Shown here: in pieces, positions 1-64,000 of the stretch | Layout: the number at the start of each line of letters is the position of its first letter | Position numbering within the stretch: the stretch's first letter is position 1 | NCBI RefSeq assembly: GCF_038051925.1 | Contig: NZ_CP150634.1 | Span: 4,100,300-4,164,299, forward strand | Direction of reading: 5' to 3' | DNA from: Methylotuvimicrobium sp. KM2 | GTDB taxonomy: Bacteria > Pseudomonadota > Gammaproteobacteria > Methylococcales > Methylomonadaceae | DNA length: 64,000 nt | Program-made: the position numbers and the translations under genes | Notes under the pieces: generated by a model | The model's database searches: none | The model's input: the letters and a program-made list of their open reading frames with translations, nothing else | Told to the model about the DNA's origin: nothing

Positions 1-251
1 TCGTATTCGATACGCTCAACTACAGCCGGAATATCTATTTTATTTCTTTTAAAATCAATGATCCGGTAGTGATGCTTATGACCCCCACCGACATGACGTG
101 TGGTTATGCGCCCTTGATTATTACGTCCGCCATTTTTGCTGTTTTTATCAAGCAACTGTGCGAATGGCTTGCCTTTATGTAACTCATCGTTTTTGACACG
201 TACAACAAACCTCGATCCAGCCGATGTAGGTTTTGATTTTACAATAGCCAT
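1..251 (-). CDS. rplB: 50S ribosomal protein L2 (N-terminal part, cut by window edge)
   Basis: The leftward frame from the ATG at 251-249 begins [19 protein letters not shown] and continues with a Gly/His-rich stretch containing [21 protein letters not shown]-like residues, typical of the L2 N-terminal domain. L2 binds 23S rRNA near the peptidyl-transferase centre. About 83 codons are present; the rest lies beyond position 1. An AGGAAACGG purine stretch upstream serves as ribosome binding site. It follows rplW by 41 bases, as in the S10 operon. Identification is by recognised family sequence and by context. Confidence 0.95.
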
Positions 252-292
252 GCTTTCTACCGTTTCCTATTGATCTTTTAAACTTTTAACTA

Positions 293-595
293 TTAAGCTG
301 CCGAGAAATCTATATCGTGGCCTTCTTTGAGCTTGACATAGGCTTTTTTCCAATCGGAACGTTTGCCAAGGGTTTGACCAAACCTTTTTTTCTTACCTTT
401 GACATTCAGTACTCGGACCGAATCGACTTTTACTTCGAACATAAGCTCGACGGCTTGCTTTATTTGATTCTTGGTTGCCTGTTTCTGAACGTTAAACACA
501 AACTGTTTATTCGCTTCAGCCGCAACTGTGCTTTTTTCTGAAACAACAGGAGCTCTCAAGACACTTGCCAACTTACTTTTGATTAGCTCGTTCAT
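293..595 (-). CDS. rplW: 50S ribosomal protein L23
   Basis: This 100-residue protein has the L23 signature: an N-terminal VLRAPVVSEKST block and a C-terminal KKRFGQTLGKRSDWKKAYV block. L23 lies at the polypeptide exit tunnel and is the docking site for trigger factor and SRP (family knowledge). The length is normal for bacterial L23. Its start overlaps the end of rplD by four bases, implying translational coupling within the S10 operon. Nothing is unusual in the sequence. Confidence 0.97.
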   Translation of the reverse strand: MNELIKSKLASVLRAPVVSEKSTVAAEANKQFVFNVQKQATKNQIKQAVELMFEVKVDSVRVLNVKGKKKRFGQTLGKRSDWKKAYVKLKEGHDIDFSAA

Positions 596-1212
596 GCCAA
601 CCTCTCCTCTATCAGTTTTACCGCCGCAGGCGTCATAATGACTTTTTCCGCTGCTACCAACGATACCGGACTCAAATTATCCGCAGAACATACTTCTAAA
701 TACGGAATATTTCTTGAAGCCAAAGCCAGATTAAAGTCGACTTCGTCAGATATGATTAAAACGCGCTTACAATCCAAACCACTCAGCTTTGCAACCATTT
801 CTTTCGTTTTTGGAGTCGAAGGAAGGATTTCACTACTGACAACCAAACGGTCTTGTCTTAGTAACTCGGACAAAATTGAACGCAAACCCGAACGAAACAT
901 TTTTTTATTTAATTTTTGCTCGAATGAACGCGGTCTTGCAGCAAAGGTCACGCCACCGGTTCTCCACAGTGGACTGCGCATTGTACCAGATCTTGCTCGC
1001 CCCGTCCCTTTTTGACGCCAAGGTTTAATCCCGCCGCCACTTACATCGGAACGGGTCTTCTGTGCTTTTGTCCCGGAACGAGCGCCGGCCAGGTGCCGAG
1101 TCACCAATTGATGAACTAACGTCTCATTAAAATCTTGCCCAAAAACTTCTTCGCCTACCGCGACTGCTGCGGCAGATTCGCTTTCGTTAATTGCAGGAAT
1201 TTGTATACTCAT
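592..1212 (-). CDS. rplD: 50S ribosomal protein L4
   Basis: The 206-residue product contains the long L4 loop with [16 protein letters not shown] at about residues 60-75, which lines the exit tunnel. In E. coli, L4 also represses its own operon by acting on the S10 leader. Here no S10 leader is seen, because rpsJ directly follows tuf, so that control may work differently or not at all (inference). The frame overlaps rplC by four bases upstream and rplW by four bases downstream. Confidence 0.97.
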
Positions 1213-1868
1213 GATTTATCCTTCTTATTCCGCATTTTTGCAGCCGGGGTAATCACAACATCGCTACCTTTTGCTCCAGGCACAGCCCCTTTGACTAAAA
1301 TCAAGTTTCTCTCGCTATCGACCGCATGAATCGTTAGATTATCGATTGTCGTTTTAGCGGCGCCCATATGACCGGACATTTTTTTCCCTTTAAAAACGCG
1401 CCCCGGAGTTTGACACATACCGTTAGAACCTGGAGCTCTATGGGAAAGCGAATTACCGTGCGTCGCATCCTGCGTTCTAAAATTATGCCGTTTGACTGTA
1501 CCTTGATAACCTTTACCGATGCTTGTTCCGCGAACATCAACCACCTGTCCTTGAGCAAAAATACTTGCTTGTAATTCGGAACCGGCAGAGAGATCGTCGC
1601 CTTCACCGTCATCCAGCCTGAATTCCCACAGACCTCTACCTGCGGTTACATTCGCAGCAGCAAAATGACCAGCCATCGCTTTATTCACTCTGGATGATTT
1701 TTTTTCACCCGCAGTGACTTGTATCGCGCGATAGCCATCTTTTTCGATGCTTTTAACTTGAGTGACTCGGTTAGACTCTATCTGAAGAACCGTCACGGGC
1801 ACTGACGACCCATCCTCGCAAAATACTCTGGTCATACCACATTTACGACCAATTAGACCTATTGACAT
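1209..1868 (-). CDS. rplC: 50S ribosomal protein L3
   Basis: The 219-residue protein starts [16 protein letters not shown] and contains the [17 protein letters not shown] and [23 protein letters not shown] blocks that define L3, including the glutamine region methylated by PrmB in relatives. L3 is a primary 23S rRNA binder needed early in 50S assembly. It lies 18 bases after rpsJ and overlaps rplD by four bases. Length and sequence are ordinary for a gammaproteobacterium. Confidence 0.97.
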
Positions 1869-1886
1869 CTGCCAATTCCCCTACAT

Positions 1887-2198
1887 TTAATTCAACTTTA
1901 TTTGAACGTCCACACCGGCTGCCAGATCCAATTTCATCAAGGCATCGACAGTTTTTTCGGTTGGCTCGACGATGTCGAGCAATCGTTTGTACGTTCTTAA
2001 TTCATATTGATCGCGCGCGTCTTTATTGACATGCGGAGAGATCAAAATCGTAAACCGCTCTTTCTTAGTAGGCAGCGGGATAGGGCCTTTAACTTGCGCG
2101 CCCGTTCTTTTCGCTGTTTCTACGATTTCACCTGCGGATTGATCAATTAATTTATGATCAAATGATTTCAGGCGTATTCTAATAGTTTGACTCGTCAT
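1887..2198 (-). CDS. rpsJ: 30S ribosomal protein S10 / NusE
   Basis: The 103-residue S10 has the conserved [19 protein letters not shown] start and the [27 protein letters not shown] region. S10 is part of the 30S head and also acts as NusE in transcription antitermination. Only five bases separate its ATG from the tuf stop. Its ribosome binding site therefore lies inside the last codons of tuf (GAGTAA), so the str and S10 operons are joined here with no room for an S10 leader. Confidence 0.97.
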
Positions 2199-2203
2199 AT
2201 TGT

Positions 2204-3394
2204 TTACTCGATGATTGATGCAACAACGCCCGCGCCAACGGTACGGCCACCTTCACGAACCGCGAAACGCAAACCTTCTTCCATCGCAATCGGAGCAATT
2301 AACTTCACTTCAACGTTGACGTTATCGCCGGGCATCACCATTTCCACGCCTTCCGGAAGATCGACCGCTCCGGTTACATCCGTTGTTCTGAAATAAAATT
2401 GTGGACGATAGCCATTAAAGAATGGTGTATGACGCCCGCCTTCGTCTTTCGACAATACGTAGATTTCCGCCTTGAAATGGGTATGCGGCTTAATGGTGCC
2501 TTTGTGCGCCAAGACTTGTCCGCGTTCAACTTCGTCTCTTTTGGTGCCTCTTAACAAGACCCCAACGTTATCGCCCGCTTGACCTTGATCCAATAATTTA
2601 CGGAACATTTCCACGCCGGTGCAGGTTGTGGTTGTAGTCGGTCTGATTCCGACAATTTCAATCTCTTGCCCAACCTTAATGATCCCACGCTCGACACGCC
2701 CGGTAACCACTGTGCCGCGACCGGAAATCGAGAACACGTCTTCAATCGGCATTAGGAACGGCTGATCGATCGCACGCTCAGGCTCTGGAATATAGCTATC
2801 TAAGGCCTCGACCAATTTAATGATCGACGGCACGCCAATTTCACTGGTATCGCCTTCCAAGGCTTTTAACGCCGAGCCGATAACTAACGGGGTATCGTCG
2901 CCCGGAAATTCGTACATGTCCAATAATTCTCTGACTTCCATTTCCACTAATTCGATCAACTCGGCATCATCCACCATATCGGCTTTATTCAAATAAACCA
3001 CGATATAGGGAACACCTACTTGACGCGCTAATAATATATGCTCACGAGTTTGCGGCATCGGACCGTCGGCCGCCGAACAGACGAGGATAGCTCCATCCAT
3101 TTGTGCCGCACCGGTAATCATGTTTTTGACATAGTCGGCATGACCCGGGCAGTCCACATGCGCATAGTGGCGCGCATCCGATTCGTACTCCACATGAGCC
3201 GTTGCGATTGTAATGCCACGCTCGCGCTCTTCGGGGGCGTTATCAATTTGATCGTAGGCCTTGTAGACGCCGCCACGCGCATCCGCCATCACTTTTGTCA
3301 ATGCCGCGGTCAATGTGGTTTTACCATGATCGACGTGACCGATGGTTCCTACGTTTACGTGTGGTTTTTTACGTTCGAATTTTTCTTTGGACAT
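2204..3394 (-). CDS. tuf: Elongation factor Tu, copy 1 (str operon)
   Basis: The 396-residue GTPase delivers aminoacyl-tRNA to the ribosome. It shows G1 GHVDHGKT at residues 19-26, DCPGHADY (G3), NKAD near 136 (G4) and SALK (G5), followed by the two beta-barrel domains. The protein is identical to the second copy at 18452-19642. By eye the two genes differ at only about nine synonymous sites, four of them in the last six sense codons, where this copy must also supply the rpsJ ribosome binding site. Such identity suggests ongoing gene conversion. Confidence 0.98.
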
Positions 3395-3422
3395 GATTCA
3401 ATACCTTTATTTTCTATTCAAT

Positions 3423-5519
3423 TTATGAAACTTTTTTTATGATTGCTTCTGCAATATTTGCAGGTGCTTCAGCGTATTTTTCAAATTGCATACTGTATGT
3501 TGCTCGCCCCTGTGTTGCAGATCGCAAATCAGTCGCATAACCGAACATCTCCGCCAACGGAACTTCACAACTGATAGTTTTACCTGCAGGAGTGTCGTCC
3601 ATACCCTGAATGATTCCACGGCGCCTGTTTATATCACCTACAACATCACCCATGTAATCTTCCGGAGTCACGACTTCTACCTTCATTATTGGCTCCAGAA
3701 GGACCGGGTCGGCTTTTTTCGCACCCTCTTTAAAGCACATTGATCCAGCAATTTTAAATGCCATCTCGCTCGAATCAACATCGTGGTACGATCCATCAAA
3801 CAATGATACTTTTACATCCACCACTGGAAACCCTGCCAAAACTCCATTTTCCAGTTGCTCCTGCACTCCTTTGTCAACTGCCGGTATGTATTCCCTTGGA
3901 ACCACGCCACCAACAATTTCATTCACAAATTCATATCCGGAACCGGGTTCTTTCGGCTCGATTCGCAACCATACATGTCCATATTGACCTCGCCCGCCGG
4001 ATTGACGAATAAACTTGCCTTCTTGCTCCACTTGCTTGCGAATAGTTTCTCTATAGGCAACTTGAGGAGCTCCTACGTTAGCATCGACGCTGAATTCCCT
4101 TTTCATTCTGTCTACAATGATCTCCAGATGTAATTCACCCATTCCGGAAATAATGGTTTGACCTGACTCCTGATCGGTATGCACACGAAACGATGGATCT
4201 TCTTGGGCAAGCTTGCCAAGAGCAACACCCATTTTTTCTTGATCGGCTTTAGTTTTCGGCTCTACCGCAACCGATATTACCGGCTCAGGAAAATCCATTC
4301 TCTCAAGCACAATGACCGATTTCATGTCACATAAAGTATCGCCGGTAGTGACATCTTTCAGACCTATTGCCGCCGCTATATCCCCGGCATGCACTTCCTT
4401 AATTTCTTCGCGGGAATTAGCATGCATTTGCACTAATCGCCCTATACGCTCTTTCTTCTTTTTTACCGAGTTATAAACCGCATCGCCCGAGTTAAGCACG
4501 CCCGAATAAACCCGGATAAAGGTTAAAGCACCTACAAAGGGATCGGTTGCAATTTTAAATGCTAGCGCCGCAAAAGGCGCCTCATTGTCCGCAGGTCGCT
4601 CTTCTTCGGTCACATCATCCGCAAGAACACCTTTAATCGGCTTAACTTCCGTAGGCGAAGGCAAATACTCGATTACAGCATCCAACATCGCCTGAACACC
4701 TTTGTTTTTAAAGGCCGATCCGCAAAATGTAGGAACCGCAAGATTATTTAATGTGAGCTGTCGTATCCCTTTTTTAATCTCATCCTCAGAGAGATCAACG
4801 CCGTCAAGGTATTTTTCCATTAGCTCATCTGAACCTTCCACTGCCGACTCAATCATGTGATCACGCCATTCTTGACAGAGCGAAAACATATCGACCGGTA
4901 TTTCACGTTCCTCGAAATTCATTCCCTTGGTCGCCTCATCCCAATAAATGGCTTTCATTTTTATCAGGTCTACAACGCCTTCGAACGAATCATCAGCACC
5001 TATCGGCAATTGCATCGGAATAGGATTACTTCCTAAACGAGCTTTTATTTGCTGAACCACCCTTAAAAAATTAGCTCCTTGCCTATCCATCTTATTGATG
5101 AACGCCAACCTTGGCACATGGTATTTATTAGCCTGCCTCCACACTGTTTCGGATTGCGGCTCAACTCCGCCCACCGCGCAAAATACAGCACAAGCCCCAT
5201 CTAAAACTCTAAGGGATCGTTCAACCTCGATCGTAAAATCAACATGTCCCGGCGTATCGATAATGTTTATCTGATGCTCCGGAAACTGCTTGCTCATACC
5301 GCTCCAAAAACAGGTGGTAGCGGCCGAGGTAATGGTAATACCTCTTTCTTGCTCTTGAGCCATCCAATCCATGGTTGCCGCACCATCATGCACCTCGCCA
5401 ATCTTGTGCGAAACGCCTGTATAAAACAGAACGCGCTCGGTAGTCGTTGTCTTACCGGCATCGATATGAGCCATGATGCCTATGTTTCGATAACGACTAA
5501 GGGGAGTTTTCCGTGCCAC
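3423..5519 (-). CDS. fusA: Elongation factor G
   Basis: The 698-residue translocase GTPase has AHIDAGKTT at residues 17-25 (G1), DTPGHVDF (G3) and NKMD (G4), then the domain II-V regions including [10 protein letters not shown] and the C-terminal RGIIQGM block. It drives tRNA-mRNA translocation and ribosome recycling with RRF. It sits in the str operon between rpsG and tuf with short gaps (24 and 28 bases). Length matches the usual roughly 700 residues. Confidence 0.98.
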
Positions 5520-5543
5520 TGCTCAAGCCTTCAGTAACTTAAA

Positions 5544-6014
5544 TTACCAACGGTAATGAGAAAACGCCTTGTTCGCCTCGGCCATACGATGAGTTTCCTC
5601 ACGCTTTTTAGCTGCCGCCCCACGACTTTCGAAGGCATCCAACAACTCGCCGGCCAACTTTGAAGGCATGTTTTTTTCGTTTCTTTTACGTGCCGCATCA
5701 ATCAGCCAGCGCATCGCCAAGGCCGCACGACGGGAAGGCCTAACTTCAACAGGAACCTGATAAGTTGCACCACCGACACGTCTTGACTTAACTTCAACAC
5801 GCGGCTGCACATTTTCCAGAGCTCGAGTCAACACCTCCAACGGCTCGGTATGACCTTTACTTTCGATAACATCCAGCGCACCATATACAATCTTTTCGGC
5901 AACTGATTTCTTTCCGCTAGTCATGATCATATTCATGAACTTGGTTAGCATGGTGCTACCAAACCTAGGATCCGGAATGACGTCTCTTTTCGCCGCTACT
6001 CTTCTTCTTGACAT
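5544..6014 (-). CDS. rpsG: 30S ribosomal protein S7
   Basis: The 156-residue protein starts [20 protein letters not shown] and contains [24 protein letters not shown], both diagnostic for S7. S7 nucleates assembly of the 30S head and in E. coli is the translational repressor of the str operon, binding the rpsL-rpsG junction. That junction here is only 18 bases (6015-6032), so a similar site would have to be short; I did not model it. Confidence 0.97.
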
Positions 6015-6032
6015 TTAATTCACCAAACTTCG

Positions 6033-6407
6033 TTAGGCTTTAGGTCTTTTCGTTCCATACTTCGAACGACCACACTTTCTGTTTTTGACACCCGAAGTAT
6101 CAAGACTTCCGCGAACGACGTGATATCGCACACCCGGCAAATCCTTTACCCTACCGCCACGAATCAACACAACGGAATGCTCTTGCAGGTTGTGACCCTC
6201 ACCACCAATATAGCTACTTACCTCCGCACCGTTTGTCAACCGTACCCGCGCGACCTTTCTTAATGCCGAGTTCGGCTTCTTGGGAGTCGTGGTATAGACT
6301 CTAGTACATACTCCGCGACGCTGAGGACATGCCTCTAACGCCGGAACATTGCTTTTTTCTATTCTTTTAGCACGCGGCTTACGAACCAATTGGTTGATCG
6401 TGGCCAT
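6033..6407 (-). CDS. rpsL: 30S ribosomal protein S12
   Basis: The 124-residue protein carries [12 protein letters not shown] and [10 protein letters not shown], the two loops that approach the decoding centre. Both lysines associated with streptomycin resistance when mutated are in the wild-type state, so the sequence looks streptomycin-sensitive (inference). It is the first gene of the str operon and follows the promoter and inverted repeat at 6504-6560. Confidence 0.97.
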
Positions 6408-6503
6408 ATATTTGTTACTCCAATAATTCAGTTTACCCGCCAGTCAATAAAAATAACCGCCGTACATTTCTATGCACAGCGGCCATATAATGCTTATCCT
6501 GAC

Positions 6504-6546
6504 AAATAGCGTTAGCTCATTTGAGCAGAGCATCTTAACGCTATTT
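6504..6546. repeat. 11-bp inverted repeat overlapping the str promoter
   Basis: AAATAGCGTTA (6504-6514) and TAACGCTATTT (6536-6546) form a perfect 11-bp inverted repeat, with a smaller GCTC-ATTT-GAGC hairpin inside. On the plus strand eight T residues follow (6544-6551), but the genes on both sides read leftward, where only a weak TTTGTC tail follows, so it is a poor terminator for rpoC. One arm overlaps the -10/spacer of the proposed promoter, which makes an operator or a 5' leader structure possible. Confidence 0.6.
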
Positions 6547-6560
6547 TTTTTCCAGGTCAA
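6532..6560 (-). promoter_or_regulatory. Probable sigma70 promoter of the str operon
   Basis: Read leftward, a -35 box TTGACC (6560-6555) and a -10 box TAAGAT (6537-6532) are separated by exactly 17 bases, followed by a GC-containing start region. It lies 125 bases upstream of rpsL and just after the rpoC stop. The call rests on spacing and consensus match (5/6 and 4/6). The spacer overlaps one arm of the inverted repeat at 6504-6546. Confidence 0.6.
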
Positions 6561-6571
6561 GCCGATTTAAA

Positions 6572-9500
6572 TTATTCAGTGTTTAAGGCTTGCTTTAACG
6601 CTTCTTCTACATCACCCGCATCTACTGATGAAATATTATCACCCTCGGATGGAACCTCGATGTCTTTGGAGCGTCGCTTCCTTCTTTGTTCATGATAAGC
6701 TAATCCAGTACCCGCAGGTATTAATCGCCCAACGATCACATTTTCCTTCAACCCATGTAAACCATCGCTCAGTCCGCGAACCGCCGCATCCGTCAACACT
6801 CGAGTCGTCTCCTGGAAGGAAGCCGCCGAGATAAATGACTCAGTTGCCAATGAAGCTTTAGTGATACCTAACAAAACAGACTCAAAACTTGCAGGTATCT
6901 TTCCTTCCGCCTCCATTTTTTCATTGATCTCACGGACATAGGCCCGCTCGACCTGATCGCCTTTCAGGAATTCCGTGTCACCGCCCGCGGTAATTTCAAC
7001 TTTACGAAGCATTTGTCTAATAATTGCCTCTATATGTTTATCATTGATTTTTACACCCTGTAATCGATAAACATCTTGAATCTCTTTCACTAGATAATTC
7101 GCTAGATCTTCAATACCACGCAATCTTAAGATATCGTGCGGGGTCAATTCACCTTCAGCGATGGTTTCACCTTTCTCGACATGCTCGCCTTCGAACACTG
7201 TGATATGCCGCCATTTCGGCACCAATGTTTCATATTGCTCGCCGCTTGCATCCGTTATGATCACACGCTGCTTACCTTTGGTTTCTTTACCGAACGATAT
7301 CGTGCCGGTTGTTTCCGCTAAAATCGCCGGATCCTTGGTTTTTCTTGCCTCAAACAAGTCGGCTACACGAGGTAAACCACCAGTGATATCGCGCGTTTTA
7401 CTCGACTCCTGAGGAATCCTCGCCAATACGTCACCAACTTTAACCTCATGACCATCCTTGATACTGACAATTGCTCCGGTCGGCAAGAAATACTGTGCGG
7501 GAATTTCTGTTCCCGGTAAATAAATAGTTTCTCCGGCGGCATCCATTAGCTTAACCATCGGGCGCAAGTCTTTACCTGCACTACCCCTTTGCTTAGGGTC
7601 GGTAACCACTAAGGAACTTAAGCCCGTAACCTCATCTGCCTGTTTTTGAACCGTTACACCATCCATGAAGTCGAATAAGCTGACCACGCCATCGACTTCA
7701 GTAATTACCGGATGCGTATGCGGATCCCAGTTGACGATAATTTCTCCACCGTTAATTTTACTTCCGTCCTGCACTAACAACACCGCGCCATAAGGAATTT
7801 TATACCGCTCGCGCTCACGGCCATATTCGTCGATGATGCCAATTTCACCGGACCGGGATACCGCTACCAGATTTCCCTCCCGGTTTGTAACTGTCTTAAG
7901 GTTACTTAACTTAACCGTTCCAGCCGCTTTAACTTGTACATTACTAATCGCAGCCGATCTCGAAGCTGCACCGCCAATATGGAAAGTACGCATTGTCAAC
8001 TGCGTCCCCGGCTCACCGATGGATTGCGCAGCAATGACACCGACCGCTTCTCCACTATTGACTAAATGCCCTCTAGCCAAGTCTCTGCCGTAACATGCAG
8101 CACAAACACCATGACGATTTTCACAAGTGATAACCGAACGCACATAAACGTGATCAACGCTGTTTTCTTCAAGCACCGACACCCAGTATTCATCAAGCAA
8201 GGTTCCGTTTTTAACAATAACTTTTTCGCCAGCCGCATCCATCACGTCGTTAATGACTACACGACCCAATACACGCTCGGCCAATGGCTCGACCACATCA
8301 CCACCTTCGATAATGGGCATCATCGAGATACCTTGCGTCGTGCCGCAATCGTCGCCAGTAATAACCAAATCCTGAGCCACATCGACCAAACGTCTTGTCA
8401 AATAACCCGAGTTGGCGGTTTTCAACGCTGTGTCGGCTAGCCCTTTACGAGCGCCGTGAGTCGAAATAAAGTACTGCAGTACGTCCAGACCTTCCCTAAA
8501 GTTCGCAGTAATCGGCGTTTCGATAATCGAACCATCCGGCTTCGCCATCAAACCTCGCATACCGGCCAATTGTCTAATCTGTGCAGCGGAACCCCGAGCA
8601 CCCGACTCGGCCATCATAAATATTGAGTTGAACGATTTCTGAGTAACCTTATTGCCATCGGCATCTTCGATTTCCTCAACACCCAAGCCATCCATCATGA
8701 CTTTCGCAACCTGATCGTTGGCATGAGACCAGATGTCAACCACCTTGTTGTATCGCTCACCGTCAGTCACCAGACCTGATGAGTATTGACTTTGTATTTC
8801 GTTAACTTCCGCATTAGCCGTATTGATGATTTCTTCTTTCTTAGCCGGTATCTCCATATCTTCGATACCGAAAGACACACCCGAGCGGGTTGCATAACGA
8901 AAACCAAGATACATCAATTGGTCGGCCATAATGACCGTTTCCTTGATACCTAAATGCCGATAGCAATAATTGATCAGCCGCGATATATTTTTCTTCGTCA
9001 TATCGCAATTGACTATCTCGTACGGCATACCATCGGGAACAATTTCCCAAATCAATGCTCGACCAACCGTCGTTTCGACACGATAGGTTTTTTGTTCGGC
9101 AACCCCTCTATCAGTTTTTATTCTTTCAGTAATTCTTAATTGAATCTTGGCTTGTAAGTCGACGCTTTTAAATGCCAAGGCTTTATGAACCTCATCTATT
9201 GAAACAAAGATCGAGCCATTGCCTTTTGCATTGACTTTTTCTCGGCTTATAAAATAAAGCCCTAAAACCACGTCCTGAGATGGGTTGATAATCGGCTCGC
9301 CGCTTGCCGGCGACAAAATATTGTTGGTCGCCATCATCAACGTTCTGGCTTCAAGCTGCGCCTCTATCGACAATGGCACATGTACCGCCATTTGGTCACC
9401 GTCAAAATCGGCATTGAAAGCGCTACAAACCAAAGGATGCAACTGTATCGCTTTACCTTCGATCAAGGTTGGCTCGAACGCTTGTATCCCTAAGCGATGC

Positions 9501-10786
9501 AAGGTAGGCGCCCTATTTAACAATACCGGATGTTCGCGAATGACTTCCTCGAGAATATCCCAAACTTCGGCACCTTCTCGCTCGACCATTTTTTTCGCGG
9601 CTTTAATCGTTGTCGCGAGTCCTCTTAACTGCAATTTGCTGAAGATAAACGGTTTGAATAATTCCAGAGCCATTTTTTTAGGCAAACCGCATTGATGTAA
9701 ACGTAGCGTTGGCCCAACCACAATAACCGAACGCCCGGAATAGTCGACACGCTTACCTAGCAAATTTTGCCTAAATCTGCCTTGCTTACCCTTAATCATA
9801 TCGGCAAGGGATTTGAGCGGTCTTCTGTTAGTGCCGGTGATAGCTCTGCCTCTACGGCCATTATCAAGCAATGCGTCAACCGACTCTTGCAGCATTCGCT
9901 TTTCGTTACGAACGATAATATCCGGCGCGTTCAAATCCAACAAACGATTTAGCCGGTTATTCCTATTGATAACGCGACGATAAAGATCGTTTAAATCCGA
10001 CGTGGCAAACCGTCCGCCATCCAAAGGCACCAATGGCCTCAACTCCGGAGGCAAAACCGGCAATACTTGCATAATCATCCATTCAGGACGATTTTTAGAG
10101 CTTAACAGCGATTCGATCACTTTTAAGCGCTTTGAAAACTTTTTAATTTTGGTTTCTGAATTAGTGCCGTTAATCTCTTCCCGCAAACGATTGATCTCGC
10201 CATTAAGATCAATTGCCTTGAGCAAGTCAAAAACAGCTTCGGCGCCCATTTTCGCAACGAAATCATCGCCAAATTCCTCGACGGCATCGAGATATTCGTC
10301 ATCGGTTAACAATTGCCCTTTATTAAGCGGAGTTACCCCCGGATCAAGCACCACGAATGACTCGAAATACAAGACGCGCTCAATTTCACGAAGCGTCATG
10401 TCTAGCAGCAGTGCAATCCGCGATGGCAAGGACTTCAAAAACCAAATATGAGCAACTGGACTAGCTAACTCAATATGCCCCATTCTTTCTCGACGTACTT
10501 TTGAAAGCGTGACTTCAACGCCGCATTTTTCACAGATTACACCTCTGTGTTTCAGTCTTTTATATTTTCCGCATAAACATTCATAATCGCTCACAGGGCC
10601 AAAAATTTTGGCGCAAAACAATCCATCTCGTTCCGGCTTAAAAGTTCGATAATTAATCGTTTCGGGCTTTTTAACTTCTCCATAAGACCAAGAACGGATC
10701 ATGTCAGGAGACGCCAAGCCTATGCGAATTGAATCGAAATCATCGGCGCGGCCTTGGCGCTTTAAAAAGTTCATTAAATCTTTCAA
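6572..10786 (-). CDS. rpoC: DNA-directed RNA polymerase subunit beta'
   Basis: The product (1404 residues from the chosen start) has the N-terminal zinc site [19 protein letters not shown], the catalytic NADFDGDQM loop near residue 445 that binds the active-site magnesium, and the second zinc site [15 protein letters not shown]. The start is taken as TTG at 10786-10784, giving [11 protein letters not shown], which aligns with the E. coli beta' N-terminus and has AGAGAGG nine bases upstream. An ATG further upstream at 10834 would add 16 unrelated residues. It follows rpoB by 72 bases. Confidence 0.95.
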
Positions 10787-10858
10787 GAGCTTATCCTCTC
10801 TAAATGGTTTCCGGCACGAGGCCGGAACGGGCAATCAAATTAAGGTAAATTATCGAAC

Positions 10859-13800
10859 TCAATCGCTTTCTAACTCAATATTGACACCGAGTGAACGTAT
10901 TTCTTTGATCAAGACGTTGAACGATTCCGGCATACCCGCTTCCATTTTATGGTCGCCATCAACGATATTTTTATACATTTTGGTTCGACCGGTTACATCA
11001 TCGGATTTCACAGTCAACATTTCTTGCAAGGTATAAGCCGCCCCATAAGCCTCCAAAGCCCATACCTCCATTTCGCCGAATCGTTGACCGCCGAATTGAG
11101 CCTTTCCACCCAGCGGCTGTTGAGTTACCAGACTATAAGGACCGGTAGAGCGCGCATGCATTTTATCATCTACCAAGTGGTTCAATTTCAACATGTACAT
11201 GTAACCAACGGTAACTTCGCGTTCGAACGGTTCGCCGGTCAAACCGTCATAAAGTACAGTTTGACCATGTTCAGGATAATCCGCCAGTCTCAACATGGTT
11301 TTAATTTCGTCTTCGGTAGCGCCATCGAAAACCGGAGTCGCCATCGGCACCCCTTCTACCAAATTATGGGCTAGTTCGAGGATCTCTTTATCGGTTAAGG
11401 CATTCAAGTCTTCCTTACGACCGCTGCTATTATAGATTTTTTCTAAAAACCCTCTAATTTCAACAATTTTTGCTTGAGCCTCAAGCATTTTACCAATCTT
11501 GATACCCAAACCCTTGGAAGCCCAACCCAAATGCGTCTCCAACACCTGGCCTACATTCATTCGGGACGGAACCCCGAGAGGATTCAATACGATATCGACC
11601 GGATTACCATCTGCTGTATAAGGCATGTCTTCGATCGGTCTAATCATGGAAATAACCCCTTTATTTCCATGTCGTCCAGCCATTTTATCGCCCGACTGAA
11701 TTCTTCTCTTAACCGCGAGGTAGACCTTAACCATTTTTAGAACACCGGGCGGCAAATCATCGCCCATAGTGATCTTTTTGCGCTTGATATCAAACTTGAC
11801 ATCGAAATCCTTTCTCTGCTTTTCGATTTGCTCGATGACTCCTTCCAATTGAACATTGATGTTTTCATCTTCCATTTTGATTTGCAGCCATTGAGAAGGC
11901 CTCAATTGATCCAGATATCCCTGATTTACGACGGTGCCTGAAGATAAATTATCCGGCCCGGATAAGGCCTTCTTGCCGACGATTAATCTAGCGACTCGCG
12001 CATATATGTCCTTTTCGACAATTTTTAGCTGATCGTCAAGATCTTTTCTATAACGCTTGATTTGCTCTTCTTCTATTTCGAGCGCACGCTTATCTTTCTT
12101 AACGCCATCTCGCGTGAAGACCTGGACATCGATAACCGTCCCTTCAACACCGTTAGGCACTCTTAATGACGTGTCTTTTACATCGGCCGCTTTCTCACCG
12201 AAAATCGCACGTAATAGTTTTTCTTCAGGTGTCAATTGCGTTTCACCTTTCGGAGTCACTTTCCCAACCAGAATATCACCGCCCTTAACCTCGGCACCGA
12301 CATAAACGATCCCGGACTCATCCAATTTCGATAAGGCTTCTTCGCTGACGTTTGGAATGTCCGCGGTAATCTCTTCCGGGTTATATTTAGTATCCCGCGC
12401 AACGCACGTTTTTTCTTCAATATGAATAGTCGTAAAACGATCTTCTTTAACAACCCGTTCGGAAACTAAAATTGAATCCTCAAAGTTGTATCCATTCCAA
12501 GGCATGAAAGCCACCAACATATTTTGACCCAAAGCCAATTCGCCGATATCGGTCGAAGGCCCATCGGCCAATATATCGCCAGCATTGACGATGTCGCCAA
12601 GCTTAACCAATGGCTTTTGGTTAATACAGGTATTTTGGTTGGATCGCGTGTACTTGGTCAGGTTATAAATATCGACTCCAGGCTCACCTGACTCGGTTTC
12701 GGCATCGTTCACCCTGACCACAATCCTAGCGGCATCGACGGCCTCAATGGTTCCGCCTCGCGTAGCTACGACAGCCACCCCGGAATCCTTTGCTACGGTT
12801 CGCTCCATACCCGTTCCTACTAGCGGCTTCTCGGCTCTTAGAGTCGGAACCGCTTGACGCTGCATATTCGAGCCCATTAACGCTCTATTCGCGTCGTCGT
12901 GCTCCAAGAAAGGGATGATAGACGCTGCAACCGATACGATTTGTTTAGACGATACGTCCATATATTGCACGGTATCGGACATCGACAATGTAAATTCGTC
13001 TTTATAACGGCATGATACCAGCCCTTCTTTTAGACGACCGTCCGCATCGACCGGCACAGCCGCCTGAGCGATGACAAACTCCCCTTCTTCGATCGCCGAA
13101 AGATATTCAACCTGATCGGTCAGTTTTCCATCGACAACTTTTCTATAGGGCGTTTCAAGAAAGCCATATTCGTTGGTTCGTGCATAAACGGCCAATGAGT
13201 TGATCAAACCGATATTCGGTCCCTCCGGAGTTTCGATCGGACAAACGCGCCCGTAATGCGTGGTATGAACATCACGCACCTCGAAGCCGGCGCGCTCGCG
13301 CGCCAATCCACCGGGGCCTAAAGCCGATACTCGGCGCTTATGCGTGACCTGAGAAAGCGGATTATTTTGATCCATGAACTGTGACAGCTGGCTTGAGCCG
13401 AAAAACTCTTTAACCGCCGCCGATACCGGTTTCGCGTTGATAATTTCCTGCGGCATCAAGCCTTCGGAATCGGCCAATGTCAATCTCTCTTTAACCGCTC
13501 GCTCCACCCTGACCAAGCCAACTCGGAATTGGTTTTCGATCATCTCGCCAACCGAACGGACTCTTCGGTTACCCAAATGATCGATATCATCGACATTACC
13601 GTTTCCGTTTCGGATATTGATCAATTCCTTTAATACATCAATGATATCTTCCTTGCTGAGCGTGCCCTCTCCGGTTGTTTCTTGACGACCCAGGCGCCGA
13701 TTGAATTTCATACGTCCAACCGTCGACAAATCGTAACGGTCTTCGGTAAAAAACAGGTTTTGAAACAGATTTTCCGCTGATTCTTTTGTCGGCGGCTCTC

Positions 13801-14935
13801 CTGGTCTCATCATGCGATATATTTCAACTAGCGCTTCCAGTTGCGTGCTACTCGTATCCAAACGCATCGCATTCGAGATATAGGGCCCTCTATCGAGATC
13901 GTTGACATAAATCGTGTTTAGCTCTTGTATACCGCTATCTATGATTTTATCGAGTAATTCCTCGGTAAGCTCATCATTGACATTGGCAATCAGCTCGCCT
14001 GTCGATTCATCGATCAGGTTACGGCTTAACACTTTTCCATGCAGATAGGCTTTAGGGACTTCGACTTGAGTGACGCCCGCTTCTTTTAATTGGCGTATAT
14101 GTTTTGCCGTAATCCGACGCCCCTCTTCGATCAGAACCTTTCCATCATGTTTAAAATCGAAGGCGGCAATTTCGCCTCTCAGTCGCTCAGGCACCAAATC
14201 AAACAAACAACTATCATCAGTCAAGATAAAGCGATTGGTTTCAAAGAAAATATCCATCATTTCTTCGTTATTATAACCCAGCGCTCTTAATAAGATCGTT
14301 GCCGGAATTTTTCTACGTCTATCTATTCTGACATAGACACAGTCCTTGTGATCGAACTCGAAGTCAAGCCAAGAGCCGCGATAAGGGATAACTCTTGCGT
14401 TGAATAATAACTTTCCTGATGAATGCGTTTTACCTTTATCGTGATCAAAAAACACGCCCGGAGAACGGTGTAACTGAGAAACAATTACCCGCTCGGTTCC
14501 ATTAATGACGAAAGTTCCGTTATCGGTCATTAACGGCAACTCCCCCATGTAGACTTCCTGCTCCCGGATATCCTTAACAACTTTCGTGCTTCCAGGCGCG
14601 TCTTTATCGTAAATGACCAAGCGCACCAACACTCTCAGTGGCGCAGCAAAAGTTGCACCCCTTTGTTGACATTCCCTGACATCGAATGTCGGCTCTCCTA
14701 ACCGGTATTTTACATATTCCAGAACCGCATATCCGGAATGACTTTCTATTGGAAATACACTGGAAAAAGCGGCGTGCAAACCCACATTCAACCGCTTTTC
14801 CGGCGGCATACCGGATTGCAGGAAACTCGCGTAGGAATTGATTTGCGTCGCTAAAAGATAAGGCACGTCGAGTACTTCTGTACCCTTGCCAAAGTTGTTA
14901 CGAATGCGTTTTTTTTCGGTAAAAGAGTAGGCCAT
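10859..14935 (-). CDS. rpoB: DNA-directed RNA polymerase subunit beta
   Basis: The 1358-residue subunit begins [18 protein letters not shown] and carries the rifampicin-pocket cluster [15 protein letters not shown]...[13 protein letters not shown], with the key Asp, His and Ser residues in their sensitive state. The C-terminal [29 protein letters not shown]-type block, important for clamp contacts, is also clear. It is cotranscribed with rpoC downstream and sits behind the rplL-rpoB attenuator. The length is slightly above the E. coli 1342. Confidence 0.98.
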
Positions 14936-14992
14936 ATTGCTTCCATACCTATTTCATCAGGAATTATTTTTTGCCACTTATGAATAAGCAGC

Positions 14993-15021
14993 AAAAGGCC
15001 GATGACAAAATGTCACCAGCC
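14993..15021 (-). terminator. Attenuator hairpin between rplL and rpoB
   Basis: Read leftward, GGCTGGTGACA and TGTCATCGGCC pair over 11 positions (two or three G-U pairs) around a TTT loop and are followed by TTTT. This matches the position and form of the partial terminator known from E. coli between rplL and rpoB, which lowers polymerase subunit synthesis relative to ribosomal proteins. Readthrough is expected because rpoB has no obvious promoter of its own. Confidence 0.75.
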
Positions 15022-15062
15022 GTACTAAGGGGCTTAATGCCTTAAATTTTGCGTCAAAATCT

Positions 15063-15431
15063 TTACTTAATTTCGACTGAAGCACCTGCGTCCTCAAGCT
15101 CCTTTTTGACCGCTTCTGCTTCATCTTTGCTAACGCCTTCTTTCAAAGTAGTTGGCGCTCCTTCAACAGCGTCTTTCGCTTCTTTCAAGCCCAGACCCGT
15201 GATTCCGCGAACCGCTTTAATCGCGGCAACCTTGTTAGCTCCGGCCGCAGTCAAAATAACATCGAATTCGGTTTGTTCTTCAGCCGCTGCCGCCGTCGCT
15301 GCCGCTGGAGCCGCAGCCATGACAGCCGCCGATACGCCGAATTTTTCTTCCATCGCTGAAATTAAATCAACGATTTCCATAACCGTCATGTTAGAGACCG
15401 CTTCCAAGATATCTTCTTGTGAAATTGCCAT
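15063..15431 (-). CDS. rplL: 50S ribosomal protein L7/L12
   Basis: The start at 15431 gives a 122-residue protein [15 protein letters not shown]..., the usual L7/L12 length; a longer in-frame extension upstream overlaps the rplJ end and has no family match. An N-terminal dimerisation helix region, an Ala-rich hinge near residues 35-52, and a C-terminal domain with [21 protein letters not shown] (EF-Tu/EF-G contact) are visible. It forms the flexible stalk together with L10 and lies 43 bases after rplJ. Confidence 0.96.
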
Positions 15432-15474
15432 TATGTATTCCTCTAAAATAGATGTAAAACTGGTTAAAAAAAGG

Positions 15475-15969
15475 TTATGCCGCTTCTTTAAGGTCTTTAA
15501 GTGCAGCCAATGTCCGTGCAAGCTTACCAACCGGTGCTTTCATGACCGACATCAACATGCTAATTCCTTGATCGCGTGTCGGCAGTTTTGCCAATCTTTC
15601 AAGTTCATTAGCATCATATGCCTGCCCACCGATAGCCACTATTTTAGTGACGAGCTTGTTATGACTTTTTGCAAACTCATGGATTAATCTTGCCGCACAA
15701 CCTGGATCTTCCATCGAAAACGCTAGCAATAACGGACCGACTAAGCCCTCTTGCATACATTCGAATTCTGTCCCGGCTATGGCTCTTTTTGCCAATGAGT
15801 TTTTCACAACCCGCAGATAAACACCCGTTTCTCTTGCAGTTTTCCGTAACTCGGTCATTTCCGACACGGTCAAACCGCGATATTCCGCCGCCACGGCGGA
15901 ATGGGCTTTAGCGGCGAATTCGGCAACCTCTTCGACGACAGCTTTCTTGCTATCTAAATTTAGTGCCAC
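15475..15969 (-). CDS. rplJ: 50S ribosomal protein L10
   Basis: The 164-residue protein begins [19 protein letters not shown] and has [18 protein letters not shown], the rRNA-binding part of L10. Its C-terminal helix anchors L7/L12 dimers. In the family, the L10-L7/L12 complex represses this operon by binding the leader, which is seen at 16020-16150. The ATG has GGAGG upstream (TACCGGAGG). Confidence 0.96.
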
Positions 15970-16019
15970 AATTTACCTCCGGTACATATCTGATTTTTTG
16001 TCAGAATCAATAAAACGCA

Positions 16020-16150
16020 TCTTTGAGTAGATGCCCCTTACGGTCCCTTTCACCAGCTTTGCGGCTCCAGCTCCCGTCTACGCAGGACAATTAAGTTTTT
16101 ACAACACCTGCGGTCTTTGACGGTTGCCGGCATTTCCGGCAACCCAAAGT
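16020..16150 (-). ncRNA. L10 leader (autoregulatory mRNA structure before rplJ)
   Basis: The 189-base gap between rplA and rplJ contains a leader resembling the gammaproteobacterial L10 leader. Leftward, GGTTGCCGG-AAAT-GCCGGCAACC forms a strong hairpin near 16143-16119. It is followed by CAAAGACCGCAGGTG, a complementary CCTGCGTAGACGG segment, and paired GC-rich blocks up to about 16020. In E. coli this RNA is bound by the L10-L7/L12 complex to repress translation. The family call is by recognised layout; a covariance-model search was not possible here. Confidence 0.7.
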
Positions 16151-16158
16151 CTTTCGCC

Positions 16159-16854
16159 TTAACCAGCCAGCCCGCTCTGATCGATCCAAAGCCCTGGACC
16201 CATGGTCGATGACAGCGTAATTTTTTTCATATAAACGCCTTTCGCGGCACTCGGCTTAGCTTTGCGCAAGTCGGCCAATAACGCTTCCAGGTTTTGTTGA
16301 ATGGCTGTCGCGTCAAAATCCACTTTACCGATTGAGCAGTGGATGATCCCCGACTTATCGGTTCGATAACGTACTTGCCCTGATTTTGCGTTTTTAACTG
16401 CGGTTGCAACATCCGGCGTAACCGTTCCGACTTTTGGATTTGGCATTAAGCCTCTTGGGCCTAAAATCTGACCCAGCTGACCAACAACCCTCATTGCATC
16501 GGGAGAAGCGATCACTACGTCGAAATTCATTTCGCCCTTTTTAACCTGATCGGCTAAATCTTCCATACCAACGATATCCGCCCCCGCTTCTTTCGCCGCA
16601 TCTGCATTGGCTCCTTGAGTAAATACAGCAACTCTTACGGATTTACCGGTTCCATTAGGCAATACGGTTGCGCCACGAACATTTTGATCGGATTTTCTTG
16701 GATCGACGCCTAAGTTGACACTGACATCGATCGATTCGACAAACTTGCTGTTTCCTAGCTCTTTCAATAAACCAACCGCTTCGTCGACCGAATATTGTTT
16801 ACTTCTATCTACTTTCGACTTAATCAGTTTTGCTTTTTTAGTCAGCTTTGCCAT
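16159..16854 (-). CDS. rplA: 50S ribosomal protein L1
   Basis: The 231-residue protein contains [27 protein letters not shown] and [15 protein letters not shown], both typical of L1, which binds 23S rRNA at the mobile stalk and releases E-site tRNA. In relatives L1 also represses the rplKA operon by binding the start of the L11 message. Its ATG overlaps the rplK stop by one base (TAATG arrangement), indicating translational coupling. Confidence 0.97.
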
Positions 16855-17285
16855 TACACGCCCTCCACATTGAGGCCCATACTACGAGCACTTCCGGCTA
16901 TAGTTTTAACTGCCGCATCCAAGCTTGCCGCATTTAAATCTTCCATTTTGGTTTTGGCGATTTCTTCAAGCTGTTCACGCGTCACTGTGCCAATTTTCAC
17001 TTTATTCGGCGTACTACTGCCGCTCTTTACACCAACAGCTTTCTTTAACAAAATCGAAGCAGGCGGAGTTTTAGTAATAAAGGTAAAACTACGATCGCTA
17101 TAAACGGTAATAACAACCGGAATCGGCAACCCTTTTTCTAACTCTTGAGTTTTTGCATTAAAGGCTTTACAAAACTCCATAATGTTGACACCATGCTGAC
17201 CTAATGCAGGTCCAACTGGTGGGCTAGGGTTAGCTTCACCAGCTTTTACTTGCAACTTTATGTATGCATTAATTTTTTTTGCCAT
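16854..17285 (-). CDS. rplK: 50S ribosomal protein L11
   Basis: The 143-residue protein starts [33 protein letters not shown] in family fashion, including the Pro-rich N-terminal domain bound by thiostrepton-type antibiotics and needed for RelA activation. The C-terminal domain has the GTARSMG-type rRNA-binding block ([12 protein letters not shown]). A good GGAG site lies before the ATG. It follows the hairpin at 17334-17364, which separates it from nusG. Confidence 0.97.
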
Positions 17286-17333
17286 TATTTACTCCAAATC
17301 GGGTGCAATCGCTTTTCAGCTCCCCTAATAAAC

Positions 17334-17364
17334 AAAAATCCCGGACACAGTCATATCCAGGATT
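17334..17364 (-). terminator. Terminator-like hairpin between nusG and rplK
   Basis: Leftward, AATCCTGGA and TCCGGGATT form a nine-pair stem (one G-U) around a ten-base loop, followed by TTTTTGTTT. The form is that of an intrinsic terminator. It would separate secE-nusG from rplKAJL-rpoBC, as in E. coli where the two are separate transcripts, although readthrough is possible. The rplK promoter must then lie at 17286-17400; I did not find a convincing one. Confidence 0.75.
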
Positions 17365-17386
17365 TTAAAAAATTTTTGACGCTTTA

Positions 17387-17920
17387 TTATGATTTTTCAA
17401 CTTGATTGAAGTCCAGCTCTACCGGTGTCGACCTGCCAAAAATTAAAACCGAAATCCTAAGCTTGCTCTTTTCGTAATTAACTTCTTCTATCGTTCCATT
17501 GAAATCCTTAAAAGGCCCGTCGTTCACTCTTACAACCTCACCGACTTCAAATAAAACTTTTGGCCTTGGTTTATTAACCCCTTCCTCGACTCTATTTAAA
17601 ATAGACATCGCCTCTTTTTCCGTTATAGGGGCCGGCTTGTCGGATGTTCCACCAATAAACCCAAGCACTCTAGGGACATCTCTAACCATATGCCATGTTT
17701 CATCGGTCAATTCCATCTGCACGAGCACATAACCCGGAAAAAACTTGCGCTCGCTTTTACGCTGCTGCCCCATACGCATCTCGACAACTTCTTCCGTAGG
17801 CACAAGAATCTTGCCGAAGTACTGACCTAGACCTTCCCGCTTTATCCTTTCTTCTAACGCTTCTTTGACTTTATTTTCAAAGTTTGAATAAGCATGAACA
17901 ACATACCAACGAAGTGCCAT
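17387..17920 (-). CDS. nusG: Transcription termination/antitermination factor NusG
   Basis: The 177-residue protein has an NGN domain ([22 protein letters not shown], then [12 protein letters not shown]) and a C-terminal KOW domain with [21 protein letters not shown]. NusG binds RNA polymerase beta'/beta across the cleft and links it to Rho or to S10 on the leading ribosome. It follows secE by three bases, the near-universal secE-nusG pairing. Confidence 0.98.
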
Positions 17921-17923
17921 TTA

Positions 17924-18301
17924 TCAGCCTCCTTGACCGGTCAATAAACGAACACCCCAAAATAAAAACATATCAAGCAACCAAAGTATCACACCAACGA
18001 TAATAACCATTGCAAAGACCATTAAAGTCGTCCGCATTGTTTCTTGACGCGTCGGCCAAACTACCTTTCTTACTTCTTGTTTCGATTCCAATGCGAAAGT
18101 CCAAAACCCCTGACCCAATTGAGTAGTCAACATGAGACCCATTGCAATCAGAACAATTACGACTAGCGAGAGTACCCTATATAACAAGGCAAATTCGGAA
18201 AAGTAGTAAAAACCCGCAAGGCCTGCAATAACAAAAACAATTGAGAAAACTTGCTTAACAACATCACCTACCGATGCTGAGGATTCAACTTGTGTACTCA
18301 T
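17924..18301 (-). CDS. secE: Protein translocase subunit SecE
   Basis: The 125-residue protein has three predicted membrane segments (about residues 16-35, 37-58 and 88-114), the long E. coli-type layout rather than the single-span form. The conserved cytoplasmic stretch EVRKVVWPTRQETMRTT precedes the last segment and contacts SecY. SecE stabilises the SecYEG channel in the inner membrane. It follows tRNA-Trp and is paired with nusG. Confidence 0.97.
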   Translation of the reverse strand: MSTQVESSASVGDVVKQVFSIVFVIAGLAGFYYFSEFALLYRVLSLVVIVLIAMGLMLTTQLGQGFWTFALESKQEVRKVVWPTRQETMRTTLMVFAMVIIVGVILWLLDMFLFWGVRLLTGQGG

Positions 18302-18339
18302 GATTGTTATTACGATTTATAGTTATTGTATTTTTCTGA

Positions 18340-18415
<76 letters not shown>

Positions 18416-18451
18416 AATTCAGAAAACATTAAAAATTATTTAGCGCTTACG

Positions 18452-19642
18452 TTATTCGATAATGGAAGCAACAACGCCCGCGCCAACGGTACGGCCACCT
18501 TCACGAACCGCGAAACGCAAACCTTCTTCCATCGCAATCGGCGCAATCAACTTCACTTCAACGTTGACGTTATCGCCCGGCATCACCATTTCCACGCCTT
18601 CCGGAAGATCGACCGCTCCGGTTACATCCGTTGTTCTGAAATAAAATTGTGGACGATAGCCATTAAAGAATGGTGTATGACGCCCGCCTTCGTCTTTCGA
18701 CAATACGTAGATTTCCGCCTTGAAATGGGTATGCGGCTTAATGGTGCCTTTGTGCGCCAAGACTTGTCCGCGTTCAACTTCGTCTCTTTTGGTGCCTCTT
18801 AACAAGACCCCAACGTTATCGCCCGCTTGACCTTGATCCAATAATTTACGGAACATTTCCACGCCGGTGCAGGTTGTGGTTGTAGTCGGTCTGATTCCGA
18901 CAATTTCAATCTCTTGCCCAACCTTAATGATCCCACGCTCGACACGCCCGGTAACCACTGTGCCGCGACCGGAAATCGAGAACACGTCTTCAATCGGCAT
19001 TAGGAACGGCTGATCGATCGCACGCTCAGGCTCTGGAATATAGCTATCTAAGGCCTCGACCAATTTAATGATCGACGGCACGCCAATTTCACTGGTATCG
19101 CCTTCCAAGGCTTTTAACGCCGAGCCGATAACTAACGGGGTATCGTCGCCCGGAAATTCGTACATGTCCAATAATTCTCTGACTTCCATTTCCACTAATT
19201 CGATCAACTCGGCATCATCCACCATATCGGCTTTATTCAAATAAACCACGATATAGGGAACACCTACTTGACGCGCTAATAATATATGCTCACGAGTTTG
19301 CGGCATCGGACCGTCGGCCGCCGAACAGACGAGGATAGCTCCATCCATTTGTGCCGCACCGGTAATCATGTTTTTGACATAGTCAGCATGGCCCGGGCAG
19401 TCCACATGCGCATAGTGGCGCGCATCCGATTCGTACTCCACATGAGCCGTTGCGATTGTAATGCCACGCTCGCGCTCTTCGGGGGCGTTATCAATTTGAT
19501 CGTAGGCCTTGTAGACGCCGCCACGCGCATCCGCCATCACTTTTGTCAATGCCGCGGTCAATGTGGTTTTACCATGATCGACGTGACCGATGGTTCCTAC
19601 GTTTACGTGTGGTTTTTTACGTTCGAATTTTTCTTTGGACAT
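18452..19642 (-). CDS. tuf: Elongation factor Tu, copy 2 (tRNA-tufB operon)
   Basis: The 396-residue protein is identical to the copy at 2204-3394. It has the same G motifs (GHVDHGKT at 19-26, NKAD near 136) and barrel domains. It is preceded by tRNA-Tyr, -Gly and -Thr and followed by tRNA-Trp and secE, the layout of tufB in gammaproteobacteria. The differences from copy 1 are synonymous and concentrated at the 3' end, where this copy ends in GAA rather than GAG. The upstream sequences of the two copies diverge immediately before the ATG. Confidence 0.98.
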
Positions 19643-19680
19643 TTTACTTTCCCGAAAAAGCTTTTATTGTTGCAAATTTA

Positions 19681-19756
<76 letters not shown>

Positions 19757-19773
19757 AGAAACCACCGATCATC

Positions 19774-19847
19774 TGGAGCGGGTGATGGGAATCGAACCCA
19801 CGTGACCAGCTTGGAAGGCTGGAGTTCTACCATTGAACTACACCCGC
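19774..19847 (-). tRNA. tRNA-Gly (TCC)
   Basis: A 74-base leftward cloverleaf starts GCGGGTGTAGTTCAATGG and ends with an encoded CCA. The anticodon arm CCAGC-CTTCCAA-GCTGG gives TCC (glycine). It is the second of three tRNAs ahead of tuf copy 2. Confidence 0.97.
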
Positions 19848-19866
19848 AATCTCAATTTAAACAGGA

Positions 19867-19951
19867 TGGTGGAGGGGGGAGGATTCGAACCTCCGAAGGC
19901 AGAGCCGGCAGATTTACAGTCTGATCCCTTTGGCCACTCGGGAACCCCTCC
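19867..19951 (-). tRNA. tRNA-Tyr (GTA)
   Basis: An 85-base leftward tRNA with a long variable arm starts GGAGGGGTTCCCGAGTGG and ends with an encoded CCA. The anticodon arm CAGAC-TGTAAA-TCTG gives GTA (tyrosine); the long variable arm agrees with a class II tRNA. It is the first gene after the promoter at 19970-19998. Confidence 0.97.
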
Positions 19952-19969
19952 AAAACCAGGTAGCAGGAC

Positions 19970-19998
19970 ATTCTCACAAAACTTTTTGTCTTTGTCAA
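19970..19998 (-). promoter_or_regulatory. sigma70 promoter of the tRNA-tuf-secE operon
   Basis: Leftward, a perfect -35 box TTGACA (19998-19993) is followed after exactly 17 bases by GAGAAT (19975-19970), which matches four of six positions of the -10 consensus. Transcription would begin near 19963, about 12 bases before tRNA-Tyr. The 160-base gap between rplY and tRNA-Tyr contains no gene. Confidence 0.75.
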
Positions 19999-20113
19999 CA
20001 AGAACAACCTGTTTTTGCGTTTCCGCCTTCTTTCTAAAGACAAAAACACATATTACAAACTTTTTATTATTTTTTGCCCACTTATTGACAACTGCAGACA
20101 AAGCATTAATCAA

Positions 20114-20734
20114 TCACTCTTCAGCTTCCGAATCAACTTCGGACTTCTCAACCTTTGGCGGCACAATTGTTACCACCGAAACATCCGCATCATGATCGTC
20201 GCCGTGTGATAACGCTAAGAACTCAACACCTTTCGGCGCTTTCAATTGAGAAACATGCAACGATTCACCAAGATTCAAATTCGTTAAATCAACTTCGATA
20301 TACTCAGGCAAATCTTCTGGCAAGCAAGCCACCTCTATGTCGACTAAATTATGCATAACCACACCGCCTACTTTAGCACCAACACAGATTTCTTCATTGA
20401 TGAAATGAAGAGGCACTTGAGCCTTTAACTTCTCATTCGCCTTTACTCGCAAAAAATCCAAATGCAAGACCTTAGCTTTAGCCGGATGTCTTTGTACGGA
20501 TTTTAAAATTGCTTTTTGCACTTTGCCCGCAACAACCACATCTAAGATATGCGAATAAACAGCTTCGTGAGCAAGATGCTTAACAACTTCATTATGATCC
20601 AAAACCAACATTTCAGGATCAGCTTCTCCGCCGTAAATTACCGCCGGAATTTTTCCTTGTCGACGAACCGACTTAGCAGAAGCAGTTCCCGGCTTTACCC
20701 GAGCTTCCGCCACGAATTCAAATACGCTTGACAT
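20114..20734 (-). CDS. rplY: 50S ribosomal protein L25, long CTC/TL5 form
   Basis: The start at 20734 (GGAGAATGA upstream) gives a 206-residue protein, MSSVFEFVAEARVKPG.... It has the 5S rRNA-binding L25 domain (residues about 5-95) and the extra C-terminal TL5/CTC beta domain that the short E. coli L25 lacks. The acidic tail EKSEVDSEAEE is usual for the long form. It is placed 43 bases after prs, matching the common prs-rplY pairing in proteobacteria. Confidence 0.94.
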   Translation of the reverse strand: MSSVFEFVAEARVKPGTASAKSVRRQGKIPAVIYGGEADPEMLVLDHNEVVKHLAHEAVYSHILDVVVAGKVQKAILKSVQRHPAKAKVLHLDFLRVKANEKLKAQVPLHFINEEICVGAKVGGVVMHNLVDIEVACLPEDLPEYIEVDLTNLNLGESLHVSQLKAPKGVEFLALSHGDDHDADVSVVTIVPPKVEKSEVDSEAEE

Positions 20735-20776
20735 TTCATTCTCCAAAGCTGTGCATCTATACACTTCGCTAATTTA

Positions 20777-21730
20777 TCAATCCACATACAACGAGCTAAC
20801 CGACTCGCCGACAGCGATACGTCTTATCGTTTCCGCCAGCATCTCAGCAACGCTGAGCTGCCGAATTTTACCAATGCGAGTTGCTTCCAAGCTTAACGGT
20901 ATCGTATCGGTTACGACCAATTCATCTAGCACCGAATCTTTCAAATTATCAATTGCCCTTCCGGAAAGAACAGCATGCGTACAGTAAGCCACAACCCTGA
21001 CCGCACCATGATCTTTCAATGCTTCCGCCGCATGACATAGAGTACCTGCAGTATCGACTAGATCATCGATCATTACACAGGTGCGCCCTTCAACATCGCC
21101 TATAATGTGCATTATCTCGGAAACATTAGCTTTCGGACGTCTTTTATCTATTATTGCCAAATCAGCATCATCAAGCCGTTTTGCCAGAGCCCTTGCCCTA
21201 ACAACCCCACCCACATCGGGCGAAACAACTATTAGATCCTTATATTTTTGCCGCCAAACATCGCCCAGCAAAATCGGCGAAGCGTAGACATTATCTACCG
21301 GTATATCAAAAAAACCCTGAATTTGATCCGCATGAAGATCAACAGTGAGCACCCGATCCGCCCCGGCCTCACCTATCATTTTGGCGACCAATTTAGCACT
21401 GATAGGCACCCTTGCGGAACGCGAACGCCTATCCTGTCTTGCATAACCATAATACGGCATAACCGCCGTTATTCGAGATGCCGATGCGCGACGAAATGCG
21501 TCGATCATCACCAACAACTCCATTAAATTCTCATTTGTCGGAGAACAAGTCGGCTGAATGACAAACACATCCTTGCCCCTTATGTTTTCCTCAACCTCAA
21601 CAGCGATCTCTCCGTCACTGAATCGACCTACCGCAGCCATACCAAGCCGCATACTAAGCTTTTTAACAATACCTTCCGACAACGCCCGATTTGCATTACC
21701 GGAAAACACCATTAAAGAGGCGTCACTCAT
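20777..21730 (-). CDS. prs: Ribose-phosphate pyrophosphokinase (PRPP synthetase)
   Basis: The 317-residue enzyme transfers pyrophosphate from ATP to ribose 5-phosphate, making PRPP for nucleotides, histidine, tryptophan and NAD. The [16 protein letters not shown] start region, the ATP-loop YGYARQDR and the PRPP-binding DDLVDTAGT (about residues 219-227) are all present. It follows tRNA-Gln and precedes rplY, the ispE-(tRNA-Gln)-prs-rplY order found in many gammaproteobacteria. Confidence 0.97.
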
Positions 21731-21770
21731 TCAGGCACTCCCAGATTGAATTAATTTGCTATTTAGGTAA

Positions 21771-21845
21771 TGGCTGGGCCGCCAGGATTCGAACCTGGGT
21801 ATGCGGGGATCAAAACCCCGTGCCTTACCGCTTGGCGACGGCCCA
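21771..21845 (-). tRNA. tRNA-Gln (TTG)
   Basis: A 75-base leftward cloverleaf starts TGGGCCGTCGCCAAGCGG and ends with an encoded CCA. The anticodon arm CGGGG-TTTTGAT-CCCCG gives TTG (glutamine). It lies between ispE and prs. The presence of gatCAB elsewhere in the window makes an amidation route to Gln-tRNA or Asn-tRNA possible. Confidence 0.96.
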
Positions 21846-21869
21846 ATTACTTAGATATACTTACCAGTC

Positions 21870-22718
21870 TTAAGCATCATTCAGACTTGAGTACAACGGA
21901 GACCTGTTTATTCCCTTACACAGATAGGATTGCCACTTTCCGCTAAGCGACAAATACGCTTTTTTAGCTGCCAACTCTGTATCAAACTGAGCAAAAACGC
22001 ATGCTCCTGTACCTGTCAACCTTGCTTCGGAAAATATCGACAATTCTCTCAAAGCCCTATTAACAGACGGGTAAAGCTTCCGAACAACGCCTAAACAATC
22101 GTTTTGGTGCTGCCCTGCAATAAAGTCGGCTATTTTGATTGATTTACTATCCCTTGTCAAATCTTTTGATGAAAAAATTTCCTTGGTATCGACATGACAA
22201 TCCGGCTTCAGCACTACAACCCATTTTTCCGGCACCTCAATCTCTTGAAACACCTCGCCAACGCCTTCCGCCCAGGCGCTATGACCGAAAACAAAAATCG
22301 GCACGTCCGCGCCCAGCCGCAAGCCTAATTGCATCAATCGCTCACGGGAAAGCCCTAATTTCCACAAATTATTCAGGGCCACCAACGTCGTTGCTGCATC
22401 GGAACTCCCCCCGCCTAGACCTCCCCCCATAGGCAAGTGCTTTTCAATCTCGATGACAACTCCACCTTCATAACCAGTTTCTTCTTTTAACAACTGCGCG
22501 GCCCGAAAAGTTAAATCCTCAGCCTCCGGAACCCCGGGGAGCGGATTGCGCAATGAAATCACCGAATCTTTAACTGGACGAAATACCAACCAATCGCACA
22601 AATCAATGAATTGGAATACTGTTTGCAACAAATGATACCCATCTTCCCTCTGCCCCACAATTCTCAACATTAAATTCAATTTTGCGGGCGCAGGCCATCG
22701 TTTATTTACCTCACTCAT
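21870..22718 (-). CDS. ispE: 4-diphosphocytidyl-2-C-methyl-D-erythritol kinase
   Basis: The 282-residue GHMP kinase phosphorylates the 2-hydroxyl of CDP-ME in the MEP route to isoprenoids. The N-terminal WPAPAKLNLMLRIVGQREDGYH block and the ATP loop PMGGGLGGGSSDAA (residues 96-109) are diagnostic. The C-terminal RLTGTGACVFAQF motif is also present. Its start overlaps the lolB end by eight bases, so the two are cotranscribed and probably coupled. Confidence 0.97.
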   Translation of the reverse strand: MSEVNKRWPAPAKLNLMLRIVGQREDGYHLLQTVFQFIDLCDWLVFRPVKDSVISLRNPLPGVPEAEDLTFRAAQLLKEETGYEGGVVIEIEKHLPMGGGLGGGSSDAATTLVALNNLWKLGLSRERLMQLGLRLGADVPIFVFGHSAWAEGVGEVFQEIEVPEKWVVVLKPDCHVDTKEIFSSKDLTRDSKSIKIADFIAGQHQNDCLGVVRKLYPSVNRALRELSIFSEARLTGTGACVFAQFDTELAAKKAYLSLSGKWQSYLCKGINRSPLYSSLNDA

Positions 22719-23298
22719 GCGTATTCCATTGATCTATGATTAGCTTTAATTTCACTTCCGGATTAGAAACATCGATTTTATAGGGCAACAGCCCTCGATC
22801 GGTTTTTTGCATCTTTCTATATCGTATCGTCCAGCCGGCCTGGATAAAACCATTACCAATATTTTCGAACGACTCATTCGGATCGGCCAAACCTATCACC
22901 CAGTAGCGCAATGATCTTAATGGCACATAAAAACCCAGTTGTTCGGTTATAAACTCATCGGACCGATCATAATATCTAACCGCACCGTCGCCTCGATCGA
23001 CGTCGACATAATCGTCGGCAATATTAATATTAACCGCTCCCTGACCGAATGGCCCCGAAACTCGAATCATCTCTTCGCTATCCGCGCGCCGCCATTCTAT
23101 AGCGCCAGCCCACGAATCATGCCGGGCCGTTAACGATACACGCCCATCCAGACTCCATTCCCGCAATTGATAAAACTCACCTCGACCAAGCTCCGAATAA
23201 GCCGCCAAATCTTTAACCGGTGAGGTCGAACATCCCGTTAAAACCGTTAGAACCAATACCAGCCATCCATAGCGAGATCTTGTGTATTGATTTCTCAT
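22711..23298 (-). CDS. lolB: Outer-membrane lipoprotein receptor LolB
   Basis: The 195-residue protein has a lipoprotein signal with lipobox LTGC (Cys23) and the LolB features GRVSLTARHDSWAGAIEWRR and LRYWVIGLADP. LolB receives lipoproteins from periplasmic LolA and inserts them in the outer membrane. It is embedded between a TPR lipoprotein and ispE with overlaps of four and eight bases, a conserved gammaproteobacterial arrangement. Confidence 0.93.
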   Translation of the reverse strand: MRNQYTRSRYGWLVLVLTVLTGCSTSPVKDLAAYSELGRGEFYQLREWSLDGRVSLTARHDSWAGAIEWRRADSEEMIRVSGPFGQGAVNINIADDYVDVDRGDGAVRYYDRSDEFITEQLGFYVPLRSLRYWVIGLADPNESFENIGNGFIQAGWTIRYRKMQKTDRGLLPYKIDVSNPEVKLKLIIDQWNTHE

Positions 23299-25052
23299 TC
23301 AGCATCAAGAATGCGTTGCTGAAAATCCAAAAGATATTCATCGTCCGGCGATATTTTTATCGTCTGCTCGAATAATTTCTTCGCCTCATCCCTGCGACCC
23401 AAGACCCATAAGACTTCCGCCAAATGCGCCGCAATTTCGTTTTCTTGCTGCTTGGAATAAGCCTTCTGCAAATATTCTAAAGCCTTTTCATAATTCCCGA
23501 GCTTAAATTGCAACCATCCATAGCTGTCAATAATGACAGCCTCATCCGGCTGCAATTCCAGAGCCTTTTCAAGATACACCAACGCCTCTTCGTAACGCTC
23601 GGTTCTATCCGCCAAGGTATAACCCAATGCGTTCAAAGCACTCACATCATCGGGATACTGAGCCAGTATCCTTCTTAAGTCTTGCTCCAGCACGTCGAGG
23701 CGATCAATACGCTCCGAGACCAAAGCCCGTGTATATAACAATTCTTTTTGATCTGGCATTTCCTCAATTGCCTTGCTCAACAAATCGAATGCCTTGATAT
23801 ATTGCTTTTGTTCGTTATAGAACTCCGCCTCTAACAACAGCGCTCTCATCTTTTCATCGGACGAACGCGCACGAAGCCGACTTAATCGCTCGGACGCCTC
23901 TTCAAATTGCTTATCTTTAATCAGTAGCGATATCCCCGCAGCCGCGGCATCGAAACGTAGACTCCCCCTCGTGACCCTATCGAACCAAACCAACGCCTCG
24001 CTATTTTTGCCATCCCGAACTGCAATTCTGCCCAGGTAAAAGCTTGCTTGATCAGTCCATTCGGGATAAGGAATCAAGCCCTTAAACAACGACTCCGCTT
24101 TATCGTCTCGCTCCATCTGTAAATTAACCAACGCCAAAGAAAAACGCGATTCAAAATCCTCCGGCTCCTGATCAATAATATCAAGATACAACCTGTCAGC
24201 CTCTCCATACTCGCCCAACTTAACCAAGACTTGGGCCAACAATTTCTTAATCTTCAAACTATCCTGATTTTGCTCAGATAAATCCGTGAGATAAACTCTC
24301 GCATTATCTAAATCTCCTGAAAAAGCCGCCATTTGCGCCCTAAACAACAAAGCCTTTTCCCAATCCGGTCGCAATTCAATGGCTTGATCAATTTTACGTT
24401 GCGCCAAAACATTGCTGTTTAACTGCATTGCCAACATGGCTTGAATAAAAAAAACAGTGGCTTCTTCCGGTCTTTGCTCGGCAAGATCTTCCAACACATC
24501 ATATACGAAAGCGGTATTGCCTTTTTGACCCAACGCTCTAATCAACTCAACAAACGCATCCTCAAAACCTTCCGAATCCATATCCAACAAAAAAAGAGCA
24601 TGCTCGATAGCCGAAGGCCTTACTTCTTTTCTTAAGGCCGATAGCAAGGCTATTTTTCTTGCTGTTAAATTATCCGGCTCTTGTTTCAACCAAAGCGCAA
24701 CAGCCTCATCGCCTCGTTCGGTATCTTTAATATAAAGAGCAATCTTCGCAGCACGCTCGGTCAACCTAACATCGTTGACCCGTTTTGCGGCCTCGAGATA
24801 CCCTTCCAGAGCAACATCGTACTGCCCTCGTTGTCCGGCAATTTCAGCGGCCAGCAACATGTACATGATATCCGGCTCAATAGCGGTTATAAGCTCCGCT
24901 GATTCAACGCCTTGCTCGTCATGAGAACTTTGTGAATACTCGTCAAGCTCATCCATGGCTCGCCCTCTTTCCTGAGAGGAACCGCAACCACTAACAAAAA
25001 CAAGGGCTATTACGGCAATTAACTTATAATTCGACACACTCACATCCTTCAT
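23295..25052 (-). CDS. TPR-repeat lipoprotein
   Basis: From the ATG at 25052 (a TTG nine bases upstream is the alternative) the protein has 585 residues, with a signal peptide ending in lipobox VSGC (Cys23). An array of tetratricopeptide-like helices follows throughout, including LNALGYTLADRTERYEEALVYLEKAL- and SYGWLQFKLGNYEKAL-type repeats near the C-terminus. It resembles the large TPR protein encoded next to lolB and hemA in Pseudomonas and relatives. The partner and exact role are not known to me; an envelope scaffold is inferred. Confidence 0.85.
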   Translation of the reverse strand: MKDVSVSNYKLIAVIALVFVSGCGSSQERGRAMDELDEYSQSSHDEQGVESAELITAIEPDIMYMLLAAEIAGQRGQYDVALEGYLEAAKRVNDVRLTERAAKIALYIKDTERGDEAVALWLKQEPDNLTARKIALLSALRKEVRPSAIEHALFLLDMDSEGFEDAFVELIRALGQKGNTAFVYDVLEDLAEQRPEEATVFFIQAMLAMQLNSNVLAQRKIDQAIELRPDWEKALLFRAQMAAFSGDLDNARVYLTDLSEQNQDSLKIKKLLAQVLVKLGEYGEADRLYLDIIDQEPEDFESRFSLALVNLQMERDDKAESLFKGLIPYPEWTDQASFYLGRIAVRDGKNSEALVWFDRVTRGSLRFDAAAAGISLLIKDKQFEEASERLSRLRARSSDEKMRALLLEAEFYNEQKQYIKAFDLLSKAIEEMPDQKELLYTRALVSERIDRLDVLEQDLRRILAQYPDDVSALNALGYTLADRTERYEEALVYLEKALELQPDEAVIIDSYGWLQFKLGNYEKALEYLQKAYSKQQENEIAAHLAEVLWVLGRRDEAKKLFEQTIKISPDDEYLLDFQQRILDAE

Positions 25053-25307
25053 ATTTTGCAATAGATTTTTGCAATAGATTAGCAGAAAAACATTTCAGTT
25101 CGGATAGTTGTTTTAATGCATTTGAATAAAACTTAATTATTTAATTAAAATATTAAAAAATTTGACTAAAAAAATGATTTTGGCAAACAATGGCGCGCTA
25201 TGGAAACTAACTTAGGATTTGGCCATAAATAACATTTCTATTTCTTATGACAGGATCTTCAGGAGCTTGGGACGAGCAGTTTTTTGCTCTCGCAAAACGT
25301 GCACTAA

Positions 25308-25373
25308 CCCAGCATCTAAGCTACATAGCCCATTGGCTTATGACCAACTATCTTGGATAATTAAGGCGCTAGG
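25308..25373 (-). repeat. A element, copy 4 (decayed)
   Basis: CCCAGCATCTAAG at one end and CTTGGATAATTAAGGCGCTAGG at the other correspond to the CCCAGCACCTAAATT ends of the A family, and the middle (ACATAGCCCATTGGCTTATG) matches the reverse complement of copy 1. It directly follows a decayed D palindrome, as copy 3 does at 34344. Confidence 0.55.
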
Positions 25374-25399
25374 CCTGTAAAGCGAGCAACAGAACCTAA

Positions 25400-25510
25400 T
25401 TAAAACACATAGACCTTAAGTTGCTTGCCACGAAATCCTTTATGACGAAACTTAAATCGACTAAGTTCAACCGGTAATTTCACACACGCAGAATCAATAC
25501 AGCAACTTTA
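25400..25510 (-). pseudogene. Possible transposase C-terminal relic
   Basis: Leftward, an open stretch reads approximately CIDSACVKLPVELSRF and then KFRHKGFRGKQLKVYVF before a stop at 25402-25400. The upstream part is out of frame. A basic, Asp-Ser-containing segment like this could be the remnant of a DDE transposase, but I do not recognise the family. It is too short and degraded for a firm call. Confidence 0.25.
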
Positions 25511-25586
25511 AACGATTTCCATAGCCTAATGGCCTGACTTACCAAGCTAAAAAACCACATTCGCTCTGACCTCTAAATTTAAAACG

Positions 25587-26846
25587 ATGACACTTCTTGC
25601 CGTAGGGATAAATTACAACACCGCCCCCGTTTCTATCCGAGAACGGCTAGCTTACCCTGCCGAAATATTGGATTCATCACTCAAAGACTTATGGCGTTTA
25701 AAGGATATATCCGAAGCCGCTATTCTATCGACCTGCAACCGAACGGAATTTTATTGCGAATCATCCAACGAAAATAAACACATTTTAATCGATTGGGTCG
25801 CTCAAACCCGTAACATTAAGCCTAACGATTTAACCCCCTATCTTTACACCTACAACGATAACCAGTTAATTCGGCATATGTTTCGAGTTGCATGCGGCTT
25901 GGACTCCATGGTCCTCGGCGAACCACAAATATTAGGTCAAATGAAAGCCGCTTATCAAGCCGCTAATGAAGCGGGCACCTTGGGCAAATATTTAGGTAAG
26001 CTCTTTCAGCACACCTTTTCCGCGGCCAAAAAAGTCAGAACCGATACCGCCATTGGATCGAGCCCGGTTTCAGTAGCCTTCGCCGCCGTGCAACTGGCAC
26101 AACAAATCTTCGACAAATTAAGCGAACAAACCGCGATTCTAATCGGCGCGGGCGAAACCATCGAATTGACGGCACGGCATTTAGTCCAACATGGCATCGG
26201 ACGCATCATCATCGCCAATCGAACCTATGATAAAGCGCACGCCTTGGCGACGCGCTTTAACGGTTATGCCATTTCGCTATCGGAATTACCGATGCACTTG
26301 GCCGAAGCCGATATCGTCGTTTCATCGACAGCAAGCTCACTGCCGATTTTAGGGAAGGGCCGAGTAGAAAGTGCCATCAAAAAGCGCAAACACAAGCCAA
26401 TGTTCATGGTCGACTTGGCAGTTCCGCGCGACATAGAATCAGAAGTCGAACAACTGAACGACGTCTATCTCTATACGGTCGACGACCTCAAAAACACAAT
26501 CGACCAAAACATGGATAACCGGCGCAAGGCTGCGGAACAAGCCGAAGAAATCATCGATACCCAAGTCGAACATTTTCTGTCCTGGCTGCGTTCGCAAGGT
26601 GCGTTAACCACGATCAAAGACTACCGCATTCAGGCCGAGCAAATTCGCGACGAAGCGTTACGCAAGACATTAAATCAATTACAAAGCGGCATTTCCGCCG
26701 AAGAAGCGCTGCAGAGGCTCGCTCACACATTAACCAATAGACTGATCCATACCCCCAGCGCGCAAATCCGCGAAGCAGGCGCCAATGAAAGACACGATCT
26801 GATTGCCGCGGCCCGCGAAATTTTCAAATTGAACAACACACAATGA
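25587..26846 (+). CDS. hemA: Glutamyl-tRNA reductase
   Basis: The 419-residue enzyme reduces Glu-tRNA(Glu) to glutamate-1-semialdehyde with NADPH, the first step of C5-pathway tetrapyrrole synthesis. The catalytic Cys50 lies in [27 protein letters not shown] and the nucleotide-binding [14 protein letters not shown] follow, and the C-terminal helix dimerises. The hemA-prfA-prmC order is classic for gammaproteobacteria. Its end overlaps the prfA start by four bases. Confidence 0.97.
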
Positions 26847-27928
26847 AGCCATCCATAGAGCACAAATTAGCCAACCTAAGCGAACGATTCGATGAAATTA
26901 CCGCCTTATTGGCCGAACCCGAAGTACAAGCCAATCAGAATAAATTCCGCTCATTGAGCCAAGAATACGCTCAAATCAACCCGATTGTCACATGCTATAA
27001 ACGCTATCTCGATACCGCCGAAAATCTAGCCGGGGCGCAAGAAATGGCAAAAGACCCGGACCCTGATCTGCGCGAAATGGCCCGCGAGGAAATACTCGCC
27101 GCAGAAAAACAACAAGAGGTCATCGAGCAAGAACTGCAGATTTTATTATTGCCGAGAGATCCTAACGACAACAGAAACATTTTCCTGGAAATCCGCGCCG
27201 GGACCGGCGGCGATGAAGCGGCGATATTTTCAGGCGATCTCGCGCGCATGTATCAGCGCTATGCCGAGAAAAAAGGCTGGAAGACCGAGATTATCAATGA
27301 AAACGAAGGCGAACATGGCGGCTATAAGGAAATTATCCTGCGCGTAACCGGCCAAGATGTCTATTCTCAACTCAAATTCGAATCGGGAGCGCATCGAGTT
27401 CAACGCGTCCCGGAAACCGAGTCCCAGGGGCGCATCCATACTTCGGCTTGCACCGTTGCAGTCATGCCCGAAGTCGAGGAAATCGATGCTATCGACATTA
27501 ATCCCGCAGACCTTCGTATCGATACGTATCGTTCGTCCGGCGCGGGCGGTCAACATGTCAACAAAACGGACTCGGCAATCCGCATCACTCATCTTCCGAG
27601 CGGCATCGTCGTCGAATGCCAGGACGAACGTTCACAACACAAAAACCGTGCCCGAGCTATGTCGTTATTGCAATCGCGCCTATTATCGGCCGAACAAGAA
27701 AAACATCAAGCCGAGCAACAGGCGAATCGCAAACTTCAAGTCGGCAGCGGCGACCGCTCCGAGCGGATTCGCACCTACAATTACCCGCAGGGGCGCATGA
27801 CCGACCACCGAATCAATCTGACGCTGTATAAACTTGACGAGATCATGGAAGGCGGACTCGATCATGTCATCGAGCCGTTAATTAACGAGCATCAAGCTGA
27901 ACTATTGACGCAATTGGGCGAAAATTAA
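26843..27928 (+). CDS. prfA: Peptide chain release factor 1
   Basis: The 361-residue RF1 reads UAA and UAG. The codon-recognition P-x-T motif is P190-E-T192 in [10 protein letters not shown], marking RF1 rather than RF2. The catalytic GGQ is at residues 235-237. PrmC, encoded four bases downstream, methylates that glutamine. It overlaps hemA by four bases. Confidence 0.98.
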
Positions 27929-27932
27929 ACCG

Positions 27933-28778
27933 ATGCCCACCGTTCAATCGGCATTGGCACACGCGGCCCAAAGCTTGAGTTTCGTTTCCGAATCGCCCTT
28001 ACTCGACGCCGAAATTCTGCTCTGCCTCGCGCTCGATAAAGACCGCTCTCATCTGCGCGCATGGCCGGATAAAAAGCTATTACCCGAACAAAACAGCCAT
28101 TTCGAAGCACTGCTGCAAAAGCGCGTTTCCGGCATGCCGATCGCATACATCACCGGCAACCGCGAATTCTGGTCGCGTGATTTCGAAGTTAACCGCGACG
28201 TGCTGATTCCAAGACCCGACACCGAACTACTAATCGAACTGGCCTTGCAACGGATACCGGAACGGCAACCTTACCGACTGATCGATTTAGGCACCGGCTC
28301 CGGCATCATAGGCATTACCCTGGCCGCCGAGCGCCCCGATAGTGAAGTCATTGCCACCGACTTCAGCACTAACGCGCTGACAATCGCCCGCCGAAATGCC
28401 CAGAGACACAATGTTCGGAACATCCAATTTTTGCAAAGCGATTGGTTTGGGACGATAAGCGACTCGGCGTTGTTCAACCTTGTCGTCAGCAACCCGCCCT
28501 ATGTCGCCGATAACGACCCGCACTTAACCGAGGGTGATGTCAGATTCGAACCCATATCCGCGTTGATTGCGGACAATCACGGCCTGAGTGATATCGAGCG
28601 CATCGCGACCGCCGCCAGGCGACATTTGCTTCCTCAAGGTCATTTATTGATCGAACACGGCTACAATCAACAAGATCAAGTCCAGGCTATCTTCAGCCAA
28701 TTGAATTACCGTAATATCGTCACTTATCCCGATCTTTCAGGACATCCTCGGGTCACCTATGGACAATGGCGCTCGTAG
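27933..28778 (+). CDS. prmC: Release factor glutamine methyltransferase
   Basis: The 281-residue SAM-dependent enzyme methylates the GGQ glutamine of RF1 and RF2. It has LIPRPDTELLIELAL (residues 91-105), the SAM loop DLGTGSGIIGI and the substrate-binding NPPY at 187-190. It is placed directly after its substrate gene prfA, and its end lies close to the JAMM-peptidase gene downstream. Confidence 0.96.
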   Translation: MPTVQSALAHAAQSLSFVSESPLLDAEILLCLALDKDRSHLRAWPDKKLLPEQNSHFEALLQKRVSGMPIAYITGNREFWSRDFEVNRDVLIPRPDTELLIELALQRIPERQPYRLIDLGTGSGIIGITLAAERPDSEVIATDFSTNALTIARRNAQRHNVRNIQFLQSDWFGTISDSALFNLVVSNPPYVADNDPHLTEGDVRFEPISALIADNHGLSDIERIATAARRHLLPQGHLLIEHGYNQQDQVQAIFSQLNYRNIVTYPDLSGHPRVTYGQWRS

Positions 28779-28819
28779 CGATTAAATTTAAACCCTCCAC
28801 ACGCCGACAGCGAATCACG

Positions 28820-29233
28820 ATGCAAATTTCAGAAATTCATATTCCCCGAAAAATCACCAATCAACTGCTGCATCTCGCGCAATTGTCGCCCGAGGCCGAG
28901 ATCTGCGGACTGATCGGAAGCTTGCACGGCATTCCGAACCATTGCTACCCGGTCGACAATAGCGCCGATACCCCTGAAAACCGGTTTTTATTGGATCCCA
29001 AACAGCAAATCGCGGCAATGGCGCAAATTCGCGAAAAAGGCGAGGAATTGTTCGCGATTTATCACTCCCACCCGACAGCGCCGGCCTTTCCTTCAAAAAC
29101 CGATTTGGAAATGGCAAGCTATCCTAAAGCACTCAATTTGATCATTTCGCTGAACACGAAAGGCGTACTGGAAATGCGCGGCTTCCGAATCGCCGAACAA
29201 AAGGCCGAGGAAGTCCCGTTGATTTTGGGCTAA
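28820..29233 (+). CDS. JAMM/MPN (M67) family metallopeptidase
   Basis: From the ATG at 28820 the protein has 137 residues and a complete JAMM zinc motif: E27 in EICGLIG, then H82-S-H84, S92 and D95 in the H-x-H-x7-S-x2-D pattern. The family removes C-terminal extensions from ubiquitin-like or sulfur-carrier proteins, or acts as an isopeptidase. An in-frame ATG at 28766 would add 18 residues and overlap prmC by 13 bases; the family N-terminus favours 28820. The substrate cannot be inferred from the neighbours. Confidence 0.8.
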   Translation: MQISEIHIPRKITNQLLHLAQLSPEAEICGLIGSLHGIPNHCYPVDNSADTPENRFLLDPKQQIAAMAQIREKGEELFAIYHSHPTAPAFPSKTDLEMASYPKALNLIISLNTKGVLEMRGFRIAEQKAEEVPLILG

Positions 29234-29263
29234 TGCTTGGTTTTGGCGCAACATAACCGCTCC

Positions 29264-29833
29264 TCAGCTATCGCCGCCAAAGCGTAAGCCCTCATAAATA
29301 TCACCGATATCGGCGACCCAATCGATCGATGCAAAAAAGACGGCCTGGCCTTGCTGAAACAACTGCAAATCCCATTGTTCATCGCGCCGGTAGCATTCGA
29401 CACGCTGCGTATCCTGGGCGATCAACACATACTCTTCGAGACTAGTTAATTTCCGGTAGTGATGAACTTTCTCGGCGCGATCGTAACGCTCGGTTGCGTC
29501 GGAGAGTATCTCGACGATCAATTTCGGCTGAGTGTTGAAATGTTCATGGGTATCGTCAGCCGAACAGGTGACATGCAGATCGGGATAGAAAAAATAATCG
29601 TCCGCTTCGGTTTGCACCCGGACCTTCATTTCGCTTGAATGGACTCGGCAAGGCGTTCCTCGCAAATGTGCATGTACATGAGCGATCAGGTTCATTGCGA
29701 TCGTGTCATGCGCACGCTTAACGCCGACCATCGCATAAACTTCCCCCCCGACATACTCATGCTTGATGTCACTGAGCAATTCGCCTTGCAAATAATCCTC
29801 GACGCTGATTTTCGGCTTTTCTGTTAATACCAT
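29264..29833 (-). CDS. Uma2 family (DUF820) putative endonuclease, copy 1
   Basis: From the ATG at 29833 the 189-residue protein starts MVLTEKPKISVEDYLQGE and has KHEYVGGEVYAM, the PDLHVTCS block and the later PKLIVEILSDAT element of the PD-(D/E)XK-like Uma2 fold. The cellular role of this family is unclear; it is highly duplicated in some bacteria. An ATG at 29881 would add 16 unrelated residues. It lies between a convergent JAMM gene and gatB, separated from gatB by the repeat region 29886-30062. Confidence 0.75.
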   Translation of the reverse strand: MVLTEKPKISVEDYLQGELLSDIKHEYVGGEVYAMVGVKRAHDTIAMNLIAHVHAHLRGTPCRVHSSEMKVRVQTEADDYFFYPDLHVTCSADDTHEHFNTQPKLIVEILSDATERYDRAEKVHHYRKLTSLEEYVLIAQDTQRVECYRRDEQWDLQLFQQGQAVFFASIDWVADIGDIYEGLRFGGDS

Positions 29834-29885
29834 ATAAACCGCGCCTATTCCGTTGGATGGGCCGGAATTCCGCCCATCCATAAAC

Positions 29886-30062
29886 CTAGAAAAAGCATTT
29901 CACCATGAAGATCATGAAGAATAGGATGTTAATTCAATAACTTATTACGCGTTTGAATAGAGCTTTCGTTCACCAAAAGGGTTAGCGATAAGATTTGGGT
30001 AATTTCTTGAAATCCCTCATGAACTTCATGTGCTTCATGGTTGAACTGCCGAATTTAGGATA
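29886..30062. repeat. Small interspersed repeat with GAAG/CATGAAG ends
   Basis: CACCATGAAGATCATGAAG near 29900 and the inversely oriented CATGAACTTCATG...CTTCATGG near 30018-30041 form imperfect terminal inverted repeats. The right end runs into AACTGCCGAATTTAGGAT, whose reverse complement recurs near 49633. This is a dispersed non-coding repeat; no gene is seen. Confidence 0.45.
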
Positions 30063-30066
30063 AATC

Positions 30067-31506
30067 TTACCTTTTCAACTTAGTCTTCAAAATCTTATTG
30101 ACCTCGGCCGGATTCGCCTTCCCTTGCATTTCCTTCATGACTTGGCCGACAAAAAAGCCGAAGACTTTATCCTTACCGCCGAGATATTGTTCGACTTGAC
30201 CAGGATTGTCGGCGATGATTTTATCGATGATCGCCTCGATCGCACCGGTATCGGTGATTTGCTTTAAACCTTGACTTTCGATGATTTGATCTGCCGTTTC
30301 TTGGCCTTGCCACATCGCCTCGAAGACTTGTTTTGCGATTTTGCCCGAAATCGTGTCATCGGCGATACGTTTCAGCAAGCCCGCCAAACGCTCGGCATCG
30401 ACCGGGCATTGACCGATTTCCAAACCGGCCTTGTTCAGAGCGCCGAGCACGTCGCCGGTCACCCAATTTGTACAAATCTTCGCTTCGCCGCCGGATGCAT
30501 CGACCAACGCTTCGTAGTAATCGGCTAATTGTCTTGACGAAGTCAGCGTAGCCGCACTCTCATCGTCCTGACCGTATTGCTCGATAAAACGCCGTTTCTT
30601 CGCATCGGGCAATTCCGGTAAAGTGGCGCGCACTTCGTCTTTGAAGGCTTCGGTAATCTCGACCGGCAATAAATCGGGGTCGGGAAAATAACGATAGTCG
30701 TTCGCCTCTTCTTTGCCTCGCATCGAGCGGGTTTCATCTTTGTTCGCGTCGTAAAGCCGCGTTTCCTGAACGACCTTGCCGCCGCTTTCGATCAGGTCGA
30801 TCTGACGTTCGATTTCGTGATTAATCGCTTTTTCAACGAAGCGGAACGAGTTGATGTTTTTGATCTCGGCGCGCGTGCCGAATTCCGCCTGACCTCTCGG
30901 ACGCACCGAAACATTTGCGTCGCAACGGAACGAACCTTCTTGCATGTTGCCGTCGCAGATTTCCAGATAGCGCACCAGTTCGTGCAGCTTGCGCATATAG
31001 GCGACCGCTTCTTTCGCCGAACGCATGTCGGGTTCCGAAACGATTTCCAGCAATGGCGTGCCGGCACGATTCAAATCGATGCCGGTTAGGCCGTGAAAAT
31101 CCTCATGCAAGGATTTTCCGGCATCTTCCTCTAAATGCGCTCGCGTCACGCCGACGCGTTTCGTTGCCCCATCGACGTCGATATCCAGGTGCCCATTGCC
31201 GACGATCGGCAACTCGAACTGACTGATCTGATAACCTTTCGGCAGGTCCGGATAAAAATAATTTTTGCGCGCGAAGACCGAGTAAGACGCGATTTCCGCT
31301 TCGATCGCGAGACCGAATTTGACGGCCATGCGCACGGCCTCTTGATTCAACACCGGCAACACGCCGGGCAAGCCTAAATCGACCGCGCAAGCCTGTGTGT
31401 TCGGTTCGGCGCCGTAGGCTATCGATGCGCCTGAAAAAATTTTGGATTTTGTCGCGAGTTGTGCATGAATTTCCAACCCGATGACGACTTCCCATTGTGA
31501 ATTCAT
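30067..31506 (-). CDS. gatB: Asp-tRNA(Asn)/Glu-tRNA(Gln) amidotransferase subunit B
   Basis: The 479-residue subunit binds mischarged tRNA and carries the kinase step of the amidation reaction. It begins [17 protein letters not shown] and contains [20 protein letters not shown] and [20 protein letters not shown], the family hallmarks, followed by the C-terminal YqeY-like tail domain. It is separated from gatA by a Uma2-family gene. The organism therefore probably makes Asn-tRNA and/or Gln-tRNA by the indirect route. Confidence 0.97.
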
Positions 31507-31524
31507 TGCTTGTTCCTTATTGAT

Positions 31525-32130
31525 TTATTCGGCAAAAACTTCGGCCAAATCGATTTTTAGTTCGGGAAAAAGATAGGGCTGTGCCGATTCGTCGCCTGCA
31601 TAGAGGGCGTGGAGCCGATAGGCTTCGCCATCCCGGTCCAACACAAATTGCTGCACGGCGCGTTCATACGGAAACACCAACCAGTATTCGCCGACGCCGC
31701 TTTCCTGATACAGATCGTATTTGAAGCGAAGCTCCTTCTTATTATTGCCCGGAGAAAGCACTTCGATGATCCAATCGGGCGCGCCGTCGCAGCCTTGTTC
31801 GGTCAATTTGTTTTTATCGCAAATCACGCACAAATCGGGCTGTACGACACTAAAAACTTCGCGGTCGCTCAATTTCGATTTGCGGCGATCGTAAAGCTTG
31901 ACGTCGAACGGGGCCGAGAAGACTTCGCAGCGTTTATCTGCCATATAATTAACGATCGGCTTGAAAAGATTGCGAGAAATCCGCTGATGCTTGACATTCG
32001 GCGCCGGCGACATCGTAAAGATCTTGCCCTTGATCAACTCGACCGTTTGATCCAAACGCCACGTCAAATAATCGGCGTAGCTGTAACTCCCGTTCATATC
32101 CAATTGAGACAATTCGGTAACCTTGGCCAT
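31525..32130 (-). CDS. Uma2 family (DUF820) putative endonuclease, copy 2
   Basis: The start at 32130 has AGAGG six bases upstream, giving 201 residues. SYADYLTWRLDQTVELIKGKIF, VVQPDLCVICDKN and APDWIIEVLSPGN are the Uma2 blocks, with Asp and Glu of the nuclease-like core conserved. The gene lies inside the gat operon, ten bases after gatA and 18 before gatB. It is unrelated in function to GatCAB as far as is known, so insertion into the operon is inferred. Confidence 0.78.
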   Translation of the reverse strand: MAKVTELSQLDMNGSYSYADYLTWRLDQTVELIKGKIFTMSPAPNVKHQRISRNLFKPIVNYMADKRCEVFSAPFDVKLYDRRKSKLSDREVFSVVQPDLCVICDKNKLTEQGCDGAPDWIIEVLSPGNNKKELRFKYDLYQESGVGEYWLVFPYERAVQQFVLDRDGEAYRLHALYAGDESAQPYLFPELKIDLAEVFAE

Positions 32131-32140
32131 ATCCAACCTC

Positions 32141-33592
32141 TTATTCGAACCCTTTCGGCACCTGTTTGTGCCAGTCAGTATTCATCTGATAGCGATGAGC
32201 TACATTCAACAACCGGTCCTCGGCAAAATAATTCCCGATGATTTGCAAACCAACCGGTTTATTGTCAACGAAACCGGCCGGAATCGACATGGCCGGAAGA
32301 CCTGCCAGATTGACCGCGATTGTATAAATATCGGACAAATACATTTGAATCGGGTCGCCGGTTTTTTCGCCGAGACCGAACGCCACCGTCGGCGATACCG
32401 GACCCATCAGCACATCGACCTCGGCCAATGCGCTTTTGAAATCGTCAGTGATCAAACGCCTGACTTTTTGAGCTTTTAAATAATAGGCATCGTAATAACC
32501 GGCCGACAAAGCATAGGTTCCGATCAAGATGCGACGCTTGACTTCCTTGCCAAATGCCTCGCCGCGCGAGCGCGTGTATAGGTCGGTCAAATCGGCCGGA
32601 TTGTCGCAACGGTAGCCGAAACGAACGCCGTCGAAACGCGATAGATTCGCCGAGCATTCGGCCGGCGCAATCACATAATAAGCCGGAATCGCGTGTTTCA
32701 GATTCGGCATCGAGACTTCTTTGACCTCGGCACCCAATTTGCGATATTCATTGACGGCTGTTTCGATGACTGCTGCAATTTCGCCGTTCAACCCTTCGCC
32801 GAAAAATTCTTTCGGCAGACCGATTTTCAAACCGCTTAACGGCTGATTCAGGCCGGCCGAATAATCGGGAACCGGTATATCGACGCTAGTCGAATCCTTC
32901 TCGTCGAAACCGGCCATCGCTTGCAGCATGATCGCCGCATCCTCGGCAGTACGCGTCATCGGACCGCCTTGATCGAGGCTCGAGGCATAGGCAATCATGC
33001 CATATCGGGACACGCGCCCGTAAGTCGGCTTCAAACCGGTAATACCGCAGAAAGCCGCCGGTTGACGTATCGAACCACCGGTATCCGAACCTGTCGCACC
33101 TGCCGTGAGTCCTGCGGCAACCGCCGCGGCCGACCCGCCCGAAGAACCGCCCGGAACGCACGAAACATTCCAAGGGTTCTGGACCGAACCATAAAAACTG
33201 GTTTCGTTCGACGAGCCCATTGCAAATTCATCCATATTCGATTTACCGAGCATCACTGCGCCGGCGGCATTAAGTTTTTCGACGACAGTGGCATTGTACG
33301 GCGAAATGAAATTATCGAGCATCTTCGAACCGCAAGACGTTTTTACACCATCTGTGCAGAAAATATCTTTTTGCGCAACCGGTATTCCGGTTAATAAATC
33401 GGCCGTTCCTGCAGCCAACCGTTTATCCGCGGCTTCGGCTTGGGCAAGCGCCTGCTCGGCCGTCACAGTAATATATGTATTGAGCGCCGAAAACTGCCGA
33501 ATCCGCTCTAAATAGTCTTGCGTCAACTCCACGCTGGAAAATTCGCCGGAACGCAAGCCTTTAGCTAGTTCGGCGATGGTTTTATTATTCAT
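32141..33592 (-). CDS. gatA: Asp-tRNA(Asn)/Glu-tRNA(Gln) amidotransferase subunit A
   Basis: The 483-residue amidase subunit releases ammonia from glutamine. The Ser-cisSer-Lys triad is visible as K75 (VAQKDIFC), S150 (PGGSSGG) and S174 ([12 protein letters not shown]). The C-terminal part has the usual [13 protein letters not shown] block. It lies 16 bases after gatC and is followed by the Uma2 gene and gatB. Confidence 0.97.
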
Positions 33593-33608
33593 AGCCTTTC
33601 CCCATCCT

Positions 33609-33896
33609 TCATTCGATCACCTTAGGGACTAAATACAATCCCGCTTCGACTTGAGGTGCAATCGCTTGAAATTTTTCTCTCATATTCGTTTCGGTTACCC
33701 GATCCGGTCTCAACCTCTGGCCTTGCTCCATCGGATGCGCCATGGGCGCAACTCCCTCGGTATTTAATTGGCTCATTTGCGTAACCAAATCGAGTATCCC
33801 CGATAAATCATGCGCATAAGTATCGACATCTTGGATATCGACGCCCAACCTTGCTAAATGCGCGATTTTATTTACATCGTCGGTCGTTAAAGACAT
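33609..33896 (-). CDS. gatC: Asp-tRNA(Asn)/Glu-tRNA(Gln) amidotransferase subunit C
   Basis: The 95-residue protein wraps round GatA and GatB to stabilise the complex. It starts [19 protein letters not shown] and contains the DVxPMxHP-like segment [18 protein letters not shown], typical for GatC. It is the first gene of the gatC-gatA-Uma2-gatB unit; the promoter must be in the repeat-rich region to its right. Confidence 0.95.
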
Positions 33897-34096
33897 TTTA
33901 CAACTCCATTAATCATTAATCCGAAAACATGACTATTCGCAACTCAAAATCCGAGCGTTTCATAATTTTTTGGGTAGCTATTCAGCATGAGCTTGCTATT
34001 TTTGGTTTCGAGCATTGATTGCTAAGAATTCGGTCATAAATAACTTTCCCATTATTTAATGCAAAGTAAGCGTAACTATTCAGTCCCCCGGAAATT

Positions 34097-34201
34097 ATCG
34101 TTCCCACGCTCTGCATGGGAACGCCTGAGTACCGCTCCAGCGGTACGAGACGCTAGAGCGTCTCGGTCTTCATTCCCACGCCGGAGCGTGGGAACGATAG
34201 G
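34097..34201. repeat. E-type interspersed repeat (GGGAACGAT ends)
   Basis: TCGTTCCCACGCTCTGCATGGGAACG at the left and CCACGCCGGAGCGTGGGAACGAT at the right form inverted ends around two shorter palindromes (CCGCTCCAGCGG and GACGCTAGAGCGTC). Repeats of this kind are widespread in several gammaproteobacterial genomes. It holds no coding potential. Confidence 0.7.
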
Positions 34202-34262
34202 GGGTGTGAATAATTACAAGTAAGCACGCTAGATTGCTCGGTTGACATCTCTCGGCGGCAGG

Positions 34263-34343
34263 GCAGATTTTTGCTCCTGCAAAATCTGCATTCACGCCAT
34301 CCATGCCGTTTGCAGATTTTTGCTCCTGCAAAATCTGCATTCA
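34263..34343. repeat. Two tandem D palindromes
   Basis: Two nearly identical units, each GCAGATTTTTGC-TCCT-GCAAAATCTGCATTCAC, lie at 34263-34298 and 34312-34343. Each forms a hairpin with a four-base loop. The second runs directly into an A element (34344). The same palindrome is present as a perfect 20-bp stem at 59729-59772. Confidence 0.75.
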
Positions 34344-34407
34344 CCCAACAACTAAATTATCTATACAATCAATCATGGCCAATAGACTATGGAACTTAGG
34401 TGCTGAG
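34344..34407 (+). repeat. A element, copy 3
   Basis: CCCAACAACTAAATT at the left and ACTTAGGTGCTGAG at the right match the 15-bp ends of the A family with a few changes, and the interior AATCATGGCCAATAGACTATGG resembles copy 2. The length is 64 bp, the same as copy 1. A TTCA precedes it. Copy 3 follows a D palindrome without spacer. Confidence 0.65.
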
Positions 34408-34464
34408 TTTACGAGGTCCTGCAAGCGAATTACCGAACCTGCTACAAAACTCATAATTACAGTA

Positions 34465-34753
34465 ACGTTCATGTAGGTCTGGCCATCGCCCCGGCAAATG
34501 AAAGTTCTCTGGTGGCGGAGGGTGCGGTCACTCGCCCGACAGGACGCCGTGAACCCAGCACCTAAATTACGCAAGATAGTTAGCATAGCCAAAGGGCTAT
34601 GGAATTTAGGTGCTGGGTGAATACGTCCATGTAGGCTCGACGGCGGCTGTCGATCGAGCCACCGCCCCCTCTCCGGAACCGGCATTTTCTCTGCCGAGCT
34701 TCTTATATCGAAAAATTAGATAAAGAACCAAAATCTACGAACTTTCACAGTAA
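34465..34753 (-). mobile_element. F-family MITE-like element, copy 2, carrying an A insertion
   Basis: Leftward this region matches the element at 54989-55247: CATCGCCCCGGC outer end, AAATGAAAGTTCTC, the GGTCACTCGCCCGACAGG arm, the shared core GACGCCGTGAATACGTCCATG, the CGAGCCACCGCCCCCTC arm, and TTCGATATAAGAAG/TAGATAAAG...TTTCACAGTA. The core is interrupted by A copy 1 (34554-34617). The far end has lost the outer repeat. Confidence 0.7.
34554..34617 (+). mobile_element. A element, copy 1, inserted in F copy 2 with 4-bp duplication
   Basis: Perfect 15-bp terminal inverted repeats CCCAGCACCTAAATT (34554-34568) and AATTTAGGTGCTGGG (34603-34617) bound this 64-bp unit. It is flanked by TGAA on both sides (34550-34553 and 34618-34621), whereas the homologous F copy at 54989-55247 has a single TGAA at the same place. 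The element has no coding capacity and would need a transposase supplied from elsewhere. Confidence 0.75.
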
Positions 34754-34911
34754 GTTATTTTCACGAATTCCTAAAGACGCGTGACTGAAACGTCATATCC
34801 ACGCTGCCTTAAAAATCAACTCTCGACTTATCGCTCCCCTTGCAGGGAAAAGCGTTTAATTACAAAGCGGCGAAAGGCGAAAAATGAAACGGCATTTTAA
34901 ATTGCGTTAAG

Positions 34912-34917
34912 TATAAT
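34912..34917 (+). promoter_or_regulatory. Possible -10 box of the mreB promoter
   Basis: A perfect TATAAT lies 76 bases before the mreB ATG, just outside the repeat island. No good -35 box is seen at 16-18 bases upstream, so this is only a candidate start region. Confidence 0.4.
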
Positions 34918-34992
34918 ACTTTATATCTTGCTCAATTACCCGCTTGATTGATAAAGTAATACAATTTATTCGCTCAGGATACAGGTTAATAA

Positions 34993-36036
<1,044 letters not shown>

Positions 36037-36405
36037 CTTCAACCGAAAACAATAACTCGCCACGCCGATTGACTCGGCAGAATCGAAGCTTTGAATAGCT
36101 TAGGATTTGGTCGTAAATAACTTCCTTATTTTATGGAGGGCTCGGTTGCTCGATTGGCAGACCCAGCGAGTTACCGAAACCTCAACACAACTCATAGTTC
36201 CAGGACATTATAATCACGAAATCCTTACTAAATCAATTTCCACGGATAGAATGTCGATTCGAATGATACACAATCGAACTATCCAAATAATATTCTGTCC
36301 GTATATCGGATATACATCGAGCGATCATGCTTGTAGCTTTTATGGCAATGCTATCGACCAAAAGAGCTCGTCAGAAACCCGCAAACATGACCGCGCGAAA
36401 TATCT
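36037..36405. other. Gap between mreB and mreC with repeat remnants
   Basis: The 369-base stretch contains no supported gene. At 36099-36136 it has a G-family end (TAGGATTTGGTCGTAAATAAC), followed by GGCTCGGTTGCTCG and GAGTTACCGAAACCT segments also found at 34403-34460. A short GCCGA/TCGGC hairpin (36063-36077) without a T tract follows mreB. The remainder is AT-rich and unremarkable. Confidence 0.55.
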
Positions 36406-37320
36406 TTGCCTATACGGTTCATTTTCGAGGTAATCGTTATTAATCCTTTATTTGCCACCGGCCCTTCGATTAATACGCGACTGCTGGTGGCAGTAGTGGC
36501 TTCAATCGCGCTTCTGGTCGCTGAACGCAAAAGCTCGCAACTGGACAAACTTCGCAGCGTGCTATCAATGATTACCTATCCGATTCAATCGATTACAGAC
36601 TGGCCTCTACATCACTCAAAAGAAACCGTAGAATCGATAAAATCACTTTATAGTTTAAATGAAGAAAATGAACGGCTACGCCAAGAACAATTGATTTACA
36701 AATCCCAATTGCTTAAATATGAAGCCCTGGAGAAAGAAAATATCCGGCTAAGGGCATTGCTGGAAAAATCCTTTAAACTGGGCGAACAGGTACTGGTGGC
36801 TGAGTTATTATCCGTTAACCTAGCACCTTTCGAACATGTCGTCGTCGTTGATAAAGGAACACGATTCGGCGTGCATGCTCAGCAAGCGGTTTTGGATGCA
36901 TATGGCGTGGTCGGCCAAGTATACCGCGCGCTTCCGCTTAACTCAGAGATCATGTTAATTACCGATCCCGGCCATGCAATTCCAGTACAGATCAATCGCA
37001 ACGGCTTACGTACGATCGCAGTCGGCAGCGGGCGAATCAATAGGCTAATATTGCCTTATTTAGCAAACAACGCCGACATCAAGGAAGGCGATCTGCTGAT
37101 TAGTTCAGGCCTAGGCGGTATTTTTCCGCAAGGCTATCCGGTTGCTGTAGTCGAAAAAATAATCCCCCAGCCTAACAAACCTTTTGCCGAAATATACGCA
37201 ACACCAAAGGCACAATTAAATCGAAGCCGGGAATTGTTAATCGTATGGAAAAGCGAAGCACCTATCCCGCTGGAAACTCATGAATCAGAACAAGCGGACG
37301 AAAACCATGCCGAAGAATAA
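36406..37320 (+). CDS. mreC: Rod-shape-determining protein MreC (unusual start)
   Basis: The protein has a cytoplasmic N-terminus, one membrane helix (about residues 23-41), a coiled coil (about 80-115) and the periplasmic beta-barrel MreC domain with GVVGQVYRALPLNSEIMLITDPGHAIPV. It scaffolds PBP2/RodA. There is no ATG near the expected N-terminus. The frame opens with TTG at 36406, but the family start (NPLFATGPSINTRLL) begins at an ATT at 36439, which has GAGG eight bases upstream. An ATT start, as in infC, is plausible; the longer TTG form is listed. Confidence 0.88.
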   Translation: MPIRFIFEVIVINPLFATGPSINTRLLVAVVASIALLVAERKSSQLDKLRSVLSMITYPIQSITDWPLHHSKETVESIKSLYSLNEENERLRQEQLIYKSQLLKYEALEKENIRLRALLEKSFKLGEQVLVAELLSVNLAPFEHVVVVDKGTRFGVHAQQAVLDAYGVVGQVYRALPLNSEIMLITDPGHAIPVQINRNGLRTIAVGSGRINRLILPYLANNADIKEGDLLISSGLGGIFPQGYPVAVVEKIIPQPNKPFAEIYATPKAQLNRSRELLIVWKSEAPIPLETHESEQADENHAEE

Positions 37321-37795
37321 TGCTTTCGGCTACGGTCGCTATCTTCTCTCGATTATTTTTGCCATGTGCCTGAATATCGCCGCCTGGCCTCAACCCTTGG
37401 CGCAATTCAATCCCAATTGGATATTACTCGTGGTTATTTACTGGGTACTGGCCGCGCCCGACCGAGTCGGCATATTTAGCGCTTGGACCATTGGCTTACT
37501 GACTGATGTATTAACCGGTAGAATGCTGGGTTTAAATGCGCTCACCAACTCACTGGTAGCCTTCCTGTGCTTGAGGCTACACAAGCGACTCAGACAATAC
37601 CCGATTCTGCAACAAGGACTATTTATCTTTTTTTGCCTACTCGTATCTCAATTTTTGATATTCTGGATCACTGATAGCCAAACTATCGCACGCGCTTCTT
37701 ACACTTTTTGGTTACCTGTACTAACCGGCACCTTTTTCTGGCCCTTAGTCTTTTTTTCTTTGCGTGCAATACGACTATACCGACGCATTCGTTGA
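37280..37795 (+). CDS. mreD: Rod-shape-determining protein MreD
   Basis: The product (171 residues, or 162 from the ATG at 37307) is hydrophobic, with about five membrane segments and the WPQPLAQFNPNWILLVVIYWVLAAPDRVG block of the MreD family. It is an inner-membrane partner of MreC. The start overlaps the end of mreC in a different frame by 41 bases (14 from the shorter start), suggesting coupling. It is followed after 12 bases by mrdA. Confidence 0.9.
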   Translation: MNQNKRTKTMPKNNAFGYGRYLLSIIFAMCLNIAAWPQPLAQFNPNWILLVVIYWVLAAPDRVGIFSAWTIGLLTDVLTGRMLGLNALTNSLVAFLCLRLHKRLRQYPILQQGLFIFFCLLVSQFLIFWITDSQTIARASYTFWLPVLTGTFFWPLVFFSLRAIRLYRRIR

Positions 37796-37807
37796 ATCGT
37801 TTGTCTC

Positions 37808-39667
37808 ATGCCTCGCACCTACACCATAAAAAACCCGGCGGAGGAAAACCGCATTTTTACTGGGCGCGCGTTTGTCGCGCTAATCTTCATTCTACTGCTA
37901 TCGACCGGCTTAATCGTTCGCTTGGTTTATTTGCAGATTGTCGGTCACGAACATTACGCGACCCTAGCTAAAAACAACCATATTAAAATATCGCCGCTGC
38001 CACCGACCCGCGGCATCATCTTCGACCGAAAAGGTAGAGTGTTGGCCGATAATGTTCCAACATACAGCCTTGAACTAATCCCCGAACAAATCAAAGATCT
38101 CGACGACACACTCGCTCGATTACAAGAATTACTGGACATTCCCGAAGATAAAATCGAGCAGTACCAAAAATTGCGCAAACGCGAAAAACGCTTTACCAGC
38201 ACACCGCTATTGCTGCGCATGTCCGAGGAAGAAATCGCCAAATTCGCTGCAGTTAGACCTTATTTTCCGGGCGTCGATATTCATGCTCGCCTGGTCAGAC
38301 ACTATCCCTACGACATTCTAACCTCGCATGTCATCGGTTATGTTGGGCGTATCAACGAAAATGAATTAAAAAGACTCCCTGTCTCCGAATATCGCGGCAC
38401 CCACCATGTCGGCAAAGTTGGAATCGAGTTAGCTTATGAGACCGAACTACACGGCAAGGCCGGCTATGCCGAAATAGAAACCAACGCGCAATCCCGAGCG
38501 ATCAGCACTTTAAAAACAGTCGACCCGACTGCGGGCTCGAACCTACATCTAACCCTCGATATCGATCTACAAAAGACCGCTTATGATGCTCTCGATATTT
38601 ATAACGGGGCGGTCGTGGCGATCGAGATAAAAACCGGCGGCGTCTTGGTTTTTACAAGTCGCCCCGGCTTCGATCCGAACCCGTTCGTCTACGGAATCGA
38701 CAGCAAATCTTATAAAGAACTGCAAACCTCGGATGCCCAACCGATGTTCAATCGGGCGCTAAGAGGACAATACCCGCCCGGCTCAACGATCAAGCCTTTC
38801 ATGGCATTGGCCGGGCTTGAATATCAAGTGACTCACCCAGGCCAAAAAACTTATTGCCCCGGTTATTTTCAACTTCCCAATGTCAAACATAAGTACCGGG
38901 ATTGGAAAAGAGGCGGCCATGGAACGGTTGACCTGAATCTCGCAATCGTGCAGTCTTGCGACGTGTACTTTTACAGCCTGGCTTTATCGCTCGGCATCGA
39001 CAATATCCACCGTTTCTTCACGAAGTTCGGCTTCGGAGAAAAATCAGGCATTGACCTAGTCGGCGAACTATCAGGCCTACAGCCCTCTAAACAATGGAAG
39101 CGCAAAGCCCGTAATCAATCTTGGTATCCCGGCGAAACGGTTATTACCGGCATCGGCCAAGGCTATACCCAAGTCACGCCGCTGCAATTGGCTCGGGCTA
39201 CTGCTACGCTGGCCAATAGAGGCAAGGTCGTCCACCCGCACTTAGTGGACTCGTTTACCGAGAATGGCATTCTGAAACCCGCAGAAGCCAAACCGGAAAC
39301 CACCCTCGCGCTAAATCCCAGAAATATCGACGCGGTCGTCTCCGCGATGATCAATGTCGTCCATAGCGCCAGAGGTACAGCCAGAGTCATCAGCCGCGGC
39401 ATCGATTATCAAATTGCCGGCAAAACCGGCACGGCCCAGGTCTTTACCGTAAAACAAGAAAAGCGCTATAACGAAAACGAAATCGCTTTTAAACTACGCG
39501 ACCATGCTTTATTCATGGCATTCGCGCCGGCTCACGACCCACAAATCGCGGTTGCCGTCATTGCCGAAAACGGCGGCCATGGCGGCTCGGTTGCGGCACC
39601 GATAGCCGGAAAAATCATTCGTCAATATTTACAGGAACCTAGCGATGAAGACCGAAACGCGCAGTGA
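37808..39667 (+). CDS. mrdA: Penicillin-binding protein 2 (peptidoglycan transpeptidase)
   Basis: The 619-residue class B PBP has an N-terminal membrane anchor (about residues 22-44), the PTRGIIFDRKGRVLADN dimerisation region, and transpeptidase motifs S326-T-I-K329, S383-C-D385 and K539-T-G541. It cross-links lateral wall peptidoglycan with RodA as the glycosyltransferase. Its end overlaps the rodA start by 23 bases. Confidence 0.97.
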   Translation: MPRTYTIKNPAEENRIFTGRAFVALIFILLLSTGLIVRLVYLQIVGHEHYATLAKNNHIKISPLPPTRGIIFDRKGRVLADNVPTYSLELIPEQIKDLDDTLARLQELLDIPEDKIEQYQKLRKREKRFTSTPLLLRMSEEEIAKFAAVRPYFPGVDIHARLVRHYPYDILTSHVIGYVGRINENELKRLPVSEYRGTHHVGKVGIELAYETELHGKAGYAEIETNAQSRAISTLKTVDPTAGSNLHLTLDIDLQKTAYDALDIYNGAVVAIEIKTGGVLVFTSRPGFDPNPFVYGIDSKSYKELQTSDAQPMFNRALRGQYPPGSTIKPFMALAGLEYQVTHPGQKTYCPGYFQLPNVKHKYRDWKRGGHGTVDLNLAIVQSCDVYFYSLALSLGIDNIHRFFTKFGFGEKSGIDLVGELSGLQPSKQWKRKARNQSWYPGETVITGIGQGYTQVTPLQLARATATLANRGKVVHPHLVDSFTENGILKPAEAKPETTLALNPRNIDAVVSAMINVVHSARGTARVISRGIDYQIAGKTGTAQVFTVKQEKRYNENEIAFKLRDHALFMAFAPAHDPQIAVAVIAENGGHGGSVAAPIAGKIIRQYLQEPSDEDRNAQ

Positions 39668-40775
39668 ACAATTCGTACCGCACTCGCTCCTCGGCAATCT
39701 ATTGAGAAAACTGCATATCGACATTCCCTTGCTGATATGTTTACTGCTAGTTCTTAGCCTAAGCTTTCTGATTTTGTATAGCGCTAGCGGACAAGATACC
39801 GAAATCTTGATCCGTCAGGCCACCCGCATGCTGATTGCCTTTGTCCTGATGATACTGCTTGCGCATATTAATCCTTATCACTTCAAACGCTATTCGACGA
39901 TTCTATACGGAATCGGCGTAACCTTGCTGGTTGCCGTACTGATCATGGGGCAAATCGGTAAAGGCGCGCAGCGTTGGCTCGATTTAGGCTTCTTTCGCTT
40001 TCAACCCTCCGAAATGCTTAAGATTACCGCACCGATGATGATTGCCTGGTATTTATCGGAAAACACATTGCCTCCGAAGTGGAAGCAGATGGGAATCGCC
40101 GGCTTGTTGATCCTGATACCGACGCTATTGATTGCGAAGCAACCCGATCTAGGCACCTCGATATTGGTGTTCAGCTCGGGAGCCATGGTCATCTTTTTTG
40201 CCGGATTGTCATGGCGATTCATCATCAGCATCGGCACCATCATTGCTTCGCTGACTCCCATCATTTGGCATTTTATGCGCGATTATCAACGCGCCCGGGT
40301 TTTGACCTTTCTCGACCCGGAAGCCGACCCCCTCGGTCGCGGCTATCATATCATCCAATCGAAAATAGCCATCGGCTCCGGCGGTATCTACGGCAAGGGT
40401 TGGCAAGGCAGCACCCAGGCCCAGCTCGATTTTCTGCCGGAAAGCTCAACCGACTTCATTTTCGCTGTATTTGCCGAAGAATTCGGCCTCTCCGGTTGCC
40501 TTGTGTTAATCACGCTTTACATTGTCATTATCAGTCGTTGCCTGTATATTTCAATACAAGCGCAAGACAGTTATAGCCGCTTATTGGCGGGAAGTCTCAG
40601 CTTCACCTTTTTTGTCTACGTCTTTGTTAACATAGGCATGGTCATCGGCATATTACCGGTTGTCGGCGTCCCGTTACCGCTGATCAGCTACGGCGGCACC
40701 TCGATGGTTACCTTGCTCGCAGGATTCGGCATCCTGATGTCTATCCACACCCACAAAAAATTCTTACCGACTTAA
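39645..40775 (+). CDS. rodA: Peptidoglycan glycosyltransferase RodA
   Basis: The 376-residue SEDS protein has about ten membrane helices and the family signatures GKGAQRWLDLGFFRFQPSEMLK and GVPLPLISYGGTSM near the C-terminus. It polymerises glycan strands with PBP2. It overlaps mrdA, and mltB begins two bases after its stop, so the genes form one operon. Confidence 0.97.
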   Translation: MKTETRSEQFVPHSLLGNLLRKLHIDIPLLICLLLVLSLSFLILYSASGQDTEILIRQATRMLIAFVLMILLAHINPYHFKRYSTILYGIGVTLLVAVLIMGQIGKGAQRWLDLGFFRFQPSEMLKITAPMMIAWYLSENTLPPKWKQMGIAGLLILIPTLLIAKQPDLGTSILVFSSGAMVIFFAGLSWRFIISIGTIIASLTPIIWHFMRDYQRARVLTFLDPEADPLGRGYHIIQSKIAIGSGGIYGKGWQGSTQAQLDFLPESSTDFIFAVFAEEFGLSGCLVLITLYIVIISRCLYISIQAQDSYSRLLAGSLSFTFFVYVFVNIGMVIGILPVVGVPLPLISYGGTSMVTLLAGFGILMSIHTHKKFLPT

Positions 40776-40777
40776 CA

Positions 40778-42106
40778 ATGAAGCAAACCTCAACAGCCAC
40801 TCTAATTGTCTGCGGAGCTCTGATACTGAGCCCCTCCTTCCCTTCTTCGGTGCAAGCGGCCGCACCAGCCTCACAGTCCGAAACATTGCCCGAAAACATG
40901 TCGGCATTCATACGCACGATGTCGGCTAAGCACGGCTTCGACAAGAGCAAGCTGAATACATTATTCCGGTCGGTCGAATTGCAACCGCGCATCATTGAGG
41001 CCATCACCCGTCCTGCCGAAGCGATGCCCTGGTACAAATACCGGAAAATATTCATGACCGAAGCGCGCATCGAAGGCGGTGTAAAATTTATGCATGATAA
41101 TGCCGCAGCCTTGGCCGTTACCGAACAAAAATACGGCGTCCCGCCGGAAATCATCACGGCGATCATCGGCGTCGAGACTTCCTACGGTAAAAATACCGGC
41201 AGTTACCGGGTCATCGATGCCTTGTCGACATTGGCTTTCAACTACCCGAAACGGAGCCCGTTTTTCACCGGCGAACTTGAAAACTTTTTATTGCTGTGCC
41301 GCGAGGAACACATCGATCCGTTACAACCGACGGGATCTTATGCCGGCGCAATGGGCATTCCGCAATTTATGCCGAGCAGTTTTCGCAGCTATGCAGCCGA
41401 TTTCGAAGGAGACTATCACCGCGATATCTGGAACAATCCGGCCGATGCCATTGCCAGTGTCGGCAATTATTTTTTCAAACATCACTGGCAACGAGACCAA
41501 CCGGTGGCATTTCGGGCGAGCGCGCAAGGAAACGCTTACCGGCAAGCACTGCAGGGCGATATCAAGCCTGACCGCACTATCTCGCAGTTAAAAGCGTTGC
41601 AAGTCAAACCTCAACAAACGCTCACTGCGGATATAAAAGCTAAATTGCTAGCCTTTGAACTCGAACAAGGACAGGAGCTTTGGCTAGGATTGGATAACTT
41701 CTATGTTATCACCCGCTACAATCACAGTCCGCTTTACGCAATGGCGGTTTATCAGCTCAGCCGCGCGATTGCCGAACACTCGGAAACACCAAAGATAAGC
41801 GCCAGCCTACCGGACAACCCAACTGCTGCTCCTCCCCTTCAGGAAAGCGGTCAACAGGCCGCCATCTATATCCAACTGGGCGCCTTTGGTAATGAGGCCA
41901 ATGCTCTAGCTTTACGTAAAAAAATCGCCGAACACAGCCTACTGCCGCTACCCAAAATTAAACCCGTTACTCAAAACGGAACGACGCTTCACAAAGTGCA
42001 AATCGGTCCGTTAAAATCCGCCGAAGACGCCGAGCGATTAAACGACAAACTGAATGAAATCGGCATCGATCAAACACGGTATATCGTCGAAAGCATCGGA
42101 AATTAA
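40778..42106 (+). CDS. mltB: Membrane-bound lytic transglycosylase B with C-terminal SPOR-like domain
   Basis: The 442-residue protein has a signal peptide (residues 1-28), the MltB catalytic region with E133 in IIGVETSYGKNTG and GAMGIPQFMPSSFRSYA, and then a low-complexity linker (about 330-360). After it comes a roughly 80-residue C-terminal segment with AIYIQLGAFGNEANAL and HKVQIGPLKSAEDAERL, which is SPOR-like. E. coli MltB has no such domain. SPOR domains bind denuded septal glycans. No lipobox is seen. It lies between rodA and a MITE that begins two bases after its stop. Confidence 0.9.
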   Translation: MKQTSTATLIVCGALILSPSFPSSVQAAAPASQSETLPENMSAFIRTMSAKHGFDKSKLNTLFRSVELQPRIIEAITRPAEAMPWYKYRKIFMTEARIEGGVKFMHDNAAALAVTEQKYGVPPEIITAIIGVETSYGKNTGSYRVIDALSTLAFNYPKRSPFFTGELENFLLLCREEHIDPLQPTGSYAGAMGIPQFMPSSFRSYAADFEGDYHRDIWNNPADAIASVGNYFFKHHWQRDQPVAFRASAQGNAYRQALQGDIKPDRTISQLKALQVKPQQTLTADIKAKLLAFELEQGQELWLGLDNFYVITRYNHSPLYAMAVYQLSRAIAEHSETPKISASLPDNPTAAPPLQESGQQAAIYIQLGAFGNEANALALRKKIAEHSLLPLPKIKPVTQNGTTLHKVQIGPLKSAEDAERLNDKLNEIGIDQTRYIVESIGN

Positions 42107-42107
42107 C

Positions 42108-42352
42108 TACTCCCTTTTGCTTGAAAAACCGTCGAAGAATAAAAGGTATGGGATATGTCTATCGAGGATCGCCGTTCACCCAGCACCTAAATTATTCAAG
42201 GCAATTAACCATGGCCAATGGATCATGGAATTTAGGTGCTGGGTAAACCCATCCATAGGGGCTTGACGGCAGCGCTCCCTGCTGCCGACATCCTCGCTAG
42301 CCACAACCCATACCTTCATAAAGTTAACCATTTTTTGAGTATATAGGGAGTA
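42108..42352. mobile_element. C-family MITE-like element, copy 1, carrying an A insertion
   Basis: TACTCCC (42108-42114) and GGGAGTA (42346-42352) are perfect inverted ends, extended by imperfect pairing (CTTTTG...GAAAAACC against TTTTTTGAGTATA, and AAAAGGTATGGG against CCCATACCTT). Without the 65-bp A element at 42179-42243 it would match the 176-bp copy at 49679-49854. TA at both ends may be a target duplication, as in Tc/mariner-IS630-type elements (inference). It fills the gap between mltB and dacA. Confidence 0.75.
42179..42243 (+). mobile_element. A element, copy 2, inserted in C copy 1
   Basis: CCCAGCACCTAAATT and AATTTAGGTGCTGGG form the same perfect 15-bp ends as copy 1; the unit is 65 bp. 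It interrupts the C element after GCCGT, where the intact copy reads GCCGTGAACCC (49742-49752). The flanks TTCA and TAAA are plausible decayed forms of a TGAA duplication. Confidence 0.75.
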
Positions 42353-42402
42353 ATCACTGTTACAATATGACCTTCTGTTTTTGTATGCCCACACCGCGAA
42401 TA

Positions 42403-43566
42403 ATGACCTCCTCAAAAGTTTACCTCAGCCTGATTGTTTATCTATTTTTTAGCTTATTGCAAACGGCAAACGCGGCCTCCGATAAAACCGATCCGATCAT
42501 GATTCCTTCGCCGCCGAGTGTCGCCGCGAGCAGTTATATTTTACTCGATGCCGATAGCGGTAAAGTGCTGGGCGAAAACAATGCCGACGTCAAGCTCCCC
42601 CCCGCCAGTCTGACCAAAATCATGGCCGTTTATGTCGTATTCACCGAGTTGAGTAAAGGCCACCTGAGTCTCAGCGAAAATGTCACGGTCAGTCAAAAGG
42701 CCTGGCGCACCCCGGGCTCGCGCATGTTCGTCGAAGTCAACAAACAAGTCACGGTCGAAGAGTTGCTCAAAGGCATCATCATTCAATCGGGGAATGACGC
42801 GAGCGTCGCACTAGCCGAACATGTCGCCGGAGACGAAGCCACTTTCGCCGAAATGATGAACCAACAAGCCGCCATACTCGGCATGAAAAACAGCCATTTC
42901 GTCAATAGCATGGGGCTACACGATGACGACCATTACACAACAGCTCAAGATTTGGCGATATTAACGCGCGCAATGATTCGTGAATTCCCCGATTATTACG
43001 CATGGTTTTCGGAAAAAGAATACACCTACAATAAAATCACGCAACGCAATCGCAATAAACTTCTGTGGCGCGATCCCAGCGTCGACGGTGTCAAGACGGG
43101 CCATACGGAAGCGGCCGGTTACTGTTTAGTCGCATCGGCGGTTCGTGATGGCATGCGCCTGATCTCTGTAGTCATGGGAACGAAAAGCGAACGCGCCCGC
43201 GCCAATGAAAACCAGTCTTTGCTAAATTACGGTTACCGCTTCTATGAAACTCATCGACTGTACAAAGGCAATGAAGCCTTGACTGAGACCCGCATCTGGA
43301 AAGGCGCGGATAAAAACTTGGCTTTAGGCCTGGCCGAAGACCTTTATGTCACGATCCCTCGCCGCCATTACGAAGACCTGAAGGCCATCATTAATTTTGA
43401 ACAAAAAATCATCGCACCGGTCAACCAAGGTGACAATTTAGGCACCGTCAATGTGACGTTGGCCGGCGAACCATTAATTGAAAAGAAACTAATCGCGCTA
43501 ACTTCCGTAGAAAAAGGCAATTTAATGCGTAACCTTTACGATACTGTTCTCATGCTGGTGAAATAA
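42403..43566 (+). CDS. dacA: D-alanyl-D-alanine carboxypeptidase (PBP5/6 type)
   Basis: The periplasmic carboxypeptidase trims the pentapeptide of peptidoglycan. It has motifs SLTK (catalytic Ser69 from this start), SGN in IIIQSGNDASVAL and KTG in DGVKTGHTEAAG, plus the C-terminal PBP5 beta domain and an amphipathic tail. The ATG at 42403 begins a good signal peptide (MTSSKVYLSLIVYLFFSLL...ANA); in-frame ATGs at 42385 and 42367 are alternatives, all with weak ribosome sites. A MITE ends just upstream, so its promoter may lie in that element. Confidence 0.92.
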   Translation: MTSSKVYLSLIVYLFFSLLQTANAASDKTDPIMIPSPPSVAASSYILLDADSGKVLGENNADVKLPPASLTKIMAVYVVFTELSKGHLSLSENVTVSQKAWRTPGSRMFVEVNKQVTVEELLKGIIIQSGNDASVALAEHVAGDEATFAEMMNQQAAILGMKNSHFVNSMGLHDDDHYTTAQDLAILTRAMIREFPDYYAWFSEKEYTYNKITQRNRNKLLWRDPSVDGVKTGHTEAAGYCLVASAVRDGMRLISVVMGTKSERARANENQSLLNYGYRFYETHRLYKGNEALTETRIWKGADKNLALGLAEDLYVTIPRRHYEDLKAIINFEQKIIAPVNQGDNLGTVNVTLAGEPLIEKKLIALTSVEKGNLMRNLYDTVLMLVK

Positions 43567-43569
43567 AAA

Positions 43570-44415
43570 ATGAGTGATAACCCGACAGTTTATTTAAACG
43601 GCCAGTATCTCCCGCTCGATCAAGCTAAAATCCCAGTGCTCGACCGCGGCTTTTTATTCGGCGACGGCATTTACGAAGTCATTCCGGCTTATGCCGGACA
43701 CTTATTCCGCCTCCCGGAACACATCGACCGTCTCGAAGCCAGCCTGAAAAGCATTCGCCTAAATAGCCCTCACAGCCGCGAGCAATGGGCCGGTATTCTA
43801 GAGCCGCTACTCGAACCGGGACAGGATCAATACATCTATTTGCAAATCACACGCGGCGTAGCGCCGAAACGTGATCATGCATTCCCCGAGCATATCGAAC
43901 CAACCGTGTTCGCCATGTGCTCGCCTATCATACCCCTAAGCGGCCGCGACAGCGGCGTCAAAGCCATCACGCTCGACGACACCCGCTGGGCATTATGTCA
44001 TATCAAGGCCATTACCTTATTAGCCAACATTTTGCTTAGACAAAAAGCGGTAGACCAAGGTTGTACAGAGGCGATATTAGTTAAAGACGGCTACGTGACA
44101 GAAGGCGCGGCCAGCAATATTTTCGCAGTCCTCGACGGCATTCTGGTAACGCCGCCGAAAGGCGAAGAAATTTTGCCCGGCATCACCCGCGACGTCATCC
44201 TGGAACTCGCCAAGACCAACGACATTCCCTATAGCGAAGATATTATTTCGCTCGAAGCTCTAAAAACCGCCGACGAAATCTGGCTCACCAGTTCGACCCG
44301 CGAAATCATTCCGGTCGTCGAACTCGACTCGGAACCTGTCTCGGACGGTAAACCGGGACAGGTTTGGCAAAAAATGCATCAACTTTATCAAGAGTTCAAG
44401 AAAGCCCAATCATGA
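43570..44415 (+). CDS. dat: D-amino-acid aminotransferase (class IV, PLP)
   Basis: The 281-residue enzyme of the branched-chain/D-alanine aminotransferase fold has GFLFGDGIYEVIPAYAG near the start, the PLP lysine in CHIKAITLLANILLRQKA (about residue 146), and TEGAASNIFAV. It is likely to interconvert D-alanine and 2-oxoglutarate to D-glutamate for peptidoglycan. It lies between dacA and the DUF493 gene, an arrangement common in gammaproteobacteria. Confidence 0.9.
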   Translation: MSDNPTVYLNGQYLPLDQAKIPVLDRGFLFGDGIYEVIPAYAGHLFRLPEHIDRLEASLKSIRLNSPHSREQWAGILEPLLEPGQDQYIYLQITRGVAPKRDHAFPEHIEPTVFAMCSPIIPLSGRDSGVKAITLDDTRWALCHIKAITLLANILLRQKAVDQGCTEAILVKDGYVTEGAASNIFAVLDGILVTPPKGEEILPGITRDVILELAKTNDIPYSEDIISLEALKTADEIWLTSSTREIIPVVELDSEPVSDGKPGQVWQKMHQLYQEFKKAQS

Positions 44416-44678
44416 GCGAACAAGAAGATATACTGAAATTCCCCTGCCGCTTTCCAATTAAAGCGATGGGCATGAACAGCATCGAATTAGATATTCATGT
44501 CGTCGAAATTATTCGGCGCCATGTCAACGACCTTCACGAAAGCGCAGTCACATCGCGCCCCAGTAAAGGCGGAAAGTACACTTCAGTAACCGTCACCATC
44601 ACCGCGACCAGCAAACAACAACTAGATGCAATTTATCAAGATTTAACCGACTCGCCGCTCGTATTGATGGCTTTATAG
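44412..44678 (+). CDS. ybeD: DUF493 family protein (YbeD-like)
   Basis: The start at 44412 (overlapping the dat stop by four bases) gives 88 residues with the DUF493 pattern FPCRFPIKAMGMNS and GGKYTSVTVTITATSKQQLDAIYQDLT. The fold resembles an ACT-like regulatory domain; its role is unknown, although it sits between dacA and lipB in many proteobacteria. A longer frame upstream overlaps dat and has no family support. Confidence 0.9.
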   Translation: MSEQEDILKFPCRFPIKAMGMNSIELDIHVVEIIRRHVNDLHESAVTSRPSKGGKYTSVTVTITATSKQQLDAIYQDLTDSPLVLMAL

Positions 44679-44807
44679 TGACAAACGGATAACGCTTTCC
44701 AATGAAGACTTTCCATGAAATACCGTTGACGGCAGTGATAACGAAGAATATCGGCGATAATATGCCCTATCCGAATAATCTGCATCCCATTGCATAAGAA
44801 TAAAGCG

Positions 44808-45416
44808 ATGTCACTGGCGATCCGCAACCTCGGCCTGCAACCCTACGAAGGGGTTTGGCGCGACATGCAAACGTTCACGCAGCAACGCACCCCCCATACT
44901 CCTGACGAACTATGGATCGTCGAACATCCGCCTGTTTATACGCTCGGTTTGAACGGCAAACGCGAACACCTCTTGCAAGTCAGCGATATTCCGGTCGTAC
45001 AAACCGATCGAGGCGGCCAGATTACCTACCACGGCCCGGGACAACTGGTACTATATACATTACTGGACATCAAGCGCTTGAACCTGGGTATCCGAGCACT
45101 GGTCACGACGCTCGAGCAAGCAATCATAGAAACGCTGGCCCAATACGGCATCCGAGCATCATCGCAAGCCGACAAACCCGGCGTTTATGTCGCGAACAAA
45201 AAAATCGGATCGATCGGGCTACGGGTAAAAAAAAACTGCAGCTATCACGGTCTGAGCTTGAATAACCACATGGATTTAAAACCGTTCGACCTGATCAACA
45301 CTTGCGGCTTTGCCGACATGCAAGTCACGCAATTAGCCGACCTCGGCATCGAAATCGAAACTAGCGAACTGGCCGTACCGGTCGCTCACGCCATCACTCA
45401 GGCAATATCACGATGA
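44808..45416 (+). CDS. lipB: Octanoyltransferase (lipoate biosynthesis)
   Basis: The ATG at 44808 gives about 202 residues starting [17 protein letters not shown]; an upstream in-frame TTG is less likely. LipB transfers octanoyl groups from ACP to lipoyl domains. [22 protein letters not shown], the catalytic Lys in [10 protein letters not shown] and the catalytic Cys in [14 protein letters not shown] are present. Its end overlaps lipA by four bases. Confidence 0.96.
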
Positions 45417-46378
45417 CTTTACAAGCCCCCTCACGAAACACGCCGGAGTCGCATCAACGCAACTCCGTCAAACTCTCTCGAATCCCAGTCAAAGTCGAAC
45501 CGGTTGCAGAACCGCTACGCAAGCCCGATTGGATACGCATTAAAGTCTCGGCGAACGACGAAATTAACCGCATCAAAAAACTATTGCGCGAAAACAATCT
45601 GCACACGGTCTGCGAAGAAGCCGCTTGCCCCAACCTTGGCGAATGTTTCAGCCACGGAACTGCGACCTTCATGATCATGGGCGACCTATGCACCCGTCGC
45701 TGCCCTTTCTGCGACGTTGCACACGGCAAACCTAAACCGCTCGATCAAAACGAACCGCTACATTTGGCGCAGACGATCAAGTCAATGAAGCTGAAGTATG
45801 TCGTGATTACCTCGGTCGACCGCGACGACTTGCGAGACGGCGGCGCCGGACATTTCGCCGATTGTATCGCCGCAATTCGACAAGAAACGCCGGCCACCAA
45901 AATTGAAATACTGGTTCCCGATTTTCGCGGCCGCCTCGACAAGGCCGTCGACATACTGAGCAGAGAGCCTTGCGATGTATTCAATCATAACCTGGAAACA
46001 GTTCCAAGGCTTTACCGAGAAGCAAGGCCGGGCGCCGATTATCAAGGCTCGCTCGATCTGCTCAAACGTTATCATGAAGTCTGCCCGGAAACACCGACCA
46101 AGTCCGGTATAATGTTGGGCCTCGGTGAAACGCACGACGAAGTCGTCGAGGTTATGAAAGATTTAATCGCTCACGGCTGTTCAATGTTGACATTGGGCCA
46201 ATACCTACCGCCAAGCAAGGATCATCTGCCGGTCAAGCGCTATTGGGCGCCCGAGGAATTCGACGAACTTGCCGAAACGGCTTACGAAATCGGCTTCAAA
46301 CAAGTCGCCAGCGCACCGCTGGTCCGCTCGTCCTACCACGCCGATCTGCAAGCCAAAGCGGTGGTATCGACAGATTAA
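45413..46378 (+). CDS. lipA: Lipoyl synthase (radical SAM)
   Basis: The 321-residue enzyme inserts two sulfurs into octanoyl chains. Both iron-sulfur motifs are clear: the auxiliary [12 protein letters not shown] (CX4CX5C) and the radical-SAM CTRRCPFC (CX3CX2C), with the C-terminal RSSYHADLQ serine ligand. It overlaps lipB, so the octanoylation and sulfur-insertion genes are coupled. A hairpin terminator follows. Confidence 0.97.
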
Positions 46379-46383
46379 CAATA

Positions 46384-46415
46384 AAACCCATCGACCGGAA
46401 GTTGTCGATGGGTTT
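46384..46415 (+). terminator. Terminator hairpin after lipA
   Basis: AAACCCATCGAC and GTCGATGGGTTT form a perfect 12-bp stem with an eight-base loop starting six bases after the lipA stop. The T tract is short (TTT, then CAC), so termination may be partial. Confidence 0.7.
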
Positions 46416-46476
46416 CACTCTGTTCAGCCAATCCTACGCTAAGACCAAAACCCGTTCGTTGGAAACTAACCGAATC

Positions 46477-46665
46477 TTAAGGAATATGCACAAAATAACC
46501 TATACAAGTAGTAGGCTTTGTGGCGGTTTGGTGACTCGCTTGACAGGACGCCGTGTATACGTCCATGTAGGCTTGACGGCGGCTATCCCTGCCGCCGACA
46601 CCTGTCAATCGAGCCACCAAACCCCCTTCCGACAGTTGTCTAAGTTATTTCATGCTCGTTCCTAA
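46477..46665. mobile_element. B-family MITE-like element, copy 1
   Basis: The ends TTAAGGAATATGCACAAAATAAC and GTTATTTCATGCTCGTTCCTAA are imperfect inverted repeats, continued inward by TTTGTGGCGGTTTGGTGACTCG against CGAGCCACCAAACCCCC. The interior carries the shared core (ACAGGACGCCGTGTATACG, then TTGACGGCGGCTATCCCTG). It is 189 bp, with TAA at both borders as a possible duplication, and sits between lipA and tex. Confidence 0.75.
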
Positions 46666-46711
46666 CCAATCCTTCACTTTTTACGATTCACGATTCACTA
46701 TTCACCAAAAT

Positions 46712-48988
46712 ATGGACATCACTCAACGCATCGCCGAAGAATTAGCCGTCAACCCGAAACAAGTCAACGCCGCTATTGCATTATTGGACGAAGGCGCGAC
46801 CGTGCCTTTCATCGCTCGTTACCGCAAGGAGATCACCGGCGGCCTTGACGACACGCAACTGCGTAACCTGGAAGAACGCCTGATTTATTTACGCGAGTTG
46901 AACGACCGGCGCGAAACCATTCTCGAAAGCATCAAATCGCAAGGCAAACTGACGCCCGATTTGGAAAAAGCTATCCTCGATGCCGACACCAAAACGCTGC
47001 TCGAAGATCTCTACCTGCCGTACAAACCGAAGCGCCGCACCAAGGCCCAGATTGCGCGCGAAGCGGGTCTAGAACCCTTGGCCGATGCGCTATTGAACGA
47101 CCGCGGCCTTATCCCGAACGAAGCCGCGCTTAGCTATATCGATCAAGATAAAGGCGTTCCAGATACCGCCGCCGCACTGGACGGGGCACGCCAAATCATC
47201 ATGGAACGCATTTCCGAAGACGCCGAACTACTCTCCGAACTGCGCGAACGCATCTGGCAAAAAGGCATCATTCACTCGGTCGTCGTCGCCGGTAAAGAAC
47301 AGGAAGCCGCTAAATTCAAGGACTACTTCGATTATCAGGAAGCCATCAACAAGATTCCATCGCACAGAGCACTGGCTTTATTCCGTGGCCGCAACGAAGA
47401 CTTGCTCAACATTAGCCTGAAACCAGCCATGGAAGACCAAGACGAACACCGACTTTGCGAACAATTCGTCGCGAAGCGTTTGAATATCACCGATACATCC
47501 AAACCGGCCGATGCCTGGCTTGCCGAGACAGCGCGCTTCGCATGGAAGATCAAGTTGTTCACGCGCATCGATCTGGACTTGAAACTGCGCCTGCGCGAAG
47601 CGGCCGAATTTGAGGCGATCCGCGTCTTCGCGAGCAACTTACGGGATTTGTTACTCGCCGCACCGGCCGGCCCGAAGGCAACGATGGGACTCGACCCCGG
47701 CATCCGCACCGGCGTCAAGGTTGCGATCGTCGACCCGACCGGAAAACTGCTCGCAACCGAAACGATCTATCCATTTCAACCTCGCAATCAATGGGATCAG
47801 TCCATCGACACATTAGCTCGACTGATCGCACAACATCGAGTCGATTTAGTCAGCATCGGCAACGGCACCGGCTCGCGCGAGACCGATCAACTGGTCGGCG
47901 ATCTGATCAAGCGCCATCCGGAACTAAAAGTCACCAAACTGACTGTTTCGGAAGCCGGCGCATCGGTTTATTCGGCATCGGAACTCGCCGCGAAAGAATT
48001 TCCCGATCTCGACGTCTCGCTCAGAGGCGCGGTCTCGATTGCGCGACGCCTACAAGACCCGCTCGCCGAACTGGTCAAGATCGATCCGAAATCGATCGGC
48101 GTCGGCCAATATCAGCACGATGTCAATCAAGCGCAACTGGCTCGCATGCTCGACACCGTCGTCGAGGATTGTGTGAACGCGGTCGGCGTCGACGTCAATA
48201 CCGCATCGGTCGCATTGCTCAAGCAGGTATCCGGCTTATCGGCCAGCGTTAGTGAAAACATCGTCGCGTTCCGCGATCAAAACGGGCCGTTCAAAAACCG
48301 CAAGCAATTGAAGAAAGTTCCGCGCCTCGGCGACAAAGCCTTCGAACAAGCGGCCGGTTTCTTACGCGTAATGAACGGCGACAATCCGCTCGACGCTTCC
48401 GCCGTGCATCCCGAAGCCTATCCTGTCGTCGAAGCGATCATTGGCGACACCGGCAAATCGGTTCGCGACTTAATCGGCCAAAGCGCTTATCTACGTTCAC
48501 TGAACCCGGCCAACTACACCGATGAAACCTTCGGCCTGCCGACTGTAACCGATATTTTGCAAGAACTCGAAAAACCGGGACGCGACCCGCGCCCCGAATT
48601 CAAAAGCGTGCAATACAAGGAAGGTGTCGAAAAAATCACCGATCTGAAACCCGGAATGATGCTCGAGGGTGTCGTGACTAATGTCGCGAACTTCGGAGCT
48701 TTTGTCGATATCGGCGTACACCAGGACGGTCTGGTGCATATTTCGCATTTAGCCGATGTCTTTATCAAAGACCCTCGCGATGTAGTCAAAACAGGCGACA
48801 TGGTCAAGGTTAAAGTATTAGAAGTCGATGTGCCCAGACAACGCATTTCGCTGACCATGAAAAAGGGAGAACCCAACACGGAATCAAAACCGGCACCTTC
48901 GCCCCGCAAACCTGCCAAACAACCCCGGCAAGCACCGAAACCTCAAGGCGCGATGGCCGACGCATTAGCCAAAGCGTTGAAAAAATAA
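46712..48988 (+). CDS. tex: RNA-binding transcription accessory protein Tex
   Basis: The ATG at 46712 gives 758 residues ([18 protein letters not shown]...), close to E. coli YhgF. Domains in order: N-terminal helix-turn-helix/central helical region, YqgF-like RNase-H fold ([17 protein letters not shown], about 325-450), helix-hairpin-helix region (around 480-560) and an S1 domain with [22 protein letters not shown] (about 645-715), then a Lys/Pro-rich tail. Tex binds nucleic acid and RNA polymerase. An upstream extension to 46652 lies in repeat DNA and is rejected. Confidence 0.95.
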
Positions 48989-49002
48989 ACTTTAAATCCT
49001 CT

Positions 49003-49010
49003 GCTATACT
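49003..49010 (+). promoter_or_regulatory. Possible extended -10 promoter before the TIGR04073-like gene
   Basis: TGCTATACT (TG-N-TATACT) lies 35-42 bases upstream of the ATG at 49045 and has no good -35 box, as is usual for extended -10 promoters. The gene is otherwise separated from tex by only 56 bases. Confidence 0.4.
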
Positions 49011-49044
49011 GAAGCGAAAAATAAATCAACCGGCAGGATTTGCT

Positions 49045-49602
49045 ATGACATCATCTAATCGCACCATGATCCCAGTGTTACTGGTCAGTTTTTTGACCGC
49101 CTTCGCGCCCGAGTCTCAGGCTCAAAACGCCCATCCCCGCGTTTGCGGCAGCTATGGCGAAATAATCGGCCATAAAACGCTTAATGCCTTCGGTAACTTG
49201 GGCGGCTCAATACTTGAATTACCGAAGAATGTCATCAATACATCGAATCAAAGCAACGTCTTTTACGGCTTCACCGGAGGCCTTTTTAAAGGCATCGTCA
49301 ACATGGCAGGCCGGATAGGCGTCGGCATCGCCGACTTGGTAACGATTCCGCTTCCGACCAAACCCATCGCATATCCTCTCTATGTTTGGGATGATTTCGA
49401 CATCGACACGACCTATGGTGAAGCTTACCGTCTCTACCAGTGCACGCCGAAACCGAAACCCATCGTCCAAGCCCCGGAACCCGAGCCCGTCATTGAGCCT
49501 GAACCGACGGTATACACTCCGCAGCCAGTTGAAACACCGGAAGTCTATCAAGACACCACACGAAAAATAGATCAGTTATTCAAAGAGGAAATGCATAAAT
49601 AA
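49045..49602 (+). CDS. Exosortase-system-associated TIGR04073-like exported protein
   Basis: The 185-residue protein has a signal peptide (cleavage near SQAQN, residue 26), a central block resembling TIGR04073 (NLGGSILELPKNVI, FYGFTGGLFKGIVNMAGRIGVGIADLVTIPLP, about residues 50-105) and a Pro/Glu-rich C-terminal tail with PKPIVQAPEPEPVIEPEP. Members of that family co-occur with exosortase/PEP-CTERM systems, but the molecular role is unknown. AGGA lies seven bases upstream of the ATG. No exosortase gene is in the window. Confidence 0.7.
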   Translation: MTSSNRTMIPVLLVSFLTAFAPESQAQNAHPRVCGSYGEIIGHKTLNAFGNLGGSILELPKNVINTSNQSNVFYGFTGGLFKGIVNMAGRIGVGIADLVTIPLPTKPIAYPLYVWDDFDIDTTYGEAYRLYQCTPKPKPIVQAPEPEPVIEPEPTVYTPQPVETPEVYQDTTRKIDQLFKEEMHK

Positions 49603-49678
49603 TGAAAACAGGTGGAACCGAGCATAAGGCATAATCCTAAATTCGGCAGTTTGACCATAAGAATTTCTAGATATTATC

Positions 49679-49854
49679 TACTCCCTTTTGATTGAAAAAC
49701 CGACTAAGAATAAAAGGTATGGGATGTGTCTATCGAGGACCGCCGTGAACCCATCCATGGGGGCTTGACGGCAGCAATCCCTGCTGCCGACATCCTCGCT
49801 AGCCACACCCCATACCTTCACAAAGTTAGCTAATTTTTGAGTATAAAAGGAGTA
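49679..49854. mobile_element. C-family MITE-like element, copy 2 (empty-site form)
   Basis: TACTCCC and GGAGTA are the inverted ends; AAAAGGTATGGG and CCCATACCTT lie inside them. The 176-bp element contains the shared core GACCGCCGTGAACCCATCCATG followed by TTGACGGCAGCAATCCCTGCTGCCG, and it has no A insertion. It serves as the reference for copy 1 at 42108. Confidence 0.75.
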
Positions 49855-49940
49855 AGCCTTTTCGCTAAGCTCTTGGGTGTGAAGGAGTGTTATATATACT
49901 CATCGTAGATGAAAATTCGGCATCGGGGTGCCCATTAAAG

Positions 49941-49990
49941 GACGCCGCAAAGCCTACTACTTGTAGCAGTTATTTTGTGCATATTCCTAA
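49941..49990 (-). repeat. B-family end, copy 3 (partial)
   Basis: Leftward this reads TTAGGAATATGCACAAAATAACTGC, then TACAAGTAGTAGGCTTTGCGGC, matching the first 50 bases of B copy 1. The rest of the element is missing or replaced by unrelated sequence. Confidence 0.6.
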
Positions 49991-50256
49991 CCCAGCTTTA
50001 ACAAGTGTAGTGCCTACCGCCTATGCTATTGAAATATAATAATTAAAAATCATGCCAAATTTAGCTTTGTAGTGCCATAAAATTAATTATTGCATATTAT
50101 TCAATAACCTATTGACGCGCAATGTTAAGGCTGGGCTAAGCAAAAGCGAAGCAGAGGCACTATATGGCTTTCCATGGCTCGCATCGATTGCAATCGGCTC
50201 CAATTCGAATCGCGCGGCGGGTCTCGGAAAGCTAGAGCCTGGAAAAAAGCCCCCTT

Positions 50257-51933
50257 TCATCTTTCACCTTTCACCAAATAATCGACAACAACCTCCCAAA
50301 CCGGCTTTCCCGAAGACGGCTCGCCGACACCGGCCCAACCCGCGACTTTATAAGTTTTATCGGCATCAAGCGGCTTTCCGCCCGGCATTCTAAGGCCGGA
50401 GATACGACGACCGATTTCCGCGTTCGGATCGCAATCAAAACGGAGGCCGCCGACGCGCACCATGTCGCCGCCTTGGCGATAATATGGGTCGCGGTTGAAT
50501 AAATTGTCCGCAACATCTTCGAGAATCGCTTTGATTTCGCGGCCTAATAGAGAACGCTCGTAAGTTTCGGGATAAGTGATTGCAGTATGATTCATCACGT
50601 CTTCCAGCGTAATCGTTTGGCCTGGCAGTAGCGTATTACCCCAACGGAATCCCGGCGACATAGCGATATCGGCATCTCCGACTTCAAGCAAGGCGTCGAG
50701 AATCAATTGATCGAAGGTACCGTGAAAACGGTCGCGCCGATACAAAAGCCGGTCGGCAGTCGCTAATGGATAAGTCAATTGATCGATATAAGGATTTCTA
50801 ACGGTTTTAATCAATCGCTGCATCATAGGATCGGGCGGCAGCAGATTCGAGAATATCGGCAATAAACGGTAATTCAAACCTTTCAGTCGACCTTTACCAA
50901 CATTCAAATCCAACACCGCCAAAAACTTGCCATGGCAGCCTGCATTGCTCACCCAAGTCTTGCCGCCCGAATTCTCGATCAAGATTGGTTTGGGCAAGGC
51001 ATCGTGCGTATGCCCACCTAAAATAATATCCAGCCCACTGACTCTCGATGCCAATTTTAAATCGACATCGAGGCCGTTATGAGACAGCAGTACGATGACA
51101 TCGGCGGATTTATCGGTTTTGATCCGGTCGATAACGCCTTGCAAATTGTATTCTTGAATGCCGAATTGCCAGTCGGGGACGAAGCGCTTGGGATTGGCTA
51201 TCGGCGTATAAGGAAAAGCTTGGCCGATGACGGCAATTCGCGCGTGTCGTAAGGTTTTAATGACATAGGGTTTAAACACAGCCGTGTTATCGTCATCGCT
51301 ATCGAATCGGGCCACATCGGTCAACGCAATATTTTGCGCGGCGAACTCGCCGTTAAACTGTTTGAGATTTTCCAATACACGCTTGCTGCCATAGGTGAAT
51401 TCCCAGTGTCCGGTCATCACGTCGACGCCCAAGAGATTGCACACCGCGACCATATCTCGCCCTTGCGTCCACAATGCCGTCGCCGAACCTTGCCAACTAT
51501 CTCCGCCGTCGAGCAATAAGGTGTTGCCCGGACCGCTTTCTCCCCGAAGCCGCTCGATCAATGTCGCCAAGTGCGCGAAACCGCCCATTTTTCCGTAGAT
51601 TTCGGCCAATTCGATAAAGTGTAAATGCGTGAAGGCATGGGCTTCGGGGCTGCCGAATTTTAGCCGGTAATAATCGAGTAATGCCTGCCCGCCTAAAGGA
51701 GTCGCGCCTCCATGCGTTTCGCCGGCGGCAAGATTATTCGAAGGCTCCCGATAATAAACAGGAAGCAATTGCGCGTGGCAATCGGTAAAATGCAGCAATC
51801 TGACATTGCCGAAGGGCTGTGCCGAATATAGGCCTTCGATGTCGAAATCGCCGAAACGCCTTTGTTTCGAACAATTCGAGGACAATAGTGCTAACGTAAG
51901 CGCTTGTAAAAATTCACGGCGACTTAAATTCAT
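50257..51933 (-). CDS. soxB: SoxB thiosulfohydrolase
   Basis: The 558-residue periplasmic protein belongs to the 5'-nucleotidase/metallophosphatase fold but has the SoxB signatures HFTDCHAQLLPVYYREPS, LLLDGGDSWQGSATALWTQG, GHWEFTYGSKRVLENL (in place of GNHEFD) and GGHTHDALP. SoxB hydrolyses the SoxY-bound sulfane-sulfonate as part of thiosulfate oxidation and uses two Mn ions (family knowledge). The N-terminal MNLSRREFLQALTLALL looks Tat-like with a single RR. No other sox gene is in the window. Confidence 0.93.
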   Translation of the reverse strand: MNLSRREFLQALTLALLSSNCSKQRRFGDFDIEGLYSAQPFGNVRLLHFTDCHAQLLPVYYREPSNNLAAGETHGGATPLGGQALLDYYRLKFGSPEAHAFTHLHFIELAEIYGKMGGFAHLATLIERLRGESGPGNTLLLDGGDSWQGSATALWTQGRDMVAVCNLLGVDVMTGHWEFTYGSKRVLENLKQFNGEFAAQNIALTDVARFDSDDDNTAVFKPYVIKTLRHARIAVIGQAFPYTPIANPKRFVPDWQFGIQEYNLQGVIDRIKTDKSADVIVLLSHNGLDVDLKLASRVSGLDIILGGHTHDALPKPILIENSGGKTWVSNAGCHGKFLAVLDLNVGKGRLKGLNYRLLPIFSNLLPPDPMMQRLIKTVRNPYIDQLTYPLATADRLLYRRDRFHGTFDQLILDALLEVGDADIAMSPGFRWGNTLLPGQTITLEDVMNHTAITYPETYERSLLGREIKAILEDVADNLFNRDPYYRQGGDMVRVGGLRFDCDPNAEIGRRISGLRMPGGKPLDADKTYKVAGWAGVGEPSSGKPVWEVVVDYLVKGER

Positions 51934-51988
51934 CGTTTGGATTTTCTCCGATGGATGGACATACGAAAAATGCTTTTTATATTCAATA

Positions 51989-52125
51989 GTTACAGTGAAA
52001 GCTCGTGAATTTGAACTCTTTATCTAATTTTTCGATATGCAAAACCTCAGCAACGAAAATGCCGCATCCTCCGCCACGCCTCGAACTTTCATTTGCCGGG
52101 GCGATGGACAGGCCTTCATGAATGA
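51989..52125 (+). mobile_element. F-family MITE-like element, copy 3 (internally deleted)
   Basis: ACAGTGAAAGCTCGTGAATTT and CTCTTTATCTAATTTTTCGATAT match F copy 1 at 55020-55070. The end GAACTTTCATTTGCCGGGG, then CGATGGACAGGCCTTCATG, matches its right end at 55203-55241. The internal core and arms are missing. It lies between the soxB and lnt starts, so both promoters must be in or next to it. Confidence 0.65.
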
Positions 52126-52136
52126 TATTGTAAAGA

Positions 52137-53732
52137 ATGAACATGCCGGAAACTGCTTTCAATCACAATTTAAGCGCTTTTTTCAAAGGGTTTTACGGCG
52201 ACTTATTCGCGCCGGCCGCCGGTATTGCAATGGCGCTGGCTTTCGCTCCTTTCGATCATGCCTATCTGGGCTTCGTCGCCTTGGCTTTTATATTTGCGTC
52301 TTGGGAGGTATTAACTCCCGCCCGCGCCGCCTTGCGGGGATTTTTGTTTGGCTTGGGCTTATTCGGCTTCGGCGTTTCATGGGTATTCGTCAGCGTTCGA
52401 GTCTATGGCGGAGCCGATTTGTTGAGCTCCGTAGTGATCACGCTGTTATTTGTATCGGTCTGGTCCCTCTTCCCGGCACTGACCGGATACTTAACCAGCG
52501 CGATCGCTCGTCGTTCAGACCTCGCTATCAATAGCTTAATTCCGCCCTGCATCTGGATTTTAGTGGAATATATCCGAGGCAATTGGTTTCTTAACGGCTT
52601 TCCGTGGCTGCAAATCGCCTACTCGCAACTCGATACCCCCTTTTCGGGCTATATTCCTATTATCGGTGTGTACGGCACCGGTTTTTTGATGGCTCTGAGC
52701 GCCGGCCTCGCGCTGCAATGCCGTCACGGCAAACGGCACATCGTGACGAATCTAACCCTGATTGCCGTGCTTTTCGCGAGCGGCGCCCTATGCAAAAACA
52801 TCTCATGGACCCATTCAATCGGAGAGAATATTCGCGTCAGCTTATTGCAAGGCAATATTCCGCAGGAACAAAAGTGGGCACCGGAAAACCGCGATTCAAC
52901 GTTACGGAAATACCGCGAATTAACGGAAAAACATTGGTATTCCGACATTATCGTCTGGCCGGAAACATCGATTCCGGCTTATTATTCCGAAGTCAAAGAA
53001 AACTTTATCGAACCGCTGGAGCGCAAAGCCGTCGAACATAACAGCAACATCATCGTCAGCCTCCCTATGAAAGGCGATCAACCGCACGTAAAATACAACT
53101 CGGTATTAGTGCTCGGCAAACAGCGAAGTATTTATCATAAAAACCATTTACTGCCTTTCGGCGAATATTTGCCCTTACAACCCTTGTCCGGAAAAATTCT
53201 CGATTTTTTAAACATGCGCCTCGGACACTTCACCCCAGGGGGAGACGATCAAACGTTGCCAATCGCGGCAGGACATCCGTTTGCGGCCTCGATCTGCTAT
53301 GAAGATGCCATTAGCAAAGAAGCACGCACAAAATTGCCGGATGCCGCTTTTTTAGTAAACGTTACCAACGACGCCTGGTTCGGACAATCGATAGAGCCTT
53401 TTCAACACTTGCAAATCGCCAGAATGCGCGCGCTCGAAACGGGCCGTTATCTCTTGAGGGCAACTAATACCGGCGTAACAGCCATTGTTTCACCTATGGG
53501 CGGCATCATTAAACAAGCAATACCTTTCGAAACGGCGGCGATCAGCGGCATAATAAAGCCGATGGGCGGGCTGACGCCCTATGCCAAAACCGGGAACGCT
53601 CCGGCGGTCTCGATACTCGTTGCTCTGTTAATAGCAAGCATGTCGACTCAAATAAAATACAACCGCCGCACTCAAAGTCGTCAGCGGGATCAATACGAAA
53701 GAGGAAGCCATGATGAACCACTGGAGCCGTAA
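52137..53732 (+). CDS. lnt: Apolipoprotein N-acyltransferase
   Basis: The 531-residue inner-membrane protein has several N-terminal membrane helices (about residues 20-215) and a C-terminal nitrilase domain. The catalytic Glu is in VWPETSIPAYY, the Lys in IYHKNHLLPFGEYLP and the Cys in ASICYEDAI. It adds the third acyl chain to lipoproteins. Two ATGs lie six bases apart (52137 and 52143). Its 3' end overlaps the HD-GYP gene by 23 bases. Confidence 0.95.
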   Translation: MNMPETAFNHNLSAFFKGFYGDLFAPAAGIAMALAFAPFDHAYLGFVALAFIFASWEVLTPARAALRGFLFGLGLFGFGVSWVFVSVRVYGGADLLSSVVITLLFVSVWSLFPALTGYLTSAIARRSDLAINSLIPPCIWILVEYIRGNWFLNGFPWLQIAYSQLDTPFSGYIPIIGVYGTGFLMALSAGLALQCRHGKRHIVTNLTLIAVLFASGALCKNISWTHSIGENIRVSLLQGNIPQEQKWAPENRDSTLRKYRELTEKHWYSDIIVWPETSIPAYYSEVKENFIEPLERKAVEHNSNIIVSLPMKGDQPHVKYNSVLVLGKQRSIYHKNHLLPFGEYLPLQPLSGKILDFLNMRLGHFTPGGDDQTLPIAAGHPFAASICYEDAISKEARTKLPDAAFLVNVTNDAWFGQSIEPFQHLQIARMRALETGRYLLRATNTGVTAIVSPMGGIIKQAIPFETAAISGIIKPMGGLTPYAKTGNAPAVSILVALLIASMSTQIKYNRRTQSRQRDQYERGSHDEPLEP

Positions 53733-54981
53733 CGAATTCGCCTCATCAATCGACTTATTTAAGATAGATGTCAAGGACTTGCGCGTCGGCATGTATGTCT
53801 CGAAACTCGATCGCCCCTGGCTGGAAACGAATTTTTTGTTTCAAGGCTTTGAACTGAAAAACGAAAACGACATCGAAGCCGTCCAGCAACAATGCGAATA
53901 TGTCTATATCGATGTCACGAAACAATCGAAAGCCCCGCAAATCTATGCCAAAAGCACCGCTTACTCCAAAGACTTTCTGGAAAAACACACGCCGCCCGAA
54001 AAACGCTCGACATTCGCGAAGGAAATCAAGAATGCCGAATATGTTCATCATAAAACGAGCAATTTAGTCAAAAGCTTCATGGAAGAAGTTCGCCTCGGCA
54101 AGACCATCAATGTCGAGCTCGCTAAAAAAGCCGTCGCCGAATGCGTCGAAAGCATCATCAATGCTCCCGATGCGCTGATGTGGATGACGCAATTGAAAAA
54201 ACGAGACGAATATACCGCTCAGCACAGCATGAATGTTTGCATTTACTCAATCGCCTTAGGCAGACATATCAATCTCCCGATAGCCGAATTGCACCATGTC
54301 GGTTTGTGCGGAATGATGCACGACATGGGCAAAATGAAAATACCGCTGGAAATTTTAAATAAGCCCGGAAAATTTACTCCCGAGGAACTGAAAATCATGC
54401 AAGGTCATACGACGCTGGGCTGGAAATTATTGATGGCCTCGCCAGGCATGTATGGCGGCGCCATCGACGTTGCTCATACCCATCATGAAAAGCTGGACGG
54501 CACCGGCTATCCGCGTCAATTAAAAGCCGAACAAATCACACCTTACGCGCGCATCGTCGCCATTGCCGATATGTACGACGCGATCACCAGCGATAGGGTT
54601 TATCAAAACGGCCGCGCGCATCTCGAAGCCATCAGTTTATTGACCAAAAATTCCGGCTCGCATCTCGACTCCTCGCTGACGATTAAATTCATCGAATGCC
54701 TGGGTATTTATCCGCCTGGAAGTGTTGTCGAATTGAACACTGGAGAAGTCGGGATTGTCGTCGAGGTAAACCCGAAAGCCAAGATCCGCCCGAAAATCAT
54801 CTTGTTATTGGATGAAAATAAAAAACCGCGCCAAGAACGCTTGGTCGATCTCTCGAAGTTGGATTTGGATGCTAGCGGTCATACTTATAGCATACGAAAG
54901 ATTGAACGCCCCGACACATATAATGTCGATGTGATCCAATATTACCAAAAGGGAATACTGAATGCGGCAATCGACGCTTGA
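53710..54981 (+). CDS. HD-GYP cyclic di-GMP phosphodiesterase
   Basis: The 423-residue protein has an N-terminal DUF3391-like region (about residues 15-90) and an HD-GYP domain: H204-D205 in MMHDMGK, HHE at 258-260 and GTGYP at 264-268, followed by an AIADMYDAITSDRVY helix. It should hydrolyse c-di-GMP. A C-terminal extension (about 340-423) resembles the tail usual for this subfamily. It overlaps lnt by 23 bases. It has no receiver domain; the signal sensed is unknown. Confidence 0.9.
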   Translation: MMNHWSRNEFASSIDLFKIDVKDLRVGMYVSKLDRPWLETNFLFQGFELKNENDIEAVQQQCEYVYIDVTKQSKAPQIYAKSTAYSKDFLEKHTPPEKRSTFAKEIKNAEYVHHKTSNLVKSFMEEVRLGKTINVELAKKAVAECVESIINAPDALMWMTQLKKRDEYTAQHSMNVCIYSIALGRHINLPIAELHHVGLCGMMHDMGKMKIPLEILNKPGKFTPEELKIMQGHTTLGWKLLMASPGMYGGAIDVAHTHHEKLDGTGYPRQLKAEQITPYARIVAIADMYDAITSDRVYQNGRAHLEAISLLTKNSGSHLDSSLTIKFIECLGIYPPGSVVELNTGEVGIVVEVNPKAKIRPKIILLLDENKKPRQERLVDLSKLDLDASGHTYSIRKIERPDTYNVDVIQYYQKGILNAAIDA

Positions 54982-54988
54982 TCTTGAT

Positions 54989-55247
54989 GCCGGGGCGATG
55001 GCCGGGCCTTCATGAGCGGTACTGTGAAAGTTCGTAGATTTTGGCTCTTTATCTAATTTTTCGATATTCAACACAATGCCGGTTACGGAGAGGGGGCGGT
55101 TGCTCGGCCGACAGGCGTCGGCGGCAGGACAGCCGCCGTCGAGCCTACACGGACGTATTCACGGCGCCCTGTCGGGCGAGTGACCGCGCCCTCCCCACCC
55201 GAGAACTTTCATTTTTGCCGGGGCGATGGCCGGGCTTTCATGAACGT
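54989..55247 (+). mobile_element. F-family MITE-like element, copy 1 (empty-site form)
   Basis: The unit is bounded by direct GCCGGGGCGATGGCCGGGC copies at 54989 and 55217, each followed by TTTCATGA or CTTCATGA. Inside are GAGAGGGGGCGGTTGCTCGG and GCGAGTGACCGCGCCCTC arms around a core with GACAGCCGCCGTCGAGCC and CGGACGTATTCACGGCGCC, which is the shared core in reverse. A single TTCA is present where copy 2 has an A insertion. It lies between the HD-GYP gene and parA and has no gene. Confidence 0.7.
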
Positions 55248-55252
55248 TAAGA

Positions 55253-56032
55253 TCAAGCTTTGCCGGTAATTTCGATATGCAGCGCCCGGAACTCATCGGT
55301 CAGTTTATGATAAGGGGCATAATAAACCAAAGGTTTCGATTCGCTGTGCGATTCCCTAATTTTTACCGACGGTGAAATTTTTGCGTCGAGCACCGGATGG
55401 CCTTCGGTAATCAGATCCTCGACCAATTGCCGAGGCAGATTGGCTTGTTTTTGGTATTGGTTGACAACAATGCCTTCGATTTCAAGCGCTTGATTATGGT
55501 CGACCTTGACTTCCGCCAAGGCTTGCATCAACGTATATAAAGCCTCGCGGGAAAATGCATCGCAGTCGAATGGTATCAAGCACCTATGCGCCGCAATCAA
55601 TGCCGACTGACTGTAAAAATTCAAGATCGGCGGAGTATCCATGTAAACCGCATCGAATCCTTCCAGCTTTTCCAGGGCTTCTTTCAATTTGAAAATCTTG
55701 TACCGGGATTCCAGCCTGGCTTGTAAAGGCTCAAGTTCAGGATGAGAAGGAATCACAAAAAGATTAGGAAAAGGCGTTTCATGAATCACGTCCTCAAGTC
55801 CCGGATTATTACTGCCGAACAATCCGAGACCTAAACAATCCTTGAAAAACTTGGCAATGGTTTTATCCGAATTAGCGACTTTTCCCCCCAGTAGATACTG
55901 AGTCGCATTGCCTTGCATATCCAAATCCACGACTAGCGTTTTTTTGCCTTCGACCGCACTGATTGCCGCCAAATTGCAAGAAATGGTGGACTTGCCGACT
56001 CCGCCTTTCTGGTTGAAAATGACCCTGCGCAT
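55253..56032 (-). CDS. ParA/Soj family ATPase
   Basis: From the ATG at 56032 (GGAG six bases upstream) the protein has 259 residues and begins MRRVIFNQKGGVGKST with the deviant Walker A KGGVGKS at residues 9-15, then VVDLDMQGNAT and VYMDTPPILNF. It is a P-loop positioning ATPase. No parB or parS is seen nearby, so it is probably not the chromosomal partition pair but an orphan or a positioner of another cargo. An ATG at 56044 is less likely. Confidence 0.88.
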   Translation of the reverse strand: MRRVIFNQKGGVGKSTISCNLAAISAVEGKKTLVVDLDMQGNATQYLLGGKVANSDKTIAKFFKDCLGLGLFGSNNPGLEDVIHETPFPNLFVIPSHPELEPLQARLESRYKIFKLKEALEKLEGFDAVYMDTPPILNFYSQSALIAAHRCLIPFDCDAFSREALYTLMQALAEVKVDHNQALEIEGIVVNQYQKQANLPRQLVEDLITEGHPVLDAKISPSVKIRESHSESKPLVYYAPYHKLTDEFRALHIEITGKA

Positions 56033-56091
56033 GCTATGCTCCATAAAATCAAATAGTTAAAGTCGGCATTATAAGGTTTGACAGGATAATA

Positions 56092-56577
56092 TCAACACCG
56101 AACGAAAGTATCGGCTCCGCAGGCCGGACATTTCGGAATCTCGCTGATCGTTTTAAACGAAATTTCCTTATTGCATTGATCGCAAACAAAGGTGCCGGGA
56201 CTGGCGATTTCACCGCTATGATAGGTATTGACTTCGGCAATGGCCCTGAATTTGGCTAATTCGACGCTAGTTTTATCGGCCAAACTCATAAATTCCTCCA
56301 GCGCGAAATTTTCGAGTAAATCGATATCGAATTTCAGCCATTCGGATAAATCGTCATCATCCTCACTTTCATTACGCGAATGCGCCGCATGCACGACATC
56401 GCGCTTGACGTAGTCGGATACTTTATTAATTTCTTCCTGCGTCAAACCACCGAGTTCGCTGGTCTTTTCCTTAGCTTGTTCGAGCGCATGAGCCAAAGAA
56501 TGTATACCGTCGTCCATCACCTCATAAAGGTGTTCCATCAAATTGTTATAGGCTTTAATTAATTTATTGTCACTCAT
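56092..56577 (-). CDS. ybeL: Zinc-ribbon protein of the YbeL/DUF1451 family
   Basis: The 161-residue protein has an N-terminal helical region with HLYEVMDDGIHSLAHALEQAKEKTSELGGLTQEE and a C-terminal zinc ribbon with C-x2-C pairs (CDQCNKE and CPACGADTF). The family is often next to leuS and holA in gammaproteobacteria, as here, where it is divergent from leuS. Its function is unknown to me. Confidence 0.88.
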   Translation of the reverse strand: MSDNKLIKAYNNLMEHLYEVMDDGIHSLAHALEQAKEKTSELGGLTQEEINKVSDYVKRDVVHAAHSRNESEDDDDLSEWLKFDIDLLENFALEEFMSLADKTSVELAKFRAIAEVNTYHSGEIASPGTFVCDQCNKEISFKTISEIPKCPACGADTFVRC

Positions 56578-56641
56578 ACGATGAACTCCTTAAAATGAGG
56601 CTTTAGATTTAAACAAGTGTACTGTATTCTAATATATTTGA

Positions 56642-59110
<2,469 letters not shown>

Positions 59111-59123
59111 AACGAGGTCGCGC

Positions 59124-59615
59124 ATGAGATTGAAAATAGCCCTGCTAATTTTACTGACATTGGCGTTAGGCGCCTGCGGATACCGACTACAAGGAACCGT
59201 CGACCTCCCCGACGATATCAACAAGGTTTATCTGCAGGGAGCTTCGGGCAGTCTGCGCGACCACTTTACTCGGACATTGAGATCATCTCCCGTGCGGATC
59301 GTCGATTCGATCGGCCAAGCCGAGTTGGTGATCAATACGTTGAATGAAAAACTGGATAGGCGCGTTTTGTCGCTAAGCTCCATCGGCAAAGCAAACGAGT
59401 TCGAATTAAATTACAAATTGGAATACGAACTTTTGGATAATCAAGGCGCCGTTCTGGCTCGCAATCAATCGGTCGAAATTATCCGGGAATATTACAACGA
59501 CCAGGAAGCGGTCATTGCTCAAGCCAACGAGGAACAAGTAATTATTAACGAAATGTACAAACAAGCGGTACGATCAATTCTCGACCGCACACGAACCCAA
59601 CTTCACAAATATTAA
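59124..59615 (+). CDS. lptE: LPS-assembly lipoprotein LptE
   Basis: The 163-residue outer-membrane lipoprotein has a signal ending in ALGACGYRLQG (lipobox GAC), then SLRDHFTRTLRSS and an otherwise variable sequence typical for LptE, which plugs the LptD barrel. The leuS-lptE-holA order is conserved. Its stop codon TAA is formed by the first bases of a B-family repeat, so the true original C-terminus may have been altered. Confidence 0.88.
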   Translation: MRLKIALLILLTLALGACGYRLQGTVDLPDDINKVYLQGASGSLRDHFTRTLRSSPVRIVDSIGQAELVINTLNEKLDRRVLSLSSIGKANEFELNYKLEYELLDNQGAVLARNQSVEIIREYYNDQEAVIAQANEEQVIINEMYKQAVRSILDRTRTQLHKY

Positions 59616-59841
59616 GGAATATGCACAAAATAACTTCCATAAGCATTAAGCTTTGTGGCGGTTTAGTGACTCGCTTGACAGGACGCCGTGAATACGTCCT
59701 TAAAGACGGCTATCTGAACGCCAGGGATGGCGTGAATGCAGATTTTGCAGGAGCAAAATCTGCATTCACGCCAACACCTGTCAACCGAGCCACCAAGCCC
59801 CCTTCCAAAATTTGTCGAAATTATTTCATGCTCGTCCCTAA
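59612..59841. mobile_element. B-family MITE-like element, copy 2, between lptE and holA
   Basis: TTAAGGAATATGCACAAAATAAC and GTCGAAATTATTTCATGCTC at the ends, and the inner GGCGGTTTAGTGACTCGC/CGAGCCACCAAGCC arms, match copy 1. The core ACAGGACGCCGTGAATACG is present, and a D palindrome (59729-59772) lies in the loop. The length is 230 bp. It starts inside the lptE stop codon and ends three bases before the holA start. Confidence 0.75.
59729..59772. repeat. D palindrome, 20-bp perfect stem
   Basis: GGCGTGAATGCAGATTTTGC (59729-59748) and its exact inverse (59753-59772) flank an AGGA loop. It would form a very stable hairpin in the lptE-holA message. Shorter copies of the same palindrome lie at 34263-34343 and, decayed, at 25276. 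Confidence 0.85.
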
Positions 59842-59844
59842 GCC

Positions 59845-60870
59845 TTGCGTTTAAAAGCGGAACAACTCGAAGCGGCGCTGAACAAAAATTTGGCGCCGGT
59901 CTATTTGATTGCAGGCGACGAACCGTTGCAATTGGGCGAAGCCGCCGATGCCGTCCGGCGCGCCGCGAGAAAAGCCGGATTCGAAAATCGCGAAGTATTG
60001 ACCGTCGACGCTCATTTTGAATGGGCTTCGCTCGGCGAATCCGCCGATTCATTCAGTATTTTTGCCGATAAAAAAATCATCGATTTACGGCTACCCTCCG
60101 GCAAGCCCGGCGCGGAAGGCTCAAAGGCATTGACCGAATATTGCTCACGCCTGCCCGAGGACACATTGCTGCTCATCACATCCGGCAAGCTCGACAGCGC
60201 TTCGTTAAAATCAAAATGGGCTCAAGCCTTGGATAAGGCCGGCGTCATCATCCAAATATGGCCGCCTTCAGGGCAAGATCTCATCAACTGGCTGCAAAAA
60301 CGAATGGCGACTAAGGGATTATCCGGCGATCGAGAGGGGTTGCGCCTATTGGCCGGTCGGGTCGAGGGCAATTTGCTGGCTGCCGCACAGGAAATCGAAA
60401 AGCTTTTTGTGCTGTACGGCCCCAAACAACTAAGCCGACACGATATCGAGTCGGCCGTCGCGGATAGCTCGCGTTACGATGTCTTTAATCTTTGCGATGT
60501 GATGCTGGCCGGAAAAACCGGACGCATACTGAAAATGTTGCAAGGCTTGAAGTCGGAAGGTACTGCGGAACCGGTTGTGTTATGGGCATTGACCCGGGAC
60601 ATCCGTTTGCTGATATCGGTCAAAACCGCCCGATATGAAGGCTTTTCTAAAGATCAGGCGCTCAGAAACGCTCGAGTCTGGGAAAACCGGAAAGGACTGG
60701 TTCTCGGCGCCGAACAACGCCTTAAATTAGCGCAATTGAATAAAGCCCTGCTGATGAGTACGGAAGCGGACCGGCGAATCAAAGGGGCTTCCAAGGGCAA
60801 TGCTTGGGATACACTAACTCAAATCTGCCTACTGATCGGAGGCGCCGAAGTCATGGCAGAAACAATCTAA
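59845..60870 (+). CDS. holA: DNA polymerase III delta subunit
   Basis: The product (341 residues from TTG at 59845) begins MRLKAEQLEAALNKNLAPVYLIAGDEP, which aligns with the HolA N-terminus. It also has the family's EGNLLAAAQEIEKLFVLYG and SSRYDVFNLCDVMLAGK blocks. Delta opens the beta clamp in the clamp loader. No in-frame ATG exists at the N-terminus, and the start lies three bases after a MITE, so the original start or ribosome site has probably been changed by insertion. Its 3' end overlaps the opposite histidine-kinase gene by 20 bases. Confidence 0.9.
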   Translation: MRLKAEQLEAALNKNLAPVYLIAGDEPLQLGEAADAVRRAARKAGFENREVLTVDAHFEWASLGESADSFSIFADKKIIDLRLPSGKPGAEGSKALTEYCSRLPEDTLLLITSGKLDSASLKSKWAQALDKAGVIIQIWPPSGQDLINWLQKRMATKGLSGDREGLRLLAGRVEGNLLAAAQEIEKLFVLYGPKQLSRHDIESAVADSSRYDVFNLCDVMLAGKTGRILKMLQGLKSEGTAEPVVLWALTRDIRLLISVKTARYEGFSKDQALRNARVWENRKGLVLGAEQRLKLAQLNKALLMSTEADRRIKGASKGNAWDTLTQICLLIGGAEVMAETI

Positions 60871-61522
60871 ACCGAGCCCCCTCAAAACGACTATCGTTAT
60901 CGATTCGCACGATACCGTTTTTCGTTCCATTGCCATGCAACTCGGCAATCGTTGTCGCGAAAAACAATCCAAGGCCGGTATTACCCGGTCCATTCACAAC
61001 CGGATGCGATAAATCCGCTATCAATTCCGCTGGATAACCCTCGCCGTCGTCCTCGACCTGGAAACAAACCGAATCGCCGGATTGATAAGCCGATAACACA
61101 ATGGTTTTGCGGCAATAACGCTGGGCGTTATTAATGATCGAAATCAGTACGGTATTAATTAATCCGCTATCGCAATAACAATACAGGTCGTCGGCACATT
61201 CGACGATCAAGCCTATCCCGCCCAAAGCCAGCACGCCCCTCTGTTGAGCCGCCACATCGTCGAGAATATCTTTGACTTGGTACTCATCGATCACCGGACA
61301 AAACAGCGACGAATCGATTTTGTACAATACCAACAATTGCATCAGACTGCTATTCATGCGGCTTGCTTCAAACTCCAACTGTCGAAATTCGGGAGTCTCT
61401 GCAACACCGTCAAGCTTAGCTAATTGTGCAATTAATTCGCGGGCAGTCGACAAGGAATTTTTGATGTCATGAATCGATGCTGCCAAAATCGTCGAAAAAT
61501 TATTGATAGGGGATATAGACAT
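60851..61522 (-). CDS. Small histidine-kinase-like protein (DHp-like + HATPase)
   Basis: The 223-residue soluble protein has SIHDIKNSLSTARELIAQL (H18 in an HDxKN motif), then an HATPase_c domain with LISIINNAQRY (N box), VEDDGEGYP (G1) and NTGLGLFFATTIAELHG (G2). It has no sensor or membrane segment. The start overlaps the response regulator stop by one base (TAATG arrangement), which points to a partner pair with the gene upstream. The substrate signal is unknown. Confidence 0.8.
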   Translation of the reverse strand: MSISPINNFSTILAASIHDIKNSLSTARELIAQLAKLDGVAETPEFRQLEFEASRMNSSLMQLLVLYKIDSSLFCPVIDEYQVKDILDDVAAQQRGVLALGGIGLIVECADDLYCYCDSGLINTVLISIINNAQRYCRKTIVLSAYQSGDSVCFQVEDDGEGYPAELIADLSHPVVNGPGNTGLGLFFATTIAELHGNGTKNGIVRIDNDSRFEGARFRLFLP

Positions 61523-63168
61523 TAGACCTTGGATTCGTTCACGGCAGACATTTTTTCCAATTGCATCAACATATTCCCGATTTTATCCGGATTAACGCCA
61601 TATTTAGCGGCTTTTTTGATCAAGTCCTGAGCCCTTGCAAATTTGTGTTGATTAAATCCCGACTTTTTCAAATCATAAATCAAAATCTTGATCATATTGA
61701 TCATGATCGTTTTGTTTTCGGGCATAATCTCGGCCGCTTCTTCAAAAACCCGCATCGCTTCCAATAGCTTCCCTCGCTTGAACAAATCCACTCCTTTGTT
61801 ATTGATTTCGATCAGGGCCTGCTTGATCGGTGCAATCAATGCATCCGCATGATGCTCGCTAACGATACTACCCAACATAGTCTTGACGTTGCCGATAAAA
61901 TGTTCGTCATCGATATTATTCTTGATCAATTGATCCAGTATCGCTTTCGCCGATTCATTATTTCCTTTTAAATAATGCGCCTTAACGACATCCATGCGCA
62001 AATCATTCGGAATTTTATCGCCCAACTTTTCGCACAACGCCTGTGCTGTCCGATAAGCCTGCTCCGACATTTCTTCATCGCCGATTTGCTGGTAGACTTC
62101 GGTCTCCAATGCCGCCGCTCGAAGTTCTGCCTCCGGATCATTGATATACTGTTTGCGCATGTCTTTCAGCGTATTCAGCGCTGCAGCGCTATTATTGGTC
62201 TTCGAATAAACTTTGGCCAACCCGGAAAAATCCCCGGATGACTTGTGAACGGAGTTTTTGCCTAAATTGACCGCCGATAAATAAGCCTTTTCGGCGATTT
62301 CCAAATGCCCCGTTTTATCGGCTAAAGCCGCTAATTTCTTATGCCGCAAAATAGCCTGCGGTGAAATCTTGGTCGCCTTATCTAACGCGGCTTGCGCGGT
62401 TAGATAATCGCCGCTCGCTTCATGAGCTTTGGCTAACCAGTCATAAGCCTCCAACATCATCGGCTGACTGTCGATTAAGTTTTGAAAAACTTCAACGGCC
62501 GATTCGTAGTCGCCTTGCAAATAAGCGATAATTCCCAACCCCAGACGCGCCCAATTAAGCTCTCGCGCGGCCAACACTTCGCGGTAAATACTTTCCGCTT
62601 TTTTAAAATCGCCGGTATTAACAGCCAATTCGGCACGAATTTTCTGCAAATGCAAATGCATTTTCCGGTTGCCTTCTTGGAGCTTGCTATCGCAATACTG
62701 GATCGCCAGACTATAATTATCGGCCTCGATTGCCTGTTCTATATCGGCGAAAAACTCTTTTTTAGTTTGATTTCTTTCCAGCCGCATCAGTAATTGCTGA
62801 CCGTTAAAAGGCTTAGTCAAATACTCGTCAGGCTTACTTTCCATAGCCCCCAAGACCATACTTTGATTTTGTTCCGCCGTTACCATAATAAAGGTGGAGC
62901 TGTAAGGTAACAATTTACGAAACCTGGCTTCTTCTAATACTTGCTGTCCGTTCTTCCCCTCGCCTAAGTTGTAATCGCACAACACGACATCGAAACGCTC
63001 CCTTTTCATCGCAGCAATCGCATTTAGACCATTGGCAGCTTCGACGATATGCTGCACATCGAGCGTATACAGCAATTCGCGTATCGCTTTACGCATATTG
63101 GCCAGATCTTCGACGATCAGAAATTTTTTGGACTTTAGATTTAGATTCATGAAAGCAATTTTAACCAT
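61522..63168 (-). CDS. Response regulator with C-terminal TPR array
   Basis: The 548-residue protein has a receiver domain (about residues 14-135) with the acidic pair E20-D21, phospho-acceptor D65 in VVLCDYNLGEG, T97 and K119 (YLTKP). Its C-terminal part (about 150-535) consists of tetratricopeptide-like repeats instead of a DNA-binding or enzymatic output. It may act by protein-protein contact. It is translationally coupled to the small histidine kinase. A second ATG at 63150 is possible. Confidence 0.88.
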   Translation of the reverse strand: MVKIAFMNLNLKSKKFLIVEDLANMRKAIRELLYTLDVQHIVEAANGLNAIAAMKRERFDVVLCDYNLGEGKNGQQVLEEARFRKLLPYSSTFIMVTAEQNQSMVLGAMESKPDEYLTKPFNGQQLLMRLERNQTKKEFFADIEQAIEADNYSLAIQYCDSKLQEGNRKMHLHLQKIRAELAVNTGDFKKAESIYREVLAARELNWARLGLGIIAYLQGDYESAVEVFQNLIDSQPMMLEAYDWLAKAHEASGDYLTAQAALDKATKISPQAILRHKKLAALADKTGHLEIAEKAYLSAVNLGKNSVHKSSGDFSGLAKVYSKTNNSAAALNTLKDMRKQYINDPEAELRAAALETEVYQQIGDEEMSEQAYRTAQALCEKLGDKIPNDLRMDVVKAHYLKGNNESAKAILDQLIKNNIDDEHFIGNVKTMLGSIVSEHHADALIAPIKQALIEINNKGVDLFKRGKLLEAMRVFEEAAEIMPENKTIMINMIKILIYDLKKSGFNQHKFARAQDLIKKAAKYGVNPDKIGNMLMQLEKMSAVNESKV

Positions 63169-63193
63169 AGTTTCTAAAGTGTCTAGCTCATGA

Positions 63194-63221
63194 CTTGAAA
63201 ATAATCAAAGCGCCCCCACAT
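63194..63221 (+). promoter_or_regulatory. sigma32 (heat-shock) promoter of htpG
   Basis: CTTGAA (63194-63199) and CCCCACAT (63214-63221) match the sigma32 -35 and -10 consensus (CTTGAA and CCCCATNT, one mismatch in the second) with 14 bases between, inside the usual range. Transcription would begin near 63228, about 36 bases before the htpG ATG. Confidence 0.75.
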
Positions 63222-63263
63222 CGAATGCAAATTTCTTTTGAATCGATAAGAGGACACTCAAGC

Positions 63264-64000
63264 ATGACCGTTGAAGCAAAAAAAGAAACCTTAGGCTTTG
63301 AAACCGAAGTCAAACACTTGCTACACCTGATGATTCATTCCTTGTACAGCAACAAGGAAATATTTTTACGCGAACTCATCTCCAACGCCTCCGACGCCGC
63401 CGACAAACTGCGTTTTGAAGCCTTATCCAACGACGGACTCTACGAAGGCGACAGCGAATTGAAAATTCGGCTAGAATTCGACAAGGATAAACGCACGATC
63501 ACCGTCATCGACAACGGCATCGGCATGAGCCGTCAAGAAGTTCAAGAACACATCGGCACGATAGCCAAATCCGGCACCAAACAATTCTTCGAATCATTGA
63601 CCGGCGACCAAGCCAAAGACAGCGAGCTAATCGGCCAATTCGGCGTCGGCTTTTATTCGTCGTTCATCGTCGCGGACAAAGTCACGTTGAAAACTCGTAA
63701 AGCCGGTGCTTCTCATGAAGAGGGCGTGCTTTGGGAATCCTCCGGCGAAGGCGAATACACGCTGGAATCGATCGACAAACCGCAGCGCGGCACAGAAATC
63801 GTTCTGCATCTGAAAGAAGGCGAGGACGAATTTCTCGACGACTGGCGTCTGCGCTCTATCGTGCGCAAATATTCCGACCACATCTCATTACCGATCGTAA
63901 TGGACAAGGAAATTCCGGCCGAAACCGACGATGAAGGCAACGAAACCGCGCCGGCACGCATTGAGGAAGAAACGGTCAACAGCGCATCGGCCTTATGGAC
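63264..64000 (+). CDS. htpG: Chaperone HtpG (Hsp90), N-terminal part cut by window edge
   Basis: The frame from ATG 63264 gives about 245 residues before the edge. The ATP-binding GHKL domain is present: [18 protein letters not shown] (magnesium-binding Asn), [23 protein letters not shown] and [19 protein letters not shown]. It is the bacterial Hsp90, a dimeric ATP-driven chaperone. AAGAGGAC upstream serves as ribosome site. It is transcribed away from the response-regulator gene. Confidence 0.97.

Follow-up and report, generated by a model that had tools for sequence, protein, structure and literature searches.

The window, a stretch of 64,000 nucleotides from the methanotroph Methylotuvimicrobium sp. 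KM2 (contig NZ_CP150634.1), lies within a complete genome of 5,002,976 bases and contains six repeats of three families, B (starting at 46477 and 59612), C (42108 and 49679) and F (34465 and 54989). A first-pass annotation had described these repeats as sharing one GC-rich core inside different ends. Its coordinates were correct to within a few bases and the core was found in all six repeats, but the complete apical module, hereafter called the head, is whole or nearly so in just three of them, those at 46477, 49679 and 54989. The elements and their parts are as follows.

46478 to 46665, plus strand: B element with ends GGAATATGCAC.../...CGTTCC and a TAA target duplication (46478-46480 and 46663-46665); head nearly whole, one bulge base altered.
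46522 to 46626, no strand assigned: basal stem P1 of this B element, an inverted repeat (26 nt, 88%) with arms at 46522-46547 and 46601-46626.
46550 to 46572, plus strand: head hairpin H1 of this B element, GCC-bulge-TAC-[GTCCAT]-GTA-GGC; the minus-strand loop reads CATGGACG.
46574 to 46600, plus strand: head hairpin H2 of this B element, loop with TCC (AGGGA on the minus strand).
59613 to 59841, plus strand: second B element with a TAA duplication; H1 present, a nested palindrome (59728-59773) in place of H2.
42108 to 42352, plus strand: C element with a TA duplication; an inserted cap hairpin (about 42179-42243) interrupts the head.
49679 to 49854, plus strand: second C element; head whole (H1 49742-49764, H2 49766-49792), the H1 stem being the CCC/GGG version.
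About 34457 to 34753, plus strand: F element; a cap hairpin (34554-34617) at the bulge splits H1, and H2 is truncated; ends placed by eye.
About 54989 to 55248, minus strand: second F element; head on the minus strand at 55110-55173, with a shorter H2 loop; ends placed by eye.

In the general layout, family-specific ends lead into a family-specific basal stem P1, which bears a constant head at its apex. The head is a module of about 52 nt in which two hairpins, H1 and H2, form a three-way junction with the basal stem. H1 consists of GCC, a GTRAA bulge, three variable pairs (NNN/N'N'N'), a six-base loop NTCCNT and GGC, and H2 is a stem with a TCC-bearing loop. The motif C[NTCCNT]G is nearly constant in both hairpin loops and reads CANGGANG on the opposite strand. 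In the H1 stem, families B and F have TAC/GTA and family C has CCC/GGG; the folds are very stable. We are highly confident that this two-hairpin module is common to B, C, F and further families. A small palindrome, GTGAATGCAGATTTTGC...GCAAAATCTGCATTCAC, lies at 34260-34335 and 59728-59773, nested in or beside elements and adjoining a GTGAA/TTCAC motif. Elsewhere in the window, two stretches that are 98% identical (2204-2503 and 18452-18751) form the 3' ends of two minus-strand ORFs of 396 aa, which from their size may be duplicated EF-Tu genes.

A profile of the core, one of the checks proposed in the first-pass annotation, gave matches far above chance. Searched against 864 kb in all, namely the window and 40 evenly spaced 20-kb stretches, it gave 86 copies at E<1e-3, while the reversed-sequence control gave six matches at E<10, the best among those listed having an E of 1.5. 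Extrapolation suggests about 500 head copies per genome. Nearly full-length copies of the B type number at least 25 in the genome, 40 of 478 candidates having been scored. The similarity of the core was upheld on careful alignment, with a mean column identity of 81% over 25 selected heads.

Families B, C and F, like those related to them, consist of small mobile palindromes that are non-autonomous and MITE-like: they are short, non-coding and multicopy, have terminal inverted repeats and target-site duplications (TA, TAA or 9 bp), and are missing from the corresponding sites of relatives. Empty sites were read in sister genomes at 89-94% identity. The C element at 42108, with its TA duplication, has an empty site in G003, G004 and G005, and also in G002 as judged from alignment boundaries. 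For the B element at 46478 (TAA) the site is empty in G003 and G005, again also in G002 by alignment boundaries, and is rearranged in G004; for the B element at 59613 (TAA) it is empty in G002. Conversely, a G-type element with a head and a TA duplication is present in G002 and an H-type element (CAGCAATTCCCA...TGGGAATTGCTG) with a 9-bp duplication is present in G003, the window lacking both. The head of this H-type element is damaged and was missed by the pattern script; H-type copies with whole heads in the KM2 genome (L107, L113) have similar duplications of 9-10 bp by eye. The empty sites correspond to the insertion of whole elements, and the module therefore rides with three duplication lengths, which probably reflect different transposition systems, each family probably being moved by its own transposase. 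Thus the repeats do differ in their ends, as first described, and in their duplication lengths, yet they share one structured module. Modular, chimeric elements and a repeatedly captured structure, the two explanations offered at the time, both fit, and the module recurs across Gammaproteobacteria. Insertion of the head into a pre-existing terminator hairpin was also considered and was not supported in the sister pair G347/G406, where at three orthologous sites G406 lacks the element and has no arms alone; other repeats (by eye) or unalignable sequence are found there. A further mobile repeat is represented by a 376-bp insertion in G003 at window positions 44725-44730, with a GTTGAC duplication; the pattern script detected no head within it.

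The elements also receive insertions. A cap hairpin, CCCAGCACC...GGTGCTGGG, some 60-85 bp long, interrupts the head at the GTRAA bulge and is bordered by TRAA at either end, its left junction occurring 19 times in the 864-kb sample against 47 intact H1 hairpins. At least 10 complete examples were found, including that at 34554-34617 in the window, and caps also lie in loci L095, L099, L108, L112, L121, L122 and L127; the hairpin at 42179-42243 is the same cap with altered junctions. As the cap lies repeatedly at GTRAA, the bulge is a preferred target of another element. Separately, two copies in G347 (L235, L236) have a different element within the H1 loop of the head.

Covariance analysis of the stems, likewise proposed at the outset, revealed compensatory changes in and beyond this genome. 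Among the 25 heads chosen from the KM2 genome, 98.5% of pair cells were standard and double changes occurred in 12 of 21 pairs, as compared with at most 50.5% paired when the structure was slid along the same heads. In other genomes (70 heads from 65 loci searched) double changes were seen in 18 of 21 pairs, and 97.4% of cells were paired versus at most 42.4% in the slid control. G-U pairs were scarce in both sets, with 2 among about 510 paired cells here and 1 among about 1,350 elsewhere. The loop letters of the 70 heads are nearly fixed except at two positions per loop. In H1 the closing C-G, the TCC and the final T are each present in 70/70 heads, and all four bases occur at the remaining two positions; in H2 the corresponding counts are 70/70 for C-G, 69/70 for TCC and 67/70 for T. 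When the loop was left free in the search pattern, NTCCNT was still found in 44 of 45 paired H1 hairpins of the genome sample.

Orthologous heads were compared by eye at shared sites of three sister-species pairs. They show 10 differences in total: four at loop N positions, two that make up one compensated pair, one at the bulge R, two in linkers and one that turns a pair into G-T. Six of these separate G563 from G528 (three loop N, two linker and the stem position changed to G-T), two elements at the same site whose intergenic flanks barely align and whose outer arms have changed together with their partners. The other four separate G385 from G762 (one loop N, one bulge R and the compensated H1 pair), where one nearby arm position changed without compensation. 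In G717 and G604 the heads are identical within a locus that is about 85% identical overall. Such a pattern would be expected from selection on the head combined with DNA-level correction between the arms, for example by template switching. Because arm correction yields covariation without selection on RNA, covariation alone is no proof of RNA function, and in palindromic DNA this warning extends to perfect covariation.

Of 369 gammaproteobacterial genomes sampled, 74 proved positive for the head with a covariance model (R1), and they represent 65 of 271 genera. Scoring was limited to 14 candidates per genome, making the copy counts lower bounds, and the model was seeded with TCC loops and could miss very different ones. 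A phylum-wide sample gave 30 positives among 398 genomes, 28 of which belong to the same class; the two outside it are single weak matches each (E 6e-4). Stenotrophomonas, Xanthomonas, Marinobacter, Zobellella, Thioalkalivibrio and Methylomonas were among the matches listed in a pattern scan of named genomes, and the close relative Methylotuvimicrobium buryatense 5G also has the head. Plasmids, E. coli genomes and phages, searched by blastn with the 79-nt core, yielded no match at the E limits used. The basal stems in other genomes examined are mostly unlike those found here, and are shared by close relatives such as L071 and L072. Within several genomes (G528, G347, G129, G312 and G123; L165-L184, L219-L237, L298-L308) they vary from copy to copy, yet remain almost perfectly complementary. 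Descent of all families, ends included, from one ancestral element would make the head a functionless middle part kept alike by age or gene conversion while the ends diverged. The ends of B and D, which seem related by eye (GGA...AAATAAC in both), and the rapid in-place evolution of arms that stay complementary are in keeping with such a history. It is nevertheless very improbable in view of the different ends and the duplications of 2, 3 and 9 bp, the retention of the head motif in 65 genera though the stems differ, and the constraint on orthologous heads.

The first-pass annotation had regarded the repeats as a candidate for an undescribed system. For the sharing of the head between element families and genera this stands, no description having been found in open-licence papers, but it does not stand for the YPAL/RU-2 repeat of Yersinia (168 bp): by eye, the printed Y. 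pestis RU-2 sequence has the same H1 and H2, with loops that read CATGGATG and CAAGGATG on the GGA-reading strand (PMC2759123). According to the passages available, YPAL is mobile and intergenic like the elements studied here, with target duplications of 3-26 bp at targets that span or adjoin dyad symmetry (PMC2229807). The elements here differ from it in forming several families with other ends and duplications of 2, 3 or 9 bp, and their head occurs in 65 of 271 sampled genera. By eye, their ends are unlike those of the printed RU-2, and the 2-bp duplication of C falls outside the 3-26 bp in the YPAL passages, the 3-bp duplication of B being at the edge of that range. The Rfam family Ysr224 (RF02770, Yersinia sRNA 224), aligned over its whole model length, matches positions 46505-46604 on the plus strand (24.2 bits) and 55112-55213 on the minus strand (27.2 bits), both below the gathering score of 70 bits, and the elements are not assigned to this family. 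Ysr224 probably represents a copy of YPAL that was entered as an sRNA, and its place among the 20 most prevalent bacterial sRNA annotations, as given in the portion of the source consulted (PMC9029176), would then be due to its being a mobile repeat.

The finding is thus one of MITE-like palindromes characterised by an internal head, YPAL/RU-2 being the sole described head-bearing member, as far as found. Repeats that, as far as found, were described from Yersinia alone, one of them as an sRNA, are joined into a class-wide super-family whose defining feature is an internal module and not the ends, and one module is present in elements with different transposition signatures.

The elements resemble the REP/BIME sequences associated with RAYT transposases (GTAG super-family, PMC3733652, as far as the consulted part goes) in being short, multicopy, intergenic palindromes, and differ in that two hairpins sit on a long stem between MITE ends. 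In H1, the GTA could not be equated with the GTAG tag: it forms one side of a covarying stem, changing with TAC and becoming GGG (family C), GGA, GTC or GTG. The idea that the core serves a RAYT transposase as its REP was also rejected. The genome has five Y1_Tnp (RAYT-like) matches (L031-L035), and exact core motifs were absent within 1.5 kb of them, the sole exception being the 8-nt GCCGTGAA, which lies within the L035 gene; the flanks of L034 and L035 carry other repeated palindromes (GTGGGAGCGA..., GTAGCCCGGATG...).

The loops offer a possible reason for the retention of the head, namely that something recognises both of them in sequence. The best candidate would be a CsrA/RsmA dimer, whose predicted action is to grip both GGA hairpins of the same transcript. 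The RsmE consensus is given as 5'-(A/U)CANGGANG(U/A)-3' in the consulted part of the source (PMC6849547). Both minus-strand loops read CANGGANG within a hairpin loop closed by C-G and vary at the N positions of that consensus. CsrA-sequestering RNAs of the CsrB/RsmZ type have the same kind of hairpin loop, with ANGGA closed by C-G. They are the products of dedicated genes, unlike the motif described here, which lies in mobile repeats. If the GGA strand were transcribed by read-through, the element would act as a CsrA-binding decoy or tag, its basal-stem arms being kept complementary by correction at the DNA level. From the loop sequences we tentatively propose, at somewhat less than an even chance, that the head is a putative CsrA-docking module carried by MITE-like elements. 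More doubtful is the wider proposal of mobile CsrA decoys, in which the about 500 palindromes here and others across Gammaproteobacteria, each with a ready-made putative CsrA hairpin pair, would seed or sponge the regulator's sites, the head having been captured by MITEs with different transposases. No link of such repeats with CsrA was found in the titles, abstracts and passages of open-licence papers that were available.

Several features count against CsrA as the ligand. It leaves the conserved GTRAA bulge and the linkers unexplained; the scarcity of G-U pairs is expected for a constraint on DNA or on both strands, and covariation restricted to Watson-Crick pairs points to a DNA-level constraint. 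The two linker differences and the one G-T among the 10 sister-species differences are counted on the same side. The main rival is recognition of the head as DNA: once the palindrome is in single-stranded or extruded form, its two looped hairpins and its bulge would be recognised by a protein of transposition, recombination or replication. The head would then aid the movement or survival of the palindrome and hence occur in families with different ends, and the likeness to CsrA sites would be coincidental. The almost purely Watson-Crick pairing fits this well, as do the lack of a clear orientation preference in this genome (see below), the high mobility and nesting, including the second hairpin inserted at the GTRAA bulge, and the reported YPAL duplications and dyad-symmetric targets (PMC2229807, consulted passages). 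The lack of exact core motifs around the Y1_Tnp matches speaks against it, and so do duplications of 2, 3 and 9 bp with element-specific ends, as in ordinary cut-and-paste transposition. Such transposition needs no head, and we know of no protein with such a loop motif. We consider recognition as DNA a serious possibility, rated at about one chance in three.

With regard to CsrA itself, this genome has one csrA copy. From about 100 positives, 80 head-bearing genomes were chosen and tested (78 of them positive by the model, G010 and G021 by blastn), and csrA was present in 79. The class sample has 74 head-bearing genomes, and csrA was found in 69 of these; of the five without it, which count against the CsrA reading, four are less than 90% complete and G235 is 98% complete. 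Among genomes at least 90% complete, csrA occurred in 62 of 63 with heads versus 218 of 251 without (Fisher one-sided p=0.003, ignoring kinship), which counts in favour of it.

Orientation was counted relative to genes called by a simple ORF script. In tandem-gene gaps of this genome both orientations are about equally common, with 25 TCC-sense and 21 GGA-sense heads, or 26 and 24 in a second count. Outside this genome GGA is the rarer sense strand. TCC versus GGA was 10 versus 3 in one set, 9 versus 2 in a set including congeners, and 20 versus 8 (p=0.036) and 17 versus 7 in further sets; these sets overlap and were not summed, and the 17-versus-7 set includes a few doubtful pattern-found heads (L273, L276 and one in L289) and loci shared with the 20-versus-8 set. 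A cis-regulatory CsrA site in mRNAs is thus unsupported by the orientation counts. The GGA-sense deficit might reflect a cost of having CsrA sites in mRNAs, or else CsrA may play no part at all. The excess of TCC in mRNA outside the genus would suit a role of the TCC strand as RNA, or a robust hairpin of a generic kind at the ends of genes (acting as terminator, mRNA stability element or RNase III site), as has been proposed for other bacterial MITEs. The stable folds agree with such a role, as does the excess of convergent over divergent sites here, which was 16 versus 6 (background gaps 63 versus 61), or 19 versus 11 with another gene calling. A generic hairpin, however, needs neither near-invariant loops nor a bulge, both orientations are common in this genome and G-U pairs are lacking, and we regard this explanation as improbable.

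If the loops do bind CsrA, transposons would both supply and absorb the binding sites of a global regulator; if they do not, the class-wide conservation of the head implies some other ligand. As a separate observation, the number of csrA-family matches varied between genomes, with 7 to 9 per genome in G512, G336, G380 and G286 and one or two in most others listed.
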